Source: Burkholderiaceae bacterium (GTDB lineage: Bacteria > Pseudomonadota > Gammaproteobacteria > Burkholderiales > Burkholderiaceae_C). Taken from it: a stretch of DNA of 64,000 bases. Made by a program: the position numbers and the translations under genes. The stretch spans positions 46,857 to 110,856 of the forward strand of contig JAGOPK010000012.1 in assembly GCA_017992055.1 (NCBI GenBank), read 5' to 3'. This document shows positions 1 to 64,000 of the stretch, one piece after another. Each line of letters opens with the position of its first letter. Positions within the stretch are counted from its first letter, which is position 1. A model generated the notes under the pieces. It ran no database searches and had not been told where the DNA came from. It saw nothing but the letters and a program-made list of their open reading frames with translations.

Positions 1-154
1 TTTTGGCCGCGGGTCTTGGTCTTGGGAAGCGCCGGGAGAAGCGCGGGGAAGTGCCCGGATCTTCGGTATACAGTGCAACCCGACATCGGCGAACATCCGC
101 GGGTCGCCTGCGCTCCTTGCAGGCAGGCCGTGGGCAGCATTCACGGTTGCAGAC

Positions 155-1876
155 TTGGACAACACCACCCTGCTTGAAAACCCGACGGCGGCCCTCTCCG
201 GTGTGGCGAGGGTGCTGGTGCATGCCGGCAAGCTTGGCAGCAAGGCCGCCGAGGACCTGGCCAAGTCGGCGCGCGAGCGCAAGATCAGCTTCATCGCCGG
301 CGTCATCGCCTCGGGCTCGGTGTCGCCGGCCGACCTGGCGCACACGCTGTCCTCGTCGCTGGCCCTGCCGCTGCTGGACCTGCAGGCGGTGGATGCCGAG
401 CGCCTGCCCAAGGGCCTGGTCGACAACAAGCTGACCCAGCAGTACCAGGTGGTGGTGCTGGGCCGGCGCGGCAACCGGCTGTTCATCGGCGGCGCCGACC
501 CCACCGACCAGGAGGTGGTCGAGCGCATCAAGTTCGCCACCCAGTTGCAGCCCGAATGGGTGGTGGTCGAGTACGACAAGCTGGCACGCCTGCTGGAGTC
601 GCAGGGCGGCAGCGCCAACGAGGCCCTGGAGGCGCTGACCTCGGAGGACTTCGAGTTCGACGTCACCGACGACGCCTCGGCGCCCGAGACCGCCGAAGTA
701 CAGACCGATGTCGAGGACGCGCCGGTGGTGCGCTTCCTGCAGAAGATGCTGATCGACGCCATCAACATGCGCGCGTCCGACCTGCACTTCGAGCCCTACG
801 AGCTGCACTACCGCGTGCGCTTCCGCGTCGATGGCGAATTGCGCGAGATCACCCAGCCGCCGCTGGCCATCAAGGAGAAGCTGGCCTCGCGCATCAAGGT
901 CATCAGCCGCCTGGACATCGCCGAGAAGCGCGTGCCGCAGGATGGCCGCATGAAGATGAAGTTCGGCAACAAGGCCATCGACTTCCGCGTCTCGACCCTG
1001 CCCACGCTGTTCGGCGAGAAGATCGTGATCCGGATCCTCGATCCGTCCAGCGCCAAGCTGGGCATCGAGGCCCTGGGCTACGAGAAGATCGAGAAGGACC
1101 GCCTGATGTCCGCCATCGTGCGGCCCTACGGCATGATCCTGGTCACCGGCCCCACCGGCTCGGGCAAGACGGTGTCGCTCTACACCTGCCTGAACATCCT
1201 CAACCAACCCGGTGTGAACATCTCCACCGTCGAGGACCCGGCCGAAATCAACCTGCCCGGCATCAACCAGGTCAATGTCAACGACCGCGCCGGCCTCAAC
1301 TTCTCGGCGGCGCTGAAGAGCTTTCTGCGCCAGGATCCGGACATCATCATGGTCGGCGAAATCCGCGACCTGGAGACCGCCGACATCGCCATCAAGGCCG
1401 CCCAGACCGGCCACATGGTGATGAGCACGCTGCACACCAACGACGCGCCGACCACGCTGACGCGGCTGTTGAACATGGGCGTGGCGCCGTTCAACATCGC
1501 CTCCAGCGTGATCCTGATCACCGCCCAGCGCCTGGCGCGCCGGCTGTGCGAGAACTGCAAGCAGCCGGCCGACTACCCGCGCGAGGCCATGCTGCGCGCC
1601 GGCTTCCAGCCCGAGGAACTGGACGGCTCCTGGAAGCCCTACCGGGCCATCGGCTGCCCGGCCTGCAACAGCGGTTACAAGGGCCGCGTCGGTCTTTACC
1701 AGGTGATGCCGATCAGCGAGGAGATCCAGCGCATCATCCTGTCCGAGGGCACGGCGATGGACATTGCCGACCAGGCCCGCAAGGAAGGCGTGCGCGATCT
1801 GCGCCAGTCCGGCCTGGTCAAGGTGCGTGCCGGCCTGACCACGCTGGAAGAAGTCATCGCGGTGACCAACCAATGA
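155..1876 (+). CDS. pilB: Type IV pilus assembly ATPase PilB
   Basis: This is the hexameric cytoplasmic ATPase that powers pilus extension by driving pilin polymerisation through PilC. The 573-aa protein has an N-terminal GspE/PilB regulatory region (about residues 20-150) and a C-terminal secretion ATPase domain. The Walker A motif GPTGSGKT is at residues 332-339, a Walker B/Asp-box segment containing DPDIIMVGEIRD starts near 394, and a zinc tetracysteine (C465, C468, C501, C504) lies near the end. Length and motifs match complete PilB. The start is TTG with no clear Shine-Dalgarno sequence; no ATG lies nearby in frame, and GTG at codon 17 is the alternative. pilC follows after 59 bases and pilD overlaps pilC, the usual betaproteobacterial order. 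No pilin gene is in the window. Confidence 0.95.
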   Translation: MDNTTLLENPTAALSGVARVLVHAGKLGSKAAEDLAKSARERKISFIAGVIASGSVSPADLAHTLSSSLALPLLDLQAVDAERLPKGLVDNKLTQQYQVVVLGRRGNRLFIGGADPTDQEVVERIKFATQLQPEWVVVEYDKLARLLESQGGSANEALEALTSEDFEFDVTDDASAPETAEVQTDVEDAPVVRFLQKMLIDAINMRASDLHFEPYELHYRVRFRVDGELREITQPPLAIKEKLASRIKVISRLDIAEKRVPQDGRMKMKFGNKAIDFRVSTLPTLFGEKIVIRILDPSSAKLGIEALGYEKIEKDRLMSAIVRPYGMILVTGPTGSGKTVSLYTCLNILNQPGVNISTVEDPAEINLPGINQVNVNDRAGLNFSAALKSFLRQDPDIIMVGEIRDLETADIAIKAAQTGHMVMSTLHTNDAPTTLTRLLNMGVAPFNIASSVILITAQRLARRLCENCKQPADYPREAMLRAGFQPEELDGSWKPYRAIGCPACNSGYKGRVGLYQVMPISEEIQRIILSEGTAMDIADQARKEGVRDLRQSGLVKVRAGLTTLEEVIAVTNQ

Positions 1877-1935
1877 ACCGCGCCACCCGCCGCCACATGG
1901 CGCGACCGCGCTGAAACCCGCGCTCCGGAGAATCG

Positions 1936-3156
1936 ATGGCGACTGCAGCAGCCGCAAAGACCATCAAGGAGATGGTCTTCGAATGGGAAGGCAAGGACAA
2001 GAACGGCAAGGTCGTGCGCGGCGAGATCCGCGCCGGCGGCGAGGCGGCGGTCAGCGCCAGCCTGCGCCGCCAGGGCATCCTGCTGACCAAGCTGAAGAAG
2101 CGCCGCAGCTCGGGCGGCCGCGCCGTCAAGCAGAAGGACATCGCCATCTTCACGCGCCAGCTGGCAACGATGATGCGCGCCGGCGTGCCGCTGCTGCAGG
2201 CCTTCGACATCGTCGGCCGAGGCGCCGCCAATCCGCGCCTGGGCAAGCTGCTGGGCGAGATCCGCTCCGATGTCGAGACCGGCACCAGCCTGTCGGCGGC
2301 CTTCCGCAAGCACCCGCAGCACTTTGATGCGCTGTACTGCAACCTGGTGGAGGCCGGCGAGACCGGCGGCATCCTGGAGCAGCTGCTCGACCGCCTGGCC
2401 ATCTACCAGGAAAAGACGCTGGCGCTGAAGGGCAAGATCAAGAGCGCGCTGATGTACCCGATCGCGGTGCTGATCGTGGCCTTCATCGTGCTGGTGGTGA
2501 TCATGATCAAGGTCATCCCGGCCTTCAAGGAGGTGTTCACCTCCTTCGGCGCCGACCTGCCCGGCCCCACCTTGCTGGTGATGGCCATGAGCGAGTTCTT
2601 CGTGCAGTGGTACCTGGTGATCTTTGGCGCGCTGGGCCTGGGCGGCTACATGTTCATGCAGACCTGGAAGCGCAGCGAGAAGATGCAGATGGTGATGGAC
2701 CGGCTGCTGCTGCGCATCCCGATCTTCGGCGACCTGATCCACAAATCGGTGATCGCACGCTGGACGCGCACGCTGGCCACGATGTTTGCCGCCGGCGTGC
2801 CCCTGGTCGAGGCGCTGGATTCGGTGGGCGGTGCCTCGGGCAATGCCGTCTATGCCGAGGCCACCGAGAAGATCCAGCGCGACGTGTCCACCGGCAGCTC
2901 GCTGACCACCTCGATGATGGGCACCGGCGCCTTTCCGAACATGGTGCTGCAGATGGCCTCGATCGGCGAGGAATCCGGCTCGCTGGACCACATGCTGGGC
3001 AAGGCGGCCGAGTTCTACGAAGAAGAGGTCGACGAGATGGTCAAGGGCCTGTCCAGCCTGATGGAGCCGCTGATCATCGTCATCCTGGGCACGCTGATCG
3101 GCGGCATCGTGGTGGCGATGTACCTGCCCATCTTCAAGATCGGCGCCGTCGTCTGA
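1936..3156 (+). CDS. pilC: Type IV pilus inner-membrane platform protein PilC
   Basis: PilC is the inner-membrane platform that couples PilB and PilT to the pilus base. The 406-aa product has two T2SSF (GspF-type) domains, about residues 70-195 and 275-396. Hydrophobic spans lie near 172-192, 226-243 and 378-400. The ATG is preceded by a purine-rich CGGAGAA ribosome site. The stop TGA shares one base with the pilD ATG, so the two are translationally coupled. Length is normal for the family and no damage is seen. Confidence 0.95.
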
Positions 3157-4094
3157 TGGACTGGAGCTGGCTGACCACGCCCTGGGCGCTGGGCATTCTG
3201 GGCCTGGCCATCGGCAGCTTTCTGAATGTCGTGATCCACCGCCAGCCGCGCATGCTGGAGCGCGCCTGGCTGGCCGATGCCGCCGGCTGGCTGCAGGACG
3301 AGCAGGCCATGGGCCGGGTGCTGGCCGGCGCCAAGCCGGCTCGGCTGAGCGAGCTGGTGCGCCAGGGCCAGGCCCTGCAGGCCGAGCTGGAAGCGCTGCC
3401 GGCGCTGACCCTGTCCAAGCCCCGCTCGCGCTGCCCGGCCTGCGGCCATGCCATCGCCTGGCACGAGAACATCCCGCTGCTGGGCTGGCTGCGCCTGGGC
3501 GGCAAGTGCTCGGCCTGCGGCACGCGCATCCCGGCGCGCTATCCGCTGATCGAGCTGCTCACCGGCGCGCTGTTTGCCACCGCCGCTGGGGCAGCCGCCA
3601 GCGGCGCCACCGCCCTGGTGCACTGCCTGGCGATTGCGCTGCTGATCGCCGCCGCCTTCATCGACCTGGACACCACCTTGCTGCCCGACGAGCTGACCCT
3701 GCCGCTGGCCGGCCTGGGCCTGGTGGCCGCCTGGCAGGGCTGGATTCCGGTGTCGCTGGCCGATGCCACGCTGGGCCTGGTGTTCGGCTACCTGTCGCTG
3801 TGGTCGGTGGCCACGCTGTACCGGCTGCTGCGCGGCCGCCAGGGCATGGCCGAGGGCGATTTCCGCCTGCTCGCCGGCCTGGGCGCGCTGCTGGGCTGGC
3901 AGGCGCTGCCGGCCATCATCCTGCTGTCGTCGGCGGTGGGCGCGGTGGTGGGTGTGTTCATGATCGTCGCGCGTGGCCATGGCCGCGAGGTGCCGATCCC
4001 CTTCGGCCCCTACCTGGCCGGCGGCGGATTGGCAGCGCTGTTCTTCGGCAGCCAGGCGGGTGGGCTGCTGGGCAGCCTGCTGGGCGGGCTGTGA
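3156..4094 (+). CDS. pilD: Prepilin leader peptidase / N-methyltransferase PilD
   Basis: This membrane aspartic protease cleaves type IV prepilin leaders and methylates the new N-terminal residue. The 312-aa protein carries the cytoplasmic zinc tetracysteine of full-length bifunctional enzymes (C93, C96, C118, C121) and the two aspartate sites: FIDLD with D170/D172, and EGDF with D235. Multiple hydrophobic helices follow the zinc loop. The start is set by the 1-base overlap with the pilC stop. The end overlaps the coaE GTG by 4 bases (GTGA). Everything needed for both activities seems present. Confidence 0.95.
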
Positions 4095-4765
4095 GCGCGC
4101 CAGGCCCCGCCGGCGGTGCGCGCCGCGCGCTGGCCATCGGCCTGACCGGCGGCATCGGCAGCGGCAAGAGCACGGTGGCCGCGGCCTGGCAGCGCCACGG
4201 CGCGGCCATCATCGACACCGATGCCATCGCCCATGCGCTGACCGCCCCCGGCGGCGCGGCCATGCCGGCGCTGCGCGCGGCCTTTGGCGAGTCCATTGCC
4301 GGCGCCGACGGCGCGCTGGACCGCGCCGCCATGCGCGCCCGGGTGTTTTCTGACCCCGACGCCAAACGCCGGCTCGAAGCCATCCTGCATCCGATGATCG
4401 GCGATGAAACCCGCCGCCAGGCCGAGGCCGCCAGCGCCGCCGGCCATCCGGTGCTGGTGTTCGACGTGCCGCTGCTGGCCGAATCGGTCAAGCCCGACGG
4501 CCGCTCGCACTGGCGCGAGCGCTGCGACCGCATCCTGGTCGTCGACTGCCCCGAGGACACCCAGGTGCAGCGCGTGATGGCCCGCTCGGGCTGGCCCGAG
4601 GACCAGGTGCGCCGCGTCATCGCCCAGCAGGCCAGCCGCGCGCGGCGCCGCGCCATCGCCGATGCGGTGATCGTCAACCACGGCCTGGACCGCGAGGCGC
4701 TGGACGCCGAGGTCGGCGCGCTGTGGCAGGCCTGGGTCCAGCCCCAGGCAGTCGCGCCCGGCTGA
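4091..4765 (+). CDS. coaE: Dephospho-CoA kinase
   Basis: CoaE phosphorylates the 3'-hydroxyl of dephospho-CoA, the last step of coenzyme A synthesis. The 224-aa protein begins with the P-loop GGIGSGKS at residues 20-27, followed by the IDTDAIAH segment and [10 protein letters not shown], both typical of CoaE. The start is GTG inside the pilD stop (GTGA overlap). About ten residues precede the usual start of homology, so an internal start cannot be excluded. coaE next to pilD is a standard arrangement in gamma- and betaproteobacteria. Confidence 0.93.
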
Positions 4766-4836
4766 GGCCGGCCCTCGCTGTGGAACAATGACCGCGAGCG
4801 GCGTGCCTGCGGCGCCGCGCGCGAGGAAGCCCGACC

Positions 4837-5598
4837 TTGGTCCTGTACGAGTACCCGTTCAACGAGAGCATGCGCACGCTGCTGCGGCTCGAGCACCTGT
4901 TCGACCGCCTGGGTCAGCTGATCGTGCGCGAGGCTGCGGTCGACCACCACTTCGCGCTGGTCACGATGTTCGAGATCATCGAGGTCGCCGCCCGCTCCGA
5001 TCTGAAGAGCGAGCTGCTCAAGGAGCTGGAGCGCCACAAGGCCCAGCTGCTGCCGCTGCGCGACAACCCGCAGATCGACGGCCAGGCGCTGGACCGCATG
5101 ATCGGCCGCCTGGATGCGGCCTTTGAAAAGCTCAATGCCCAGTCGGGCAAGGCCGGCCAGTCGCTGTCGGCCAATGAGTGGCTGATGAGCGTGAAAAGCC
5201 GCATTAGCATTCCCGGCGGCACCTGCGAATTCGACCTGCCGGCCTATTACGCCTGGCAGCAGCTGGATGCCAACCGCCGCCGCCAAGACCTGATGGGCTG
5301 GATCCACACGCTGGCGCCGCTGGCCGAGGCGCTGCAACTGCTGATGCAGCTGGTGCGCGAGACCGGCATGCCGCACAAGGTGGCCACCTCCAACGGCCAG
5401 TACCAGCAGAGCCTGCCCCAGGGCCGCAGCTACCAGCTGCTGCGCCTGCGCATCGATGCCGACGAGCACCCGGGCCTGGTGCCCGAGATCACCGGCCACC
5501 GCCTGATGGTGGCCGTGCGGCTGATGCGCGTGGACGGCGATGGCCGGCTGCGCCCGGCCGGCTGCGACAGCCATTTCGAGCTGGCGCTGTGCAGCTGA
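4837..5598 (+). CDS. zapD: Cell division protein ZapD (FtsZ-associated)
   Basis: ZapD crosslinks FtsZ filaments and stabilises the Z-ring in the cytoplasm. The 253-aa product starts VLYEYPFNE and continues MRTLLRLEHLFDRL, the family's conserved N-terminus, and has the normal length of about 250 aa. The start is TTG, chosen because it places this conserved N-terminus at the first residue and has AGGAAG about 8 bases upstream. It sits between coaE and yacG, the conserved proteobacterial order. Confidence 0.93.
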   Translation: MVLYEYPFNESMRTLLRLEHLFDRLGQLIVREAAVDHHFALVTMFEIIEVAARSDLKSELLKELERHKAQLLPLRDNPQIDGQALDRMIGRLDAAFEKLNAQSGKAGQSLSANEWLMSVKSRISIPGGTCEFDLPAYYAWQQLDANRRRQDLMGWIHTLAPLAEALQLLMQLVRETGMPHKVATSNGQYQQSLPQGRSYQLLRLRIDADEHPGLVPEITGHRLMVAVRLMRVDGDGRLRPAGCDSHFELALCS

Positions 5599-5608
5599 GG
5601 CCGGGCCG

Positions 5609-5821
5609 ATGAGCGACGCCCGCGCCGCGCCGACAGCGCGCCAGGTGCCCTGCCCGACCTGCGGCCGGCCGGCGGCTTTTTCGGCCGACAACCGCTGGCG
5701 CCCGTTCTGCAGCGAGCGCTGCCGCGGCGTGGACCTGGGCGCCTGGGCCGCAGAGCGCTACCGCGTGGCCGCCCCGCCCAGCACCGTCGACGACGAGGAT
5801 GGACCCGGCAGCGCCGGCTGA
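5609..5821 (+). CDS. yacG: DNA gyrase inhibitor / zinc-binding protein YacG
   Basis: YacG is a small zinc protein that in E. coli binds GyrB and inhibits gyrase. The 70-aa product has the Zn site CPTC (C15, C18) and C34...C38 in the FCSERC segment, followed by the conserved DLGAWA. It lies 10 bases after zapD, and its last 23 bases overlap the start of the next gene in another frame. Codon use is normal for the window. Confidence 0.92.
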   Translation: MSDARAAPTARQVPCPTCGRPAAFSADNRWRPFCSERCRGVDLGAWAAERYRVAAPPSTVDDEDGPGSAG

Positions 5822-8800
5822 TCCGCCCCGCCGCCGCTGGCCACGCCGCCTGGCCGCGGCCGCCGCGCTGCTGGCCGCCCTGGCCGCGGCCCTCCTGTGG
5901 GGCCTGCCGCCGCTGCTGTCGGCCTGGCTGCAGCGCGAGCTGCCGGCCCAGCTCGGCCAGCGCCTGGGCCGCACGGTCAGCGTGGACGCGGTGCGCGTGG
6001 TGCCCTGGCGGCTGGCGCTGGAGATCGACGGGCTGAGCATCGCCGCGGCCACGCCGGACCGTCCCCCCACGTTGCAGCTGCAGCGGCTGGTGCTGGACCT
6101 GGCGTGGCAGTCGCTGCACCGGCGTGCGCCGGTGGTCGAAGCGCTGGCACTGCAGGCGCCGCGCCTGCAGCTGCGCCGCGAGGCCGACGGCCGGCTGGAC
6201 ATCGCCGATGTGCTGCAGCGGCTGACGGCCGGGCCGGCAACGGCGGCGACGGATGCCGAGCCGGCGCGCTTCGCGCTCTACAACCTGCGGCTCAGCGACG
6301 GCGAGCTGCGGCTGGACGACCGTGTCAGCGGCCAGGTGCAGCACATCAGCGCCCTGCAGCTGGCCCTGCCCTTTCTGTCCAACTTTCCGGCCGACGTGGA
6401 GGTGCACACCGAGCCGCAGCTGAGCCTGCGGCTCAATGGCACGGCCCTCAGCGGCCAGGCCCGGGCCCTGCCCTTTTCCCGCAGCCGCCAGGGCGAGCTG
6501 ACGCTGCAGCTGCAGCGCCTGGACCTCGCGCCCTGGCTGGCCTACCAGCCGGCGACGCTGCCGCTGCGCCTGCAGCGCGGCCAGCTGTCCGGCCAGCTGG
6601 CGCTGCGCTTCAGCCAGCCCTCCGAGCCAGCCGACGGCGCGCCGCAGCTGACCCTGCGCGGCGAGCTGGCGCTGGAGGATGGGGCGCTGGGCGCCGGCCA
6701 TGCGCCGCTGCTGAGCTGGCAGCGCCTGCAGCTGGGCCTGGCCGATGTGCAGCCGCTGGCGCGGCGCATCCAGCTGGGCATGCTGCGCCTGGACGGCCTG
6801 CAGCTGGACCTGCTGCGCGAGCGCGACGGCCGCCTGCAGCTGCAGCGTCTGTTGGCCGGGGCCGGGGCCGAGGCCGGGCCGGCCACGCCGGCGCCGCAGC
6901 CACAGCCCGCGCCGGCCGCCGCCTGGCAGCTCGGGTTGCAGGCGCTGCAGATCGCCGACGCCCAGATCGCCTGGCGCGATGCCAGCCTGCCCGGCCAGCC
7001 GGCCTGGCAGGCGCGATCGCTGGCGCTGCAGGCCGGCCCGCTGGGCTGGCCGCTGGCCGCGCCGGTGCCGCTCAGGCTGTCGGCCGCGCTGTGGCACCAG
7101 GGCCAGGACATCGGCGGTGTGCAGCTGCAGGGCCAGGCCGATCCGCGCAGCGCGGCGCTGGAGCTGGAGCTGCAGGGCCTGGCCCTGGCCGCGGCCCGCC
7201 CCTGGCTGGCGCCCTGGCTGAAGGCACGGCTGGACGGCCGGCTGTCGGCGCGCGCCAGCCTGCAGGCCCGGCTGGGCGACAGCGCGCCCCAGCTGAGCCT
7301 GGACCTGCAGCAGGCCCGGCTGGACCGGCTCAGCCTGCGGCCGTCCGATGGCGGCACGCCGCTGCGCCTGGCGCAGTTGGCGCTGGGCGCGTCGCGGCTG
7401 GACCTGGCGACGCGCCAGATCCAACTGGGCCGCCTGGCCCTGTCGCAACCGCAACTGCAGCTGCACCGCGATGCCCAGGACCGCTGGAACTGGCAGGACT
7501 GGCTGGTCCCGCCCGCCAACACCCCCCAGCCCGCGGCCGGCGACCGCGACCGCGGGCCGGACTGGCGGCTGAGCCTGGCCGAGCTGGCGGTGGACGGCGG
7601 CCGCCTGCGGTTCAGCGACGCCAGCGTCGCCGCCAGTGCCACCCTGGCCGAGGACGAGGCCCCGGCTGCGGCCGGCGCAGTGGCCACGCTGGCGCTGGAC
7701 AGCCTGCGCCTGCGGCTGCGCCAGGCCGCATGGCCGCCGCTGCCCGGCCGCGACTGGCCGCTGGAGCTGTCGCTGCGCACCGCGCCGGCCGGCCAGCTGC
7801 GCTGGAGCGGCCGGCTGGGCCTACAGGGCCTGCAGCCCGGATCGCCTCCGACGCTGGCCCGCGTCGACGGCCGCCTGCAGCTGCAGCGCCTGCCGCTGCA
7901 GCGCGCCGAGCCCTGGCTGGCCGAGGCCCTGGGCCCGCTGACCCTGCTGCGCGCCGAGGCCGGGCTGGACGCCCGGCTCAGCGCCCGCCAGGGCGCCCAG
8001 GGCTGGCAGCTGCAGGCGCGCTCGGACCTGCAGCTCAACGAGCTGCAGCTGCACACCCGGCCCGAGGCCGGCGGCCGGCTGGACGCCGGCAGCGAGCTGC
8101 TGAGCTGGGAGTCGCTGCGCCTGGACGGCCTGCAGCTGACGCTGGCGCCGCCGGCACGGCCACGGCTGGACCTGGCGGCGGCCGAGCTGCGCGCCTTCTA
8201 CAGCCGACTGGTGATCACCGAGGACGGCCGCTTCAATCTGCGCGACGTGGCGGGCGAGCCGCAGGCCGCGGCCCGCACCGAGGCCGAGACGTCGGCCGCC
8301 GCACCACCCGCCGCCGCGGCCAGCGGCCCGGCCCTGCCGCTGGACCTGGCCGTCGGCGGCATCCGCCTGGTCGATGGCCGCGTTGATTTCACCGACCGCT
8401 TCATCCGCCCCAACTACAGCGCGCGGCTCAGTGCGCTGAACGGCACGATCGGCGCCTTCCGCAGTGACAGCCCCGAGATGGCCACGCTGGCCCTGTCCGG
8501 CCGCGCCGCCGACACCGCCGCGCTGGAGATCAGCGGCCAGATCAACCCCAGCACCCAGCCACCGGCGCTGGACCTGCGCGCCAGGGCCAGCGGGCTGGAG
8601 CTGGCGCCGCTGTCGCCCTATGCCGGCAAATACGCCGGCTATGGCATCGAGCGTGGCAAGCTGAGCCTGGACCTGGCCTACAAGATCGAGCCCGACGGCC
8701 GGCTGCAGGCCGACCACCGCCTGGTGCTGGACCAGCTGACCTTCGGCCAGCGCGTGGACTCGCCCGATGCCACCTCGCTGCCGGTGCGCCTGGCCGTGGC

Positions 8801-9536
8801 CCTGCTGGCCGACCGCCATGGCGTGATCGACCTGAACCTGCCGGTGGGCGGCAGCCTCAGCGATCCGCAGTTCAGCATCGGCGGCATCGTGCTCAAGCTG
8901 ATCGTCAACCTGATCGGCAAGGCCCTGACCGCGCCGTTTGCCCTGCTGTCCGGCGGCGGCGGGCCCGACCTGAGCCAGGTCGGCTTCGTGGCCGGCACCA
9001 ACCGCCCCACGGCCGAAGGTGAAGCCAGCCTGGACCGCGTGGCCCAGGCCCTGCTGGACCGGCCGGCGCTGACCATGACCGTGGCAGGCGCCGCCGACCC
9101 GGTCGGCGAGCGCGAGGCCTGGCAGCAGGCGGCGCTGGAGCAGCGCCTGCAGGCCGAGCGGCGGCGCCAGCGGCTGCGCGCCGGCCAGGCCGTCGACGAC
9201 ATGGCCGCAGCGGCCATCACCGGCGACGAACGCCAGCGCCTGCTGCGCGAGCTGTACCGCCAGACGCCACTGCCCGACCGGCCGCGCAACCTGATCGGCC
9301 AGCTCAAGGAACTGCCGGCGCCGGAGATGGAGGCGCGGCTGAAGGCGGCGCTGCTGGTCAGCACCGAGGTCGCGCGCGAGCTGGCCCTGCAGCGCGGCCT
9401 GGCCGTGCGCGACGCGCTGGTGGCGCGTGGCCTGCCGCCGTCGCGGCTGTTCCTGGGCGCGCCGCGGCTGCGCGCCGCTACCGAGGACGAGGCCACCTGG
9501 CAACCGCGGGTCGAGCTGAGCCTGGCCCTGCCGTGA
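5799..9536 (+). CDS. Large AsmA-like DUF748 protein
   Basis: This 1245-aa protein has one N-terminal membrane span (about residues 17-37) and then a very long periplasmic region of AsmA/DUF748 type. The segment around residues 940-1000, with LELAPLSPYAGKYAGYGIE, is characteristic of DUF748. The C-terminal third ends in a region resembling an OmpA-like fold (VDDMAAAAI to VELSLALP). AsmA-like giants such as TamB, YhdP and YdbH move phospholipids between membranes. A similar role is inferred here and is not shown. The protein is unusually rich in Leu and Gln, with many LQLQRL-like stretches that reflect CTGCAG-rich DNA. It starts inside yacG (23-base overlap) and ends 11 bases before the groE promoter. 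Confidence 0.85.
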   Translation: MDPAAPADPPRRRWPRRLAAAAALLAALAAALLWGLPPLLSAWLQRELPAQLGQRLGRTVSVDAVRVVPWRLALEIDGLSIAAATPDRPPTLQLQRLVLDLAWQSLHRRAPVVEALALQAPRLQLRREADGRLDIADVLQRLTAGPATAATDAEPARFALYNLRLSDGELRLDDRVSGQVQHISALQLALPFLSNFPADVEVHTEPQLSLRLNGTALSGQARALPFSRSRQGELTLQLQRLDLAPWLAYQPATLPLRLQRGQLSGQLALRFSQPSEPADGAPQLTLRGELALEDGALGAGHAPLLSWQRLQLGLADVQPLARRIQLGMLRLDGLQLDLLRERDGRLQLQRLLAGAGAEAGPATPAPQPQPAPAAAWQLGLQALQIADAQIAWRDASLPGQPAWQARSLALQAGPLGWPLAAPVPLRLSAALWHQGQDIGGVQLQGQADPRSAALELELQGLALAAARPWLAPWLKARLDGRLSARASLQARLGDSAPQLSLDLQQARLDRLSLRPSDGGTPLRLAQLALGASRLDLATRQIQLGRLALSQPQLQLHRDAQDRWNWQDWLVPPANTPQPAAGDRDRGPDWRLSLAELAVDGGRLRFSDASVAASATLAEDEAPAAAGAVATLALDSLRLRLRQAAWPPLPGRDWPLELSLRTAPAGQLRWSGRLGLQGLQPGSPPTLARVDGRLQLQRLPLQRAEPWLAEALGPLTLLRAEAGLDARLSARQGAQGWQLQARSDLQLNELQLHTRPEAGGRLDAGSELLSWESLRLDGLQLTLAPPARPRLDLAAAELRAFYSRLVITEDGRFNLRDVAGEPQAAARTEAETSAAAPPAAAASGPALPLDLAVGGIRLVDGRVDFTDRFIRPNYSARLSALNGTIGAFRSDSPEMATLALSGRAADTAALEISGQINPSTQPPALDLRARASGLELAPLSPYAGKYAGYGIERGKLSLDLAYKIEPDGRLQADHRLVLDQLTFGQRVDSPDATSLPVRLAVALLADRHGVIDLNLPVGGSLSDPQFSIGGIVLKLIVNLIGKALTAPFALLSGGGGPDLSQVGFVAGTNRPTAEGEASLDRVAQALLDRPALTMTVAGAADPVGEREAWQQAALEQRLQAERRRQRLRAGQAVDDMAAAAITGDERQRLLRELYRQTPLPDRPRNLIGQLKELPAPEMEARLKAALLVSTEVARELALQRGLAVRDALVARGLPPSRLFLGAPRLRAATEDEATWQPRVELSLALP

Positions 9537-9547
9537 TGCCTGCCCTC

Positions 9548-9575
9548 TTGAAAGCCCGGGGCCGATCCCTATAAT
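9548..9575 (+). promoter_or_regulatory. groESL promoter (sigma-70-like with heat-shock-like features)
   Basis: TTGAAA at 9548-9553 and a perfect TATAAT at 9570-9575 are 16 bases apart, so this is a good housekeeping promoter. The same stretch also reads CTTGAAA then CCCTATAAT, which resembles the sigma-32 consensus CTTGAA / CCCCATNT, so either or both sigma factors may use it. Confidence 0.75.
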
Positions 9576-9582
9576 TGCCTTG

Positions 9583-9609
9583 CTAGCACTCGCATGGCTT
9601 GAGTGCTAA
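9583..9609 (+). promoter_or_regulatory. CIRCE operator (HrcA binding site)
   Basis: The inverted repeat CTAGCACTC - 9 bases - GAGTGCTAA differs from the CIRCE consensus (TTAGCACTC-N9-GAGTGCTAA) at one base. It lies just downstream of the -10 box and in the groES leader, the position where HrcA represses groESL in many bacteria. The ribosome site AAGGAG follows at 9631-9636. Confidence 0.93.
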
Positions 9610-9641
9610 CAACCAATTCCCCGATCCCCCAAGGAGATACG

Positions 9642-9932
9642 ATGAAACTGCGTCCGTTGCACGATCGAGTGATCGTCAAGCGCCTGGAAAACGAAACCAA
9701 GACCGCCTCGGGCATCGTCATCCCCGACAACGCCGCCGAGAAGCCGGATCAAGGCGAAGTGCTGGCCGTCGGCCCGGGCAAGCGCAACGACAAGGGTGAC
9801 TTCATTGCCCTGAACGTGGCCGTTGGTGACCGCGTGCTGTTCGGCAAGTACAGCGGCCAGACCGTCAAGGTCGATGGCGACGAACTGCTGGTGATGCGCG
9901 AAGAAGACCTCTTCGCCGTGGTTTCCAAGTAA
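9642..9932 (+). CDS. groES: Co-chaperonin GroES
   Basis: GroES is the 10-kDa lid of the GroEL chamber. The 96-aa protein begins [14 protein letters not shown], contains the mobile loop ([12 protein letters not shown]) and ends [13 protein letters not shown] at 9642 has a strong AAGGAG ribosome site; an earlier in-frame TTG at 9603 lies inside the CIRCE arm and is rejected. groEL follows 39 bases later in the same operon. Controlled by the promoter and CIRCE upstream. Confidence 0.98.
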
Positions 9933-11618
<1,686 letters not shown>

Positions 11619-11625
11619 GCCCGGA

Positions 11626-11655
11626 CGTAGGCCCCTGCCCGCGCAGGGGCCTACG
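11626..11655 (+). terminator. 13-bp perfect hairpin after groEL
   Basis: CGTAGGCCCCTGC (11626-11638), a CCGC loop and GCAGGGGCCTACG (11643-11655) form a perfect 13-bp stem starting 8 bases after the groEL stop. No T-run follows, so it may protect the mRNA 3' end or pause polymerase; it is unlikely to terminate on its own. Confidence 0.6.
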
Positions 11656-11727
11656 CTGGCGAGCACCCGAGGGCCTGCAAGCCCGAGGGGTAAGTCCTGC
11701 GCATCCGGCTACAAAGCCTTGCGTGTG

Positions 11728-11758
11728 AAAACGGGCCACCTTCGGGTGGCCCGTTTTT
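11728..11758 (+). terminator. Rho-independent terminator of groESL
   Basis: An ACGGGCCACC arm, a TTCG tetraloop and a GGTGGCCCGT arm are followed by a run of T, with A's on the opposite side. This is a textbook intrinsic terminator about 110 bases after groEL, and the A-run would let it act on both strands. Confidence 0.92.
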
Positions 11759-11775
11759 CTTGGTGCCGCCGCCGT

Positions 11776-11781
11776 GATAAT
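11776..11781 (+). promoter_or_regulatory. -10-like hexamer next to a start codon (leaderless candidate)
   Basis: GATAAT ends 10 bases before the ATG at 11792, and no Shine-Dalgarno sequence lies between. Transcription would start at or very near the start codon. Confidence 0.5.
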
Positions 11782-11791
11782 CGCGCCGCCC

Positions 11792-13390
11792 ATGTCGCAC
11801 CAACCCACCCTGCAGGAATTCATCGACGACGAGCTGATGCGCGCGCCGATGACCCTGGACCGTGCCATCGACGCCGTGCACGAGCGCTGGCGCCTGCTCA
11901 GCCCCGGCGGCAGCGGCCGCCAGGACCACCGCGGCGACCGCGTGCTGCAGCAGCACCGCGGCGAGGTCGTGGCCACGGCGCTGAAGCGCCTGCGCCAGGC
12001 CGGCGACGACGAGCTGCGCCTGCAGCGCCAGGGCGACCGCGTCGGCGCACCGGCGCCGGGCCGGCGCGAGCTGTCGCTGATCGAGGACGACGACGTCGCG
12101 GTGGACATCGAGATCGCCCGCGCCATCGAGCTGGCCAAGACCCAGGCCGAGGCCGAGCTGCGCGAGCTGCAGACCTACACCTCGGCCCTGGTCGGCGACC
12201 ACAACGTGGCGCGCGACACCAACCCGTTCCGCCCCGAGGTGATGGTGCGCGCGCTGTGGCATGGCGTGCAGCAGCTGCCGCTGTCGCGCGCTGCCCAGGC
12301 GGCGTTCCTGCGCGACGCCGCCCAGCCGCTGGCCGAGGCCCTGCGCCTGGCCTATGGCGGCGCGGTGGCGCGGCTGCAGGACCAGGGCGTGGAGCCGGCC
12401 GCCCACCGCACCATCGTCTTCCATGGCACGGGCACGGCCTGGGGCGCACGCCTGCCACGCCACCTGCCGCCCGACGAGCTGGGCGCGCTGCACCAGACCG
12501 TGGACACGCGGCCGCCCCAGCCGCTGTCCCCGCTGACGCCGCTGCCGCTGCCGCTGCAGCCGCTGCCGGGCCAGACCGAGCCGCCCCAGGCGCCGCAACC
12601 CCCGGCGGGCACGCCGGCGGCGGGCGATCTGCTGCCGCGGCTGTTCGAAGCCATGGTGCGCGACGATGCCCTGCCGCTGGAGCTGCTGCCCCTGGTGCGC
12701 CGGCTGCAGCCGGTGGCCAGCGCGCTGGCGCTGCGCGACCCCACCCTGCTGGTGATCTATGTGCACCCGCTGTGGCGCTTTCTCGACCGCCTGGCGCACC
12801 AGGTGCTCACCGCCTCGGCCGCCGAGCAGGCGCGGGTGCTGGGCCTGGCGCGCAACCTGGTCGACCACCTGGCGGCCGAGCCGGCGGTGGACGGCTCGCG
12901 CTTCGAATGGGCCAGCGAGCGCCTGAAGGCGGCGCGCCGCCATGCCTTCGACCAGGCCCTGGCCAACGCCGCGGCGATGATCGACAAGCTGCAGCGCATC
13001 GCCCGCGCCGACGCGGCGCCGACCACCAGCACCATGCCGCTGGACCTGGGCTCGCTGGACACCGTGCCGGCCGACCTGCTGCCGGCGCCGCCGGCACCCA
13101 GCGCGGCACCGGCCGCGCCCCACCTGGAGCTGGACCAGGCCGAGCCGGGCAGCCACTGGCGCGCCTGGCTGCAGGGCGACTGGCGCCGCCTGCAGCTGCT
13201 GTGGCACGACGAACCGCTGGGCCTGTGGCTGCTGCGCGAGCCGGCCACCGAGCGCCACTGGGCGCTGCGCCAGGCAGCGCTGGACCAGCTGGCGGCCGAG
13301 CGCCTGCTGCAGCCGCTGCGCCGGCGCTCGCTGGTCAAGCGCGCCGCCAGCCGGCTGCAGGCCGCCGGCTCGCCCGCCAGGCCCGGCTGA
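11792..13390 (+). CDS. DUF1631-like protein of unknown function
   Basis: The 532-aa soluble protein has no signal peptide or membrane span. A central segment (ELSLIEDDDVAVDIEIARAI, then NPFRPEVMVRAL) looks like DUF1631, a family common in Burkholderiales with no known biochemical role. That assignment is from memory of the family. A Pro-rich low-complexity stretch follows in the middle (PPQPLSPLTPLPLPLQPLPG), and the rest is helical, ending in basic residues. ATG at 11792 is chosen over an earlier GTG at 11774 that lies in the likely promoter. The stop shares one base with the next ATG, so the two genes are coupled. Confidence 0.6.
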   Translation: MSHQPTLQEFIDDELMRAPMTLDRAIDAVHERWRLLSPGGSGRQDHRGDRVLQQHRGEVVATALKRLRQAGDDELRLQRQGDRVGAPAPGRRELSLIEDDDVAVDIEIARAIELAKTQAEAELRELQTYTSALVGDHNVARDTNPFRPEVMVRALWHGVQQLPLSRAAQAAFLRDAAQPLAEALRLAYGGAVARLQDQGVEPAAHRTIVFHGTGTAWGARLPRHLPPDELGALHQTVDTRPPQPLSPLTPLPLPLQPLPGQTEPPQAPQPPAGTPAAGDLLPRLFEAMVRDDALPLELLPLVRRLQPVASALALRDPTLLVIYVHPLWRFLDRLAHQVLTASAAEQARVLGLARNLVDHLAAEPAVDGSRFEWASERLKAARRHAFDQALANAAAMIDKLQRIARADAAPTTSTMPLDLGSLDTVPADLLPAPPAPSAAPAAPHLELDQAEPGSHWRAWLQGDWRRLQLLWHDEPLGLWLLREPATERHWALRQAALDQLAAERLLQPLRRRSLVKRAASRLQAAGSPARPG

Positions 13391-15702
13391 TGCCGGCCGC
13401 GGCCGCCCTGCTGCTGGTGCTGGCCGCCTGGCTGGGCCTGCTGGCCGCGCCGTCGGCCCAGGCCCAGACTCAAGCCCGGACGCCCACCGCGGCGGCCGCG
13501 CCGCCGGCACCGGCGGCCAGTGCCGCGGCCCGGCCGCGCATCGGCCTGGTGCTGTCGGGCGGTGGCGCACGCGGCCTGGCCCATGTGGGCGTGCTCAAGC
13601 TGCTGGAGCAGCTGCAGGTGCCGGTGGACGTGATCGCCGGCACCTCGATGGGCGCCATCGTCGGCGGCCTGTATGCCAGCGGCATGAGTGCGGCCGAGAT
13701 CGAACACGAGCTGGGCCGCGTGCGCTGGGGCGAGCTGTTCGCCAGCCGCATCGAGCGCCAGCAGCTGGCGCAGCGGCGCAAGGAAGAAGACTTCGAGATC
13801 AGCGCGCTGATCGAGCTGGGCTGGAAGGACGGTGCGCTGCGCACGCCCAGCGGCGCGGTGTCCAGCCGCGGCCTGGAGACGCTGCTGCGCCGCTACACGC
13901 TGCCGGTGCGCGAGCTGCGCGACTTCGACGCGCTGCCGATCCCGTTCCGCGCCGTGGCCACCGACATGGAGACCGGCGCCGCGGTGATCCTGGAGCGCGG
14001 CGACCTGGCGCTGGCGCTGCGCTCGTCGATGAGCGTGCCCGGCGTGTTTCCGCCGATCGAGGTCGACGGCCGCGTGCTCGGCGACGGCGGCCTGGTCAAC
14101 AACCTGCCGGTGGACGTGGCCCGGGCCATGGGCGCCGAGCGGGTCATCGTCGTCAACATCGGCACGCCGCTGGCCGGCCGCGACACGCTGGGTTCGGTGG
14201 TCGGGCAGACGGCGCAGATGATCAACATCCTGACCGAGCAGAACGTGCAGCGCAGCCTGGCCTCGCTGGGCCCGCAGGACCTGCTGATCGCGCCGGCGCT
14301 GGGCACGCTGAGCTCAGGCGATTTCGACCAGGCCGCCCGCTTCATCGCGCTGGGCGAGGCCGGCGCGCGTGGCCGCAGCGATGCGCTGGCCGGCCTGTCG
14401 CTGAATGCCGCGCAATGGGCGCAGTACCGGCTGCAGCGCCCGCTGCCGCCGCCGGTGCGCACGCGCATCGCCGAGGTGCGCGTCGAAGGCACGGGGGTCG
14501 GCAATACCGAGCGCCTGGCGCGGCTGCTGGAATCGCGGCCGGGCCAGGCCTTCGACACCGCCCGCGCCGAGCGCGACGCCCGCCGCCTGGCCGCCGGCGG
14601 CGACTACATCCGCGCCGACTACCAGCTGCTGCCGGCGCCGGCCCAGGCCGGCACGGCCGCCACCAGCGGCGGCGACGCCCTGGTGTTCGAGCTGGAGGAC
14701 AAGCCCTGGGGCCCGAACTACCTGCGCCTGGGCCTGGACATGAGCACCGACTTCCGCGGTCGCAGTGCCTTCAACCTCAAGCTCAGCCACAACCGCCACT
14801 GGCTCACACCCAGCGGCACCGAGTGGCGCAACCGCGTGCAGATCGGCGAGGTGCCGCGCCTGCACAGCGAGCTGTACCACCCGCTGACCTGGACCGATTC
14901 GCCGGCCAACGACTGGTTCGTCTCGGGCTATGGCGGCCTGGAGCGCATGCGGCTGCGCCGCTACGACGCCGACTCCGGCGTCGAGCTGGACAGCCTGCAG
15001 CGCACCACCGGCCAGCTGGGCCTGGACCTGGGCCAGCCCTGGGGCGAGTTCGGCGAGCTGCGCCTGGGCCTGTCGCGCGTGGACCTGCATGCCCGCGCCG
15101 CCGCGCTGACCAGCGACAACCGCATCGGCAGCGCCACGGTGCGCTGGCACGAGGAAGGCCTGCGCGCCCGCGTGGTCATCGACCAGCTGGACTTCGCGCT
15201 GTTCCCGCAGCGCGGCTACCGCGGCCAGCTGGAGATCTGGCGCGGCCGCCGCGGCGGCGACCTGGACGGCTACTTCTGGCGCGCCGAGGCCGAAGGCACG
15301 GCGGTGCGCAGCTTCGGCCGGCACACGCTGGAGGCCCATGTCACGCTGCAGACCGCCGAGCAGCGTGGCGGGCCGGTGGTGCAGCGCTATTCGCTGGGCG
15401 GCTTCCACCGCCTGTCGGGCTATGAGTCGGGCCAGCTCAGCGGCAACCATGCGCTGTTGCTGCGCCTGGGCTGGTACCGCCGGCTGCAGGAGACACCGGC
15501 GCTGACCCGCGGCTTCTTCGTCGGCGCCACCGCCGAGCTGGGCAATACCTGGCAGACCGGCGAATCGCCGCGCCTGTCCGGCCTGCGCTCGGGCTACAGC
15601 GTGTTTCTCGGCGCCGACACCGGCATCGGCCCGCTGTACCTGGGCATCACGCATGCGCCACGCGGCGAGACCGGGCTGGCGCTGTTCATCGGCCGGCCCT
15701 AG
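13390..15702 (+). CDS. Patatin-like phospholipase fused to a POTRA/BamA-type barrel (type Vd autotransporter)
   Basis: This 770-aa protein has a signal peptide (residues 1-26). Residues 49-250 form a patatin lipase domain with the oxyanion loop GGGARG (57-62), nucleophile S86 in GTSMG and the dyad D232 in DGG. After that come a POTRA-like segment (TRIAEVRVEGTG, about 360) and a Tyr/Arg-rich beta-barrel ending at the C-terminus. This order matches PlpD of Pseudomonas, the prototype type Vd autotransporter, in which the barrel carries the lipase to the surface. The substrate is unknown; PlpD-type enzymes act on phospholipids. The stop codon lies in a CTAG shared with the convergent hydrolase gene. 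Confidence 0.85.
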   Translation: MPAAAALLLVLAAWLGLLAAPSAQAQTQARTPTAAAAPPAPAASAAARPRIGLVLSGGGARGLAHVGVLKLLEQLQVPVDVIAGTSMGAIVGGLYASGMSAAEIEHELGRVRWGELFASRIERQQLAQRRKEEDFEISALIELGWKDGALRTPSGAVSSRGLETLLRRYTLPVRELRDFDALPIPFRAVATDMETGAAVILERGDLALALRSSMSVPGVFPPIEVDGRVLGDGGLVNNLPVDVARAMGAERVIVVNIGTPLAGRDTLGSVVGQTAQMINILTEQNVQRSLASLGPQDLLIAPALGTLSSGDFDQAARFIALGEAGARGRSDALAGLSLNAAQWAQYRLQRPLPPPVRTRIAEVRVEGTGVGNTERLARLLESRPGQAFDTARAERDARRLAAGGDYIRADYQLLPAPAQAGTAATSGGDALVFELEDKPWGPNYLRLGLDMSTDFRGRSAFNLKLSHNRHWLTPSGTEWRNRVQIGEVPRLHSELYHPLTWTDSPANDWFVSGYGGLERMRLRRYDADSGVELDSLQRTTGQLGLDLGQPWGEFGELRLGLSRVDLHARAAALTSDNRIGSATVRWHEEGLRARVVIDQLDFALFPQRGYRGQLEIWRGRRGGDLDGYFWRAEAEGTAVRSFGRHTLEAHVTLQTAEQRGGPVVQRYSLGGFHRLSGYESGQLSGNHALLLRLGWYRRLQETPALTRGFFVGATAELGNTWQTGESPRLSGLRSGYSVFLGADTGIGPLYLGITHAPRGETGLALFIGRP

Positions 15703-16622
15703 CCGAGCAAGGCCTGGCGCAGCCGCGCGACCACCCAGTCGGGCTGCTCGTGCACGATCCAGTGGCTGGCCTGCGCATGCCGGTGCACGGTGAGATCGGG
15801 CACCCAGCGCTGCAGGCCGTCGAGCAGGCCCGGCAGCAGCGCATGGTCGGCCTCGCCCCACAGCAGCGTGGTGGGCACCGTCACCCGGGTCACCGAGTCG
15901 GGCAGCTGCAGCGCCGCCAGCGCGCCATCGCCGGGGCCGGCGGGCGGACGCAGCGGCGAGGCGCGATACCAGTTCAGCGCGCCGTCCAGGCCCTGGCGCC
16001 AGACGCTGCGGTAGGCGTCGCGCAGCCCGTCGCTCAGCCAGTCGGCGCCGCCAAAGCGCTGCAGCATCGCAAACAGCGCGGCAAAGTCGTGCTCGGCCAG
16101 CCGCTGGGCGGCCCCGGGCTGCACCAGGTCCAGCATGTAGGCGCTGGCCTCGCGCTGGGCGGCGCTGTGCAGCAGCTCACGCTGGAAGGTCGCCGGATGC
16201 GGCGAGTTGAGGATCACCAGCCGGCGGATCAGGTCGGGCCGCAGCGCCGCCAGGTTCCAGGCCACGCCGCCACCCCAGTCGTGGGCCACCAGCAGGTCCA
16301 GCGGCCGCTCGGGCGTGGCGCCCAGGTGCTGCAGCAGGGCCAGCGCATCGGCCACCAGGTGCTTGGCGCGGTAGTCGGCCACCTCGGCCGGCGCCTGCGA
16401 GCCGGCATAGCCCCGCTGGTCGGGCGCCAGGCAGCGGGCCTCGGGCGCCAGCGCGGCCAGCACGCCGTCCCAGGCGAAAGCGGCCTCGGGAAAGCCGTGC
16501 AGGAACAGCACGCGGCGTGGCGCATCCGGCGCGCCGCTGGCGCGGCAGGCCAGGCGCAGGCCATGCGGCAGGTCCAGGTCGAAGGTCTGGATCCCCGGCG
16601 GGGCGGCGACGATGGGGCTCAT
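15699..16622 (-). CDS. Alpha/beta hydrolase, epoxide-hydrolase-like
   Basis: The 307-aa cytoplasmic protein has the HGFPE oxyanion motif (42-46), DQRGYAGS, and the nucleophile segment AHDWGG with D115, where serine hydrolases have Ser. An Asp nucleophile in this setting is the mark of epoxide hydrolases and haloalkane dehalogenases; the acid (WGEADH) and final His (QASHW) segments are also present. The HGFPE and GYAGS motifs favour epoxide hydrolase. ATG at 16622 is chosen over an upstream start at 16661. Its TAG stop overlaps the patatin gene's TAG in a shared CTAG. Confidence 0.8.
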   Translation of the reverse strand: MSPIVAAPPGIQTFDLDLPHGLRLACRASGAPDAPRRVLFLHGFPEAAFAWDGVLAALAPEARCLAPDQRGYAGSQAPAEVADYRAKHLVADALALLQHLGATPERPLDLLVAHDWGGGVAWNLAALRPDLIRRLVILNSPHPATFQRELLHSAAQREASAYMLDLVQPGAAQRLAEHDFAALFAMLQRFGGADWLSDGLRDAYRSVWRQGLDGALNWYRASPLRPPAGPGDGALAALQLPDSVTRVTVPTTLLWGEADHALLPGLLDGLQRWVPDLTVHRHAQASHWIVHEQPDWVVARLRQALLG

Positions 16623-16673
16623 CGCCGCAGTGTGGCCGGCGCCGCCGGTCGCCAGCGTCAAGCCGGAGACATC

Positions 16674-16796
16674 ACAAGGTGTGAACGAACCTGCTGCGCG
16701 GGCACATCTCGGGCCTGCGCTGCTCGCCGTACGGATGTACGGCTGCGCTGCTCAACCCAAGCTGAGCCCGCTCGCGACGGTTCTTTCACACCTTGT
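16674..16796. repeat. 123-bp inverted-repeat element (MITE- or REP-like candidate)
   Basis: ACAAGGTGTGAA (16674-16685) is the exact reverse complement of TTCACACCTTGT (16785-16796). After one mismatch, GAACC/GGTTC extends the arms to 18 bp. The interior contains a second hairpin, GCCGTAC-GGAT-GTACGGC. The right arm includes the engB stop codon, so the last codons of engB (Asp-Lys-Val-stop) are written by the element. It may be a dispersed mobile repeat or a large bidirectional terminator. Confidence 0.6.
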
Positions 16797-17484
16797 CGGC
16801 CGCGTCCGTGAGCCAGCCGTGCAGCAGCCGCGCCGCATCGCCCACGCCCTGCTTGTTCAGCGCCGAGAACAGGGCCACGCCGATGTCGGCCTCTTCGGTG
16901 GCGATCTCGCCCAGCACGGCCTGGGCCGCGGCCAGCGACTCGGCGGCCTCCTTGCGGCTGAGCTTGTCGGCCTTGGTCAGCAGCACCAGCAACCGCACCT
17001 CGCCCGAGCCGACGCGCGCGCCGACAAAGTCCAGCAGCTGGCGGTCCAGCGGCGTGAAGCCGTGGCGGCTGTCGACCATCATCACGATGCCGGTCAGGCC
17101 CCGGCGCTGGTCCAGGTAGTCGGCCATCACCTGCTGCCAGCGCTGCTTGTCGCTGCGCGACACCGCGGCATGGCCGTAGCCCGGCAGGTCGGCCCACAGC
17201 ATGTCGGGCGCCTCCTTGGGCCCCAGCTCGAACAGGTTGATGTGCTGGGTGCGGCCCGGCGTCTTGGACGCAAACGCCAGGCGCTTGTGCTGGGCCAGCG
17301 TATTGATGGCGGTGGACTTGCCGGCATTGCTGCGGCCGACGAAGGCCACCTCCGGCAGGATGGCCTCGGGCAGCTGGTTGAGCTGGCTGGCGGTGGTCAA
17401 AAAGCGGGCGCTGCGGGCCCAGATCAGGGCGTCGCGTGAGGCATCAGATGCGTCGGCACCACGGTGGTCGGCGGTCGAGGTCAT
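16786..17484 (-). CDS. engB: Ribosome biogenesis GTPase EngB (YihA/YsxC)
   Basis: EngB is an essential GTPase in 50S subunit maturation. The 232-aa product carries G1 GRSNAGKS, the TPGRTQ switch region, G3 DLPGYG, G4 TKAD and G5 SAL. The start ATG at 17484 is preferred over 17523 because a TACAAT -10-like box sits 5 bases upstream. It is divergent from cytochrome c4 across 50 bases. Its stop codon lies inside the inverted repeat at 16674-16796. Confidence 0.93.
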   Translation of the reverse strand: MTSTADHRGADASDASRDALIWARSARFLTTASQLNQLPEAILPEVAFVGRSNAGKSTAINTLAQHKRLAFASKTPGRTQHINLFELGPKEAPDMLWADLPGYGHAAVSRSDKQRWQQVMADYLDQRRGLTGIVMMVDSRHGFTPLDRQLLDFVGARVGSGEVRLLVLLTKADKLSRKEAAESLAAAQAVLGEIATEEADIGVALFSALNKQGVGDAARLLHGWLTDAADKV

Positions 17485-17489
17485 GGAGC

Positions 17490-17495
17490 ATTGTA
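17490..17495 (-). promoter_or_regulatory. -10-like hexamer next to the engB start (leaderless candidate)
   Basis: On the minus strand TACAAT is followed by GCTCC and then the engB ATG. There is no room for a Shine-Dalgarno sequence between promoter and start. Confidence 0.5.
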
Positions 17496-17534
17496 AAATC
17501 CGCCGGTTTGACGCCCTTGCCAAGGTTCTCCGAC

Positions 17535-18164
17535 ATGAAGTCGCTGCTCGCCTCCGCCGTCCTGGTGTTCACTGCCACCATCGCCGCCCCGTCGTTTGCC
17601 GCCGATGCAGCCAAGGCATCGGCCAAGCCCGACCTCGCCAAGGGCCAGGAGAAGGCCACCCAGGTCTGCGCGGCCTGCCACACCGCCGACGGCAGCCGCG
17701 GCAGCCCGGCCAACCCCATCCTGGCCGGCCAGCATGCCGACTACCTGGTCAAGCAGCTGCACGAGTTCAAGTCCGGCAAGCGCGCCAATGCGGTGATGAG
17801 CGGCATGGCCGCGCCGCTGAGCGAAGAGGACATCCGCAACGTCGCCGCCTTCTACGCCAGCAAGCAGGCCAAGCCCGGCTTCGCCAAGAACAAGGACCTG
17901 GTGAGCCTGGGCGAGAAGATCTACCGCGGCGGCATCGCCGCCAAGCAGGTGCCGGCCTGCGCCGGCTGCCACAGCCCCACCGGCGCCGGCATCCCGGCCC
18001 AGTACCCGCGCCTGGGCAGCCAGCACAGCGACTACACCGAGGCCCAGCTGAACGGCTTCCGCGCCGGCACGCGTGGCAACTCGGCGCAGATGGTGGCCAT
18101 CGCCGCGAAGATGAGCGACAAGGAAATCAAGGCCGTCGCCGACTACATCGCCGGCCTGCGCTGA
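17535..18164 (+). CDS. Di-haem cytochrome c4
   Basis: This periplasmic electron carrier between the bc1 complex and terminal oxidases is 209 aa long. It has a cleavable signal peptide (ending SFAADA, about residue 22) and two class I haem sites, CAACH (C45, C48, H49) and CAGCH (C142, C145, H146), one in each half of a duplicated fold. Axial Met ligands are likely in SGMAAPL and in the matching region near the C-terminus. The next genes, resB and ccsB, encode the machinery that attaches haem to such proteins, the usual betaproteobacterial arrangement. It is divergent from engB. Confidence 0.93.
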   Translation: MKSLLASAVLVFTATIAAPSFAADAAKASAKPDLAKGQEKATQVCAACHTADGSRGSPANPILAGQHADYLVKQLHEFKSGKRANAVMSGMAAPLSEEDIRNVAAFYASKQAKPGFAKNKDLVSLGEKIYRGGIAAKQVPACAGCHSPTGAGIPAQYPRLGSQHSDYTEAQLNGFRAGTRGNSAQMVAIAAKMSDKEIKAVADYIAGLR

Positions 18165-18192
18165 ATCAAGCCCGCTTGTCTTAACCATGCCT

Positions 18193-18219
18193 GAAGGGCC
18201 GGTCGCTGACCGGCCCTTC
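18193..18219 (+). terminator. Hairpin after cytochrome c4
   Basis: GAAGGGCCGGTC, a GCT loop and GACCGGCCCTTC form a perfect 12-bp stem about 29 bases after the stop codon. Only a short T run (GCACTTT) follows, so termination strength is uncertain. Confidence 0.7.
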
Positions 18220-18242
18220 GCACTTTCCGGGGCTTGACCCGG

Positions 18243-18248
18243 GATAAT
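18243..18248 (+). promoter_or_regulatory. -10-like hexamer next to the resB start (leaderless candidate)
   Basis: GATAAT ends 8 bases before the resB ATG, after the preceding hairpin. No ribosome site is visible. Confidence 0.5.
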
Positions 18249-18256
18249 CCGCGACC

Positions 18257-20425
18257 ATGTCCACGCCCGCCCAAGTCCCAGTGGCGCCGCCCGCGTCCCG
18301 GGCCTGGCGCGAAGTGTTCGAGCTGCTGGCCTCGATGCGCTTCGCCATCGCGCTGCTGACCATCATCTGCATCGCCTCGGTGATCGGCACGGTGGTCAAG
18401 CAGCACGAGCCCTTCAACAACTACGTCAACCAGTTCGGCCCGTTCTGGGCCAGCGTGTTCGACCAGGCCGGGCTGTATGCGGTCTACAGCGCCGGCTGGT
18501 TCCTGCTGATCCTGGGCTTTCTGGTGCTGTCCACCAGCCTGTGCATCGCGCGCAACACGCCCAAGATCCTGGCCGACCTGAAGTCGTACAAGGAAGGCCT
18601 GCGCGAGCCGGCGCTGCGCGCCTTCCACCACAAGGCCGAGGGCCGGCTGAATGCCGAGGGCCCGGCCGCGCTGGAGCACGTCAGCCGGCTGCTGGCCGCC
18701 GGTGGCTGGCAGGCCCGCGCCCAGCTGCGCGACAACGGCACCATGGTCGCCGCGCGCAAGGGCATGGCCAACAAGATCGGCTACCTGGCCGCGCATTCGG
18801 CCATCGTGCTGATCTGCCTGGGCGGGCTGTTCGACGGCGACCTGATCGTGCGCGCGCAGATGGCGCTGCTGGGCAAGACGCCCTATGGCGGCGGCGGCCT
18901 GATCAGCGAGGTCAAGCCCGAGCACCGGCTGGCCGCCAGCAACCCCACCTTCCGCGGCAACCTGCTGGTGCCCGAGGGCGCGCGCGCCGGCGTGGCGGTG
19001 CTGAACATGTCCGACGGCGTGGTGCTGCAGGACCTGCCGTTCGACGTGGAACTGAAGAAGTTCATCGTCGAGTACTACGACACCGGCATGCCCAAGCTGT
19101 TTGCCAGCGAGGTGGTGATCCACGACCGCGAGGACGGCAGCGCCCGGCAGGCCACCATCAAGGTCAACGAGCCGGCCTTCCACCGCGGCATCGCCATCTA
19201 CCAGAGCAGCTTCGACGACGGCGGCAGCTCGCTGACGCTGCGCGGCCTGCCGCTGGGTCCGGGCGGCGAAGCCTTCCAGCTGCAGGGCACGGTGGGCGGC
19301 AGCACGCGGCTGACGCGCGGCCAGGCCCGCGACGACAAGAACCCGGCCGAGGCGCTGACGCTCGAGTTCACCGGCCTGCGCGTGATCAACGTCGAGAACC
19401 TCGGCGGCGATCCGGCCGAGGCCAGCGGCACCGATGTGCGCCGCGTCGACCTGGCCGATTCGCTGTCCAAGCACCTGGGCTCGGGCGCCAAGGGCGACAA
19501 GGGCAAGCAGCTGCGCAACGTCGGCCCGTCGATCAGCTACAAGCTGCGCGATGCCAGCGGCCAGGCGCGCGAGTTCAACAACTACATGCTGCCGATGGAG
19601 CTGGACGGCCAGAGCGTGTTCCTGGCCGGCATGCGCGACTCGCCCGACCAGGCCTTCCGCTACCTGCGCATCCCGGCCGACGAGCAGGGTGCGATCGACG
19701 GCTGGTGGCGCCTGGCCCAGGCGCTGCGCGACCCGGCGCTGCGCGACAAGGCCATCCGCCGCTACGTGGCCAAGTCCACGCCGGCCGACCGGCCGCAGAT
19801 GGCCGAGCAGCTGCAGCTGACCGCCACGCGTGCGCTGAGCCTGTTCTCGGGCGCCGAGCGCGTCACCGCCGGCCCCGCCGGGGCGGCGGCCGAGGCGGCG
19901 CCGGGCGGCCTGCCGGCGCTGGCCCAGTTTGTCGACAGCACCGTGCCGGAGGCCGAACGCGCGCGCATCTCCGAGGTGCTGCTGCGCATCGTCAACGGCT
20001 GCCTGTTCGAGCTGGCCAACTTGAGCCGCGAGCAGGTGCAGCTCAAGCCGCTGACCACCGAAGGCCAGGACGGCGAGGCCACGCAGCGCTTCATGACCCA
20101 GGCCGTGCTGTCGCTGTCGGACTCGCTGTACTACCCGGCGCCGCTGCTGCTGCAGCTGGCCGATTTCAAGCAGCTGCAGGCCAGCGTGTTCCAGGTCGCA
20201 CGGGCCCCGGGCAAGAACCTGGTCTACCTGGGCGCGGTGCTGCTGATCGTCGGCGTGTTCGCCATGCTCTACATCCGCGAGCGCCGGCTGTGGGTCTGGC
20301 TGACGCCGGCCGAGGGCGGTGGAACCAAACTGCAGGCAGCGCTGTCCACCACGCGACGCACGCTGGACGCCGACGCCGAATTCGAGGCCCTGAAGACGGC
20401 CCTGCTGAAGGAGACCCCCACATGA
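18257..20425 (+). CDS. resB: Cytochrome c biogenesis protein ResB (Ccs1)
   Basis: ResB is one half of the System II haem-delivery and cytochrome c synthase complex. The 722-aa protein has N-terminal membrane spans near residues 28-48 and 78-98, another near 175-195 (AAHSAIVLICLGGLF), a long periplasmic region and a last span near 650-672. The FELLASMRFAIALL opening and the AARKG...IGYLAAHSAI segment fit the family. The stop overlaps the ccsB start by 4 bases (ATGA), so the partners are co-translated. The likely promoter box is only 8 bases before the ATG. Confidence 0.94.
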   Translation: MSTPAQVPVAPPASRAWREVFELLASMRFAIALLTIICIASVIGTVVKQHEPFNNYVNQFGPFWASVFDQAGLYAVYSAGWFLLILGFLVLSTSLCIARNTPKILADLKSYKEGLREPALRAFHHKAEGRLNAEGPAALEHVSRLLAAGGWQARAQLRDNGTMVAARKGMANKIGYLAAHSAIVLICLGGLFDGDLIVRAQMALLGKTPYGGGGLISEVKPEHRLAASNPTFRGNLLVPEGARAGVAVLNMSDGVVLQDLPFDVELKKFIVEYYDTGMPKLFASEVVIHDREDGSARQATIKVNEPAFHRGIAIYQSSFDDGGSSLTLRGLPLGPGGEAFQLQGTVGGSTRLTRGQARDDKNPAEALTLEFTGLRVINVENLGGDPAEASGTDVRRVDLADSLSKHLGSGAKGDKGKQLRNVGPSISYKLRDASGQAREFNNYMLPMELDGQSVFLAGMRDSPDQAFRYLRIPADEQGAIDGWWRLAQALRDPALRDKAIRRYVAKSTPADRPQMAEQLQLTATRALSLFSGAERVTAGPAGAAAEAAPGGLPALAQFVDSTVPEAERARISEVLLRIVNGCLFELANLSREQVQLKPLTTEGQDGEATQRFMTQAVLSLSDSLYYPAPLLLQLADFKQLQASVFQVARAPGKNLVYLGAVLLIVGVFAMLYIRERRLWVWLTPAEGGGTKLQAALSTTRRTLDADAEFEALKTALLKETPT

Positions 20426-21810
20426 ACACCACCACAGCTGCGGCCGCGGCCAACAAGACCCTGGTGCTGGGCGCCTCGCGGCGCAGCGGATTCAGCGGCC
20501 GCAGCGCCTACGACTGGGTGTTTGCGCTGCTGGTGCTGCTGGGCGCGGGCTATGCCTTCCAGCGCTATGCGCCGGCCATGGACGGCTACGAGAAGGCCAT
20601 CCTCGTCGGTGCCGTGCCGGCCCTGGTGGCGCTGGGCTGGTTCTGGGGCCCGCTGCGCGGCCTGACGCTGGGCGTGGGGGCGGTCACGCTGCTGGCGATC
20701 GGGCTGTACAACCGCAGCACCGATGGCTTCGGCGCCGACCTGGCCCAGGCCGACTCGGTGTTCCTGCTCAAGTACTTTCTGTCCAGCCAGAGCGCCATCC
20801 TGTGGATGAGCATGCTGTGCTTCATGAGCACGGTGCTGTACTGGATCGGCCTGGTGTCGCGGCGCAGCGTGGGCGGAACAACCGGCGACAACACCGCCCT
20901 GCTGCTGGGCAGCCGCCTGGCCTGGGCCTCGGTGTTCATGGCCCTGGTCGGCACCCTGGTGCGCTGGTTCGAGAGCCACCAGATCGGCCCCGACATCGGC
21001 CACATCCCGGTCAGCAACCTGTACGAAGTGTTCGTCATGTTCTGCTGGATGACGACGCTGTTCTGGCTGTACTACGAGCAGCACTACAAGAACCGGGCGC
21101 TGGGCGGCTTCGTGATGCTGATCGTCAGCGCCGCGGTCGGCTTCCTGCTCTGGTACACGGTGGAGCGCGAGGCGCAGCAGATCCAGCCCCTGGTGCCGGC
21201 GCTGCAGAGCTGGTGGATGAAGCTGCATGTGCCGGCCAACTTCATCGGCTACGGCACCTTTGCGCTGGCGGCGATGGTGGCCTTTGCCTACCTGATCCAG
21301 CGCCAGGCCGAAGAAACCCGCTGGTGGAAGCTGGCGCCGCTGGCCGCGCTCGGCCTGGTGCTGTGCTTCGAGCCCATCGTCTTCCGCGCCAGCAAGCTGT
21401 CGAGTTCGGCCAGCTGGTGGGCGGTGTACGCCGGCATCAGCCTGCTGATCGTGTTCGGCATCCTGGCCGCGCGCCGGCGCATCGCCGCGGCCCTGCCGGC
21501 GCCCGAGCTGCTGGACGACCTGATGTACAAGTCCATCGCGGTGGGCTTTGCCTTCTTCACCATCGCCACCATCCTGGGCGCCTTCTGGGCCGCCGAGGCG
21601 TGGGGCGGCTACTGGAGCTGGGACCCCAAGGAAACCTGGGCGCTGATCGTCTGGCTCAACTACGCCGCCTGGCTGCACATGCGGCTGATGAAGGGCCTGC
21701 GTGGCACGGTCTCGGCCTGGTGGGCGCTGACCGGCCTGGTGGTCACCACCTTCGCCTTCCTGGGCGTGAACATGTTCCTGTCGGGCCTGCATTCCTACGG
21801 CGAGCTGTGA
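20422..21810 (+). CDS. ccsB: Cytochrome c biogenesis protein CcsB/CcsA (ResC)
   Basis: This polytopic membrane protein carries haem to the periplasmic side and ligates it with ResB. The 462-aa product has about eight or more hydrophobic spans and the tryptophan-rich WWD haem-handling motif WGGYWSWDPKET near residue 395. Conserved His residues flank it, including LHVPANF and the C-terminal LHSYGEL. It begins inside the resB stop (ATGA). No terminator is seen behind it. Confidence 0.94.
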   Translation: MNTTTAAAAANKTLVLGASRRSGFSGRSAYDWVFALLVLLGAGYAFQRYAPAMDGYEKAILVGAVPALVALGWFWGPLRGLTLGVGAVTLLAIGLYNRSTDGFGADLAQADSVFLLKYFLSSQSAILWMSMLCFMSTVLYWIGLVSRRSVGGTTGDNTALLLGSRLAWASVFMALVGTLVRWFESHQIGPDIGHIPVSNLYEVFVMFCWMTTLFWLYYEQHYKNRALGGFVMLIVSAAVGFLLWYTVEREAQQIQPLVPALQSWWMKLHVPANFIGYGTFALAAMVAFAYLIQRQAEETRWWKLAPLAALGLVLCFEPIVFRASKLSSSASWWAVYAGISLLIVFGILAARRRIAAALPAPELLDDLMYKSIAVGFAFFTIATILGAFWAAEAWGGYWSWDPKETWALIVWLNYAAWLHMRLMKGLRGTVSAWWALTGLVVTTFAFLGVNMFLSGLHSYGEL

Positions 21811-21874
21811 ATCCGGCCGCGGTCCCGGTCTAGGCTTGCCGTCCGCCCCGCCCCTCCCGATCGCACGCCCCGCC

Positions 21875-22261
21875 ATGCCCTACGTCCAGCGTGATGCCCA
21901 GCACCGCATCGTCCGCCTCAGCCGCGAGGCCGAGGACGGCGCCGCCGAGTTCCTGCCCGGCGACGATGCCGAGGTGCAGGCCTTTCTGGGCGATGGCCCG
22001 GCGGCCGGCCCGCAGCGCGACTTCCGTGCGCTGGACGCCGACTTCGTGCGCGTGCTCGAAGACGTGGTCGATGTGCTGATCGGCCGCCACATCATCGCCA
22101 TCACCGACCTGCCACCCGAGGCCCGGGCCAAGCTGATGTCGCGCAAGAGCTACCGCGAAAGCCTGTTTCCCGGCGGCGCGGCCCTGGTGTCGGGCGGCGA
22201 GCTGGATGCGGCCATCGGCCGGGGCCAGTTCGGCCTGCAGGCCGACGACGGCGCGGGCTGA
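21875..22261 (+). CDS. Small conserved protein (tryptophan synthase beta-like annotation in relatives)
   Basis: The 128-aa soluble protein starts MPYVQRDAQHRIVRL and contains a central DFVRVLEDVVDVLI and a TDLPPEARAKLMSRKSYRE segment. Related short proteins are widespread in proteobacteria. As I recall, they are often labelled 'tryptophan synthase subunit beta like', but nothing here resembles an active PLP enzyme, so I give no function. The upstream in-frame ATG-like start at 21836 overlaps the end region of ccsB's leader and is less likely. It lies 64 bases after ccsB. Confidence 0.75.
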   Translation: MPYVQRDAQHRIVRLSREAEDGAAEFLPGDDAEVQAFLGDGPAAGPQRDFRALDADFVRVLEDVVDVLIGRHIIAITDLPPEARAKLMSRKSYRESLFPGGAALVSGGELDAAIGRGQFGLQADDGAG

Positions 22262-22313
22262 AAGGCCCTGGCCAGCAAGGAATCGGGCCGGCGCGTAAGG
22301 TTTTGGCCTCGCC

Positions 22314-22334
22314 GGTCGACCGCTGCGGTCGACC
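22314..22334 (+). terminator. Short palindromic hairpin before msrP
   Basis: GGTCGACCG, a CTG loop and CGGTCGACC form a perfect 9-bp stem followed by CTGTTT. It could terminate the upstream gene or be a regulatory dyad for msrP, whose ATG lies 20 bases downstream. Confidence 0.45.
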
Positions 22335-22354
22335 CTGTTTCCTGGAGATCCGCG

Positions 22355-23340
<986 letters not shown>

Positions 23341-23341
<1 letters not shown>

Positions 23342-24021
23342 TGCCGATGCAGGCCGGCTGGCGCGTCCTGCTGAACCGTGCCCTGCTGCACCCTGCAGCC
23401 AAGCCGCTGGGCTGGCTGCTGGCGCTGGCGCCGCTGGCCTGGCTGCTGTACGGCGCCGTCCAGGGCCGGCTGGGCGCCAACCCGGCCGAGGCCCTGATCC
23501 GCGGCAGCGGCGACTGGGCGCTGCGCCTGCTGTGCCTGGCGCTGGCGGTGACGCCGCTGCGCGAGGCCCTGGGCCTGACCGCCCTGGCGCGCTGGCGGCG
23601 CCTGGCCGGGCTGTTTGCGGCCTTCTATGCCGGCCTGCACTTCCTGGCCTATGCCTGGCTGGACCAGGGCCTGCTGCTGGCCGACATCCTGCGCGACATC
23701 GCCAAGCGGCCCTTCATCCTGGTCGGCAGCGCGGCGCTGCTGATCCTGCTGCCGCTGGTGGCCACCTCCACCCACCGCGCGCAGCGGGCCCTGGGCGCCA
23801 GGCGCTGGCAGGCCCTGCACCGCAGCGTCTACGCCGTGGCCCTGCTGGCCCTGCTGCACTTCTTCTGGATGCGCGCCGGCAAGAACGACTTTGCCGAGTG
23901 GAGCCTCTATGCCGCGCTGCTGGCGGCTTTGCTGGGCTGGCGGCTGATGCGCCGGCTGCGGGCGCGGCGCGTGCGCAGTTCACGCGCGGCAGCGCCGGCC
24001 GCCACCGGCCCCCACGCCTGA
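23341..24021 (+). CDS. msrQ: Haem-binding membrane subunit MsrQ (YedZ)
   Basis: MsrQ is the inner-membrane b-haem protein that passes electrons from the quinone or flavin pool to MsrP. The 226-aa product has a ferric-reductase-like fold of about six spans, with likely haem His residues in YAGLHFLAY, WQALHRSVY and ALLHFFW. The ATG overlaps the msrP stop; an in-frame ATG two codons later is an alternative. The C-terminal tail is Arg/Ala-rich. Confidence 0.94.
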
Positions 24022-24047
24022 GGGGCCCGGCGCGGACCGGCGGCCTC

Positions 24048-24053
24048 TAGCAT
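24048..24053 (+). promoter_or_regulatory. -10-like hexamer next to a start codon (leaderless candidate)
   Basis: TAGCAT is followed by GGCCCC and the ATG at 24060, a 6-base spacing with no ribosome site. Confidence 0.45.
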
Positions 24054-24059
24054 GGCCCC

Positions 24060-24611
24060 ATGCCCGCCGCACCCAGCCCCATCGCCCAACAACCCGACCA
24101 GCGCGCCGCGCTGGACCAGGCCATGCGCCAGCTGGACGCGGCCGAGTTGCAGGCCCAGCCGGCGGCCATGTGCCATGCGCTGGCCGGCGTGGCCACGGCC
24201 CTGCTGGCGCTGCGCGACCCGCTCAGCGCCCAGGCCTTTCTGAACCGCGCGCTGCGCTGGTCGGCCGCCGTCGCCGCGCCGGACCTGGGTGCCGACCTGC
24301 TGTGCGCGCTGGCCGAGGCCGCCTGCCTGGCGGCCGAGCAGATCGAGGCCGAGCAGGCCGAGGGCTGCGCTCGCGCCGAACGCGACCGCGCGCGCGACCA
24401 TGCCTTCGAGGCGGCCACGCTGGCCGGCCGTGCCGCCGACCCGTTCTTCGAGGTGCGCCTGCTGCTGCGCGTCAGCGATGTGCTGGAGCGCTGCGGCGAC
24501 CATGGCGATGCGGTGCAGATGCAGACCCGGGCCATGGCGCGCATGGGCCTGCAAGCCTCCGAAGCCGGCACCGAAGGCCTGCGCCTGGCCGCGCCTGCCG
24601 GACTGATGTAG
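24060..24611 (+). CDS. Hypothetical TPR-like helical protein
   Basis: The 183-aa protein is almost all helix, Ala/Leu-rich, with repeated short helix pairs such as ALDQAMRQLDAAELQ and ALRWSAAVAAPDLGADLL. This resembles tetratricopeptide repeats, although no repeat matches the consensus well. There is no signal peptide or membrane span. It sits between msrQ and an acyltransferase with 38-base gaps. I do not recognise a function. Confidence 0.65.
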   Translation: MPAAPSPIAQQPDQRAALDQAMRQLDAAELQAQPAAMCHALAGVATALLALRDPLSAQAFLNRALRWSAAVAAPDLGADLLCALAEAACLAAEQIEAEQAEGCARAERDRARDHAFEAATLAGRAADPFFEVRLLLRVSDVLERCGDHGDAVQMQTRAMARMGLQASEAGTEGLRLAAPAGLM

Positions 24612-24637
24612 GCCAAGCGGCCCGGCCGCCGCACCGC

Positions 24638-24643
24638 GACAAT
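24638..24643 (+). promoter_or_regulatory. -10-like hexamer next to a GTG start (leaderless candidate)
   Basis: GACAAT, six bases (TCGTCC), then the GTG at 24650. No Shine-Dalgarno sequence is present. Confidence 0.4.
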
Positions 24644-24649
24644 CGTCCG

Positions 24650-25243
24650 GTGCAAACCACCATCTTCACCACCCCCGGCGTCAACAGCCTGTTGCGCGCG
24701 CTGTCGGTGGCCTTTCTGCGCGCCCGCGGCTGGACCCTGTCCGGCCAGATGCCGGCCGGCCACCACAAGTGCGTGCTGATCGCCGCGCCCCACACCAGCA
24801 ACTGGGACCTGCCGTACACGCTGATGGTGGCCTTTGCGCTGCGCATCAACATCCACTGGCTGGGCAAGGCGCAGATCTTCCGCTGGCCCTTTGGCGGCCT
24901 GATGCGCTGGCTGGGCGGCATCGCGGTCGACCGCAGCCAGAACACCAACCTGGTCGCCGCCTCGGCCCAGGCGCTGCGCGACGCGCCGGGCTCGGTGGCC
25001 CTGGTGGTGCCGCCCGAGGGCACACGCAGCAAGACCCGGCACTGGAAGACCGGCTTCTACTGGATCGCCCATGGCGCCGGCGTGCCCATCGTGATGGCCT
25101 ACATGGACTATCCGCGCAAGCTCAGCGGCCTGGGCCCGGTGCTGCAGCCCAGCGGCGACATCGAGGCCGACATGGCCACGGTCAAGGCCTATTACGCGCA
25201 GTACAAGGGCAAGAACTGGCGCCAGTTCGACACCGGCGGCTGA
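24650..25243 (+). CDS. Lysophospholipid (1-acylglycerol-phosphate) acyltransferase family protein
   Basis: This 197-aa PlsC-type protein carries the HX4D catalytic motif as HTSNWD (H48, D53) and the substrate motif PEGTRSK (about 122-128), with WPFGGLMRWLGGIAVDRS between them. Enzymes of this family move acyl chains onto lysophospholipids. This short, single-domain type lacks clear membrane spans. Start GTG at 24650 fits the homology and the adjacent -10-like box. The acyl donor and physiological substrate cannot be told from the sequence. Confidence 0.85.
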   Translation: MQTTIFTTPGVNSLLRALSVAFLRARGWTLSGQMPAGHHKCVLIAAPHTSNWDLPYTLMVAFALRINIHWLGKAQIFRWPFGGLMRWLGGIAVDRSQNTNLVAASAQALRDAPGSVALVVPPEGTRSKTRHWKTGFYWIAHGAGVPIVMAYMDYPRKLSGLGPVLQPSGDIEADMATVKAYYAQYKGKNWRQFDTGG

Positions 25244-25264
25244 AGCCGCCGGCACGGCGCTGGC

Positions 25265-26626
25265 TCAACGCGCGCGGCGCGGCAGCACCGGCTCGCTGAC
25301 GCCGTTCAGCCCCACCAGGCCCAGCACCGTGAGCAGGGCGTTCTGCGAGCCCTTCCAGGCGTCGCTGACGTCGATCCACTCGCTGGCGGCATGGAAGCCG
25401 CCGGTCTTGCCGCCGCCGCCGATGACGATGGCCGGAATGCCCAGCGACATCGGCACATTGGCGTCGGTGCTGGCGCCGCTGAGCAGGGTGCGCTGGCCGA
25501 AGGCGGTGTTGGCGCGCGTGGCGGCCTGCACGATCAGCGAGTCGCTGGCCGTGCGACCGCCGGGCCGGTCGCCGATCAGCTTGCTGCTGACCGTCAGCGT
25601 ATTGACGTTCCAGCGTGCGTTCTCCTCGGCCACGGCCTGCTCCACCGCCTGCATCACCAGGCGCTCGGTGGCCAGCAGCGGCTCCTGGCCGTCGGAGCGG
25701 ATGTCCACCGCCATGCGCGCCTCGGGCGCGATGGTGTTCACCGAGGTGCCGCCGGCGATGGTGCCGACGGTGAACGTGGTCTTGGGGAAGCTGGGCGTGC
25801 GGATCTCGCCGATCTTGGCAATGGCCCGGCCCAGGCCGTGGATGGCGCTGGGCACCTGGCCGAAGGCGGCATAGCTGTGGCCGCCCGGGCCCTTGAAGGT
25901 GATCTCGTGGCGGCGGCTGCCGGTGCCCAGCACGATCACCGTGCCCTCGGGCGCCGGCTCCAGGCCGACCATGCCGTCGATGTCGGTGTGCTCGGCAAAG
26001 ATGCGCTTGATGCCACGCAGATTGCCCAGCTCCTCCTCGCCCACATTGGCCACGAACAGCAGGTCACCACGGGTCTGCACCTGCAGCTGCTGCAGCAGCC
26101 GCGCCCAGCCGAGCATCACCGCCACGCCGCGCACATTGTCGGAAATGCCCGGCGCATGCAGCCTGCCGTCGCGCTCCTTGACCTTGACGTCGGTGCCGGC
26201 CGGGAACACCGTGTCGATGTGGGCCGAGACCAGCAGCTTGGGCCCGCCGCCGCTGCCGCGGCGCAGCGCCACCACATTGCCCTCGGCATCGATCTTCGCG
26301 TCGGCATAGCCCAGGGCCTGCAGCCGCGCCAGCACGGCCTGGGCGCGGGCCTGCTCCTTGAACGGCGGCGCCTCGATCTCGACCAGCTCGCGCATCTCGG
26401 CCACCGTGCGCCCGTGGTCGGCCTGCACCGCGTCCAGCAGCTGGCGCACCTGCGGCGCGGCCAGCAGGCGCACATAGGCCTGGTCGACCGCCGCATCCAC
26501 CTGGGTGGGCGTGGGCGCCACGGTGGGCATGCCCTGGGCCTGGACAGGGGCCTGGGCGGCCATCCAGGCCAGGGCCAGGGGCATGGCCAGGGTCAGGGCG
26601 GAACGGCGCAGTGGTGGCAGGGTCAT
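25265..26626 (-). CDS. Exported M20 family metallopeptidase
   Basis: The 453-aa precursor has a signal peptide (residues 1-31, ending PVQAQ). The dinuclear zinc site of M20 enzymes is visible: SAHIDTV, ISDNVRG, catalytic NVGEEELG and GGFHAASEW near the C-terminus, with a lid domain (HEITFKGPGGHSYAAFG) between. Layout resembles peptidase T and carboxypeptidase-like M20 members acting on small peptides. The export signal suggests scavenging of peptides outside the cytoplasm; the true substrate is unknown. It is divergent from the LysR regulator, which probably controls it. Confidence 0.87.
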   Translation of the reverse strand: MTLPPLRRSALTLAMPLALAWMAAQAPVQAQGMPTVAPTPTQVDAAVDQAYVRLLAAPQVRQLLDAVQADHGRTVAEMRELVEIEAPPFKEQARAQAVLARLQALGYADAKIDAEGNVVALRRGSGGGPKLLVSAHIDTVFPAGTDVKVKERDGRLHAPGISDNVRGVAVMLGWARLLQQLQVQTRGDLLFVANVGEEELGNLRGIKRIFAEHTDIDGMVGLEPAPEGTVIVLGTGSRRHEITFKGPGGHSYAAFGQVPSAIHGLGRAIAKIGEIRTPSFPKTTFTVGTIAGGTSVNTIAPEARMAVDIRSDGQEPLLATERLVMQAVEQAVAEENARWNVNTLTVSSKLIGDRPGGRTASDSLIVQAATRANTAFGQRTLLSGASTDANVPMSLGIPAIVIGGGGKTGGFHAASEWIDVSDAWKGSQNALLTVLGLVGLNGVSEPVLPRRAR

Positions 26627-26728
26627 GGTGGGCGACCTGTGGAGGTGGACGATGAGCGGCGATTGTTCCGCCGCCGGCAGGCGACACTTGCAGTTCCGCT
26701 GACAGCCCGTGAGCCCCGCTAACCGACC

Positions 26729-27616
26729 ATGCGCCAACTGCCCACGCTGCGCGCCCTGCAGGTCTTCGACGCGGTCGCGCGCCACCGCGGCATGGCCCGC
26801 GCCGCCGAGGCCCTGGGCCTGACCCATGGCGCGGTCAGCCAGCAGCTGCGCCAGCTGGAAGACCTGCTGGGCGTGCGCCTGCTGCACCGCAGCCCGCGTG
26901 GCGCCGAGCTCACCGAGGTGGGCCGCCGCTACCACGCCCAGGTCAGCGCAGACCTGCTGCGGCTGGAGAACCACACGCTGGAGGCGATGTCGCAGCGGCC
27001 CGATGGTCAGCGCCTGATCGTCGGCGCGGTGCCGGTGCTGGCCGACCGCTGGCTGCTGCCACGGCTGCCACGCTTCACTAACCGCCAACCGGGCTGCAGC
27101 CTGCACCTGCAGGTGTTTCCCACGCAGCTGCTGCTGCAGGAGCCGCCCTATGACGTGGGCCTGCAGTACGACGATGCGCCCTGGCCCGGCGCGGCCTCGC
27201 GGCCGCTGATGGCCGAGCGCTGCATCGTGGTCTGCACACCCGATCATGCGCAGCGCCAGGCGCTGGTGCGCGGCGATTTCCGCCAGGCGCCGCTGCTGCA
27301 GCTGAGCTCGCGCCTGGCCGCCTGGGACGAGTGGTTCGACCAGGCCGGCATCGCCTGGCGCCCGCCGCGTGGCACCGACGGCCACCGCTTCGACCTATTT
27401 TCGATGCTGGTCGAGGCGGTGCTGGCCGGCCTGGGCGTGGGCCTGGTGCCCGACTATGCGGTGGCGCGTGAGCTGCAATCGGGCCAGCTGGTGCAGGCCC
27501 ATGCCACGCACAGCCATGGCCACCGCGGCTACAGCCTGTTTGCCGCGCCACAGCGCGCCGTCACGCCGCTGGCCCAGGCCTTCATGGCCTGGCTGGACGA
27601 AGAAGCCGCGGCCTAG
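26729..27616 (+). CDS. LysR-family transcriptional regulator (GcvA-like)
   Basis: The 295-aa protein has the N-terminal winged helix-turn-helix (AAEALGLTHGAVSQQLRQLE, about 24-43) and a periplasmic-binding-fold effector domain (about 92-290). The sequence RALQVFDAVARHRGMARAAE puts it in the GcvA/AmpR-type branch. Being divergent from the M20 peptidase across 102 bases suggests it regulates that gene and itself. Its stop lies 5 bases from the convergent uvrA stop, with no terminator between. Confidence 0.88.
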   Translation: MRQLPTLRALQVFDAVARHRGMARAAEALGLTHGAVSQQLRQLEDLLGVRLLHRSPRGAELTEVGRRYHAQVSADLLRLENHTLEAMSQRPDGQRLIVGAVPVLADRWLLPRLPRFTNRQPGCSLHLQVFPTQLLLQEPPYDVGLQYDDAPWPGAASRPLMAERCIVVCTPDHAQRQALVRGDFRQAPLLQLSSRLAAWDEWFDQAGIAWRPPRGTDGHRFDLFSMLVEAVLAGLGVGLVPDYAVARELQSGQLVQAHATHSHGHRGYSLFAAPQRAVTPLAQAFMAWLDEEAAA

Positions 27617-27621
27617 CTGGA

Positions 27622-30600
27622 TCAGGCCCGAGCCAGCACCGGCGCCAGCGCGCGGCCGGTGTGCGTGCCCAGCGCCACCAGCTGCTCGGGCGGGCAGGCC
27701 GCCACCACCTGGCCACCGGCCGTGCCACCCTCGGGCCCCAGGTCGATGACCCAGTCGGCCTCGGCAATCAGGTCCAGGTCGTGCTCGATCACCACCACGC
27801 TGTGGCCGCCGGCCACCAGGCGGTGCAGCACCTGGATCAGGCGCTGCACATCGGCCATGTGCAGGCCCACCGTGGGCTCGTCCAGCACGTACAGCGTGTG
27901 CGGCGGCTTCTGGCCGCGCCGCGTGACGTCGTCGCGCACCTTGCTCAGCTCGGTGACCAGCTTGATGCGCTGGGCCTCGCCGCCGCTCAAGGTGGGCGAA
28001 GGCTGGCCCAGCGTCAGATAGCCCAGGCCCACGTCCTGCAGCAGCTGCAGCGGATGGGCGATGGACGGCATGCTGGCGAAAAACTCCACCGCCTCGTCCA
28101 CGTTCATCTGCAGCACGTCGCCGATGCTCTTGCCGCGCCAGCTGACGGCCAGCGTCTCGGGGTTGAAGCGCTGGCCATGGCAGCCGTCGCAGGGCACTTT
28201 CACATCGGGCAGAAAGCTCATCTCGATGGTGCGCACGCCCTGGCCTTCGCAGCTGGGACAGCGGCCCTCGCCGGTGTTGAAGCTGAAGCGGCCCGGCGCA
28301 TAGCCCCGTGCCTTGGCCTCCAGCGTCTCGGCGAACAGCTTGCGGATGGCATCCCAGAAGCCGATGTAGGTGGCCGGGCAGCTGCGTGGCGTCTTGCCGA
28401 TCGGCGTCTGGTCGACTTCCAGCACCCGGTCGATGGGCTCGAAGCCCGACAGGGCCGTGCAGCCGTTCCAGCCGCCGCCGGGCGCCTGGCCGGCGGCCAG
28501 CGCGTCGCGGCCGGCCTTGCTGCCCTTCATCGCCACCGCGGCCTGCACATTGGCCAGCAGCACGTCGCGGGCCAGCGTGCTCTTGCCCGAGCCCGAGACG
28601 CCGGTCACCGCCACCAGGCGCTGCAGCGGCACGGCGATGTCCACCTGCTGCAGGTTGTGGCGGCTGGCGCCCGTGAGCATCAGCTGATAGGTGGCGCGGT
28701 TGACCACGCGCCGCGGCTGCAGCGGATGCTTCAGCGGCTGGGCCAGGTAGCGGCCAGTCAGCGAGTCGGGCGCCGCCGCCAGATCGGCCGCCGTGCCCTG
28801 GGCGATCAGCCGGCCGCCGCGCTTGCCGGCGCCCGGCCCGATGTCGATCAAATGGTCGGCGCGGCGGATGGTGTCCTCGTCGTGCTCGACCACGACCAGG
28901 GTATTGCCCTGCTCGCTGAGCCGCCCCAGGGCCTTGAGCAGGATGCCGTTGTCGCGCGGATGCAGGCCGATGGTCGGCTCGTCCAGCACATAACACACGC
29001 CCTGCAGATTGCTGCCCAGCTGGGCGGCCAGGCGGATGCGCTGGGCCTCGCCGCCACTGAGCGTGGGCGCGGCGCGGTCCAGCGTCAGATAGCCCAGGCC
29101 CACCTCCTCCAGGAACTGCAACCGGCTGCGGATCTCGCTCACCACGTCGCGGGCGATGGCCGCGTCGCGGCCCTGCAGCTGCAGGCCCTCGATCCAGGCG
29201 CGGGCCTGGCCCACCGACCACTGCGCCACCGTGGTGATGGCCTGGTCGTCGAAGCGGATCGCGCGCGCCGTGGGGTTGAGCCGCGTGCCCTCGCAGTCGG
29301 GGCAGGGCTCGCCGGACAGGCCCTCGATCTCGGGCTCGTCGCTGGGAAAGCTCTGCTCGCGGCCCTTGTCATCGGCATCGCGCACGCTGTCGTCCAGCGC
29401 CTTGCGCTGCTCGCGGCTCAGCGTCAGGCCGGTGCCCACGCAGCTGCTGCACCAGCCATGCTTGCTGTTGTAGCTGAACAGCCGCGGGTCCAGCTCGGGA
29501 TAGCTGGTGCCGCAGACCGGGCAGGCGCGCTTGGTGGAAAACACCTTCAGCAGACCGATGCCGGTGGTGGATGCGCCGGCCTCCAGCGCCGCGGCCAGGC
29601 CGTCCAGCGGCGCCAGCAGGTGCAGCACGCCCTTGCCATGGTCCAGGGCCTTGGCCAGGGCCTGGCGCAACGCGGCCTCGTCGGCCACATCGACCACGAA
29701 GTCGGCCACCGGCAGCTCCAGCGTGTGCTCCTTGAAGCGGTCCAGCCGCGGCCAAGGATCGGTCTTGATGAACTCGCCGTCCACGCGCAGGTGGCTGTGG
29801 CCCCGCGCCTTGGCCCATTTGGCCAGATCGGTGTAGACGCCCTTGCGGTTGACCACCAGCGGCGCCAGCAGGCCCACATGCTGGCCCTTGTGATCCCTGA
29901 GGATCTGCGCGGCGATGCTTTCCACGCTCTGCGGCCGCACCTCGGCGCCGTCGTGCACGCAGCGCTGCAGGCCCAGCTTGACCCACAGCAGGCGCAGAAA
30001 GTGCCAGACCTCGGTGGTGGTGGCCACCGTGCTCTTGCGGCCGCCGCGGCTCAGCCGCTGCTCGATGGCCACCGTGGGCGGGATGCCGTAGACCGCATCC
30101 ACCTCGGGCCGGCCGGCCGGCTGCACGATGCTGCGCGCATAGGCGTTCAGGCTTTCGAGGTAGCGGCGCTGGCCCTCGTTGAACAGGATGTCGAAGGCCA
30201 GCGTGCTCTTGCCCGAGCCCGACACGCCGGTGATGACGCTGAACTTGCCACGCGGGATGTCCACGTTCAGCGACTTCAGGTTGTGCTCGCGGGCATTGAC
30301 GATGCGGATGGATTCATCGGCCGCGTTCGCGGCACGCCGGGCGCGCACGGCCCATTGCAGCGGCCGGCCTTCCTCGGCCTGCAGCGGCGCGGCGCCCAGG
30401 GCCCGGTCGTAGTCGCGCAGCGCCGCACCGGTGTGCGAGCTGGCATGGGCGCGCAGGTCTTCCGGCGTGCCCTCGGCCACCAGGGCGCCGCCGCCCTCGC
30501 CGCCTTCGGGCCCCAGGTCGATGATCCAGTCGGCCGAGCGGATGACGTCCAGGTTGTGCTCGATGACGATCAGCGAATGGCCGGCATCCAGCAGCTTGCG

Positions 30601-33315
30601 CAGGCTGCGCATCAGCTTGGCGATGTCGTCGAAGTGCAGGCCGGTGGTCGGCTCGTCGAACAGGAACAGCGTGCCCTTCTTGGCCGCCGGCTGGCGCGGA
30701 TTGCTGGCCGCCTCGGCCAGAAAGCCGGCCAGCTTCAGCCGCTGGGCCTCGCCGCCGCTGAGCGTGGGCACCGGCTGGCCCAGGCGCACATAGTCCAGAC
30801 CCACGTCGACGATGGGCTGCAGCCGCGCCACCACCGCCGGGTCGCCGCTGAAGACCACGGTGGCCTCGGCCACGGTCAGCTCCAGCACCTCGGCCACGTT
30901 CAGGCTGTAGGGGCCGCGCGTGAGCTTGACCTCCAGCAGCTCGGCGCGGAAGCGCTTGCCGTCGCAGTCGGGGCAGCGCAGGTACACATCCGACAGGAAC
31001 TGCATCTCCACATGCTCGAAGCCCGAGCCGCCGCAGGTGGCGCAGCGGCCGTCGCCGGCATTGAAGCTGAACATGCCGGCGCCATAGCTGCGCTCCAGCG
31101 CCAGCGGCGCCTGGGCGAACAGCTTGCGCACCTCGTCCCAGGCGCCGACATAGCTGACCGGATTGCTGCGCGCGGTCTTGCCGATCGGGCTCTGGTCCAC
31201 GAACACCGCATCGGCCAGCCAGTCGGCGCCCAGCAGGCGGTCGTGGGCGCCGGGCGACTCGGTGGCACGGCCGAAGTGGCGCAGCAGGGCCGGCACCAGC
31301 ACGTCCTGCACCAGGCTGCTCTTGCCCGAGCCCGACACGCCGGTGACCACGCTCAGCCGCTGCAGCGGAAAGGCCACGGTGAGGTTGCGCAGGTTGTGCT
31401 CGCGTGCGCCTTCGACGATCAGCTTGGGCGTGGCTTCGCCGACAAAGCGGCGCAGGCCCATGCCCACCTGCTTGCGCCCGCCGAGGTAGGCGCCGGTCAG
31501 CGTGTCGGCCGTGCGTGCGGCATCGGGCGTGCCGTCGAAGACGATGCGCCCGCCCCGCTCGCCGGGGCCCGGGCCCATGTCGATCAGGCGGTCGGCGGCC
31601 AGCATCACGGCCGGGTCGTGCTCCACCACCACCAGGGTGTTGCCGGCGTCGCGCAGCCGGTGCATGGCCTCGACGATGCGGTTCATGTCGCGCGGATGCA
31701 GGCCGATGCTGGGCTCGTCCAGCACGAACAGCGTATTGACCAGGCTGGTGCCCAGGGCCGTGGTCAGGTTGATGCGCTGCACCTCGCCGCCGCTGAGCGT
31801 GCGGCTCTGGCGGTCCAGCGTCAGATAGCCCAGGCCCACGTCGCACAGGTACTTGAGCCGCGTGCGCACCTCGTCCAGCAGCAGCTTCAGCGCCTCGTCG
31901 AGCATCGTCGATGGCAGCGTCAGCCCGTCGAAGAAGCGCTTCAGCCTCTCGATCGGCAGCAGCATCAGGTCGTGCAGGGCCAGGCCGGGCAGGGCCTGCA
32001 GCTGCTCGGGCGACCAGGCCACGCCCACCGGCATGAAGCGCTGATAACGCCCGCCGTCCATGACCGCCTGCGCATCGGCAGCCGAGCCCAGGCGCCACAG
32101 CAGGGCCTCGGTCTTCAACCGCGCGCCGCCGCAGGCATGGCAGGGCGTGTAGCTGCGGTACTTGGACAGCAAGACGCGGATGTGCATCTTGTAGGCCTTG
32201 CTCTCCAGGTACTCGAAGAAGCGGTGCACGCCGTACCACTGCTTGTTCCACTGGCCGTTCCACTGCGGGCTGCCGTGGATGACCCAGTGCTGCTGGGCCG
32301 GCGACAGCTGGTTCCAGGCGGTGTCGCGCGGGATGCCGGCCTCGCCGGCGTACTTCATCAAATCGTCCTGGCATTCGGCCCAGGCCGGCGTCTGCAGCGG
32401 CTTGATGGCGCCGTTGCGCAGCGTCTTGCGGTGGTCGGGGATGACCAGGCCCAGGTCCACGCCGATGACGCGGCCGAAGCCGCGGCAGGTTTCGCAGGCG
32501 CCAAAGGCCGAGTTGAAGCTGAACAGCGCCGGCTGCGGCTCGGCATAGCGCAGATCGCTGTCGGGGCAGTGCAGGCCGGTGCTGTAGCGCCACAGCGCCG
32601 GCGCCGCGCCCTCCTCGGCGGCCAGCACATGCACGCTGAGCCGGCCGCTGCCGCGCTTGAGCGCCAGCTCGATGGCCTCCATCACCCGCACTTTCTCGGC
32701 ACCGGCCAGGCGCAGCCTATCGGCCACCACGTCCAGGATCTTGCGGCTGCCCTCGATGCGCTGGCCCTGCACGCGCGTGAAGCCGGCGGCCGCCAGCCAC
32801 TGCTCCTGCTGGGCGTCCGAGGTATCGGCCGGCAGCTCCACCGGGAAGGTGAACACCAGGCGTGGATCACCGGCGGCGGCCGCACGCTGCTGCAGGTCGG
32901 CGTAGATGGTCTCGGGCGTGTCGTGGCGCACACGCTGGGCGGTCTGGCGGTCGTAGAGCTCGGCGGCGCGGGCGAACAGCAGCTTCAGGTGGTCGTTCAG
33001 CTCGGTCATCGTGCCCACCGTCGAGCGGCTGGTGCGCACCGGGTTGGTCTGGTCGATGGCAATCGCCGGCGGCACGCCGTCCACCTTGTCCACCGCCGGC
33101 CGGTCCATGCGGTCGAGGAACTGGCGCGCATAGGCGCTGAAGGTCTCGACATAACGCCGCTGGCCCTCGGCATACAAGGTGTCGAACACCAGGCTGCTCT
33201 TGCCCGAGCCGCTGGGCCCGGTGACCACGGTCAGCTCGCCGGTGCGGATGTCCAGGTCCAGCTGTTTCAGATTGTGCTGACGGGCGCCGCGGATGCGGAT
33301 CAGGCCGGAGGACAT
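27622..33315 (-). CDS. Tandem double-length UvrA-like excinuclease subunit
   Basis: UvrA finds bulky DNA lesions and loads UvrB. This product is 1897 aa, twice the usual 940, and is made of two complete UvrA copies head to tail. Each half has two ABC ATPase sites, giving four Walker A motifs (GPSGSGKS near 33, then three GVSGSGKS copies) and four LSGGE signatures. Both halves keep zinc-binding Cys pairs (CETC, CHAC, CATC and CPDC in the first; CPVC, CSSC and CPDC in the second). Repeat two begins near residue 1015 ([15 protein letters not shown]). Single-chain double UvrA proteins occur in Burkholderiales alongside a normal UvrA. Its DNA preference is unknown. ATG at 33315 has no clear ribosome site. 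Confidence 0.9.
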
Positions 33316-33439
33316 GGTGTCAGGAGGCGACGGGCGCAGGGGTGGGGGCGAAGCATTCTAGGCAGCGGGCAAATCCGGTGCCGGCGCGTGGGTGGGGCGC
33401 ACACAATGCGGGCTCCGTCAACTTCGCCCGGTGTTTGCT

Positions 33440-34552
33440 ATGCGTGTGATGCTGCGATTGCTGCTGGCCCTGCTGGCGCCGCTGAGCCTGGCCCAGGCCC
33501 AGATCCTGGTGGGCCAGACCGCCGGCCACAGCGGCGCGGTGGCGGCCACGGTCAAGGAAGCCACCACCGGCGCGCAGTGGGTGTTTGCCGCGGTCAATGC
33601 CCGCGGCGGCATCGGTGGCCAGAAGATCGAGCTGAAGTCGCTGGACGACCGCTTCGAGCCGGCCCTGGCCGCCGAGAATGCCAAGACGCTGATCCAGCAG
33701 GGCGTGATCGCGCTGTTCCTGACCCGCGGCACGCCGCACAACCAGGGCATCCTGCCCCTGCTGACCGAGCAGGGCGTGCCCCTGGTCGGCCCCAGCACCG
33801 GCGCCATGGTGCTGCACCAGCCGGTGCATCCCTGGCTGTTCAATGTGCGCGCCACCTACCAGCGCGAGGCCGAGCGCGCGGTCAAGCACCTGGTGCAGAC
33901 CGGCGTCACCCGCGTCGTGCTGGTGCAGGTGGACGACAGCTTCGGCGCCGATGGTGCGGCCGGCGCGCTGCGTGGCTTCGGCAACGCGACCAAGCCGGCG
34001 GCCCACCTCAAGTACGACCGCAGCAAGCCCGACTTCGCGCCCATCGTCAAGGCCGTGCTGGCCGCCGATGCCCAGGCCGTGCTGTTCATCGGCTCGGGCA
34101 CGGCCGTGGTCGACGGCATGAAGGCCGTGCGCGCCGGCGGCAGCGGCGCGCAGTTCGTGACCCTGTCCAACAATGCCTCGGCCGGCTTCATCAAGGCCCT
34201 GGGACCGCTGGCCCATGGCGTGATCGTCAGCCAGGTGCTGCCGCCCGAGCGCGCGCTGCAGATCCCGCTGGTCAAGGAGGCGCACGAGCTGGCGCGTGCC
34301 CAGGGCAATCCACCGCCCGAGGTGACGCCGGCGCTGCTGGAGGGCATGGCCGCGGCCAAGGTGCTGGTCGAGGGCCTGCGCCGCGCCGCGGCGGCGCGCA
34401 ACCTCACGCGCGCCGGTCTGCGCCAGGCGCTGGACGGCATGGGCCGCTACGACCTGGGCGGCATCGAGCTCAGCTACAGCCCCACCGACCACACCGGCCT
34501 GGACTACGCCGACCTGTCCATCATCGGGCCCGATGGCCGTTTCAAGCGCTGA
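33440..34552 (+). CDS. ABC transporter substrate-binding protein (branched-chain amino acid type)
   Basis: The 370-aa periplasmic protein has a short signal peptide (ending SLAQA, about residue 18) and a type I periplasmic-binding fold of the Leu/Ile/Val receptor family (about 21-355). Typical segments include GGIGGQKIEL and VLVQVDDSFGADG. No permease or ATPase gene lies nearby, so it is an orphan. Such orphans may serve the liv transporter elsewhere or act as sensory proteins. It is divergent from uvrA and followed by a sensor kinase after about 108 bases. The ligand is unknown. Confidence 0.85.
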   Translation: MRVMLRLLLALLAPLSLAQAQILVGQTAGHSGAVAATVKEATTGAQWVFAAVNARGGIGGQKIELKSLDDRFEPALAAENAKTLIQQGVIALFLTRGTPHNQGILPLLTEQGVPLVGPSTGAMVLHQPVHPWLFNVRATYQREAERAVKHLVQTGVTRVVLVQVDDSFGADGAAGALRGFGNATKPAAHLKYDRSKPDFAPIVKAVLAADAQAVLFIGSGTAVVDGMKAVRAGGSGAQFVTLSNNASAGFIKALGPLAHGVIVSQVLPPERALQIPLVKEAHELARAQGNPPPEVTPALLEGMAAAKVLVEGLRRAAAARNLTRAGLRQALDGMGRYDLGGIELSYSPTDHTGLDYADLSIIGPDGRFKR

Positions 34553-34660
34553 ACGTTCGGGCCCGTCGCCGGCCGATGGTAGAGTCCGGCGCGTCCAGGG
34601 AGAGAACGTCCACACCAAGACCCGACATGGGCCGTGGACCCGCCCCAGCCACCCGTCGGG

Positions 34661-36856
34661 ATGAGCAGTACCGAGCTCTGGCCACCTCTGCTGCGCTGCC
34701 AGCGTGCGCTGGCGGCGTCGCATGACGGCTTCTGGGAACGTGACCTGCAGCAGGGCACGGTCTGGTACTCGCCCAGCTTCCGCGCCATGTTCGGCTTTGG
34801 TCCGGACGAACCGGGGCCCGCGCGTGGCAAGGTGCGCGAGCGGGTGCATCCCGACGACCGCGACGGCTTTGTCGCCGCCTACGAGCAGGCGCTGCGGACC
34901 CTGGGCGAGTTCGCCTACGAGGTGCGCTTTCTCGACGCCCACCAGCGCTGGCGCTGGGTGCGGGGCCGTGGCCGGGTGTGGGGCGACGACCAGGGCCGGC
35001 CGCAGTTCGTCGGCGGTGCGGTCACCGACATCGACGAGCAGAAGACCACCCAGCTGGCCCTGGCCGAGCAACAGCGGGCGCTGGAAGCCCTGGTCGCCGA
35101 GCGCACCGCCAACCTGGAGGCCGCGCTGGCCCTGGCCGAGCGCCGCCGCCAGGAGGCCGAGCAGGCCAATGCCGCCAAGAGCCGCTTCCTGGCCCACATG
35201 AGCCACGAGATCCGCACGCCGCTGAACGGCGTGCTGGGCCTCACCGAGCTGGCGCTGCGCAATGCCCAGGGCGGCGAGCAGCGGCGCTTTCTGCACACCG
35301 CCCACCAGTCGGCCCAGGCCGTGCTGCAGACCATCAGCGATGTGCTGGACCTGTCGCGCATCGAGTCCGGCCGCACCGAGCTGCAGCCCCGGCCCTTCGA
35401 CCCGACCCAGGTGCTGGCCGACACCTTGCGCGCGGCCATGCCGCTGGCGCGCCGCCGCGAGCTGCTGCTGATGTTCGACTGGCAGGGCGAAGAAGGCGGC
35501 GTGTTCGGCGACGCTGGCGCGCTGCGCCAGATCGTCACCAACCTGCTGGGCAATGCGATCAAGTTCACCGACGTGGGCACGGTGTCCCTGCTAGGCCAGG
35601 CCCAGCGCCTAGACGACGGCCTGGTGGCGCTGCAGATCACCGTCGCCGACTCCGGGCCCGGCATCCCCGAGCACCGCCGCGCCCAGGTGTTCGAGCCCTT
35701 TGTGCAGGGCGATCCGGGCCTGTCGCGCGGCCATGGCGGCGCCGGCCTGGGCCTGGCCATCGCCACGCGCCTGGCCGAGGCCATGGACGGCCGCCTGCAG
35801 CTGCACTGCCCCGAGGGTGGCGGCTCGGTGTTCACGCTGGCGCTGCAGCTGCCGATGGCCCCGCTGCCGGCGGCCAGCCCGGCGGCGGCCCGCCCGGGCC
35901 AGCCGCCGCTGCCCGAGCTGCCGCCGCCGGGCCTGGCCTGGCTGGTCTATCCGCGGCCCGAAGGCGGCGCCTGGCTGGCGCGCCGGCTGCAGCGGCTGGG
36001 CTGGCGCACCGAGCTGCAGGACGGCGTGGCCCAGGCGCTGGCGCAGGCCCGGGGCCTGGCACCGGCCCAGCAGCCCGACCTGGTGCTGGTGGCCGAGCCG
36101 GCGCTGGACCCCGAGGCCTCGCTGGGCCTGCTGCGCGAGTGCCTGCCCGGCGCGCGGCTGCGCCTGCTGGTGCGGCCCGACTGGCACGATCCGCGGGTCG
36201 AGGCCCAGGCCAGCGCGCTGCAGATCACGCCGATGATCGCGCCGCTGCTGCCGGCCCAGCTGCGCCGCATCCATGCCGCCGACCACGAGGTGGCCGAGGC
36301 CGAGGCCGACCTGCGCCATGGCGACGAGGTGGTGCTGCCGGCCGGCGCCGAGGTGCTGCTGGTCGAGGACAACGAGGTCAACCAGCTGGTAGGCCAGGAG
36401 CTGCTGCGTGCGCTGGGCCTGCAGCCGCGCCTGGCCGCCGATGGCGAGGCCGCGCTGGCGGCCTGCCTGCAGCGGCCGCCGGCCCTGGTGCTGATGGACC
36501 TGCAGATGCCGGGCATGGACGGCCTGGAGACCACGCGCCAGCTGCGCCGGCTGCAGCAGGCCGGGCGCTGGCCCGGTGCGCCCATCGTCGCGCTGACCGC
36601 CCATGCCAGCCCCGAGGACCATGCCGCCTGCCGCCTGGCCGGCATGGACGGCGTGCTGACCAAGCCGCTGCAGCTGTCCACGCTGCGCCGCCGGCTGGCG
36701 CGCTGGCTGCTGCCGCCGGCGGCACCGACGGAGCCGATCGACCCAATCGACCCGGTCGGGCCGGCCGACCCCGCGTCGGGCCGGCTGGGCGCCGTCCGGC
36801 CCGGCGACCGGCCACCGGCCCCGCCCGGCGCCACGGGCTTTGTTGCCGCGCCGTGA
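34661..36856 (+). CDS. PAS-containing hybrid histidine kinase
   Basis: This cytosolic sensor kinase of about 731 aa has no membrane span. Domain order: PAS with PAC (about 10-130), coiled linker, HisKA with phospho-acceptor His in AHMSHEIRTPLNG, and an HATPase_c domain with NLLGNAIKF, DSGPGIP and GHGGAGLGLAI. After a Pro/Ala linker comes a degenerate receiver-like segment without a normal phospho-acceptor (PDLVLVAEPA). A complete receiver follows (LLVEDNEVN, LVLMDLQMPGMDG, KPL). The ATG at 34661 or a GTG at 34634 could be the start; neither has a good ribosome site. The response regulator gene follows after about 100 bases. Confidence 0.88.
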   Translation: MSSTELWPPLLRCQRALAASHDGFWERDLQQGTVWYSPSFRAMFGFGPDEPGPARGKVRERVHPDDRDGFVAAYEQALRTLGEFAYEVRFLDAHQRWRWVRGRGRVWGDDQGRPQFVGGAVTDIDEQKTTQLALAEQQRALEALVAERTANLEAALALAERRRQEAEQANAAKSRFLAHMSHEIRTPLNGVLGLTELALRNAQGGEQRRFLHTAHQSAQAVLQTISDVLDLSRIESGRTELQPRPFDPTQVLADTLRAAMPLARRRELLLMFDWQGEEGGVFGDAGALRQIVTNLLGNAIKFTDVGTVSLLGQAQRLDDGLVALQITVADSGPGIPEHRRAQVFEPFVQGDPGLSRGHGGAGLGLAIATRLAEAMDGRLQLHCPEGGGSVFTLALQLPMAPLPAASPAAARPGQPPLPELPPPGLAWLVYPRPEGGAWLARRLQRLGWRTELQDGVAQALAQARGLAPAQQPDLVLVAEPALDPEASLGLLRECLPGARLRLLVRPDWHDPRVEAQASALQITPMIAPLLPAQLRRIHAADHEVAEAEADLRHGDEVVLPAGAEVLLVEDNEVNQLVGQELLRALGLQPRLAADGEAALAACLQRPPALVLMDLQMPGMDGLETTRQLRRLQQAGRWPGAPIVALTAHASPEDHAACRLAGMDGVLTKPLQLSTLRRRLARWLLPPAAPTEPIDPIDPVGPADPASGRLGAVRPGDRPPAPPGATGFVAAP

Positions 36857-36955
36857 AGCGCCGGTAAACAGCGGCGGCGCGGGCCGCCTGATCGTCTGCT
36901 GGCGTGCGCAACGCGCCGCTAGCGTGGCGGGGTGTGCTGTAACCCCTTCGCCGCC

Positions 36956-37843
36956 ATGCCCTGCCCTGCCGACCTGCACCATCCCGACCGCCCCGCCCAG
37001 GTGCTGCTGATCGAGCCCGATGCGGCCCGCTGCGGCTGGCTGGCCCAGGGCCTGCGCGCCGCCGGCCACCAGGTGCACACCTCGACCAGCGACAGCGCGC
37101 TGCAGCGCGCCGCGGCCCTGGGCGTGGAGCTGCTGCTGCTCAACCCCGGCGCCGCCGCGCCCGCCACGCCCGGCCGTCCTGGCGGCGTGTGGCAGCGGCT
37201 GGCGGCGCTGCAGGGCAGCGGCCCGCGCCTGCCGGTGATCGCGCTGTGGCCCGGTGCCGACGCCATCGACCGCACGCTGGCGCTGGAGCTGGGCGCCGAC
37301 GCCGTGCTGCACGAGCCCAGCACCGACCACCGCGAACTGCTGGCGCGCGCCGCCGGCCTGCTGCGCCGCCACCGCGAAAGCCGCGCCGGCAGCGCCGGCC
37401 TGGCGGTGGCCGGCTGGACCCTGCTGCCGGCGCAGCGCGCACTGCGCCGGCCCGATGGCCGCTGCATCGTGCTGCCGCCCACGGCCTGGCGCCTGCTGGC
37501 CCTGCTGATGGCCCAGGCCGGCCGGCCGGTGCCGCGGGCCGTGCTGCTGGCGCGGGTGCTGGGGCCGGGCATCGCCATGCACGACCGCAACATCGACCTG
37601 CAGGTGTCGCGGCTGCGCCGGTTGATCGGCGATGGCGGCGGCAGCGACGCCAGCGGCCCGGCGCGCGTGATCCACACCGTGCGCGGCGTCGGCTACCGCT
37701 TTGCACCGCCGGGCTGCGGTGGCGCCAATGTGTCAAACGCCGAACATGAGCGACATGCCGGAGTGACGGTGCGAGCCGACAGTGGCGATACCGGCCAGAC
37801 CGATCCGGGTCGACCGGCGGCTGCACCCGGCCTCGGCGCCTGA
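36956..37843 (+). CDS. OmpR-type response regulator with an inactivated receiver
   Basis: The 295-aa protein has a receiver-like domain (14-135) and an OmpR/PhoB winged helix (about 145-245, with NIDLQVSRLRRLI and VRGVGYRFA), then a 45-residue disordered tail. In the receiver, the phospho-acceptor Asp is replaced by N63 (LLLLNPG), the switch Ser/Thr by W98 (IALWPG) and the active-site Lys by E120 (LHEPS). It therefore should not be phosphorylated in the normal way. A GTG at 36932 is an alternative start. It follows the hybrid kinase gene and could be controlled by protein contact or expression level. Confidence 0.85.
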   Translation: MPCPADLHHPDRPAQVLLIEPDAARCGWLAQGLRAAGHQVHTSTSDSALQRAAALGVELLLLNPGAAAPATPGRPGGVWQRLAALQGSGPRLPVIALWPGADAIDRTLALELGADAVLHEPSTDHRELLARAAGLLRRHRESRAGSAGLAVAGWTLLPAQRALRRPDGRCIVLPPTAWRLLALLMAQAGRPVPRAVLLARVLGPGIAMHDRNIDLQVSRLRRLIGDGGGSDASGPARVIHTVRGVGYRFAPPGCGGANVSNAEHERHAGVTVRADSGDTGQTDPGRPAAAPGLGA

Positions 37844-37897
37844 GAAGCGCACAACCGGCCGGGGCCATGACCCCCACCCCTCGGAAAGGATCCCCCC

Positions 37898-38584
37898 ATG
37901 CAAGTCTCGTTCAACAGCTCGGGCAGCAGCAGCGCCTGGGCCCTGGCCGGCGCCATGCGCCAGGCCCGGGCCAGTGGCAGCAGCGGTTCCGACAGCGCCG
38001 GCAGCGGCGGCTTTGCCGTCTCGGGCGGCGACCGGCCGCCGCCACCGCCGCGACCTGACGACGCCAGCGGCAGCGGCAGCGGCAGCGGCGATGCGCTGTC
38101 CGGCCTGTCGACGACGCAGTTCGCCGGCCTGGGCCAGGCCCGCGGCGCGGGCGGCACGCCGCCCGAAGACCCGATCGCCTCGCTGGATGCCGACGACGAC
38201 GGCAGCGTCAGCGCCGAGGAGTTCGGCCTGGACGGCGCCAGCGAAGAGGTGCAGAACCTGTTCAAGGCCATCGATGCCGATGGCAGCGGCGAGCTGAGCA
38301 CCGACGAGATCGATGCCATGCGCGAGAAGATCATGGCCGCCGACGGTGGTGGCCAGGGTGGGCCGGGTGGACCGCAAGGCGCCCACCGCGGCCCGCCGCC
38401 GGGGCCGCCGCCCTCGTCCACCGACGAGGACGACACCGAGGACGGCACGACCAGCTCGACGACCTCGGCCAGCAGCAGCCAGACGATGGACGTGGGCGCG
38501 ATGATCCAGAAGATCGCCGAGCGCTATGCCGCGCTGTCGGCCAGCGGCGCGCTGGCCAGCAGCAGCCTCAGCGCCGAAGCCTGA
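37898..38584 (+). CDS. EF-hand calcium-binding protein
   Basis: The 228-aa protein holds a pair of canonical EF-hand loops, residues 97-108 (DADDDGSVSAEE) and 126-137 (DADGSGELSTDE), both with all calcium ligands. They sit between a Ser/Gly-rich N-terminal third with a (Ser-Gly)n tract and a Pro/Gly- and Ser/Thr-rich C-terminal part. There is no signal peptide, so it is either cytosolic or exported by another route. The ATG has a GGAAAGGA ribosome site. Similar EF-hand proteins with low-complexity tails are found in Burkholderiales; their role is unclear. Confidence 0.82.
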   Translation: MQVSFNSSGSSSAWALAGAMRQARASGSSGSDSAGSGGFAVSGGDRPPPPPRPDDASGSGSGSGDALSGLSTTQFAGLGQARGAGGTPPEDPIASLDADDDGSVSAEEFGLDGASEEVQNLFKAIDADGSGELSTDEIDAMREKIMAADGGGQGGPGGPQGAHRGPPPGPPPSSTDEDDTEDGTTSSTTSASSSQTMDVGAMIQKIAERYAALSASGALASSSLSAEA

Positions 38585-38596
38585 CATCGGGCACCC

Positions 38597-38632
38597 GGCC
38601 CCGGGTTACCGGGGCCACCCGCCGGGCGGGTG
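38597..38632. terminator. Two adjacent hairpins between convergent genes
   Basis: GGCCCCGG-GTTA-CCGGGGCC (38597-38616) and CACCCGCC-G-GGCGGGTG (38616-38632) lie back to back between the convergent EF-hand and lipase genes. There is no T-run. They could slow polymerase from both sides. Confidence 0.45.
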
Positions 38633-38675
38633 CTCGTCCGGCTTGGGGCGGCCCGGCGCTCGTCCGAGCCGGCTT

Positions 38676-39665
38676 CTAGCGCCGGCCGCTGAGGAACTCC
38701 AGCGTCGCCGCCCAGGTCTGCGGCGAGTTGAAGATGCCGATGTGGCCGGTGCGCAGGATGGGGTCGTAGGCGCCCTGGCCGCTGAGGCCGATCTCGCGGG
38801 CGCCACGCAGGCTGGCGCTGCGCGAGAAGTCGGTGGCCTGGCCGTAGCTGTCCATCGCCGGCACCGGCGGGATGATGCCGTCCTGCACCGGCATGTAGAC
38901 GAAGCTGGCATCGGTGTTGCGGATCACCAGCACCCGCGTCGGGCCCTCGGCCTCGCGCTGGCCGTGGTGGCCGTTCAGCCGCTTCAGGAACGGCGTGTCC
39001 GGCGAGCCCAGCTCCTGGCAGACCTCGCTGCTGGGCGTGAAGCCGCCCTGGCCGGGCAGCTGGAAGTAGTTGGCCGGCGACGGGCTGCAGTTGATGATGC
39101 CGTGGTTGGGGCCGTCCACTGCCACCAGGCGGCGCACCTGGTCGTGGGCATCGTCCTGGCGCATCCATTCGCGGGCCAGGGTCACGCCCAGGCTGTGGGC
39201 CACGATGTCCACCTTCCTGGCGCCGGTGTAGGCCAGCACCGCGGCGACGAAGCGGCGCAGGTCCGGCACATTGGCCTGGTTGGTGTGGGCGATGCGCGAG
39301 CGGTTGGTCTGGTCGGCCGCCAGGTTGCACTGGTCGCCCTGGTAGCCCAGGCCCCACAGCTCGCTGGTGCTGTAGCCGTTGTCGGCCAGGTACTGGGCAA
39401 AGGCCCGCGCATTGCCGTAGTTGCTGCAGGCGGTGGGGAACGGCGTGTCGTTGTTGCCATGCAGGAAGATCACCGGCGTGCGCGTCACCGTGCCGGCGGC
39501 GCCGAAGCCGATCACCGGCTTGGCCAGCGAGGCGTCCTCGATCACCGGAAAGTCCGCCGGCAGCGTGGTGCCCACGGTGCCGGCGGCCTGGGCGCCCTGC
39601 AGGCCCAGGGCCAGCAGGGCCAGCTGCGCGGCCCGCGCCAGCGCCTTGAACGGGGTCTTGGTCAT
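38676..39665 (-). CDS. Secreted alpha/beta hydrolase, lipase or polyester depolymerase type
   Basis: The 329-aa precursor has a signal peptide (ending GAQAA, about residue 28). HGNNDTPF marks the oxyanion region, VAHSLG holds the nucleophile Ser, and a late TGHIGIF supplies a likely His. Several Cys may form disulfides, consistent with export. The HGN.DT motif and general layout recall extracellular lipases and the PhaZ7-type polyhydroxyalkanoate depolymerase group; which one cannot be decided by eye. It lies downstream of the liv cluster and the next hydrolase, 68 bases after it, on the same strand. Confidence 0.78.
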   Translation of the reverse strand: MTKTPFKALARAAQLALLALGLQGAQAAGTVGTTLPADFPVIEDASLAKPVIGFGAAGTVTRTPVIFLHGNNDTPFPTACSNYGNARAFAQYLADNGYSTSELWGLGYQGDQCNLAADQTNRSRIAHTNQANVPDLRRFVAAVLAYTGARKVDIVAHSLGVTLAREWMRQDDAHDQVRRLVAVDGPNHGIINCSPSPANYFQLPGQGGFTPSSEVCQELGSPDTPFLKRLNGHHGQREAEGPTRVLVIRNTDASFVYMPVQDGIIPPVPAMDSYGQATDFSRSASLRGAREIGLSGQGAYDPILRTGHIGIFNSPQTWAATLEFLSGRR

Positions 39666-39733
39666 CCTTGTCTCTCCTGGGGTGCCGGCCGGAGCGGATG
39701 GGGCGCCGCGGCGCGGCCCCGGTCGGTGCGTTC

Positions 39734-40579
39734 TCAGGCCGCGGCGAAGAAGCGTTCGACCAGGGCGTACTGCTCGGGCGTGTTCAGCGCCGGCGCATGG
39801 CCGCAGTCGGGCATGGTCACGACCACGGCGCGCGGGCCGCGGCTGCGCATGGCCTCGGCCACGTCGGGCAGCAGCAGGTCCGAGTCCTGGCCACGCAGCA
39901 CCAGCACCGGGATCTGCAGCCGGTCCCAGGCGGCCCACTGGTCGTAGTCCTGCGGATGGGCGATGAACTGGCGCACCATGGCCGGGTCGTAGTGCGGCGT
40001 CACGCGGCCGTCGGGCAGGCGGCGTGTGCTGGTCTCGGTGAGCCGGCGCCACTGCGCGTCGCTGAGCCAGCCATAGGGCTTGTAGACGGTGCGGAAGTAC
40101 TGCTCCAGCTCGCTGACCGTGGCAAAGGCCGCCGGGCTGCCGGCATAACTGCGGATGCGCTCGACCGCCGGCTTCGCCAGCTCGGGGCCGATGTCGTTCA
40201 TCACCAGGCGGCGGATGCGCCCGGCCAGGCCGCCGGCGGCGGCATGCAGGCCGATGGCGCCGCCCATGCTGGTGCCCAGCCACAGGCACTGGTGGATGCC
40301 CAGCTGGTCCAGCAGCGACACCGCCAGCTGCTCGTAGAAGGCCAGGCAGTATTCGTCGTCGGGCGCCGGGCTCCACTGGCTCAGGCCGCGGCCCAGGGTG
40401 TCGGGGCAGATCACGCGCCAGCGCTTGCTCAGGTGCGCGGCGATGTCGTCCATGTCGCGCCCGGTGCGGGCCAGGCCATGCCAGGCCACCACCGTCTCGG
40501 CATGCTGGGCACCCCATTCGGTGTAGTGGATCTCGCGGCCCGCGCAGACCCGGTAGTTCGAGGTGAAGTCCGTGGACAT
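39734..40579 (-). CDS. Alpha/beta hydrolase, likely co-transcribed with liv genes
   Basis: The 281-aa cytoplasmic protein has a standard serine hydrolase layout: WHGLARTG oxyanion region, nucleophile Ser in GTSMGG, the acid near RGQDSDLL and His in CGHAPAL. No signal peptide. It starts 19 bases after the livM stop, so it is almost certainly in the liv operon. Having an esterase-type enzyme in a transport operon suggests the imported substrate is processed by hydrolysis, but the substrate is unknown. Confidence 0.85.
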   Translation of the reverse strand: MSTDFTSNYRVCAGREIHYTEWGAQHAETVVAWHGLARTGRDMDDIAAHLSKRWRVICPDTLGRGLSQWSPAPDDEYCLAFYEQLAVSLLDQLGIHQCLWLGTSMGGAIGLHAAAGGLAGRIRRLVMNDIGPELAKPAVERIRSYAGSPAAFATVSELEQYFRTVYKPYGWLSDAQWRRLTETSTRRLPDGRVTPHYDPAMVRQFIAHPQDYDQWAAWDRLQIPVLVLRGQDSDLLLPDVAEAMRSRGPRAVVVTMPDCGHAPALNTPEQYALVERFFAAA

Positions 40580-40598
40580 GGTCTGTCAGGCTCCGCAG

Positions 40599-41672
40599 TC
40601 AGGCCTTGAGGCGCAGCGCAGCAGCACGCAGCTTGCCGACCACGCCGGTGGGGAAGTGGTAGACGCTGAGCACGAACAGCACGCCCAGCCACAGCAGCCA
40701 GCGGTCGGGCGAGACCAGCTGCGACAGCACCGGCACGCCCTCCAGCACGCCGGCACCCAGCTTCAGCAGGTCCTGCAGGTAGTTCTGCGCCAGCACGAAC
40801 AGCACGCTGCCGATGACCGCGCCATACATCGTGCCCATGCCGCCGATGACCACGATCAGCAGGATGTCGAGCATGATCTCGAAGCTCAGCGTGGTGTCGG
40901 GTCCGGTGTAGCGCAGCCAGATCGCCAGCAGCGCGCCGGCCACGGTGGCAAACAGCGCCGACAGCACATTGCTCAGCGTGCGGAACACCACCGTGCGGTA
41001 GCCGATGGCCTCGGCGCGGAAGTCGTTCTCGCGGATGGCCTGCAGCACGCGGCCGAAGGGCGAGTTGACGATGCGCAGCAGCAGCAGGAACAGCAGGGCC
41101 ACCACCACCAGGATGGCGTAGTAGGCGAAGATCTTGCCGTCCACCGCCAGGCCCAGCACCGGGTTCTCGAAGGGCTCGAACGAGGGGCTCAGGAACTCCG
41201 GGTTGCGGAACGTCAGGCCGTCCTCGCCGCCGGTCAGCTCGCTGAGCTGCGAGGCCAGGGTCATGAAGGCCGAGGCCACGGCCAGCGTGATCATGGCGTA
41301 GAAGATGGCCTTGACGCGCAGCGAGAACAGGCCGATCACCAGCGACAGCGCCAGCGACAGCAGCAGCGCGCCGGCCAGGCCCAGGCCCACCGCGGCCCAG
41401 CCCTCGCCCAGGCGCGTGCTGGCAATCGCCACGCCATAGGCGCCGATGCCGAAGAACATGGTGTGGGCGAAGCTGACGATGCCGGTGTAGCCCAGCAGCA
41501 GGTCGTAGCTGGCCACCAGCAGGATGAAGACCAGCATCTTGGCCGCCACGCCCAGGGCCTTGCTGCCCGGGAAGGCGAAGGGCGCGATCACCAGCGCCAC
41601 CACCACCAGGGCCAGCAGCAGGCCCAGCCAGCGGCTGCGCGGCAGGTCGTGCGAGAGGACTCGGTTCAGCAT
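40599..41672 (-). CDS. livM: Branched-chain amino acid ABC transporter permease LivM
   Basis: This is the second inner-membrane permease of the high-affinity hydrophobic amino acid transporter. The 357-aa product has about nine hydrophobic spans and family segments such as LLLGYTGIVSFAHTMFFGIG, AIRENDFRAEAIGY and VVIGGMGTMYG (the loop that contacts the ATPase). It begins 10 bases after livH. The downstream hydrolase follows closely. Confidence 0.93.
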   Translation of the reverse strand: MLNRVLSHDLPRSRWLGLLLALVVVALVIAPFAFPGSKALGVAAKMLVFILLVASYDLLLGYTGIVSFAHTMFFGIGAYGVAIASTRLGEGWAAVGLGLAGALLLSLALSLVIGLFSLRVKAIFYAMITLAVASAFMTLASQLSELTGGEDGLTFRNPEFLSPSFEPFENPVLGLAVDGKIFAYYAILVVVALLFLLLLRIVNSPFGRVLQAIRENDFRAEAIGYRTVVFRTLSNVLSALFATVAGALLAIWLRYTGPDTTLSFEIMLDILLIVVIGGMGTMYGAVIGSVLFVLAQNYLQDLLKLGAGVLEGVPVLSQLVSPDRWLLWLGVLFVLSVYHFPTGVVGKLRAAALRLKA

Positions 41673-41682
41673 GGTCCGGTCC

Positions 41683-42720
41683 TCAGCGGTTCGTGACCGG
41701 GTACAGGCCCTGTGGCCGCCACAGCAGGATGGCGACCATCAGGCCGATGTTGGAGAACAGCGCCACCTTGGGCGCCAGGAAGCCGGTGTAGTTGGCCATC
41801 AGGCCCACCAGCAGCGCGCCGACGAAGCAGCCCAGGGTCGAGCCCAGGCCGCCGATGATGATGACGATGAAGATCAGCACGTTCACCTGGGCGCCGATCT
41901 GCGGCACCACGTTCTGCTGGTACAGGCCCCACATCACGCCGCCCAGGCCGGCCAGGCCCGAGCCGACAACGAACACGCCGATGAACAGGCGCTGGATGCG
42001 GTAGCCCAGGCTCTCCACCATCTCGCGGTCCTGCACGCCGGCGCGGATCAGCAGGCCGACCTTGGTGCGGTTCAGCGTCCAGGCCATGGCCAGGAACACC
42101 AGCGCGCCGATGGCCGAGGCCAGCACGCGGTACTTCTCCACCGCCGCCTCGCCGCCGGGCACCGGCGCATACCAGGCGCCGCGCAGCACCTCGGGCAGCG
42201 GCAGCGCGATCTGCAGCGGACCCCAGATGACCTTGATGATCTCCTCGCCGACGATCATGCCGCCCATGGTGATGAGGATCTGCTTCAGGTGCAGGCCGTA
42301 GACCGGGCGCACGATCACGCGCTCGAAGGCCCAGCCCAGGGCGCCGGCCACCGCCATCGCCACCAGCATCGCGGCAAAGATGCTCAGCAGCTGGGCGCCG
42401 CCCGAGTCGCCGGCCCAGCCGGCCATGCCGCCGACCACGCTGGTGGCGACAAAGGCGCCCAGCGCGATGAACACGCCGTGGCCGAAGTTCAGCACGTCCA
42501 TCAGGCCGAACACCAGGGTCAGGCCCGAGGCGATGACGAAGATGATCAGGCCCATGGCCAGGCCGGCCACGGTCAGCGTGATCCAGGTGGGCAGGCTGCC
42601 CACCGCCGGCAGGCCGAGGGCGACCAGGGCCAGCAGCAGGATCAGCGGCTTCCAGTCGAAGTTCGCCTTCGGGATGGCGGCGGCGGGCGCCGGGGCGGCC
42701 GCCACGGAGGTGGCACTCAT
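41683..42720 (-). CDS. livH: Branched-chain amino acid ABC transporter permease LivH
   Basis: This is the first permease of the transporter, 345 aa, with about eight spans. Typical segments are LTLVFGLMDVLNFGHGVF, the NRTKVGLLIRAGVQDREMVE loop and VIIIGGLGSTLG. It has an Ala-rich N-terminal extension of about 25 residues before the first span. The ATG overlaps the livF stop by 4 bases (ATGA). Confidence 0.93.
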   Translation of the reverse strand: MSATSVAAAPAPAAAIPKANFDWKPLILLLALVALGLPAVGSLPTWITLTVAGLAMGLIIFVIASGLTLVFGLMDVLNFGHGVFIALGAFVATSVVGGMAGWAGDSGGAQLLSIFAAMLVAMAVAGALGWAFERVIVRPVYGLHLKQILITMGGMIVGEEIIKVIWGPLQIALPLPEVLRGAWYAPVPGGEAAVEKYRVLASAIGALVFLAMAWTLNRTKVGLLIRAGVQDREMVESLGYRIQRLFIGVFVVGSGLAGLGGVMWGLYQQNVVPQIGAQVNVLIFIVIIIGGLGSTLGCFVGALLVGLMANYTGFLAPKVALFSNIGLMVAILLWRPQGLYPVTNR

Positions 42721-43454
42721 TGGTGGGCTCCCAGTGACAGGCCCAGCAGTCGCTGCTGCAGCTCGTCGTTTTCGGCCAGCTCGCGCATCGCGCCGCGGTG
42801 CACGACGCGGCCGTCGTCCATCACCGCCACCGTGTCGCCCAGGGCCTTGGCCATCATGAAGTTCTGCTCCACCAGCAGGATCGTGGTCTGCTGGCGCTTG
42901 AGTTCGTTGAAGGCCGCAACAAGGTTCTGGATGATCGAGGGCGCCAGGCCCTTGCTGGGCTCGTCGATCAGGATCAGCGCGCGCGGCTCGCAGATGGCGC
43001 GGGCCACGGCCAGCATCTGCTTCTGGCCGCCGCTCAGCTTGCCGGCTGGGTAGAGCCAGAATTTCTTGAGCGCCGGGAACAGGCCGAAGATCCATTCCAG
43101 GCGCTGCGTGTCCAGCTCGCCGGCGTGGCGGGCGCTACGCGCGGCCAGCACCATGTTGTCCTTCACCGTCAGGTCGCTGAAGATGCCCATGTTCTCGGGC
43201 ACGTAGGCGATGCCGCGGCCGGCGATGTCGGGCGTCTTCTGCCCGTTCAGCGCCTGGCCCTGGAAGTGGATCTGGCCGGCGCTGGCCTGCCACAGGCCCA
43301 TGATGGTGCGCAGCGTGGTGCTCTTGCCGGCGCCGTTGCGGCCCAGCAGCATGGTCACCTGGCCGGCCGGCACCTCGAAGTCCACGCCATGCAGGATGTG
43401 GTACGCGCCGATGTGGGTGTGCACGCCTTGCAGCGTCAGCAGCGGGCGGCTCAT
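42717..43454 (-). CDS. livF: Branched-chain amino acid ABC transporter ATPase LivF
   Basis: This is one of the two cytoplasmic ATPases of the transporter. The 245-aa protein has Walker A GRNGAGKS, signature KLSGGQKQ and Walker B ALILIDEPS. The ATG overlaps the livG stop by 4 bases (ATGA), and its own stop overlaps livH, so the chain of genes is translationally coupled. Confidence 0.93.
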   Translation of the reverse strand: MSRPLLTLQGVHTHIGAYHILHGVDFEVPAGQVTMLLGRNGAGKSTTLRTIMGLWQASAGQIHFQGQALNGQKTPDIAGRGIAYVPENMGIFSDLTVKDNMVLAARSARHAGELDTQRLEWIFGLFPALKKFWLYPAGKLSGGQKQMLAVARAICEPRALILIDEPSKGLAPSIIQNLVAAFNELKRQQTTILLVEQNFMMAKALGDTVAVMDDGRVVHRGAMRELAENDELQQRLLGLSLGAHQ

Positions 43455-44230
43455 GCGGGCTCCTCGGCGGCCATGCCCAGGTAGGCCTGCTGCACCACCG
43501 GCGAGGCGATCACCGTGGCCGGCTCGCCGTCGGCCACCAGCTGGCCGTTGTGCAGCACGATGATGCGGTCGCTCAGCTCGCGCACCACGTCCATCTTGTG
43601 CTCGACCAGCAAAATGGTGCAGTCGCGCCGGGCCTTCAGCGCGCGGATCAGGTCCAGGATCACCGGCACCTCGTCCACGCTCATGCCGGCCGTGGGTTCG
43701 TCGAACATGAAGACCTTGGGGTCCAGCGCGATCAGCATCGCCACCTCCAGCTTGCGCTGGTCGCCATGCGGCAGGGCGCTGGCATGGACGTCGTGCTTGT
43801 CGGCCAGGCGCACCTGCTCCAGGATGCTCTGCGCCTCGGCTATCCAGGCCTGGCGGTCCAGCCACACGCGCAGCAGGTCGATGCCGCCCAGGCCGCCGCC
43901 CTCGCCGCGGCCGGCCTGGCGCGCCTGGATGGCCAGGCGCACGTTCTCGCGCACGCTGAGGTTGGGGAACAGCTGGGTCAGCTGGAAGGCCCGGCCCAGG
44001 CCGCGCCGCGTGCGCAGCGGCGCCGGCAGCGCGGTGATGTCCTGGCCGTCCAGCAGCACCTGGCCCTCGCTGGCCGGCAGCTGGCCCGAGATCAGGTTGA
44101 AGTAGGTGGTCTTGCCGGCGCCGTTGGGACCGACGATGGCCGTCAGCGTGCCCGGCGCAAAGGCGCAGGACACGTGGTCCACCGCCACATGGCCACCGAA
44201 TCTGATCGTTAGGTTCTTGGTTTCGAGCAT
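43451..44230 (-). CDS. livG: Branched-chain amino acid ABC transporter ATPase LivG
   Basis: This is the partner ATPase, 259 aa. Walker A is GPNGAGKT, Walker B is KVFMFDEPT, and the H-loop is VEHKMD. The signature is a variant (LPHGDQRKLE) with Pro-His-Gly in place of the Ser-Gly-Gly core, a known pattern in LivG-type subunits (usually SHGDQR). It follows livK by 73 bases. Confidence 0.92.
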   Translation of the reverse strand: MLETKNLTIRFGGHVAVDHVSCAFAPGTLTAIVGPNGAGKTTYFNLISGQLPASEGQVLLDGQDITALPAPLRTRRGLGRAFQLTQLFPNLSVRENVRLAIQARQAGRGEGGGLGGIDLLRVWLDRQAWIAEAQSILEQVRLADKHDVHASALPHGDQRKLEVAMLIALDPKVFMFDEPTAGMSVDEVPVILDLIRALKARRDCTILLVEHKMDVVRELSDRIIVLHNGQLVADGEPATVIASPVVQQAYLGMAAEEPA

Positions 44231-44303
44231 GGCTGCGCCCAGCCCGGCCCCTGGCGGGACCGGGTTGATGCCTGGTTCAGGAGGTCAGGAAATCAGCAAA
44301 GGC

Positions 44304-45494
44304 TCAGCGCTTGTTCCGGATCGGAACCTGCATCTCGCTGGCTTTGATTTCACGTACCAGCTCGGGCACGCCCCAGGGGAAGGCCGGATCGACCTTGATC
44401 TTGAAGTGGTACATGTCCTGCATCGCCTGGTGGTCTTCCTTGCGGAAGGTCATCGTGCCCTTGGGCGTGGCGAAGCTCATGCCTTCCATCGTCGCGATCA
44501 GCTTGTTGGTGTTGGTGTCGCCATTGGTCTTCTTCAGCGCCTCGACCACGGCGATGGCCGAGCTCATGCCGCCGGCGGTGAAGAAGTCCGGCGGGGCCTT
44601 GTACTTGGTGTAGTGGTTGGCCACCAGCCATTCATTGACCGGGTTCTTCGGGATGCCGAAGTAGTAGTACAGGCCGCCTTCCATGCCCGGGAACTGCTTG
44701 TAGGCGGTCATCGCCGGCAGGATGTTGCCGCCGGTGGCGATCTCGATGCCATGGCGCTTCAGGTCCAGGTCGGCGATCTTGAACGGATTGCCGCCGGCCC
44801 AGATGATCCAGACGATCTTGCGGCCGGGCTCGCCCTTGAGCTTGTCGATGATGCGCTGGGCCGCGGCGGTGAAGTCGCTGGTGGCCGCCGGCAGGTATTC
44901 CTCATGCGCCAGCTTGGCCTTCTTCAGCGCCTCCTTGAAGGCCTTGACGCCGTCCTTGCCGAAGGCATTGTCCTGGGCCAGCGTGACGATGGCCGTGCCC
45001 TGCTTGTCCAGCGCCGCGGCATTGGCGATGGCGTCCTGGCTGCTGTTGCGGCCGGTGCGGAAGATGTACTTGTTCCACTTGTCGCCGGTGATCGAGTCGG
45101 CCACGGCCGGCTCCACCAGCAGGATCTTCTTGTACTCCTCGGCCACCGGCAGCATGGCCAGGGCCACGGGCGAGGCCGTGGGTCCGACGGCGATGTCCAC
45201 CTTGTCGTCGGCATAGGCCTGGGCCAGCAGGGTCTTGCCCACGTCGGGCTTGCCCTGGTCGTCCTTCTCGATGACCACGAGCTTCTTGCCGGCCACCATC
45301 ATCGTGCCCTGGGTGGCGTATTCCAGGCCCAGGTTGAAGCCGACGATGGTCTGCTTGGCAAAGGCCTCCAGCGGGCCGGTCTTGCTGGCGATCAGCGCGA
45401 TCTTGACCTCGCCCTTGCCCTGGGCCAGCGTGGCGGTGGAAGCGGCCAGCGCGGCAGCCGCGGCCAGGGTGGACAGGAGCAGGCGTCGTTGCAT
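44304..45494 (-). CDS. livK: Branched-chain amino acid ABC transporter substrate-binding protein LivK-type
   Basis: This is the periplasmic receptor of the transporter encoded downstream. The 396-aa precursor has a signal peptide (residues 1-24, ending TATLA) and a type I periplasmic-binding fold. Segments such as ALIASKTGPLEAFAKQ and VVIEKDDQGKPDVGKTLLAQ fit. The length and ligand-loop sequence place it among Leu/Ile/Val or amide-binding receptors, and the ligand is not certain. It heads the operon and has GAAGGAG before the ATG. A sigma-54 promoter lies 57 bases upstream. Confidence 0.9.
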   Translation of the reverse strand: MQRRLLLSTLAAAAALAASTATLAQGKGEVKIALIASKTGPLEAFAKQTIVGFNLGLEYATQGTMMVAGKKLVVIEKDDQGKPDVGKTLLAQAYADDKVDIAVGPTASPVALAMLPVAEEYKKILLVEPAVADSITGDKWNKYIFRTGRNSSQDAIANAAALDKQGTAIVTLAQDNAFGKDGVKAFKEALKKAKLAHEEYLPAATSDFTAAAQRIIDKLKGEPGRKIVWIIWAGGNPFKIADLDLKRHGIEIATGGNILPAMTAYKQFPGMEGGLYYYFGIPKNPVNEWLVANHYTKYKAPPDFFTAGGMSSAIAVVEALKKTNGDTNTNKLIATMEGMSFATPKGTMTFRKEDHQAMQDMYHFKIKVDPAFPWGVPELVREIKASEMQVPIRNKR

Positions 45495-45550
45495 CGTCAC
45501 GGAAAGGTCTCCTTCGAGCGTTCTGGATCGTTGGGGTGTGGCCAATCCCA

Positions 45551-45567
45551 GTGCAACCGCCGTGCCG
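45551..45567 (-). promoter_or_regulatory. Sigma-54 (-24/-12) promoter of the liv operon
   Basis: On the minus strand CGGCACG-GCGG-TTGCAC matches the RpoN consensus TGGCACG-N4-TTGCA with GG and GC exactly 10 bases apart. Predicted transcription start is near 45541, giving a leader of about 46 bases to the livK ATG with its GAAGGAG site. Confidence 0.75.
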
Positions 45568-45570
45568 TCG

Positions 45571-45587
45571 CGCACGATCTAGGTGCA
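45571..45587 (-). promoter_or_regulatory. NtrC-like dyad next to the sigma-54 box
   Basis: TGCACC-TAGAT-CGTGCG on the minus strand matches the NtrC consensus TGCACC-N5-GGTGCA in the left arm and 4 of 6 bases in the right. It lies 4 bases upstream of the -24 region, closer than usual for an NtrC enhancer. Confidence 0.45.
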
Positions 45588-45606
45588 AACCCTGGTTTTG
45601 GACGGT

Positions 45607-45627
45607 AAAAAGCCCGCCGAAGCGGGC
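45607..45627 (-). terminator. Rho-independent terminator after the aminotransferase gene
   Basis: On the minus strand GCCCGC-TTCG-GCGGGC is followed by TTTTT. It sits 75 bases after the aminotransferase stop and separates that gene from livK. Confidence 0.85.
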
Positions 45628-45701
45628 CTGGCATCGCGCTCAGCCGGTGGATTGATCGAATTCCAGACAATGCGGCGGCAGCCGGACTGTCTGGATATCG
45701 A

Positions 45702-46862
45702 TCACTTGGCAGCGACTGTCTGGCTTTCAGGCAATGGCGCCACCGCCTGCAGGGCCCGGGCCAGCGCCGCCACGGCGCGCTCGGGCGCATGCAGCTTGTC
45801 CAGGCCGAACAGACCCAGGCGGAAGGTCTTGAAGTCCGGGCCTTCGTCGCATTGCAGCGGCACGCCGGCAGCCGTCTGCAGGCCCTGGGCGGCAAAGGCC
45901 GCGCCGCTGTGCACCGCGGCATCGGCGGTGTGGCTGACGACCACGCCGGGCGCCTCGAAGCCCGGCGCGGCCACGCTGGCAAAGCCGTGCTGGCGCAGCA
46001 GGGCGCGCACGCGCCGGCCGAGCTCCCATTGCTCGTCGCGCAGGCGCTCGAAGCCATAGGCCGCGCTCTCGGCCATCACGTCGCGGTTGCGCGCCAGCGT
46101 ATCGGTGGGCAGGGTGGCGTGGTAGGCATGGCCGCCCTTCTCGTAGGTCTCCATGATCTGCAGCCACTTCTTCAGGTCGCAGGCGAAGCTGGTGCTGGTG
46201 GTGGCGTCGATGGCCGCGCGGGCGCGCTCGGACAGCATCACGAAGGCGCAGCCGGGCGAGCCGCTCCAGCCCTTTTGCGGCGCGCTGACCAGCACGTCGA
46301 TGCCCAGCGCCACCATGTCCACCCACAGGCAGCCCGAGGCGATGCAGTCCAGCACGAACAGGCCGCCGGCCGCATGGGTGGCGGCGGCCACGCGCTGCAG
46401 GTAGTCGTCGGGCAGCAGCATGCCGCTGGCGGTTTCCACATGCGGGGCGCAGACCACGGCCGGCTTCAGCCGCGCAATCGCCGCCTCGACCTCGGCAATC
46501 GGCGCCGGCGTCCAGGCCGCCTGAGCACCGGGCGCCAGCGGCCGCGCCTTCAGCACCTCGTGCTGCGACGGGATCGCGCCCATGTCGAAGATCTGGCTCC
46601 AGCGGTAGCTGAACCAGCCGTTGCGGATCACCAGGGCCGGCCGGCCGGTGGCGAACTGGCGCGCCACCGCCTCCATGCCGAAGCTGCCACTGCCGGGCAC
46701 GACCACTGCCGAGGCCGCGTGATAAACCTGTTTCAGCGTGGCCGAGATGTCGCGCATCACGCCCTGGAAGCGCTTGGACATGTGGTTCAGCGCCCGGTCG
46801 GTGTAGACCACCGAGTACTCGAGCAGGCCATCGGGATCGACGTCGGGATGCAGGCCGGGCAT
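45702..46862 (-). CDS. Class V aminotransferase (serine-pyruvate / alanine-glyoxylate type)
   Basis: This PLP enzyme of 386 aa has the Lys Schiff-base segment SAPQKGW (K197) and the PLP-phosphate region PGSGSFGMEAVARQ. FVLDCIASG before K197 carries the pyridine-contacting Asp. These fit serine-pyruvate or alanine-glyoxylate aminotransferases; 2-aminoethylphosphonate-type members are also possible. A GAGGAGA site precedes the ATG. It is divergent from an AraC-type membrane regulator by 53 bases and ends in its own terminator, so it is probably a separate unit from liv. Confidence 0.82.
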   Translation of the reverse strand: MPGLHPDVDPDGLLEYSVVYTDRALNHMSKRFQGVMRDISATLKQVYHAASAVVVPGSGSFGMEAVARQFATGRPALVIRNGWFSYRWSQIFDMGAIPSQHEVLKARPLAPGAQAAWTPAPIAEVEAAIARLKPAVVCAPHVETASGMLLPDDYLQRVAAATHAAGGLFVLDCIASGCLWVDMVALGIDVLVSAPQKGWSGSPGCAFVMLSERARAAIDATTSTSFACDLKKWLQIMETYEKGGHAYHATLPTDTLARNRDVMAESAAYGFERLRDEQWELGRRVRALLRQHGFASVAAPGFEAPGVVVSHTADAAVHSGAAFAAQGLQTAAGVPLQCDEGPDFKTFRLGLFGLDKLHAPERAVAALARALQAVAPLPESQTVAAK

Positions 46863-46903
46863 GGGGGGTCTCCTCTGGTGCTCTGGGTCGGGGCGGGCCA
46901 GCT

Positions 46904-46909
46904 TAGCAT
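46904..46909 (+). promoter_or_regulatory. -10-like hexamer next to a start codon (leaderless candidate)
   Basis: TAGCAT, six bases (CGCGCC), then the ATG of the AraC-type gene. No ribosome site is possible in this spacing. Confidence 0.5.
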
Positions 46910-46915
46910 CGCGCC

Positions 46916-48124
46916 ATGACCCCGCACGAGCCGCTGGACATCGCCGACGCCCTGCTGCGCGGCATGCTGCTGGCCTTGCTGGGCCTGCTGGCCTGGCAGC
47001 TGGGCCGGGCCGGCGCACGCCGGGTCAACCCGGCCAACCGGGCCAAGCAGTCCGTCGGCCGCTGCGGCGCCGCCCTGTGCCTGGGCCTGATGCTGCAGGT
47101 GCTGTCGGACATGCCCCTGCTCAACGCCCGCCTGCCGCGCACGGCGCTGGCGCCGCTGGTGGCGGTGGCGGTGGGCAATGCCGTGCTGTTCTGGCTGTTC
47201 GTGCGCGCGGTGTTCGACGACGGCTTCCGCCTGCGGCCGCGCCATGGCCTGCTGTGGGCCGCGGCGGCGGCGCTGGGTGGGCTGAACTGCGGCTTCGTGG
47301 CCGGCAGCCAGACCGTGCTGGCGCCGCTGGCCCTGGGCCTGCAGCGCGCCGTGCCGCTGGCTGCGGCCGTGGCCAGCACCGCGGTGATGGCCCTGCACTG
47401 GCAGGCCGATCTGGTGGAGCCGCGACGCCGCCTGCGCGCCTGGCTGGTGCTGGGCGGCATCGCCTATGCGCTGCTGATGCTGCTGGTGCGCATGCAGGGT
47501 GGCGGCGGCCAGCTGCCGCCGCTGGCCGCGCTGGGCGACGGCCTGGCCCTGCTGGCGCTGACCGGCCTGGCCGCCAGCCAGCTGCTGCGCCTGGAGCCGG
47601 GGGCGCTGGGCGCCGACCCGCCATTGCAGACGGCGCTGCCGGGGCCAGCGCTGCCGCGGCCGACGCCCGACATCGCACCCCCGGTGCTCGACGCCGCGGC
47701 CGACGCTGAACCCGCCACCGATCCCGACGATCCTGCCGACCTGGCCCTGGCCACGGCGCTGCAGCAGGCCATGGCCGATGGCCAGGTCTACCGCCGCGAG
47801 GACCTCAGCGTGGCCACGCTGGCCGCCCACCTGGGCGTGCCGGCCTACCGGCTGCGCCGGGTGATCCACCAGCGCCTGGGCCATCGCAACTTCAATGCCT
47901 TCGTCAACGCCTGGCGGCTGGACCAGGCCCGGGCCGCGCTGGCCGATCCGCAGCGCCGCGACGAAGCGGTGCTGAGCATTGCGCTGGACGCCGGCTTCCA
48001 GTCCATCGGCCCGTTCAACCGCGCCTTCAAGGCCGCGACCGGGCTGACGCCCAGCGAGTTCCGCCGCCGCGCCGATTTCCACAATCGGCCAGCCGAAATC
48101 ATTGCGCCGATTCGCGCGCGATAG
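46916..48124 (+). CDS. Membrane-anchored AraC-family regulator
   Basis: The 402-aa protein has about seven hydrophobic spans in residues 12-225 and a C-terminal AraC DNA-binding domain (about 300-390) with two helix-turn-helix units. The segments LAAHLGVPAYRLRRVIHQ and IALDAGFQSIGPFNRAFK are typical of the family. Such membrane-anchored AraC proteins sense something in or across the membrane. It is divergent from the aminotransferase gene, a likely target. Confidence 0.85.
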   Translation: MTPHEPLDIADALLRGMLLALLGLLAWQLGRAGARRVNPANRAKQSVGRCGAALCLGLMLQVLSDMPLLNARLPRTALAPLVAVAVGNAVLFWLFVRAVFDDGFRLRPRHGLLWAAAAALGGLNCGFVAGSQTVLAPLALGLQRAVPLAAAVASTAVMALHWQADLVEPRRRLRAWLVLGGIAYALLMLLVRMQGGGGQLPPLAALGDGLALLALTGLAASQLLRLEPGALGADPPLQTALPGPALPRPTPDIAPPVLDAAADAEPATDPDDPADLALATALQQAMADGQVYRREDLSVATLAAHLGVPAYRLRRVIHQRLGHRNFNAFVNAWRLDQARAALADPQRRDEAVLSIALDAGFQSIGPFNRAFKAATGLTPSEFRRRADFHNRPAEIIAPIRAR

Positions 48125-48205
48125 GCACTTGCAGTTTGCGGCGAGACAGACCGGGCGTCGCGCTGAGACGCTGCGGCTCCCTCATCCATCCGCAAGGAGA
48201 CCGCC

Positions 48206-49261
48206 ATGAACCGCTTGCGACCGCGCTGCGTCGCCCTGCTCGCCGGCCTGGCCGCCACGCTGGCCGGCCCGGCCCCGGCCGGCGCCGCCACGCTGGGCCT
48301 GATGTCCCTGCCCCAGCCCGGCGGCGCCGGTCCGGTGACCGTGTTCTATGCCACCGAGGCCGCGCCGCAGACGCTGAGGCGCGGCCCGTTCACGCTGCTG
48401 GCGGCGCCCGATGCCCCGCCCGCGGCCGGCAACGGCCGCCTGGTGGTGATGTCGCATGGCTCGGGCGGCGGGCCCTGGGTGCACACCGACCTGGCCCGGC
48501 AGCTGGTGGACGCCGGCTTCGTGGTGGCCATGCCGGTGCATGTCGGCGACCATGCCGGCGACGATGGCGCGCCCGGCCCCGACAGCTGGGACCGGCGGCC
48601 GGCCGAGGTGTCGGCGACCATCGACCGCGTGGCCTCAGAGCCGCGGCTGGCCGCGCGGCTGGATCTGTCGCGGGTGGGCCTGGTCGGCCAGTCGGCCGGC
48701 GGCCACACCGGCCTGGTGCTGGCCGGCGGCCGCTGGAGCCCGGCGCGTTTTGCCGAGCACTGCCTGGCCCACCTGGAGCAGGACTTCAATGCCTGCGTGG
48801 GCCTGTTCACCTCGCTGGACGGCGGCTGGCTGGACGGGCCCAAGCGCTGGCTGGCGCGCGCGGTGATCTCGGCGCGCTTCGCCGGCGACCGCAGCGAGCG
48901 CCAGTACCAGGATGCCCGCATCGCCGCGGTGGTGGCCGGCGTGCCGGCGGCCGCGCACTTCGATGCCACCTCGCTGGCCCGGCCACGCGTGCCGCTGGCG
49001 CTGATCACCGCCGCCCAGGATGTGTGGCTGCATCCGCAGTTCCACAGCGACCGCATCCTGGCCGCCTGCGCCCCCTGCGAGCGCCTGGCCGAGCGGCCCG
49101 ATGCCGGGCACAACCTGATGCTGTCGCCGCTGCCGCCCGGGCTGGACGGCCTGGTCGGCCGCCTGCTGGCCGATCCGCCCGGCTACGACCGGCCGGCGGC
49201 CACGCGCGAGCTGAACCAGCGCATCAGCGGCTTCTTGCTGCGCACGCTGCAGCCGCGCTGA
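48206..49261 (+). CDS. Exported dienelactone-hydrolase-like alpha/beta hydrolase
   Basis: The 351-aa precursor has a signal peptide (residues 1-27, ending APAGA). SHGSGGGPWVH holds the oxyanion region, GQSAGGH the nucleophile Ser, and PDAGHNLM the final His. Relatives include the dienelactone hydrolase and platelet-activating-factor acetylhydrolase type group. The substrate is unknown. It is preceded by an AAGGAG site and lies 81 bases after the AraC-type gene, possibly in its regulon. Confidence 0.82.
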   Translation: MNRLRPRCVALLAGLAATLAGPAPAGAATLGLMSLPQPGGAGPVTVFYATEAAPQTLRRGPFTLLAAPDAPPAAGNGRLVVMSHGSGGGPWVHTDLARQLVDAGFVVAMPVHVGDHAGDDGAPGPDSWDRRPAEVSATIDRVASEPRLAARLDLSRVGLVGQSAGGHTGLVLAGGRWSPARFAEHCLAHLEQDFNACVGLFTSLDGGWLDGPKRWLARAVISARFAGDRSERQYQDARIAAVVAGVPAAAHFDATSLARPRVPLALITAAQDVWLHPQFHSDRILAACAPCERLAERPDAGHNLMLSPLPPGLDGLVGRLLADPPGYDRPAATRELNQRISGFLLRTLQPR

Positions 49262-49286
49262 TGCGGGCCGCCGATGGACGCGCCGA

Positions 49287-50471
49287 TCAGACCCGCCAGT
49301 ACCAGCCGCGCCGGTCCAGCCAGGCCGCCAGGGCCCAGTACAGCGCCAGCAGGGCCAGCGCCTGCAGCAGCGAGCCCAGGCGGGCGTCGGCGGCCAGCGG
49401 CTCGAAGACCTCGCGCCAGGCCCAGGCCCAGGGGCTGATCCAGCGCGGCGCGCCGGCCGCATCCAGGCCGTCGGGCCAGCGCAGCAGGCCCTGCAGCCGC
49501 GGCAGCAGGCCGCTGAGCACGAAGATGCCCAGCGCATTGCGGCCAAACGGCAGCAGCAGGGCCCGCAGCGCGCGGCCGGCGGGCCCGGGCACAGCACTGC
49601 GCAGATCGCTGACCCAGGCCAGGCAGGCCCAGCCGGCGATGGCCAGGGCCGTGCTCAGCAGCACATAGGACGGCGTCCACAGCTTCTTGTTGATCGGCAG
49701 CACCAGCTGCCACAGCCAGGCCAGGGCGCCCAGCGCGCAGGCGGCGATCAACAGCCGGGCCAGCATGCGCTCGCGCGGCGCCGGCGCGGCCCGCCACTGC
49801 GTGCCCACCCACCAGCCCAGCAGCACCTGGGCCACGGCCGGCACGGTGCTGGCCAGGCCCTCGGGATCGAAGGCCACGCCCTCGCCCTGGTACAGATGGC
49901 CGGCGCCGAGCAGGGCGCGGTCCAGCCGGGTGCCGAAGAAGCCTTCCAGGCTGTACGGCTCGGCGCTGTCGCCCAGCGCCAGGCACAGGCCCCAGTAGCC
50001 CAGCAGCAGCGCCGCGGTGGCCGCCAGCGCCACACGGGCCCGGCCGCGGCAGGCCATCAGCAGCAGGGCGGCACCGGCCCAGGCCAGCGCAATGCGCTGC
50101 AGCACGCCCAGCCAGCGCAGCGTGTCCCAGTCGCGCAGCACCAGCTGGCCCGCGGCGTCCCAGCGCACAAAGGGCGCGGCATTCAGCGCCAGGCCGAGGG
50201 CAAAGATCAGCGTGGTGCGCGCGAGCCACTTGCGCCAGAAGCGCGACGCTGGCGCGGCCAGCCAGCCCGGCAAGGCCAGCGCCAGGGCCTGGCCCACGGC
50301 GAACAGGAAGAACGGGAACACCAGGTCGGTGGGCGTCAGCCCATGCCAGGCGGCATGGGCCAGCGGTGGGTACAGATGGCCCCAGCTGCCGGGGTTGTTG
50401 ACCACCACCATCAGCGCCACCGCGGCGCCGCGGAACAGGTCCAGCGACTCGATGCGGGCCGGCCGATTCAA
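49287..50471 (-). CDS. nagX: NagX-like membrane acyltransferase (heparan-glucosaminide N-acetyltransferase family)
   Basis: The 394-aa protein has about ten spans and begins with IESLDLFRGAAVALMVVVNN, the mark of the DUF5009/NagX group related to human HGSNAT. The GLTPTDLVFPFFLF segment also fits. Human HGSNAT carries acetyl across a membrane onto glucosamine; bacterial NagX proteins sit in GlcNAc/chitin-use regulons without a defined reaction. The start is TTG, overlapping the murQ stop (TTGA). As the last gene of a MurNAc operon it may take part in amino-sugar handling at the membrane; that is inference. Confidence 0.83.
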   Translation of the reverse strand: MNRPARIESLDLFRGAAVALMVVVNNPGSWGHLYPPLAHAAWHGLTPTDLVFPFFLFAVGQALALALPGWLAAPASRFWRKWLARTTLIFALGLALNAAPFVRWDAAGQLVLRDWDTLRWLGVLQRIALAWAGAALLLMACRGRARVALAATAALLLGYWGLCLALGDSAEPYSLEGFFGTRLDRALLGAGHLYQGEGVAFDPEGLASTVPAVAQVLLGWWVGTQWRAAPAPRERMLARLLIAACALGALAWLWQLVLPINKKLWTPSYVLLSTALAIAGWACLAWVSDLRSAVPGPAGRALRALLLPFGRNALGIFVLSGLLPRLQGLLRWPDGLDAAGAPRWISPWAWAWREVFEPLAADARLGSLLQALALLALYWALAAWLDRRGWYWRV

Positions 50472-51361
50472 GGCGCCTCGCCCAGCGCCGCCCGCACATC
50501 GCCGCCCACCGCCTCCAGCGCGGCGCGGGCGGCGTTGGCGTCCAGGCCGCGGCGCACCATCACGATGGCCAGCTTGACACGCCAGCCGCCGTCGCGCAGC
50601 GCGGCCTCGGCCTGGGCCTGGCCGCAGCCGGTGGCCAGCATGGTCAGGCGCACGGCGCGGCGCACCAGCTTCACATTGGTGGCGCGCATGTCCACCATCA
50701 GGTTGCCGTAGACCTTGTGCAGCCGCACCATCACCGCGCTGGAAAAGCTGTTCAGCGCGATCTTCTGCGCCGTGCCGGCCTTCAGCCGCGTGCTGCCGGA
50801 GATGACCTCGGGCCCGGTGTCGAGCACGATGCCGATCTCGGCCTCGGTGACCAGCGGCGTGCCGGGGTTGTTGGCCATGCCGATGGTCAGCGCGCCGGCC
50901 GCGCGCGCCGCCGACAGCACGCCCAGCGCAAACGGCGTGGTGCCGCTGGCGGCGATGGCGAACACCACGTCATCGGCACCGGGGCCCAGGCGGTGCAGGT
51001 CCTCGGCGCCCTGGGCGCCATCGTCCTCGGCGCCCTCGACGGCCAGGAACATCGCGCCCGGCCCACCGGCCAGCAGGGCCGGGGCCTGGTCGGCCGACCA
51101 GCTGAAGGTGGGGTTCAGTTCCACCGCATCCAGCACGCCCAGGCGGCCGCTGGTGCCGGCGCCGGCATAGATCAGCCGGCCGCCACGCGCCAGGCGCAGC
51201 GCCGCGGCGTCCACGGCCCGCGCCAGCGCCGGCCCGGCGGCCTGCACCGCGGTGACCGCGCCCAGCTGGTCGTCGACCAGGGCCGCCACCAGCTGCGGCG
51301 TGGCATAGCGGTCCAGCCCGGCATGGGCCGGGTGCGGGGTTTCGGTGTGGGAGGTCTTCAT
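50468..51361 (-). CDS. murQ: N-acetylmuramic acid 6-phosphate etherase MurQ
   Basis: MurQ cleaves the lactyl ether of MurNAc-6P to yield GlcNAc-6P and D-lactate. The 297-aa product (E. coli 298) has the SIS sugar-phosphate fold with IYAGAGTSGRLGVLDAVE, NPTFSW, the phosphate-binding AIAASGTTPFALG and the KAGTAQKIALN segment. All family landmarks are present. It follows the GHL10-like gene by 22 bases and overlaps nagX by 4. No PTS transporter MurP is next to it; the kinase upstream is the likely source of MurNAc-6P. Confidence 0.95.
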   Translation of the reverse strand: MKTSHTETPHPAHAGLDRYATPQLVAALVDDQLGAVTAVQAAGPALARAVDAAALRLARGGRLIYAGAGTSGRLGVLDAVELNPTFSWSADQAPALLAGGPGAMFLAVEGAEDDGAQGAEDLHRLGPGADDVVFAIAASGTTPFALGVLSAARAAGALTIGMANNPGTPLVTEAEIGIVLDTGPEVISGSTRLKAGTAQKIALNSFSSAVMVRLHKVYGNLMVDMRATNVKLVRRAVRLTMLATGCGQAQAEAALRDGGWRVKLAIVMVRRGLDANAARAALEAVGGDVRAALGEAP

Positions 51362-51383
51362 CGTCGGTGGGACTGTGGCCGCT

Positions 51384-52949
51384 TCAGCCCTGGCGCAGCC
51401 AGGCGCGGCGCGGGCCTTCCTGGCCCAGGCGGTTGATGGCCGAGAGCACCAGCAGCCCGGCATCGGCGGCGGCGTCGGGCAACTGCGGCTCGGTGCCGGG
51501 CAGCACGGCAAACTGCCAGTCGCTGCCGCGGCGCTGCCACAGCGCCCATTGCCACGCCGGCGACGCAGCGACCTGCAGCCGCAGCCGGCCATCGGCCTGG
51601 CGCTGCAACTGCACGGCGCCGGGCAGCGGCACGCCGCCGCGCCAGGGCATGGCCGGCACCAGGGCCGGCGTGGCATAGGCCTCGCGCTGCAGCCGCGTGG
51701 CGATGCCGTCGCGGTCCTGCATCAGCGCCACCATGCTGAAGTGGAGGTGGCCGCCGGCCGCCTGGTGCTGGGCATGGCGCTGGCGCTGCAGCGCGACCTG
51801 GGCCAGCACCTCGTCGGCCGGCCAGGGCGGCTTGGCGCCACCGATGGAGCTGGTGAACAGCCCCGGCCAGACATGACGGCCCGCATGCACGCTGGTCGCG
51901 ACATTGCGGCCCAGCCAGTAGTCCAGCAGCACCTCGAAGGCCTGGGCGCGGCGCTCGCGCGGCCAGTACAGCTGCGGCGCCAGGTAGTCGAACCAGCCCT
52001 GCTCGCACCAGCGCTCGACGTCGGCATACAGCTTGTCGTACTGGCTGAAGCCGGCGATGCCCGGCGGCCGCAGATCGGGCCGCGGCAGGCCGAAGGGGCT
52101 GATGCCAAAGCGCACCCAGGGCTTGACCGCGCCGATCTCGTGCCACAGCTCGGCCACCAGGCCATCGACCTGGGCGCGGCGCCAGTCGGCGCGCGAGGCC
52201 AGGCCGCCGCCGTCGCGGTAGCGCTGCCAGGGCGCGTCGTCCGGAAACGGCTGCTCCACGCCGCCTTCGCTGACCGGATAGGGATAGAAGTAGTCGTCGA
52301 TGTGCACCGCATCGATGTCGTAGCGGCGCACCACGTCCAGCAGCACCTGGCGCGTCAGCGCCGCGGCCTCGGGCTCGGCCGGGTCCAGCCACAGCTGGTC
52401 GCCATAACGCCGCACCAGATCGGGCCGGCGCCGCGCCACATGGCGGGCATCGAGCTCGCTGCGCGCCGACGGGTGGCGCGCGCGATAGGGGTTGAACCAG
52501 GCATGCAGCTCCAGGCCGCGGCGGTGCGCCTCGTCGACCCAGAAGGCCAATGGGTCGGCCTGCCCGGCACCATCCGGCGCCTGGCCCGAGGCGCCGCCGA
52601 GGTACTCACTCCAGGGCTCCAGCGGCGAGGCATACAGCGCATCGGCCATGGGCCGGACCTGCAGCACCAGCGCATTCAGGCCGATGGCGGCGGCGCGGTC
52701 CAGCATCGCCAGCGCCTCGGCCCGCCACTGCGCGGCCGGCAGGCCGGGACGGCTGGGCCAGTCGATGTTGGCGACGCTGGCGATCCAGGCGGCACGCAGC
52801 TCGCGCGGCGCCGGCGGCGGCTGCTCGTCGTCGGGCAGGGCCACCTCGCGCCAGCCGCGGGCCGGCCCGTCTCCGGCCGGCGTGGTGCAGCCGGCCAGCA
52901 GCCCGGCCAGCAGGCCCAGGTGCTGGCGCCGGCCAGGGTCGGCGCTCAT
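51384..52949 (-). CDS. DigH-like family 10 glycosyl hydrolase lipoprotein (GHL10)
   Basis: The 521-aa protein has a lipoprotein signal (LLAGC, C21) and a TIM-barrel GHL10/DUF187 domain (about 50-400). Typical segments are RAAWIASVANIDWPS, NALVLQVRPMADALY, WFNPYRARH, DAVHIDDYFYPYP and WFDYLAPQLYW, with conserved Asp and Glu/Asn acids. About 100 more residues at the C-terminus form an extra domain. In E. coli the relative DigH (YddW) is an outer-membrane lipoprotein that cuts peptide-free murein glycan. That role fits this operon. The ATG overlaps the amidase stop (ATGA). Confidence 0.88.
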   Translation of the reverse strand: MSADPGRRQHLGLLAGLLAGCTTPAGDGPARGWREVALPDDEQPPPAPRELRAAWIASVANIDWPSRPGLPAAQWRAEALAMLDRAAAIGLNALVLQVRPMADALYASPLEPWSEYLGGASGQAPDGAGQADPLAFWVDEAHRRGLELHAWFNPYRARHPSARSELDARHVARRRPDLVRRYGDQLWLDPAEPEAAALTRQVLLDVVRRYDIDAVHIDDYFYPYPVSEGGVEQPFPDDAPWQRYRDGGGLASRADWRRAQVDGLVAELWHEIGAVKPWVRFGISPFGLPRPDLRPPGIAGFSQYDKLYADVERWCEQGWFDYLAPQLYWPRERRAQAFEVLLDYWLGRNVATSVHAGRHVWPGLFTSSIGGAKPPWPADEVLAQVALQRQRHAQHQAAGGHLHFSMVALMQDRDGIATRLQREAYATPALVPAMPWRGGVPLPGAVQLQRQADGRLRLQVAASPAWQWALWQRRGSDWQFAVLPGTEPQLPDAAADAGLLVLSAINRLGQEGPRRAWLRQG

Positions 52950-53764
52950 GGCGGCTCCAGCCCGGTCAGCACCTGCAGCAGGGCCGCGGTCTCGGCATCG
53001 GGCTGGCCGTCGTGGCGCGCCGGGCGGTACTTCAGCTGGAAGGCGGCGATGACGCGGCGGGTGGCCTCCCGTGCGGCTTCATCGGCCTGGCCGGACTCGG
53101 GCAGCTTGTAGCCGTGCCTGGCCAGTGCCCGCTGGAACCAGGCCAGGTCCGGCAGCCGCGCCTCGAAGCCGGGGCGGGCCGCGGCCACGCGCGCCGCATC
53201 GGGCCAGGGGATCAGGCCGGCCTCGGCCAGGCGCTGCCAGGGGAACAGCGCGCCGGGATCGATCTTGCGCTGCGGTGCGATGTCGCTGTGGCCGAGGATG
53301 CGATCGGGCCGGATCTGGTGGCGCGCGACGATGTCTTTCACCAGGGCCAGCAGCGCATCGATCTGCTCGGGCGGATACGGCGCAAAGCGGTGCTGGCCGT
53401 CGGCCAGGCGCTCGATGGCACCGGGGTTGACGATCTCGATGCCGATGGAGCTGCTGTTGAGGTTGGCATGGCCGGCCCAGTAGCTCTCGCCGGCATGCCA
53501 GGCGCGGCGGTCCTCGTCGACCAGGCGGTAGATGCGCGGCGGTTTTTCGTCGCTGAGCAGGTAGTGCGCCGACACCTGCTGGCGCGTCAGGATGCGCAGC
53601 GAGTCTTCCAGGTTCTCGTCGGTGTAGTGCAGGATCAGGAACAGCACCCGGCTGTCCTGGCCCTGGGCGCGATGGCTGGAATCGATGGTCGGGCCGCTGG
53701 CGCAGCCGGCCAGGCCCAGCAGCATCGGCAGCGCCAGCAGCAGCAGGTGGTGCAGGGATCTCAT
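52946..53764 (-). CDS. AmiD-like N-acetylmuramoyl-L-alanine amidase lipoprotein
   Basis: The 272-aa protein has a lipoprotein signal (LAGC, C21), an Amidase_2 domain (about 40-190) and a C-terminal peptidoglycan-binding helical domain. Zinc ligands are likely H46 in LHYTDEN, the His in GHSDIAP and the Asp in KIDPG. E. coli AmiD, an outer-membrane lipoprotein, removes peptides from murein and from anhydro-muropeptides. The ATG overlaps the kinase stop (ATGA). Working just before DigH-like glycosidase in gene order suggests stripping and then cutting of glycan. Confidence 0.92.
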   Translation of the reverse strand: MRSLHHLLLLALPMLLGLAGCASGPTIDSSHRAQGQDSRVLFLILHYTDENLEDSLRILTRQQVSAHYLLSDEKPPRIYRLVDEDRRAWHAGESYWAGHANLNSSSIGIEIVNPGAIERLADGQHRFAPYPPEQIDALLALVKDIVARHQIRPDRILGHSDIAPQRKIDPGALFPWQRLAEAGLIPWPDAARVAAARPGFEARLPDLAWFQRALARHGYKLPESGQADEAAREATRRVIAAFQLKYRPARHDGQPDAETAALLQVLTGLEPP

Positions 53765-54693
53765 GCCTTCAGCATAGCCGCGGCGCGCTGCGCGGCCGCC
53801 TGCTCGGCGCTCTGCCCGGGCCGGACCAGGTCGATGCCGGACGGCAGGGCCGCCCGCAGCGCCGCGGCGATGCGCGGGCTCAGGCCGAAGGCACGCCCGG
53901 CCAGCGCCACCGGCCGTGGGCCGAAGCGCTGGATCAGCGCCAGCGCCAGCCGCGCCAGCTCGGTGCCGGCGGCGTCCATCAGCGGCGCCACCTCGGCATC
54001 GTCGTGCGCGGTGTCGGCCACGGCCCGCGCCAGCAGGCCGATGTCGCCGCGGCTGGCCGAGGCCAGCCAGGCGCGGTTGCGCGGCCAGTCGTCGCCGCCG
54101 ATCAGCGGCAGCACGCGCCGCGCCAGCGCCGAGCGTTGCCAGGCGCCGGGCTCGGCATCCTCGGCGCGCCAAAGGCCCCGCAGCGCCTGCACCGCGATCC
54201 AGTGCGCGCTGCCGGCGTCGTCGATCAGCACGCCGCGGCCGCCGGCGCGGTGCAGTTGTCCCTGGGCATCGAGAAAGCCGGCGATGGAGCCGGTGCCGGC
54301 ATAGACCAGATAGCCGCCACCGGGGGCGAACGCGGTGCGGCTGGCCATCTCGATGTCGCTGCCGAGCTCCACCCGCGCCGCGTCCAGGCCCAGGCGCTGG
54401 GCCAGGCCCTGCTGCAGGCGCTGGCCCGATGTGCGGTCGGTGCCGGTGACGCCGGCGCACAGCGCGGCCAGCCGGCCACCGGCCGGGCCCAGGGCCGCCA
54501 GCAGCTCGTCCAGCGCCGCCGCGGCCACGCCGGCCTGGTCCGACAGCAGACGGGCGCCGCTGAGGCCCGGGCACTCGCCCTGGGCCAGCGGCCGGCCATC
54601 GCCGCCGGCCAGGGCCCAGCGGGTGGCGGTGCCGCCCACGTCCAGGCCCAGGGCCAGCGGCAGCGTTGCTGCAGACTGCGACGGAAGATTCAC
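53761..54693 (-). CDS. BadF/BadG-type N-acetylhexosamine kinase (GlcNAc or MurNAc kinase)
   Basis: The 310-aa cytoplasmic protein belongs to the BadF/BadG/BcrA/BcrD ATPase family (acetate-kinase/actin fold). It has GLDVGGTATRW, CAGVTGTD, a VYAGTGSIAGF phosphate loop and GRGVLIDDAGS. Members include mammalian NagK and clostridial MurK, which phosphorylates both MurNAc and GlcNAc at C6. Because MurQ is in the same operon, MurNAc kinase activity is the best guess. The start is GTG at 54693 with a strong GAGAGGTGG site; it heads the operon. Confidence 0.85.
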   Translation of the reverse strand: MNLPSQSAATLPLALGLDVGGTATRWALAGGDGRPLAQGECPGLSGARLLSDQAGVAAAALDELLAALGPAGGRLAALCAGVTGTDRTSGQRLQQGLAQRLGLDAARVELGSDIEMASRTAFAPGGGYLVYAGTGSIAGFLDAQGQLHRAGGRGVLIDDAGSAHWIAVQALRGLWRAEDAEPGAWQRSALARRVLPLIGGDDWPRNRAWLASASRGDIGLLARAVADTAHDDAEVAPLMDAAGTELARLALALIQRFGPRPVALAGRAFGLSPRIAAALRAALPSGIDLVRPGQSAEQAAAQRAAAMLKA

Positions 54694-54810
54694 AACCCAC
54701 CTCTCACGCCGGCATTGTGCAAGCCGCCCGGCGGCGGCGGCGTGGTGCGCGACCCCCGCGGCGATGACAGGATCGTGGCCGGGCATCACCTGGGGCAATG
54801 GCCGCTGGTC

Positions 54811-54816
54811 CAGAAT
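54811..54816 (+). promoter_or_regulatory. -10-like hexamer next to a start codon (leaderless candidate)
   Basis: CAGAAT, six bases (CGGCCG), then the ATG at 54823. Confidence 0.4.
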
Positions 54817-54822
54817 CGGCCG

Positions 54823-55881
54823 ATGGACACCCCGCCCACCCCACGTCCGACCCTGGCCCTGGACGGCGTGGACGCCGTGGTCGCCGAGCCGCTGCGCTTC
54901 AAGGCCCGGCTGGCCATCGGCGAGAACGCCTATGCCTCGCTGCGCGTGGTCAACCGCATGCGCGAGCTGTGGGACGTGCTGGGCGCGGCCGGCGCCGGCG
55001 CGGCGCTGGCCAAGTCGGGCCTGCTGGCCGGCGGTGCCGCCACGCCCATCGGCTGGGTGGCGCTGGCGGCGCTGGCCTCGGGCGGCGCCTGTTATGGCCT
55101 GTACCGCCTGCTCGGGCACACCAAGGGCGAGCGGGTGATCGAGATCCCCAAGTACCTGAACACGCCGCTGGACACGCTGGGCCTGGCCCTGTTCGACCTG
55201 CTGGCGCCGCTGGCGCTGCGCCTGGCCGCGGTGGACGGCCAGGTGCCGGCCGCCGCTCGCCAGCGCCTGCAGGCCCATCTGGTCGACGACTGGGGGCTGT
55301 CGGCCGGCTTTGTCGAGCAGGCCGTGGCCCTGGTCGAGGCCGACGCGCTGCGCGGCTCGCCCGAGGACATGGCGCTGGAGCTGTCGCAGTTCCTGCATGC
55401 CAGCCCGGACTGCAACCATGCGGCCATCGCCGCCGACACCACCGCCTTTCTGCGCCAGCTGCTGGAAAGCGACGGCGCGCTGGATGACGGCCAGGCGGCG
55501 GCCCTGGCCCGCGTCAGCGAGCTGCTGAGCCTGCCGCCCGGCAGCGAGTGGACGCAGCGCTGGCAGCTGGTGCGCGAGCAGGCCCGGGACCTGGGAAGCC
55601 AGGCCTGGCAAGGTGCGGCGGTGGCCGCCGACCGGGCGCAGCAGGCCTGGGCCCAGGCCCAGGCCCGGCTGCCCGACAAGGCCGTGGTCGAGGCCAGTGT
55701 GGGCCAGGGCGTGGCCCAGGCCGGCCGGCTGCTCAAGCAGGGTGCGGGCCTGGCCGCCGAGGCGGCCGATGCGGCCGGCGAGCTGGCCCAGGGCCTGGCC
55801 CATGAACTGTCGGACAAGGCCGGCCAGGCCAGCCAATGGCTGCGGCAGCAGGCCGCCAGGCGCCGCCGCACGCCGCGCTGA
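54823..55881 (+). CDS. TerB-like membrane-associated protein of unknown function
   Basis: The 352-aa protein has a glycine-rich hydrophobic hairpin (about 65-100, GAAGAGAALA to CYGLYRLL). A helical region follows (about 125-235) that resembles TerB/DjlA-type tellurite-resistance domains (LAAVDGQVPAAARQRL, VDDWGLSAGFVEQAV). The C-terminal 110 residues are long Ala/Gln-rich helices with regular spacing, ending in Arg-rich RRRRTPR. It is divergent from the salvage operon, with a gap of 129 bases. I cannot assign a function. Confidence 0.55.
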   Translation: MDTPPTPRPTLALDGVDAVVAEPLRFKARLAIGENAYASLRVVNRMRELWDVLGAAGAGAALAKSGLLAGGAATPIGWVALAALASGGACYGLYRLLGHTKGERVIEIPKYLNTPLDTLGLALFDLLAPLALRLAAVDGQVPAAARQRLQAHLVDDWGLSAGFVEQAVALVEADALRGSPEDMALELSQFLHASPDCNHAAIAADTTAFLRQLLESDGALDDGQAAALARVSELLSLPPGSEWTQRWQLVREQARDLGSQAWQGAAVAADRAQQAWAQAQARLPDKAVVEASVGQGVAQAGRLLKQGAGLAAEAADAAGELAQGLAHELSDKAGQASQWLRQQAARRRRTPR

Positions 55882-55903
55882 GCCCCGCCGCCAGGCCATC
55901 GCC

Positions 55904-55909
55904 CAGAAT
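55904..55909 (+). promoter_or_regulatory. -10-like hexamer next to the dacB start (leaderless candidate)
   Basis: CAGAAT, six bases (CGCGCC), then the ATG at 55916; same pattern as at 54811. Confidence 0.45.
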
Positions 55910-55915
55910 CGCGCC

Positions 55916-57460
55916 ATGCCCTGCCGTGACCCTGCCCGCCGCCTCCTGACCCGTCCCGCCCTCCCCGCCCTGTTCAGCGCGCTGGCCCTGCTCGCCGGCT
56001 GTGCCAGCGCGCCGTCGCTGCAATCGCCCGACGAGGCCCTGCCCGCGCCGGTGCGCGCGGCGCTGCAGCAGGCCGGCCTGCCGGCCAGCTCGCTGGCCGT
56101 GCTGGTGCTGCCGGCCGATGGGCCCGGCCAGTCGCCGCGCCTGGCCCTGCAGCCCGACCGCGCCATGCAGCCCGGCTCGGCCATGAAGCTGGTCACCAGC
56201 GTGGTGGCGCTGGACCATCCGGGCGTCGGCCCCACGGCGCGTGGCTTCACCCAGCTGCGCAGCCGCGCCGCCCAGGTGGGCGAGGTGCTGCAGGGCGATC
56301 TGCTGATCGAGGGCGGTGCCGATGCCGAGCTGGGCCTGCCCCAGCTGTGGGCCCTGCTGCTGGAGCTGCGCCACCAGGGCCTGCGCGAGATCAACGGCGA
56401 CATCGTGCTCGACCGCAGCCTGTTCACGCCGGCGCGGCCCGAGCTGGGCGTGCCGCCTTTCGACAGCTCGCCCGAGTTCCCCTACAACGTCATCCCCGAT
56501 GCGCTGAACCTGGGCCTGTCGCTGCACAGCCTGCAGCTCAGCGCCGACGGCCACCAGGTGCAGGCGCGGCCGCTGCCGCCGCTGCCCGGCGTGCTGATCG
56601 ACAACCGGCTCAGCCTCAACGACGCGCCCTGCCGCGAATGGGACGGGCACGGCTGGCAGCCGCCGCGCACCGAGCCCGGGCCTGGGCCCGATGGGCAGCC
56701 GCGGCTGGTGTTGCAGGGCGGCTTTCCGCGCGGCTGCACGGTGCGGCCGCAGCTGCAGCTGCTGGAGCGCAATCTGCAGGCCCAGGCCCAGCTGCGCTGG
56801 CTGTGGCAGGGCCTGGGCGGGCAATGGAGCGGCCGCGTGCGCGATGCCCAGCCCGGCGAGGCCCAGGCCGGCGACAGCCGCGTGCTGGCGCGCCGCGATG
56901 CCCGGCCCTGGGGCGAGCTGCTGCGGCCGCTGAACAAGCAGAGCGACAACGCCATGACCCGCCTGCTCTACCTGCAGCTGGGCGTGGCCGAGGCCCAACG
57001 CACATCTGCAGCGTCCGGCGACGCCGCGCCGCGCGAGCGCCGCACCGCCGACTGGGCCGATGCCGCGGTGCGCCGCTGGTTTGCCGCGCACGGCATCGCC
57101 AGCGACGGCCTGGTGCTGGACAACGGCTCGGGCCTGAGCCGCAGCGAGCGCATCACGCCGCGGCAGATGGCGGCGATGCTGCGCGTGGCCGTCAACGGCC
57201 GGCGCGCACCCGACCTGCTGATGAGCCTGCCGGTGGTCGGCGAGGACGGCACCATGCGCCGGCGCCTGACCAGCGGCCCGGCCAGCGGCCTGGCGCGGCT
57301 GAAGACCGGCACGCTGCGCAATGTGGTGGCCCTGGCCGGCCTGGTGCCCGACCGCCAGGGCCGGCGCTGGGTGTTCGTGGCCATCATCAACGACGAGGCC
57401 GCCCACCGCGGCCGGCCGGTGCTGGATGCGCTGGTGGACTGGGTGGCCGCTCAGGACTGA
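55916..57460 (+). CDS. dacB: D-alanyl-D-alanine carboxypeptidase/endopeptidase, PBP4 type, lipoprotein
   Basis: This PBP4-family enzyme trims or opens murein peptide crosslinks. The 514-aa product has a lipoprotein signal (LLAGC, C29) where E. coli DacB is simply periplasmic. The three active-site motifs are SAMK (S88, K91), SDN (S343-N345) and KTG (K463-G465), with the family's large insert between the first two. It is next to the murein salvage operon and the TerB-like gene. Its last 10 bases overlap the convergent next gene. Confidence 0.93.
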   Translation: MPCRDPARRLLTRPALPALFSALALLAGCASAPSLQSPDEALPAPVRAALQQAGLPASSLAVLVLPADGPGQSPRLALQPDRAMQPGSAMKLVTSVVALDHPGVGPTARGFTQLRSRAAQVGEVLQGDLLIEGGADAELGLPQLWALLLELRHQGLREINGDIVLDRSLFTPARPELGVPPFDSSPEFPYNVIPDALNLGLSLHSLQLSADGHQVQARPLPPLPGVLIDNRLSLNDAPCREWDGHGWQPPRTEPGPGPDGQPRLVLQGGFPRGCTVRPQLQLLERNLQAQAQLRWLWQGLGGQWSGRVRDAQPGEAQAGDSRVLARRDARPWGELLRPLNKQSDNAMTRLLYLQLGVAEAQRTSAASGDAAPRERRTADWADAAVRRWFAAHGIASDGLVLDNGSGLSRSERITPRQMAAMLRVAVNGRRAPDLLMSLPVVGEDGTMRRRLTSGPASGLARLKTGTLRNVVALAGLVPDRQGRRWVFVAIINDEAAHRGRPVLDALVDWVAAQD

Positions 57461-58419
57461 GCAACCGCCGCGGCAGAGGCCATCACTGCCTCAGCCGGCA
57501 GGGTGGCCCGGATCATGGCCTGAAGCTCCTGCACCGCCCATGCGGGATCCCGGGGATCCCAGGCGATGATCGGTTGGTGGTTGGCATCGAAGTGCGGGCG
57601 GTCGGGATGGAGCGGGTCGTCCCGCACATCCTTGCGACACAGGTAGAACACCGGGCGCCCCAGGGCTTCGGCAAACCCGGCCTCCCAATACGCACCGCGG
57701 TTGCCATGGCTGAGGTCGACCACCGCGAAACGGCTGGTGCGCAGCTCCACCCGCATCCGGTTGTCGATCAGTCCGGGGGTCTTGTCGGCATGGGCGGTGG
57801 TCCGCAGCTGAAAGCCCGTCTGCTGCACACCGGGCTGCAGCCAGTCCAGGTAGAAGCTGTCCAGTTCCGGCTGGCCGAAAGCCATTGCCATGAAGGCATG
57901 GCGACTGCCCGCGGCCTCGCGCTGCAACAGCTGCCAGCGCTGCCATCCCGCAGCGGTGAGCACATGGCCGACCGGAGGGAGAGGCTGCAGCAGGCCCATG
58001 GCCATGGCTTGGTCAACAACCCAGTCGGCGCCACGCACGCTGGCACAGCCCAGGCGCGCACGCAGCACCCGGGCCGACAGGTGGACAGGTTCACCGGGCT
58101 CTGGCTGCGAGGCCAGCCATTGGATCAACCGGTCGATGCGGTCCAGTGCTGGCGGTAGCTGGACAAACTCGCGCAGCCGGCGCAGCCGGGCCAGGTCGAT
58201 GACATCGTCCGGACCGATCTGGAACACACCGTGGGCGATGCATGCACGGCTGGCATCGTCCAGCAAATCATCGGCTAGGCGGTCGAGCGCCTCGGGATCG
58301 AAGCGGTGATCGCCGCAATTGTGGCAGTCCAGCCGGTAACTGGGCTGCGGCGAGGCATCAAACGCCTGCCGCAGCGGCCCGTGGCAAAGGGGGCACAGGG
58401 TGACTCCATGAGGGATCAT
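57451..58419 (-). CDS. Zinc-ribbon, winged-helix, nucleoside deoxyribosyltransferase-like protein
   Basis: The 322-aa soluble protein has an N-terminal zinc ribbon (CPLC C9/C12, CHNC C32/C35), a middle region that looks like a winged helix (about 90-165), and a C-terminal domain of about 145 residues. The last domain begins FMAMAFGQPELDSFY, contains RTSRFAVVDLSHG and AYWEAGFAEALGRPV, and resembles the nucleoside 2-deoxyribosyltransferase/TIR/SLOG Rossmann-like group. D235 and E246 sit where catalytic acids are expected. Such domains occur in stress and anti-phage proteins. Base composition seems less GC-rich than its neighbours. It starts 19 bases after the GST gene stop. Confidence 0.7.
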   Translation of the reverse strand: MIPHGVTLCPLCHGPLRQAFDASPQPSYRLDCHNCGDHRFDPEALDRLADDLLDDASRACIAHGVFQIGPDDVIDLARLRRLREFVQLPPALDRIDRLIQWLASQPEPGEPVHLSARVLRARLGCASVRGADWVVDQAMAMGLLQPLPPVGHVLTAAGWQRWQLLQREAAGSRHAFMAMAFGQPELDSFYLDWLQPGVQQTGFQLRTTAHADKTPGLIDNRMRVELRTSRFAVVDLSHGNRGAYWEAGFAEALGRPVFYLCRKDVRDDPLHPDRPHFDANHQPIIAWDPRDPAWAVQELQAMIRATLPAEAVMASAAAVAQS

Positions 58420-58438
58420 CGTGGTGCCGCGCCGTGGA

Positions 58439-59113
58439 TCAGGCGAAGTCGTAGGGCCCGCCCTGGGCCAGCGCGGCCTGCCAGGCCGGCCGCGCATGGA
58501 TGCGCTGCAGAAAGCCCTGCAGCCGCGGCCGCGGCCGCGAGGCATCGAGCCCGGCACGCTTGGCGGCGGCCTCGAGCGGAAAGCTCATCATGATGTCGGC
58601 GCCTGTGAACTGGTCGCCGGCGAACCAGTCGCGCTGGGCCAGCTCGGCTTCCATGAAATCCAGCTGGCGCGTCAGATTGGGCCAGACGAAGCTGGCCAGC
58701 ACCTGCTTGGCGATGCCACGTGCGATCGGCTTGATGAAAAACGGCATCGGTGCCGTGGCCACGCGGTCGAACACCAGCTTCAGCAGCAGCGGCGGCATGG
58801 CCGAGCCCTCGGCAAAGTGCAGCCAGTAGCGGTAGCGCAGGGCCTCGGGCGTGCCGGGTGCCGGCAGCAGCCGGCCCTGGCCATGGCGCTCCAGCAGGTA
58901 CTCGACGATGGCGCCGGTCTCGGCGACGGTGACGCCGTCGTCGACGATCACCGGCGACTTGCCCAGCGGATGCACGGCCAGCAGCGCCGGTGGCGCCAGC
59001 ATGGTCTTGGCATCGCGCTGGTGGTGCACGATGCGATAGGGCAGGCCCAGTTCCTCAAGCAGCCAGAGCACGCGCTGCGAGCGCGAGTTGTTCAGGTGGT
59101 GGACGGTGATCAT
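58439..59113 (-). CDS. Glutathione S-transferase family protein
   Basis: The 224-aa protein has an N-terminal thioredoxin-fold GST domain (1-80, with SRSQRVLWLLEELGLPY, HPLGKSPVI and the glutathione-site ETGAIVEYL) and a helical C-terminal domain (about 90-210). Similar single-gene GSTs in Burkholderiales act in detoxification or as isomerases; the substrate is unknown. The ATG is only 6 bases after a TAGCAT box. It lies 44 bases after the subtilase on the same strand. Confidence 0.9.
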   Translation of the reverse strand: MITVHHLNNSRSQRVLWLLEELGLPYRIVHHQRDAKTMLAPPALLAVHPLGKSPVIVDDGVTVAETGAIVEYLLERHGQGRLLPAPGTPEALRYRYWLHFAEGSAMPPLLLKLVFDRVATAPMPFFIKPIARGIAKQVLASFVWPNLTRQLDFMEAELAQRDWFAGDQFTGADIMMSFPLEAAAKRAGLDASRPRPRLQGFLQRIHARPAWQAALAQGGPYDFA

Positions 59114-59119
59114 CGGCCG

Positions 59120-59125
59120 ATGCTA
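59120..59125 (-). promoter_or_regulatory. -10-like hexamer next to the GST start (leaderless candidate)
   Basis: On the minus strand TAGCAT, six bases (CGGCCG), then the GST ATG. Confidence 0.5.
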
Positions 59126-59157
59126 TGGCAGGCACGATGCCCCGTCCGCACCACCGG

Positions 59158-60930
59158 TCACTGCGTCAGCTGCAGCACATAGCTTCCCGTGCCCCCCGAG
59201 ACGCGGCGCACGCCGATCACATAGCTGGCGCTGGCCGTGCCGTTGTTGCTGTAGACCACGGTGTCGACCACGCCGTTGCCGCTGGCCGTGCTGCTGGCCA
59301 GGGTGGTGCCGCTGGTGTTGTAGAGGTAGAGGTTGTAGTTGGCGCCCGAATTGGGCGTCAGGCGGGCGGTCAGGGTCTTGCCCACCGGCACGCTGACGCG
59401 GAAATGGTCCAGGTCACTGCTGCTGGACAGGCTGCCCGACACCGTGGCCAGGGCCGGGCTCACCACCTGGGCCGTGGCCACGGTGTTGTTGCTTTCCACC
59501 TCGGCCACCGCGGTGACGCTGGGCACGCTGGCCGAGGCTGCGGCGGCCACCGCCAGCGACGCATCCAGCAGGCCGGTGCCGCAGCCGCTGCAGGCCACCG
59601 GGAAGGCGCGCACGCTGCTGCGCAGCAGCGACTCCACCTGCTCCACCGTCAGCGCCGGGTTGCGCGCCATCATCAGCGCGGCCACGCCGGCCACATGCGG
59701 CGTGGCCATCGAGGTGCCCTGGTAGTAGGCATAGCTGTCGGCGCCAGGTGCGCTGCTGCCGCTGTTCAGCGTCGACAGGATGCCGTTGGCCGCGCCGCTG
59801 CGCATGTCGCCGCCGGGCGCGGCCACGTCGACATTGGCGCCGTAGTTGGAGTAGTAGGCGCGCGCGCCGCTGCGGCCGACCGCGGCCACCGTGGTCACGC
59901 CATGGCAGTTGGCCGGCGTGGCGCCGCTGGCATTGGTGTTGGAGTTGCCGGCGGCCACCACCACCACCGCGCCACGGCTGCGCGCGCTGTTGATGGCGCT
60001 TTGCATGGTGGTGCCGCAGCTGCCGCTGCCGCCCAGCGACAGGTTGATGACACGCGCCGGGCTGGCATTGGCGGTGGTGCCGCTGACCGTGCCGCCCGCG
60101 GCCCAGATCACCGCGTCGGCGATGTCCGAGGTGTAGCCACCGCACTTGCCCAGCGCGCGCACCGGCAGCAGCTTGGCGCCGAAGGCCACGCCGGCCACGC
60201 CGACGCCGTTGTTGCTGAGCGCGGCAATGCTGCCGGCCACATGCGTGCCATGCCAGCTGCTGGCCGATGCCGGGCTGCCGCTGTAGCACTCGTTGGCCAC
60301 GGTGGCATCGCCGGTGTCGAGCGCGCTGCTGTCGCGGCCGCCGCCGTCGTTGGCCACGGTGGCGGTGGCGATCATGTCGTAGCCGCCGACGATGTTGGCC
60401 GCCAGGTCGGCATGCGGCCGGTAGCCGGTGTCGACCACGGCCACCACCACGCCGGTGCCGGTGCTGCTGTTCCAGGCCGTGGGCAGGTTCAGGCCGGCGG
60501 TGGCCTCGTGGTACTGCCACTGGCTCAGGTAGGACGGGTCGTTGGGCACGAATTGCGCGGTCAGGCGCAGGTCGGGCTCGGCATATTCGACATTGGCATC
60601 GCCGCGCACGATCTCGTCGGCCAGGGTGCGCAGCGTGCTGGCCGGCAGCGGCCGGTCCAGCGCCATCACATGGGCATTGAAGGCATTGGCGCGCAGCCGC
60701 GTCATCTGCGCGCCGCGGCGGTTGACGGCCTCGTGCGCGCTGCCCATCGAGACGATGTCGCCCAGCTGGGCGGCGCGGCTGCCGGCGCGGTACTTGATGA
60801 TCAGGCGGTCGCTGCTGGGCTCGTCGGCGCTCACCGGGCCGGCCACCGGCTGGCCCGCCCCGGCCAGCGGCGGCAGCATCGCGATCAGGCTGGCCAGCAG
60901 CAGCGGGTGGCGGAGGCGGCGGAGGGTCAT
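59158..60930 (-). CDS. Secreted subtilisin-like serine protease (S8) with PPC domain
   Basis: The 590-aa preproenzyme has a signal peptide (residues 1-25), an I9-like propeptide (about 40-125), an S8 catalytic domain and a C-terminal PPC domain (about 480-590). The catalytic domain carries D167 (VDTGY), H227 (SWHGTHVAG) and S408 (GTSMATPHVAG). Cys residues in the catalytic domain may form disulfides. It is likely an extracellular nutrient-scavenging protease. ATG at 60930 follows a short AGGACC site; an upstream in-frame ATG at 61032 would spoil the signal peptide and is rejected. Confidence 0.93.
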   Translation of the reverse strand: MTLRRLRHPLLLASLIAMLPPLAGAGQPVAGPVSADEPSSDRLIIKYRAGSRAAQLGDIVSMGSAHEAVNRRGAQMTRLRANAFNAHVMALDRPLPASTLRTLADEIVRGDANVEYAEPDLRLTAQFVPNDPSYLSQWQYHEATAGLNLPTAWNSSTGTGVVVAVVDTGYRPHADLAANIVGGYDMIATATVANDGGGRDSSALDTGDATVANECYSGSPASASSWHGTHVAGSIAALSNNGVGVAGVAFGAKLLPVRALGKCGGYTSDIADAVIWAAGGTVSGTTANASPARVINLSLGGSGSCGTTMQSAINSARSRGAVVVVAAGNSNTNASGATPANCHGVTTVAAVGRSGARAYYSNYGANVDVAAPGGDMRSGAANGILSTLNSGSSAPGADSYAYYQGTSMATPHVAGVAALMMARNPALTVEQVESLLRSSVRAFPVACSGCGTGLLDASLAVAAAASASVPSVTAVAEVESNNTVATAQVVSPALATVSGSLSSSSDLDHFRVSVPVGKTLTARLTPNSGANYNLYLYNTSGTTLASSTASGNGVVDTVVYSNNGTASASYVIGVRRVSGGTGSYVLQLTQ

Positions 60931-61099
60931 CGAAGGTCCTGGTTCGTGGTCATGGAACGGCATGGGCCGGGGTGGCACCGCCCGCTGGGGCGCGGCGGAT
61001 TCTGTGCGCAACATCGGCACAGGCCCCGGCAAACTGCAGCGGATTTACCTTTACAGGGCGGGCGCTTACACCGCTTCACAGGCCGGGCCCCGGCCGGAG

Positions 61100-62857
61100 T
61101 CAGCCGCAGACCCGGTTGCGCCCGCCGTGCTTGGCCTGGTACAGGCGCTGGTCGGCGCGCTGCAGCAGGGCCGCCGGCGCATCGCCGGCCGCCAGCTCGG
61201 CCAGGCCGATGCTCACCGTGACCGGCCCCAGCCCGGCCTGCAGCGCCGCCCAGTCGTGCCCGGCGATGCGCTGGCGCAGCTGCTCGGCGCGCTGCAGGGC
61301 CTGGGCGGCGCTGGTCTCCACCAGGATCAGCAGGAACTCCTCGCCGCCATAGCGGCCGACGCCGTCGCTGGCGCGGCAGCCCTCGCGCAGCAGCCGCGCC
61401 ACGCGGCACAGCACGGCATCGCCGACGGCATGGCTGTGGCCGTCGTTGATGCGCTTGAAGTGGTCGATGTCGACCATGGCCAGGGTCAGCGGATGGCCGA
61501 AGCGCTGGGCGCGCTCGATCTCGTGGCGGCACTGCAGGTCCAGCCAGCGGCGGTTGGCCAGGCCGGTGAGGCCGTCCTCGCGCGCCAGCTGCTGCAGCAG
61601 CTCGGCCTGGGCCTGCAGCTCGGCCAGCAGCTGCTCGCGGCCTTGCGCGCTGTGGCGGGCCTCGGCCAGGCCGCTGGCCACCGCCCGCCCGGCGATGACG
61701 GCTCGCAGCCGCCGCTGCGCCTGCGCGCCCTGCAGCCGCGCCATGCAGGCCTGGTGCTCGCGGCTGTGGCGCAGCGCGCCGGCCAGGTCGCCGTCGCGCT
61801 CGGCCTGGTGCGACAGCCGGTCGTGCACATGGGCCATCAGCGGCAGCGACTGCGCGGCCCCGGCATGGGCCAGGGCGGCACGCAGGCGCGACATCGGGTC
61901 GCTGGCGTCGGCTGGGCTGTCATGGCCGTCATGGCCGTCATGGCCCGCAGCGGCCAGCGCCAGCAGCGCCCGTGCGGCCAGGTCCTGGTCGCCGCGCTGC
62001 AGGGCCAGGGCCAGGGCCTCGTCGAGCAGCGGCCGCGCGGCGCCCGGCTGCTGCAGCGCCAGCTGCACCTCACCCAGCGCCAGCAGGGCCTGGGCCTGGT
62101 CGCCCTGGTTGCCGGTGGCCAGACTCAGGTCGAAGGCCTCGCGCAGCAGCGGCAGGGCCGGGCCGGGCTCGGCCGCCTCCAGGTGCAGCCGCGCCAGCGA
62201 CAGCAGCAGCGTGCTTTCCAGCGCGCGGTCCTCGGTCTGGCGCACCAGGGCCAGGGCCTCGTTGAGCCGCAGCTCGCCGTCGGCGCCTTCGCCCAGCTCG
62301 GCCAGCAGCTTGCCCAGGTTGCTCAGCACATAGGCCAGCGCATGGGCATCGCGGCCCTGGCGGGCCAGGTCCTCGGCGCGGTACAGCACCTGCAGCGCAT
62401 CGGCCAGGTCGCCGCAGCGGCGGTGCACCAGGGCGATGTTGTTGAGGCTGGCGGCCTGGGCATCGGCATCGCCCAGGGCCTCGCGCAGCGCCAGCGAGGC
62501 CTGGTAGAAGCCCAGGGCCGCGGCATGCTCGTGGCGGTCCAGCCGCTGGTTGCCGGCATGGTTCAGGGCCTCGGCCTCGCCGGCGCGGTCGCCCAGGCTG
62601 CGCATCAGGCCCAGCGACTGCTCCAGCAGGCTTTGCACCTGAGGCCCGTCTCCGCCCAGGATGGACTGGCACAGGCTGGCACGCAGCAGCGCATAGGCCA
62701 GGCCGCGCTGGTCGTCCAGGCGCAGGGCCATGGCCCGCGCCTGCTGGCTCAGCGCCAGCGCTGCGCGGGCATCACGGTGGCGCAGCGCATGGGCGCGGCG
62801 GTTCAGGCTCTCGACCTGCTGGCGGCTGTCGGCTTCGACGGGCGGAACGACGGACAT
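61100..62857 (-). CDS. TPR-containing diguanylate cyclase (GGDEF)
   Basis: This 585-aa cytosolic protein has about eight helical TPR-like repeats (residues 20-290), a helical linker, and a C-terminal GGDEF domain (about 415-585). The active site is GGEEF and an intact inhibitory I-site, RASD, lies exactly five residues before it. It should make cyclic di-GMP and be shut down by it. No membrane span or signal is seen, so it senses a cytosolic partner through the TPRs. A His-Asp repeat (GHDGHDGHD) lies in the middle. Confidence 0.9.
   Translation of the reverse strand: MSVVPPVEADSRQQVESLNRRAHALRHRDARAALALSQQARAMALRLDDQRGLAYALLRASLCQSILGGDGPQVQSLLEQSLGLMRSLGDRAGEAEALNHAGNQRLDRHEHAAALGFYQASLALREALGDADAQAASLNNIALVHRRCGDLADALQVLYRAEDLARQGRDAHALAYVLSNLGKLLAELGEGADGELRLNEALALVRQTEDRALESTLLLSLARLHLEAAEPGPALPLLREAFDLSLATGNQGDQAQALLALGEVQLALQQPGAARPLLDEALALALQRGDQDLAARALLALAAAGHDGHDGHDSPADASDPMSRLRAALAHAGAAQSLPLMAHVHDRLSHQAERDGDLAGALRHSREHQACMARLQGAQAQRRLRAVIAGRAVASGLAEARHSAQGREQLLAELQAQAELLQQLAREDGLTGLANRRWLDLQCRHEIERAQRFGHPLTLAMVDIDHFKRINDGHSHAVGDAVLCRVARLLREGCRASDGVGRYGGEEFLLILVETSAAQALQRAEQLRQRIAGHDWAALQAGLGPVTVSIGLAELAAGDAPAALLQRADQRLYQAKHGGRNRVCG
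61919..61945. repeat. Three 9-bp tandem repeats within the cyclase gene
   Basis: GTCATGGCC is repeated three times exactly. On the coding strand each copy encodes Gly-His-Asp in the linker before the cyclase domain. Such arrays can change copy number by slippage without a frameshift. Confidence 0.8.
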
Positions 62858-62928
62858 CGACGGAACGCAAACCCCGGGGCCAAGGAGGCGGCCAGTTTAG
62901 GCTGGCGCCTGGGGACCGATGCGCCGGC

Positions 62929-63621
62929 TCAGATGGCCACGCGCTGGCGCACGCCGTCGGCCTCCATGTCGGCGCCGCGGCCGCGGGCGATGATCTCGCC
63001 GCGCTCCATCACGATGTACTGGTCGGCCAGCTCGGCGGCGAAGTCGTAGTACTGCTCGACCAGCACGATGGCCATGGTCTTGCGGTCGGCCAGCATGCGG
63101 ATGACGCGGCCGATGTCCTTGATGATGCTGGGCTGGATGCCTTCGGTGGGCTCGTCCAGCATCAGCAGCTTGGGACCGAAGGCCAGGGCCCGACCGATGG
63201 CCAGCTGCTGCTGCTGGCCGCCCGACAGATCGCCGCCACGGCGGCCGATCATCTGCTTGAGCACCGGGAACAGCTCGAAGATCTCGGCCGGGATGGCCGT
63301 GCCGCCGGGCTTGGAAGCCAGGCCCATGCGCAGGTTCTCCTCCACCGTCAGGCGGCCGAAGATCTCGCGGCCCTGGGGCACGTAGCCGATGCCCGAGCGC
63401 ACGCGCTGGTAGGGCGTGGCCTTGGTGATGTCCTGGCCATCGAGCGTGACCGAGCCGGTCTTCACCGGCACCACGCCCATCAGGCTTTTCAGCAGCGTGG
63501 TCTTGCCCACGCCGTTGCGGCCCAGCACCACCGTCACCTCGCCCAGCTTGGCCTCGAAGCCCAGGTTGCGCAGGATGTGGGAGCCGCCGTAATACTGATT
63601 CAATCCTTGGACGCTGAGCAT
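62929..63621 (-). CDS. urtE: Urea ABC transporter ATPase UrtE
   Basis: UrtE is one of the two ATPases of the high-affinity urea transporter UrtABCDE. The 230-aa protein has Walker A GRNGVGKT, signature DLSGGQQQQ, Walker B LLMLDEPTEG and the UrtE-typical GIQPSIIKDIG. The ATG at 63621 begins LSVQGLNQYYGGSHILR. urtD lies upstream (83 bases), in the expected order. The rest of the operon lies past the window's end. Confidence 0.93.
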   Translation of the reverse strand: MLSVQGLNQYYGGSHILRNLGFEAKLGEVTVVLGRNGVGKTTLLKSLMGVVPVKTGSVTLDGQDITKATPYQRVRSGIGYVPQGREIFGRLTVEENLRMGLASKPGGTAIPAEIFELFPVLKQMIGRRGGDLSGGQQQQLAIGRALAFGPKLLMLDEPTEGIQPSIIKDIGRVIRMLADRKTMAIVLVEQYYDFAAELADQYIVMERGEIIARGRGADMEADGVRQRVAI

Positions 63622-63647
63622 CTGCCCACCTTGTTGTTCATGCTGGA

Positions 63648-63718
63648 GCCCCCTCGCGGAGGGGGCCGGGGGGAGCCGCATGGGCCACCGAAGGTGGATC
63701 TGGGTCAGCGACCCAGAT
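63648..63718 (-). repeat. Three hairpins in the urtD-urtE gap
   Basis: GCCCCCTC-GCG-GAGGGGGC (63648-63666), CCACC-GAA-GGTGG (63685-63697) and ATCTGGGTC-AGC-GACCCAGAT (63698-63718) follow each other. The last includes the urtD stop codon. They could tune the ratio of the two ATPases or be part of a dispersed repeat. Confidence 0.55.
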
Positions 63719-64000
63719 ACACCTCGACCACCTTCTCGTTGGCCTGCACATCGGCCAGCAGGCCCTCGGCCAGCACCGAGCCCTCATGCAGCACGGTCAC
63801 CTTCTTGCGGCCCTGGGTCAACTGGTCGACGAACTTCATGTCGTGCTCCACCACCACCAGCGAGTGCTTGCCTTCCAGCGTCAGGAACAGCTCGGCCGTG
63901 CGCTCGGTCTCCTCGTCGGTCATGCCGGCCACCGGCTCGTCCAGCAGCAGCAGCGCCGGGTCCTGCATCAGCAGCATGCCGATCTCCAGCCACTGCTTCT
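63705..64000 (-). CDS. urtD: Urea ABC transporter ATPase UrtD, C-terminal part
   Basis: The last 97 residues of UrtD lie at the window edge; the 5' part is beyond 64000. The visible part begins KQWLEIGMLL and holds Walker B LLLLDEPVAGMT, the D-loop region and the H-loop VVEHDMKFV, followed by the family's C-terminus VVEVYLGR. Downstream urtE supports the assignment. Confidence 0.9.
   Translation of the reverse strand, partial: KQWLEIGMLLMQDPALLLLDEPVAGMTDEETERTAELFLTLEGKHSLVVVEHDMKFVDQLTQGRKKVTVLHEGSVLAEGLLADVQANEKVVEVYLGR

Follow-up and report, generated by a model that had tools for sequence, protein, structure and literature searches.

The bacterial wall is an abundant food, and to our knowledge few pathways by which Gram-negative bacteria eat it have been described. 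The window analysed here, a stretch of 64,000 nucleotides (G000:C3:46857-110856) of the 5.9 Mb genome of a Burkholderiaceae bacterium, carries five adjacent genes that read as tools for taking murein apart. Do they form one pathway, how would sugars reach it, and is the murein that of the cell itself or of others? Probably, these genes make up one half of a locus for peptidoglycan utilisation, the half that handles the sugars; the two halves would lie apart in this strain and would turn murein sugars into GlcNAc-6P and D-lactate.

Gene Content and Layout

From the kinase to the NagX-like gene (Table 1), the junctions are an ATGA, a second ATGA, a gap of 22 bases (51362-51383) and a TTGA. This is the one-strand arrangement of three overlaps and one gap that an earlier note on this DNA had described, and the gene families it had named are likewise borne out by Pfam and NCBIfam matches. 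The PBP4-type gene lies outside the operon; in relatives it often stands near the kinase. Just past the operon, an aminotransferase-like protein (named by eye) is encoded at 45702-47018 of the window and has a look-alike at the equivalent place in the same-genus genome G159 (L177:4575-5735); the genes in between differ, with a 3-keto-disaccharide hydrolase family protein in G159.

Table 1. Features of the operon and its PBP4-type neighbour, in window coordinates.
Feature	Position	Strand	Start and basis
BadF-family (PF01869) sugar kinase, predicted MurNAc/GlcNAc 6-kinase	53761..54693	-	GTG start; Pfam match, profile, structure comparison
AmiD/AmpDh2-type N-acetylmuramoyl-L-alanine amidase, predicted outer-membrane lipoprotein	52946..53764	-	Pfam, solved-structure matches, lipobox by eye
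DigH-like GHL10 glycosidase, predicted lipoprotein	51384..52949	-	Pfam, Cwp19 match, lipobox by eye
MurQ, MurNAc-6-phosphate etherase	50468..51361	-	NCBIfam models, solved MurQ matches
NagX/HGSNAT-type transmembrane protein, predicted amino-sugar acetyltransferase	49287..50471	-	TTG start; HGSNAT_cat/DUF5009; HGSNAT His aligned
PBP4-type D-Ala-D-Ala carboxypeptidase (Peptidase_S13)	55916..57460	+	start by eye; scanned as ORF 55613-57460

The amidase combines Amidase_2 and PG_binding_1 domains and matches solved enzymes over nearly its full length, the nearest being AmpDh2 of Pseudomonas (E 3.1e-89), followed by E. coli AmiD (E 2.4e-58). The glycosidase contains the GHL10 domain (PF02638, 209.8 bits), which is the catalytic domain of DigH, and has one solved match, Cwp19 (E 1.3e-70), a DigH relative that we take to be a lytic transglycosylase. 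Both proteins carry LAGC near their start, which, read by eye, we take to be a lipobox-like motif. E. coli DigH is described as degrading denuded glycans and gathering at midcell (PMC12288456). MurQ scores above the curated cut-offs of NF003915 (360 bits, cut-off 168) and NF009222 (310, cut-off 255) and just below that of TIGR00274 (301.3, cut-off 302); it matches solved MurQ chains (4s12, E 2e-70), and the alignment covers the EGAEDD and DA.E..PTF regions.

Substrate Preference of the Kinase

Pfam and a motif check place the kinase in the PF01869 BadF ATPase fold, with the catalytic Asp present. Its sole curated NCBIfam match is NagK_SO3507, at 40.3 bits, far below the cut-off of 370, and the top VIA-align match of its model is C. 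acetobutylicum MurK (18% identity over the aligned part). A MurNAc kinase was expected to leave room for the lactyl ether, with no Glu or His at the site of TfMurK S133-P134-L135 and no Asn at that of T94. The patch reads G151-G152-R153, counted by hand through human NAGK G145, and is non-discriminating because human NAGK and the S. tokodaii hexokinase also lack Glu and His there. Before the catalytic Asp, the window kinase has Ser, while Asn occupies this place in 56% of the best 80 of at least 348 relatives. The operon-type group shares the motif RAGGRG..(D/G)D, as against (S/G)GWG..GDEGSG in 12 NagK-type sequences. The enzyme is a predicted MurNAc/GlcNAc 6-kinase; the motif comparisons do not point clearly to either sugar.

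Conservation of the Locus

A kinase search of 150 genomes of the family gave matches (E <= 1e-5) in 29. Operon-type kinases occur in 12 genomes besides that of the window, at 42-52% identity, and the other matches reach at most 38%. When three of the weaker places (L044-L046) were examined with longer flanks, each proved to be a nag locus containing a NagK-like kinase, and MurQ, AmiD and DigH were not found nearby. MurQ is present in 26 of the 150 genomes, namely in 13/13 with an operon-type kinase and 13/137 without, an association beyond chance (Fisher p = 5.7e-12, the genomes being related and not independent). The usual set around the operon-type kinase, hereafter the cassette, comprises MurQ, an AmpG-family carrier, NagX, DigH, the kinase and AmiD, and TonB receptors, Opp-type peptide ABC transporters or LysR genes lie near many such loci. 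A cassette-type AmpG is found within about 11 kb of the kinase in 11 of the 12 other genomes; the exception, G094, has no cassette AmpG nearby and its MurQ on another contig. In G021 the MurQ match contains one TGA and the AmpG match is in two pieces.

Within the genus, an operon-type kinase is encoded in five of 21 genomes, namely G000 and four others whose copies show 53-63% identity, and three further genomes give weak kinase matches only. The order kinase-amidase-DigH-MurQ recurs in G159 and G165; it is unreadable in G152 and G153 because their contigs break off within the kinase-amidase pair or shortly after it. NagX was not found in these four loci. G143, of the same genus, has a MurQ (L063) with no kinase, amidase or DigH match in the 15.5 kb stretch analysed.

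A profile of 14 kinases retrieved at least 348 relatives from named genomes, and the best 80 loci were analysed (gene presence by tblastn, E <= 1e-10; genes called with a simple caller, so that starts are approximate; several loci end at contig ends). The two samples overlap, since at least L105, L119 and L126 match contigs of G036, G111 and G062. Mainly Massilia, Duganella, Undibacterium, Rugamonas, Roseateles and Rubrivivax are represented among these best 80. They contain the amidase in 74 cases, MurQ in 71, AmpG in 70 and DigH in 67, as well as PBP4-like (42), LysR (37), NagX (33), DadA-like (27) and TonB receptor (21) genes. MurQ lies within 10 kb of the kinase in 71 of the 80, which had been picked by the kinase alone, and in 62 of the 63 with long flanks. 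The order MurQ-AmpG-NagX-DigH-kinase-AmiD is seen in 27/80 and the same order without NagX in 25/80. In Massilia soli (L095) the run is GntR-MurQ-AmpG-NagX-DigH-kinase-AmiD-LysR-D-Ala-D-Ala dipeptidase, with a divergent DadA and a PF00144 beta-lactamase-family protein; judged by its gene families, this locus brings together genes for both the sugars and the peptides of murein.

Three of the 80 loci come from Holophagae MAGs of the Acidobacteriota (L123, L151, L161). They show MurQ-AmpG-(NagX)-DigH-kinase-AmiD after NagB, with NagA too in L151 and L161 and no NagX match in L151; this suggests inter-phylum transfer or misbinning of the MAGs. In Paucibacter sp. KBW04 (L152), two MurQ matches on opposite strands flank the kinase, GntR and an AmpG-family gene.

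An order unique to this strain is rejected for the core: kinase-amidase-DigH-MurQ occurs not only in G159 and G165 but also in L148 and L150, and L153 reads kinase-DigH-MurQ with no amidase match in between. Because the gene set recurs across Burkholderiales, the core is no peculiarity of the strain. NagX directly after MurQ, and with it the exact five-gene order, was seen in the window only among the loci compared. Recurrence of the arrangement across the order, which the earlier note had made a check on its proposal, holds for the core; the five-gene order that ends in NagX was not found elsewhere among these loci.

NagX and the Importer

The NagX-like protein belongs to the HGSNAT_cat/DUF5009 family. 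Its H39 aligns with HGSNAT H297 (hand count along the alignment), a His kept in 46/46 rows and named as the acetyl-carrying residue of HGSNAT (PMC9007349). As it stays under the cut-off of the curated NagX_SO_3504 (121.3 bits, cut-off 480), it is a family relative rather than the named equivalog. It shares 34-40% identity with cassette NagX proteins (long matches) and 41-44% with the nag-locus copy L046; in the tree it falls outside the cassette group and with L046 (support 96), both being long branches. NagX has been proposed to acetylate periplasmic glucosamine (PMC9007349). Because of the retained His, the tree placement and this literature, the protein looks more like an acetyltransferase than an importer, an accessory apparently recruited here. 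NagX is optional in the locus.

The earlier note had seen no importer unless NagX or an unlinked carrier served as one. The present analysis supplies a candidate that the note had missed. Four AmpG-family genes are present in the genome, on contigs C7, C18, C17 and C3: the C7 copy scores above the curated AmpG cut-off, the C18 copy lies inside a nag locus and the C17 copy is distant. The C3 gene lies at about 133.0-134.4 kb, some 31 kb past the kinase on the same contig, beside a TonB receptor. A 44-row tree, whose root is unsure because the C7 AmpG forms a very long branch, joins it to the same-genus copies of L178 and L180 (SH-aLRT 100) and places all three inside the cassette group (support 88-89), separately from the nag copy. 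By this placement, it is likely the ortholog of the AmpG that stands beside MurQ in the cassettes of relatives. The notion of an absent importer is rejected in view of this carrier and its grouping.

The surroundings of this gene (L059, G000:C3 at about 127.9-137.6 kb) hold an M15_3 peptidase, LysR, a 958-aa TonB receptor, the AmpG-family carrier, DadA and AstE-like genes. A DUF3034 protein is encoded directly beside the AmpG/TonB set. In G165 (L178), AmpG and a TonB receptor are followed by D-Ala-D-Ala dipeptidase, LD-carboxypeptidase, one unassigned ORF and then kinase-amidase-DigH-MurQ. L059 is likely the second half of the murein locus, and the simplest reading is a single peptidoglycan locus whose two parts have become separated in this strain.

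Other Murein-Recycling Genes in the Genome

The nag locus on C18 (L044, G000:C18:241000-258000) encodes GntR, NagK-like, NagA, NagB-II-like and NagZ-like beta-N-acetylhexosaminidase proteins and an AmpG-family carrier. NagA (236.8 bits, cut-off 225.65) and the beta-N-acetylhexosaminidase (242.1, cut-off 207) score above their cut-offs, and NagK (158, cut-off 370) and NagB-II (271.1, cut-off 430) below; from these families, the locus would carry out the reactions that follow MurQ.

The genome also encodes AnmK, above its cut-off at 440.8 bits, and MurU-like (249.7, cut-off 250) and AmgK-like (L186; 320.3, cut-off 550) proteins, both below. Because these genes occur together with the MurQ operon, the genome appears to hold the catabolic MurQ route and the anabolic AmgK-MurU route, called alternatives in a 2017 paper, in a passage of which Beta- and Gammaproteobacteria are stated to have either MurQ or AmgK-MurU (PMC5371407). 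A MurU-like gene (E <= 1e-40) is found in 126 of the 150 family genomes, above the cut-off in 39. Among the 26 MurQ genomes, 18 have one, 10 of these above the cut-off (hand tally; AmgK was searched in G000 alone), and it was not found in eight (G030, G034, G036, G061, G083, G084, G094, G116). At the gene level, and for MurU, the published either-or statement does not hold here.

Proposed Pathway and Alternative Explanations

From the gene families, their conservation and linkage, and the partner genes present, we infer the following steps, protein locations and direction of transport. Outside the cytoplasm, the amidase lipoprotein would strip stem peptides and the DigH-like lipoprotein would cut the bare glycan. 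GlcNAc-MurNAc-type fragments could then be imported by the C3 AmpG-family carrier and split by the NagZ-like enzyme. The operon kinase would phosphorylate MurNAc, perhaps also GlcNAc, at O6; MurQ would yield GlcNAc-6P and D-lactate, and NagA and the NagB-II-like enzyme of the C18 nag locus could convert GlcNAc-6P further to fructose-6P. On periplasmic amino sugars, NagX may transfer acetyl to amino groups that are free.

It is somewhat unlikely that the kinase phosphorylates GlcNAc only and that the MurNAc-6P for MurQ comes via AnmK from the anhydroMurNAc of a lytic transglycosylase. The genome does encode AnmK, NagK_SO3507 is the only curated match of the kinase (though at 40.3 of 370 bits), the Asn is common among the best 80 of at least 348 relatives, and Cwp19, the one DigH relative of solved structure among the matches, is taken here to be a lytic transglycosylase. 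On the other side, a separate NagK-like kinase lies in the nag locus, the motif of the operon group differs from that of the 12 NagK-type sequences, and this group tracks MurQ. The same patchy group, found in 13/150 family and 5/21 same-genus genomes, makes a housekeeping role unlikely, in which amidase and DigH would degrade septal murein of the same cell at division and kinase and MurQ would recover the sugar. Such a role would suit the midcell DigH of E. coli with its taste for denuded glycan (PMC12288456) and the adjoining PBP4-type gene, but AnmK, AmgK-like and MurU-like genes are kept for self-recycling, and the TonB receptors, peptide ABC transporters, D-Ala-D-Ala dipeptidase and DadA near the loci of some relatives point to feeding.

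Very unlikely, finally, is an operon self-sufficient for uptake, with NagX importing MurNAc as TfMurT does. TfMurT has been described as a system for the uptake of MurNAc (PMC5790795, PMC10465942) and NagX is called its distant relative (PMC9007349); however, the latter source argues for acetyl transfer, the catalytic His of HGSNAT is kept, and in 27 of the best 80 of at least 348 loci AmpG and DigH are separated by only 60-294 bases that contain no NagX. The kinship also fits badly with the assignment of TfMurT to the sodium symporter superfamily (PMC5790795), as far as the two descriptions go.

The sugar-processing half of a split locus thus remains the preferred reading. A broader proposal is held with slightly more doubt than belief: Burkholderiales would possess a dedicated peptidoglycan-utilisation locus for feeding on the murein of other cells, over a separate AmgK-MurU self-recycling, the two routes standing side by side for different purposes. 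In varying combinations, this locus would comprise a TonB receptor, an AmpG-type disaccharide carrier, AmiD and DigH lipoproteins, a MurNAc kinase and MurQ, joined by D-Ala-D-Ala dipeptidase, LD-carboxypeptidase, D-amino-acid dehydrogenase and a peptide ABC transporter. What looked like an isolated operon becomes a recurrent, testable candidate pathway for murein feeding in Burkholderiales, with Massilia, Duganella, Undibacterium and Roseateles among them, and the 18 of 26 MurQ genomes with a MurU-like gene challenge the either-or statement at the gene level.

Comparison with Known Systems

In the open-access literature searched, and among the titles listed, no paper on MurQ in Burkholderiales or Massilia was found, nor any description of a combined AmiD-DigH-kinase-MurQ-AmpG locus with a TonB receptor in this order; for MurQ, AmpG and TonB-dependent transport together, only work on Caulobacter was found, which has a TonB receptor for GlcNAc (PMC13046382). 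Parts of the kit are known from other bacteria, and what appears new is their combination in Burkholderiales. The earlier note had set a BadF-type kinase with MurQ and two outer-membrane lipoproteins apart from the known routes. Its catabolic set of amidase, denuded-glycan-type glycosidase, kinase and etherase is retained here; the novelty of the pair is not, given the T. forsythia murTKQ precedent, a PF01869 kinase with MurQ, and the C. acetobutylicum MurK, another MurNAc/GlcNAc kinase (PMC5790795). The latter resembles the operon kinase in function, as predicted, but at the low identity of 18% over the aligned part.

The E. coli MurP/MurQ route shares the MurQ etherase; here, however, the operon has no PTS MurP, whose place would be taken by an ATP kinase together with a carrier of the AmpG family. 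The Pseudomonas AnmK-MupP-AmgK-MurU route has counterparts elsewhere in this genome in the AnmK, AmgK-like and MurU-like genes, but it is anabolic, whereas the operon is catabolic by its gene content. T. forsythia TfMurTKQ and AmpG have already been described (PMC5790795, PMC10465942, PMC7670621, PMC5388701). As described in passages of these sources, the murTKQ and ampG cluster (Tanf_08345-08385) likewise has a PF01869 kinase, MurQ and a MurT said to be NagX-related, and its adjoining AmpG imports GlcNAc-MurNAc. Unlike the window operon, it serves a MurNAc auxotroph, and the same passages name a LytB amidase enhancer and YbbC and no AmiD or DigH. In the window, AmiD- and DigH-type lipoproteins are built into the operon, and AmpG is unlinked in this strain.
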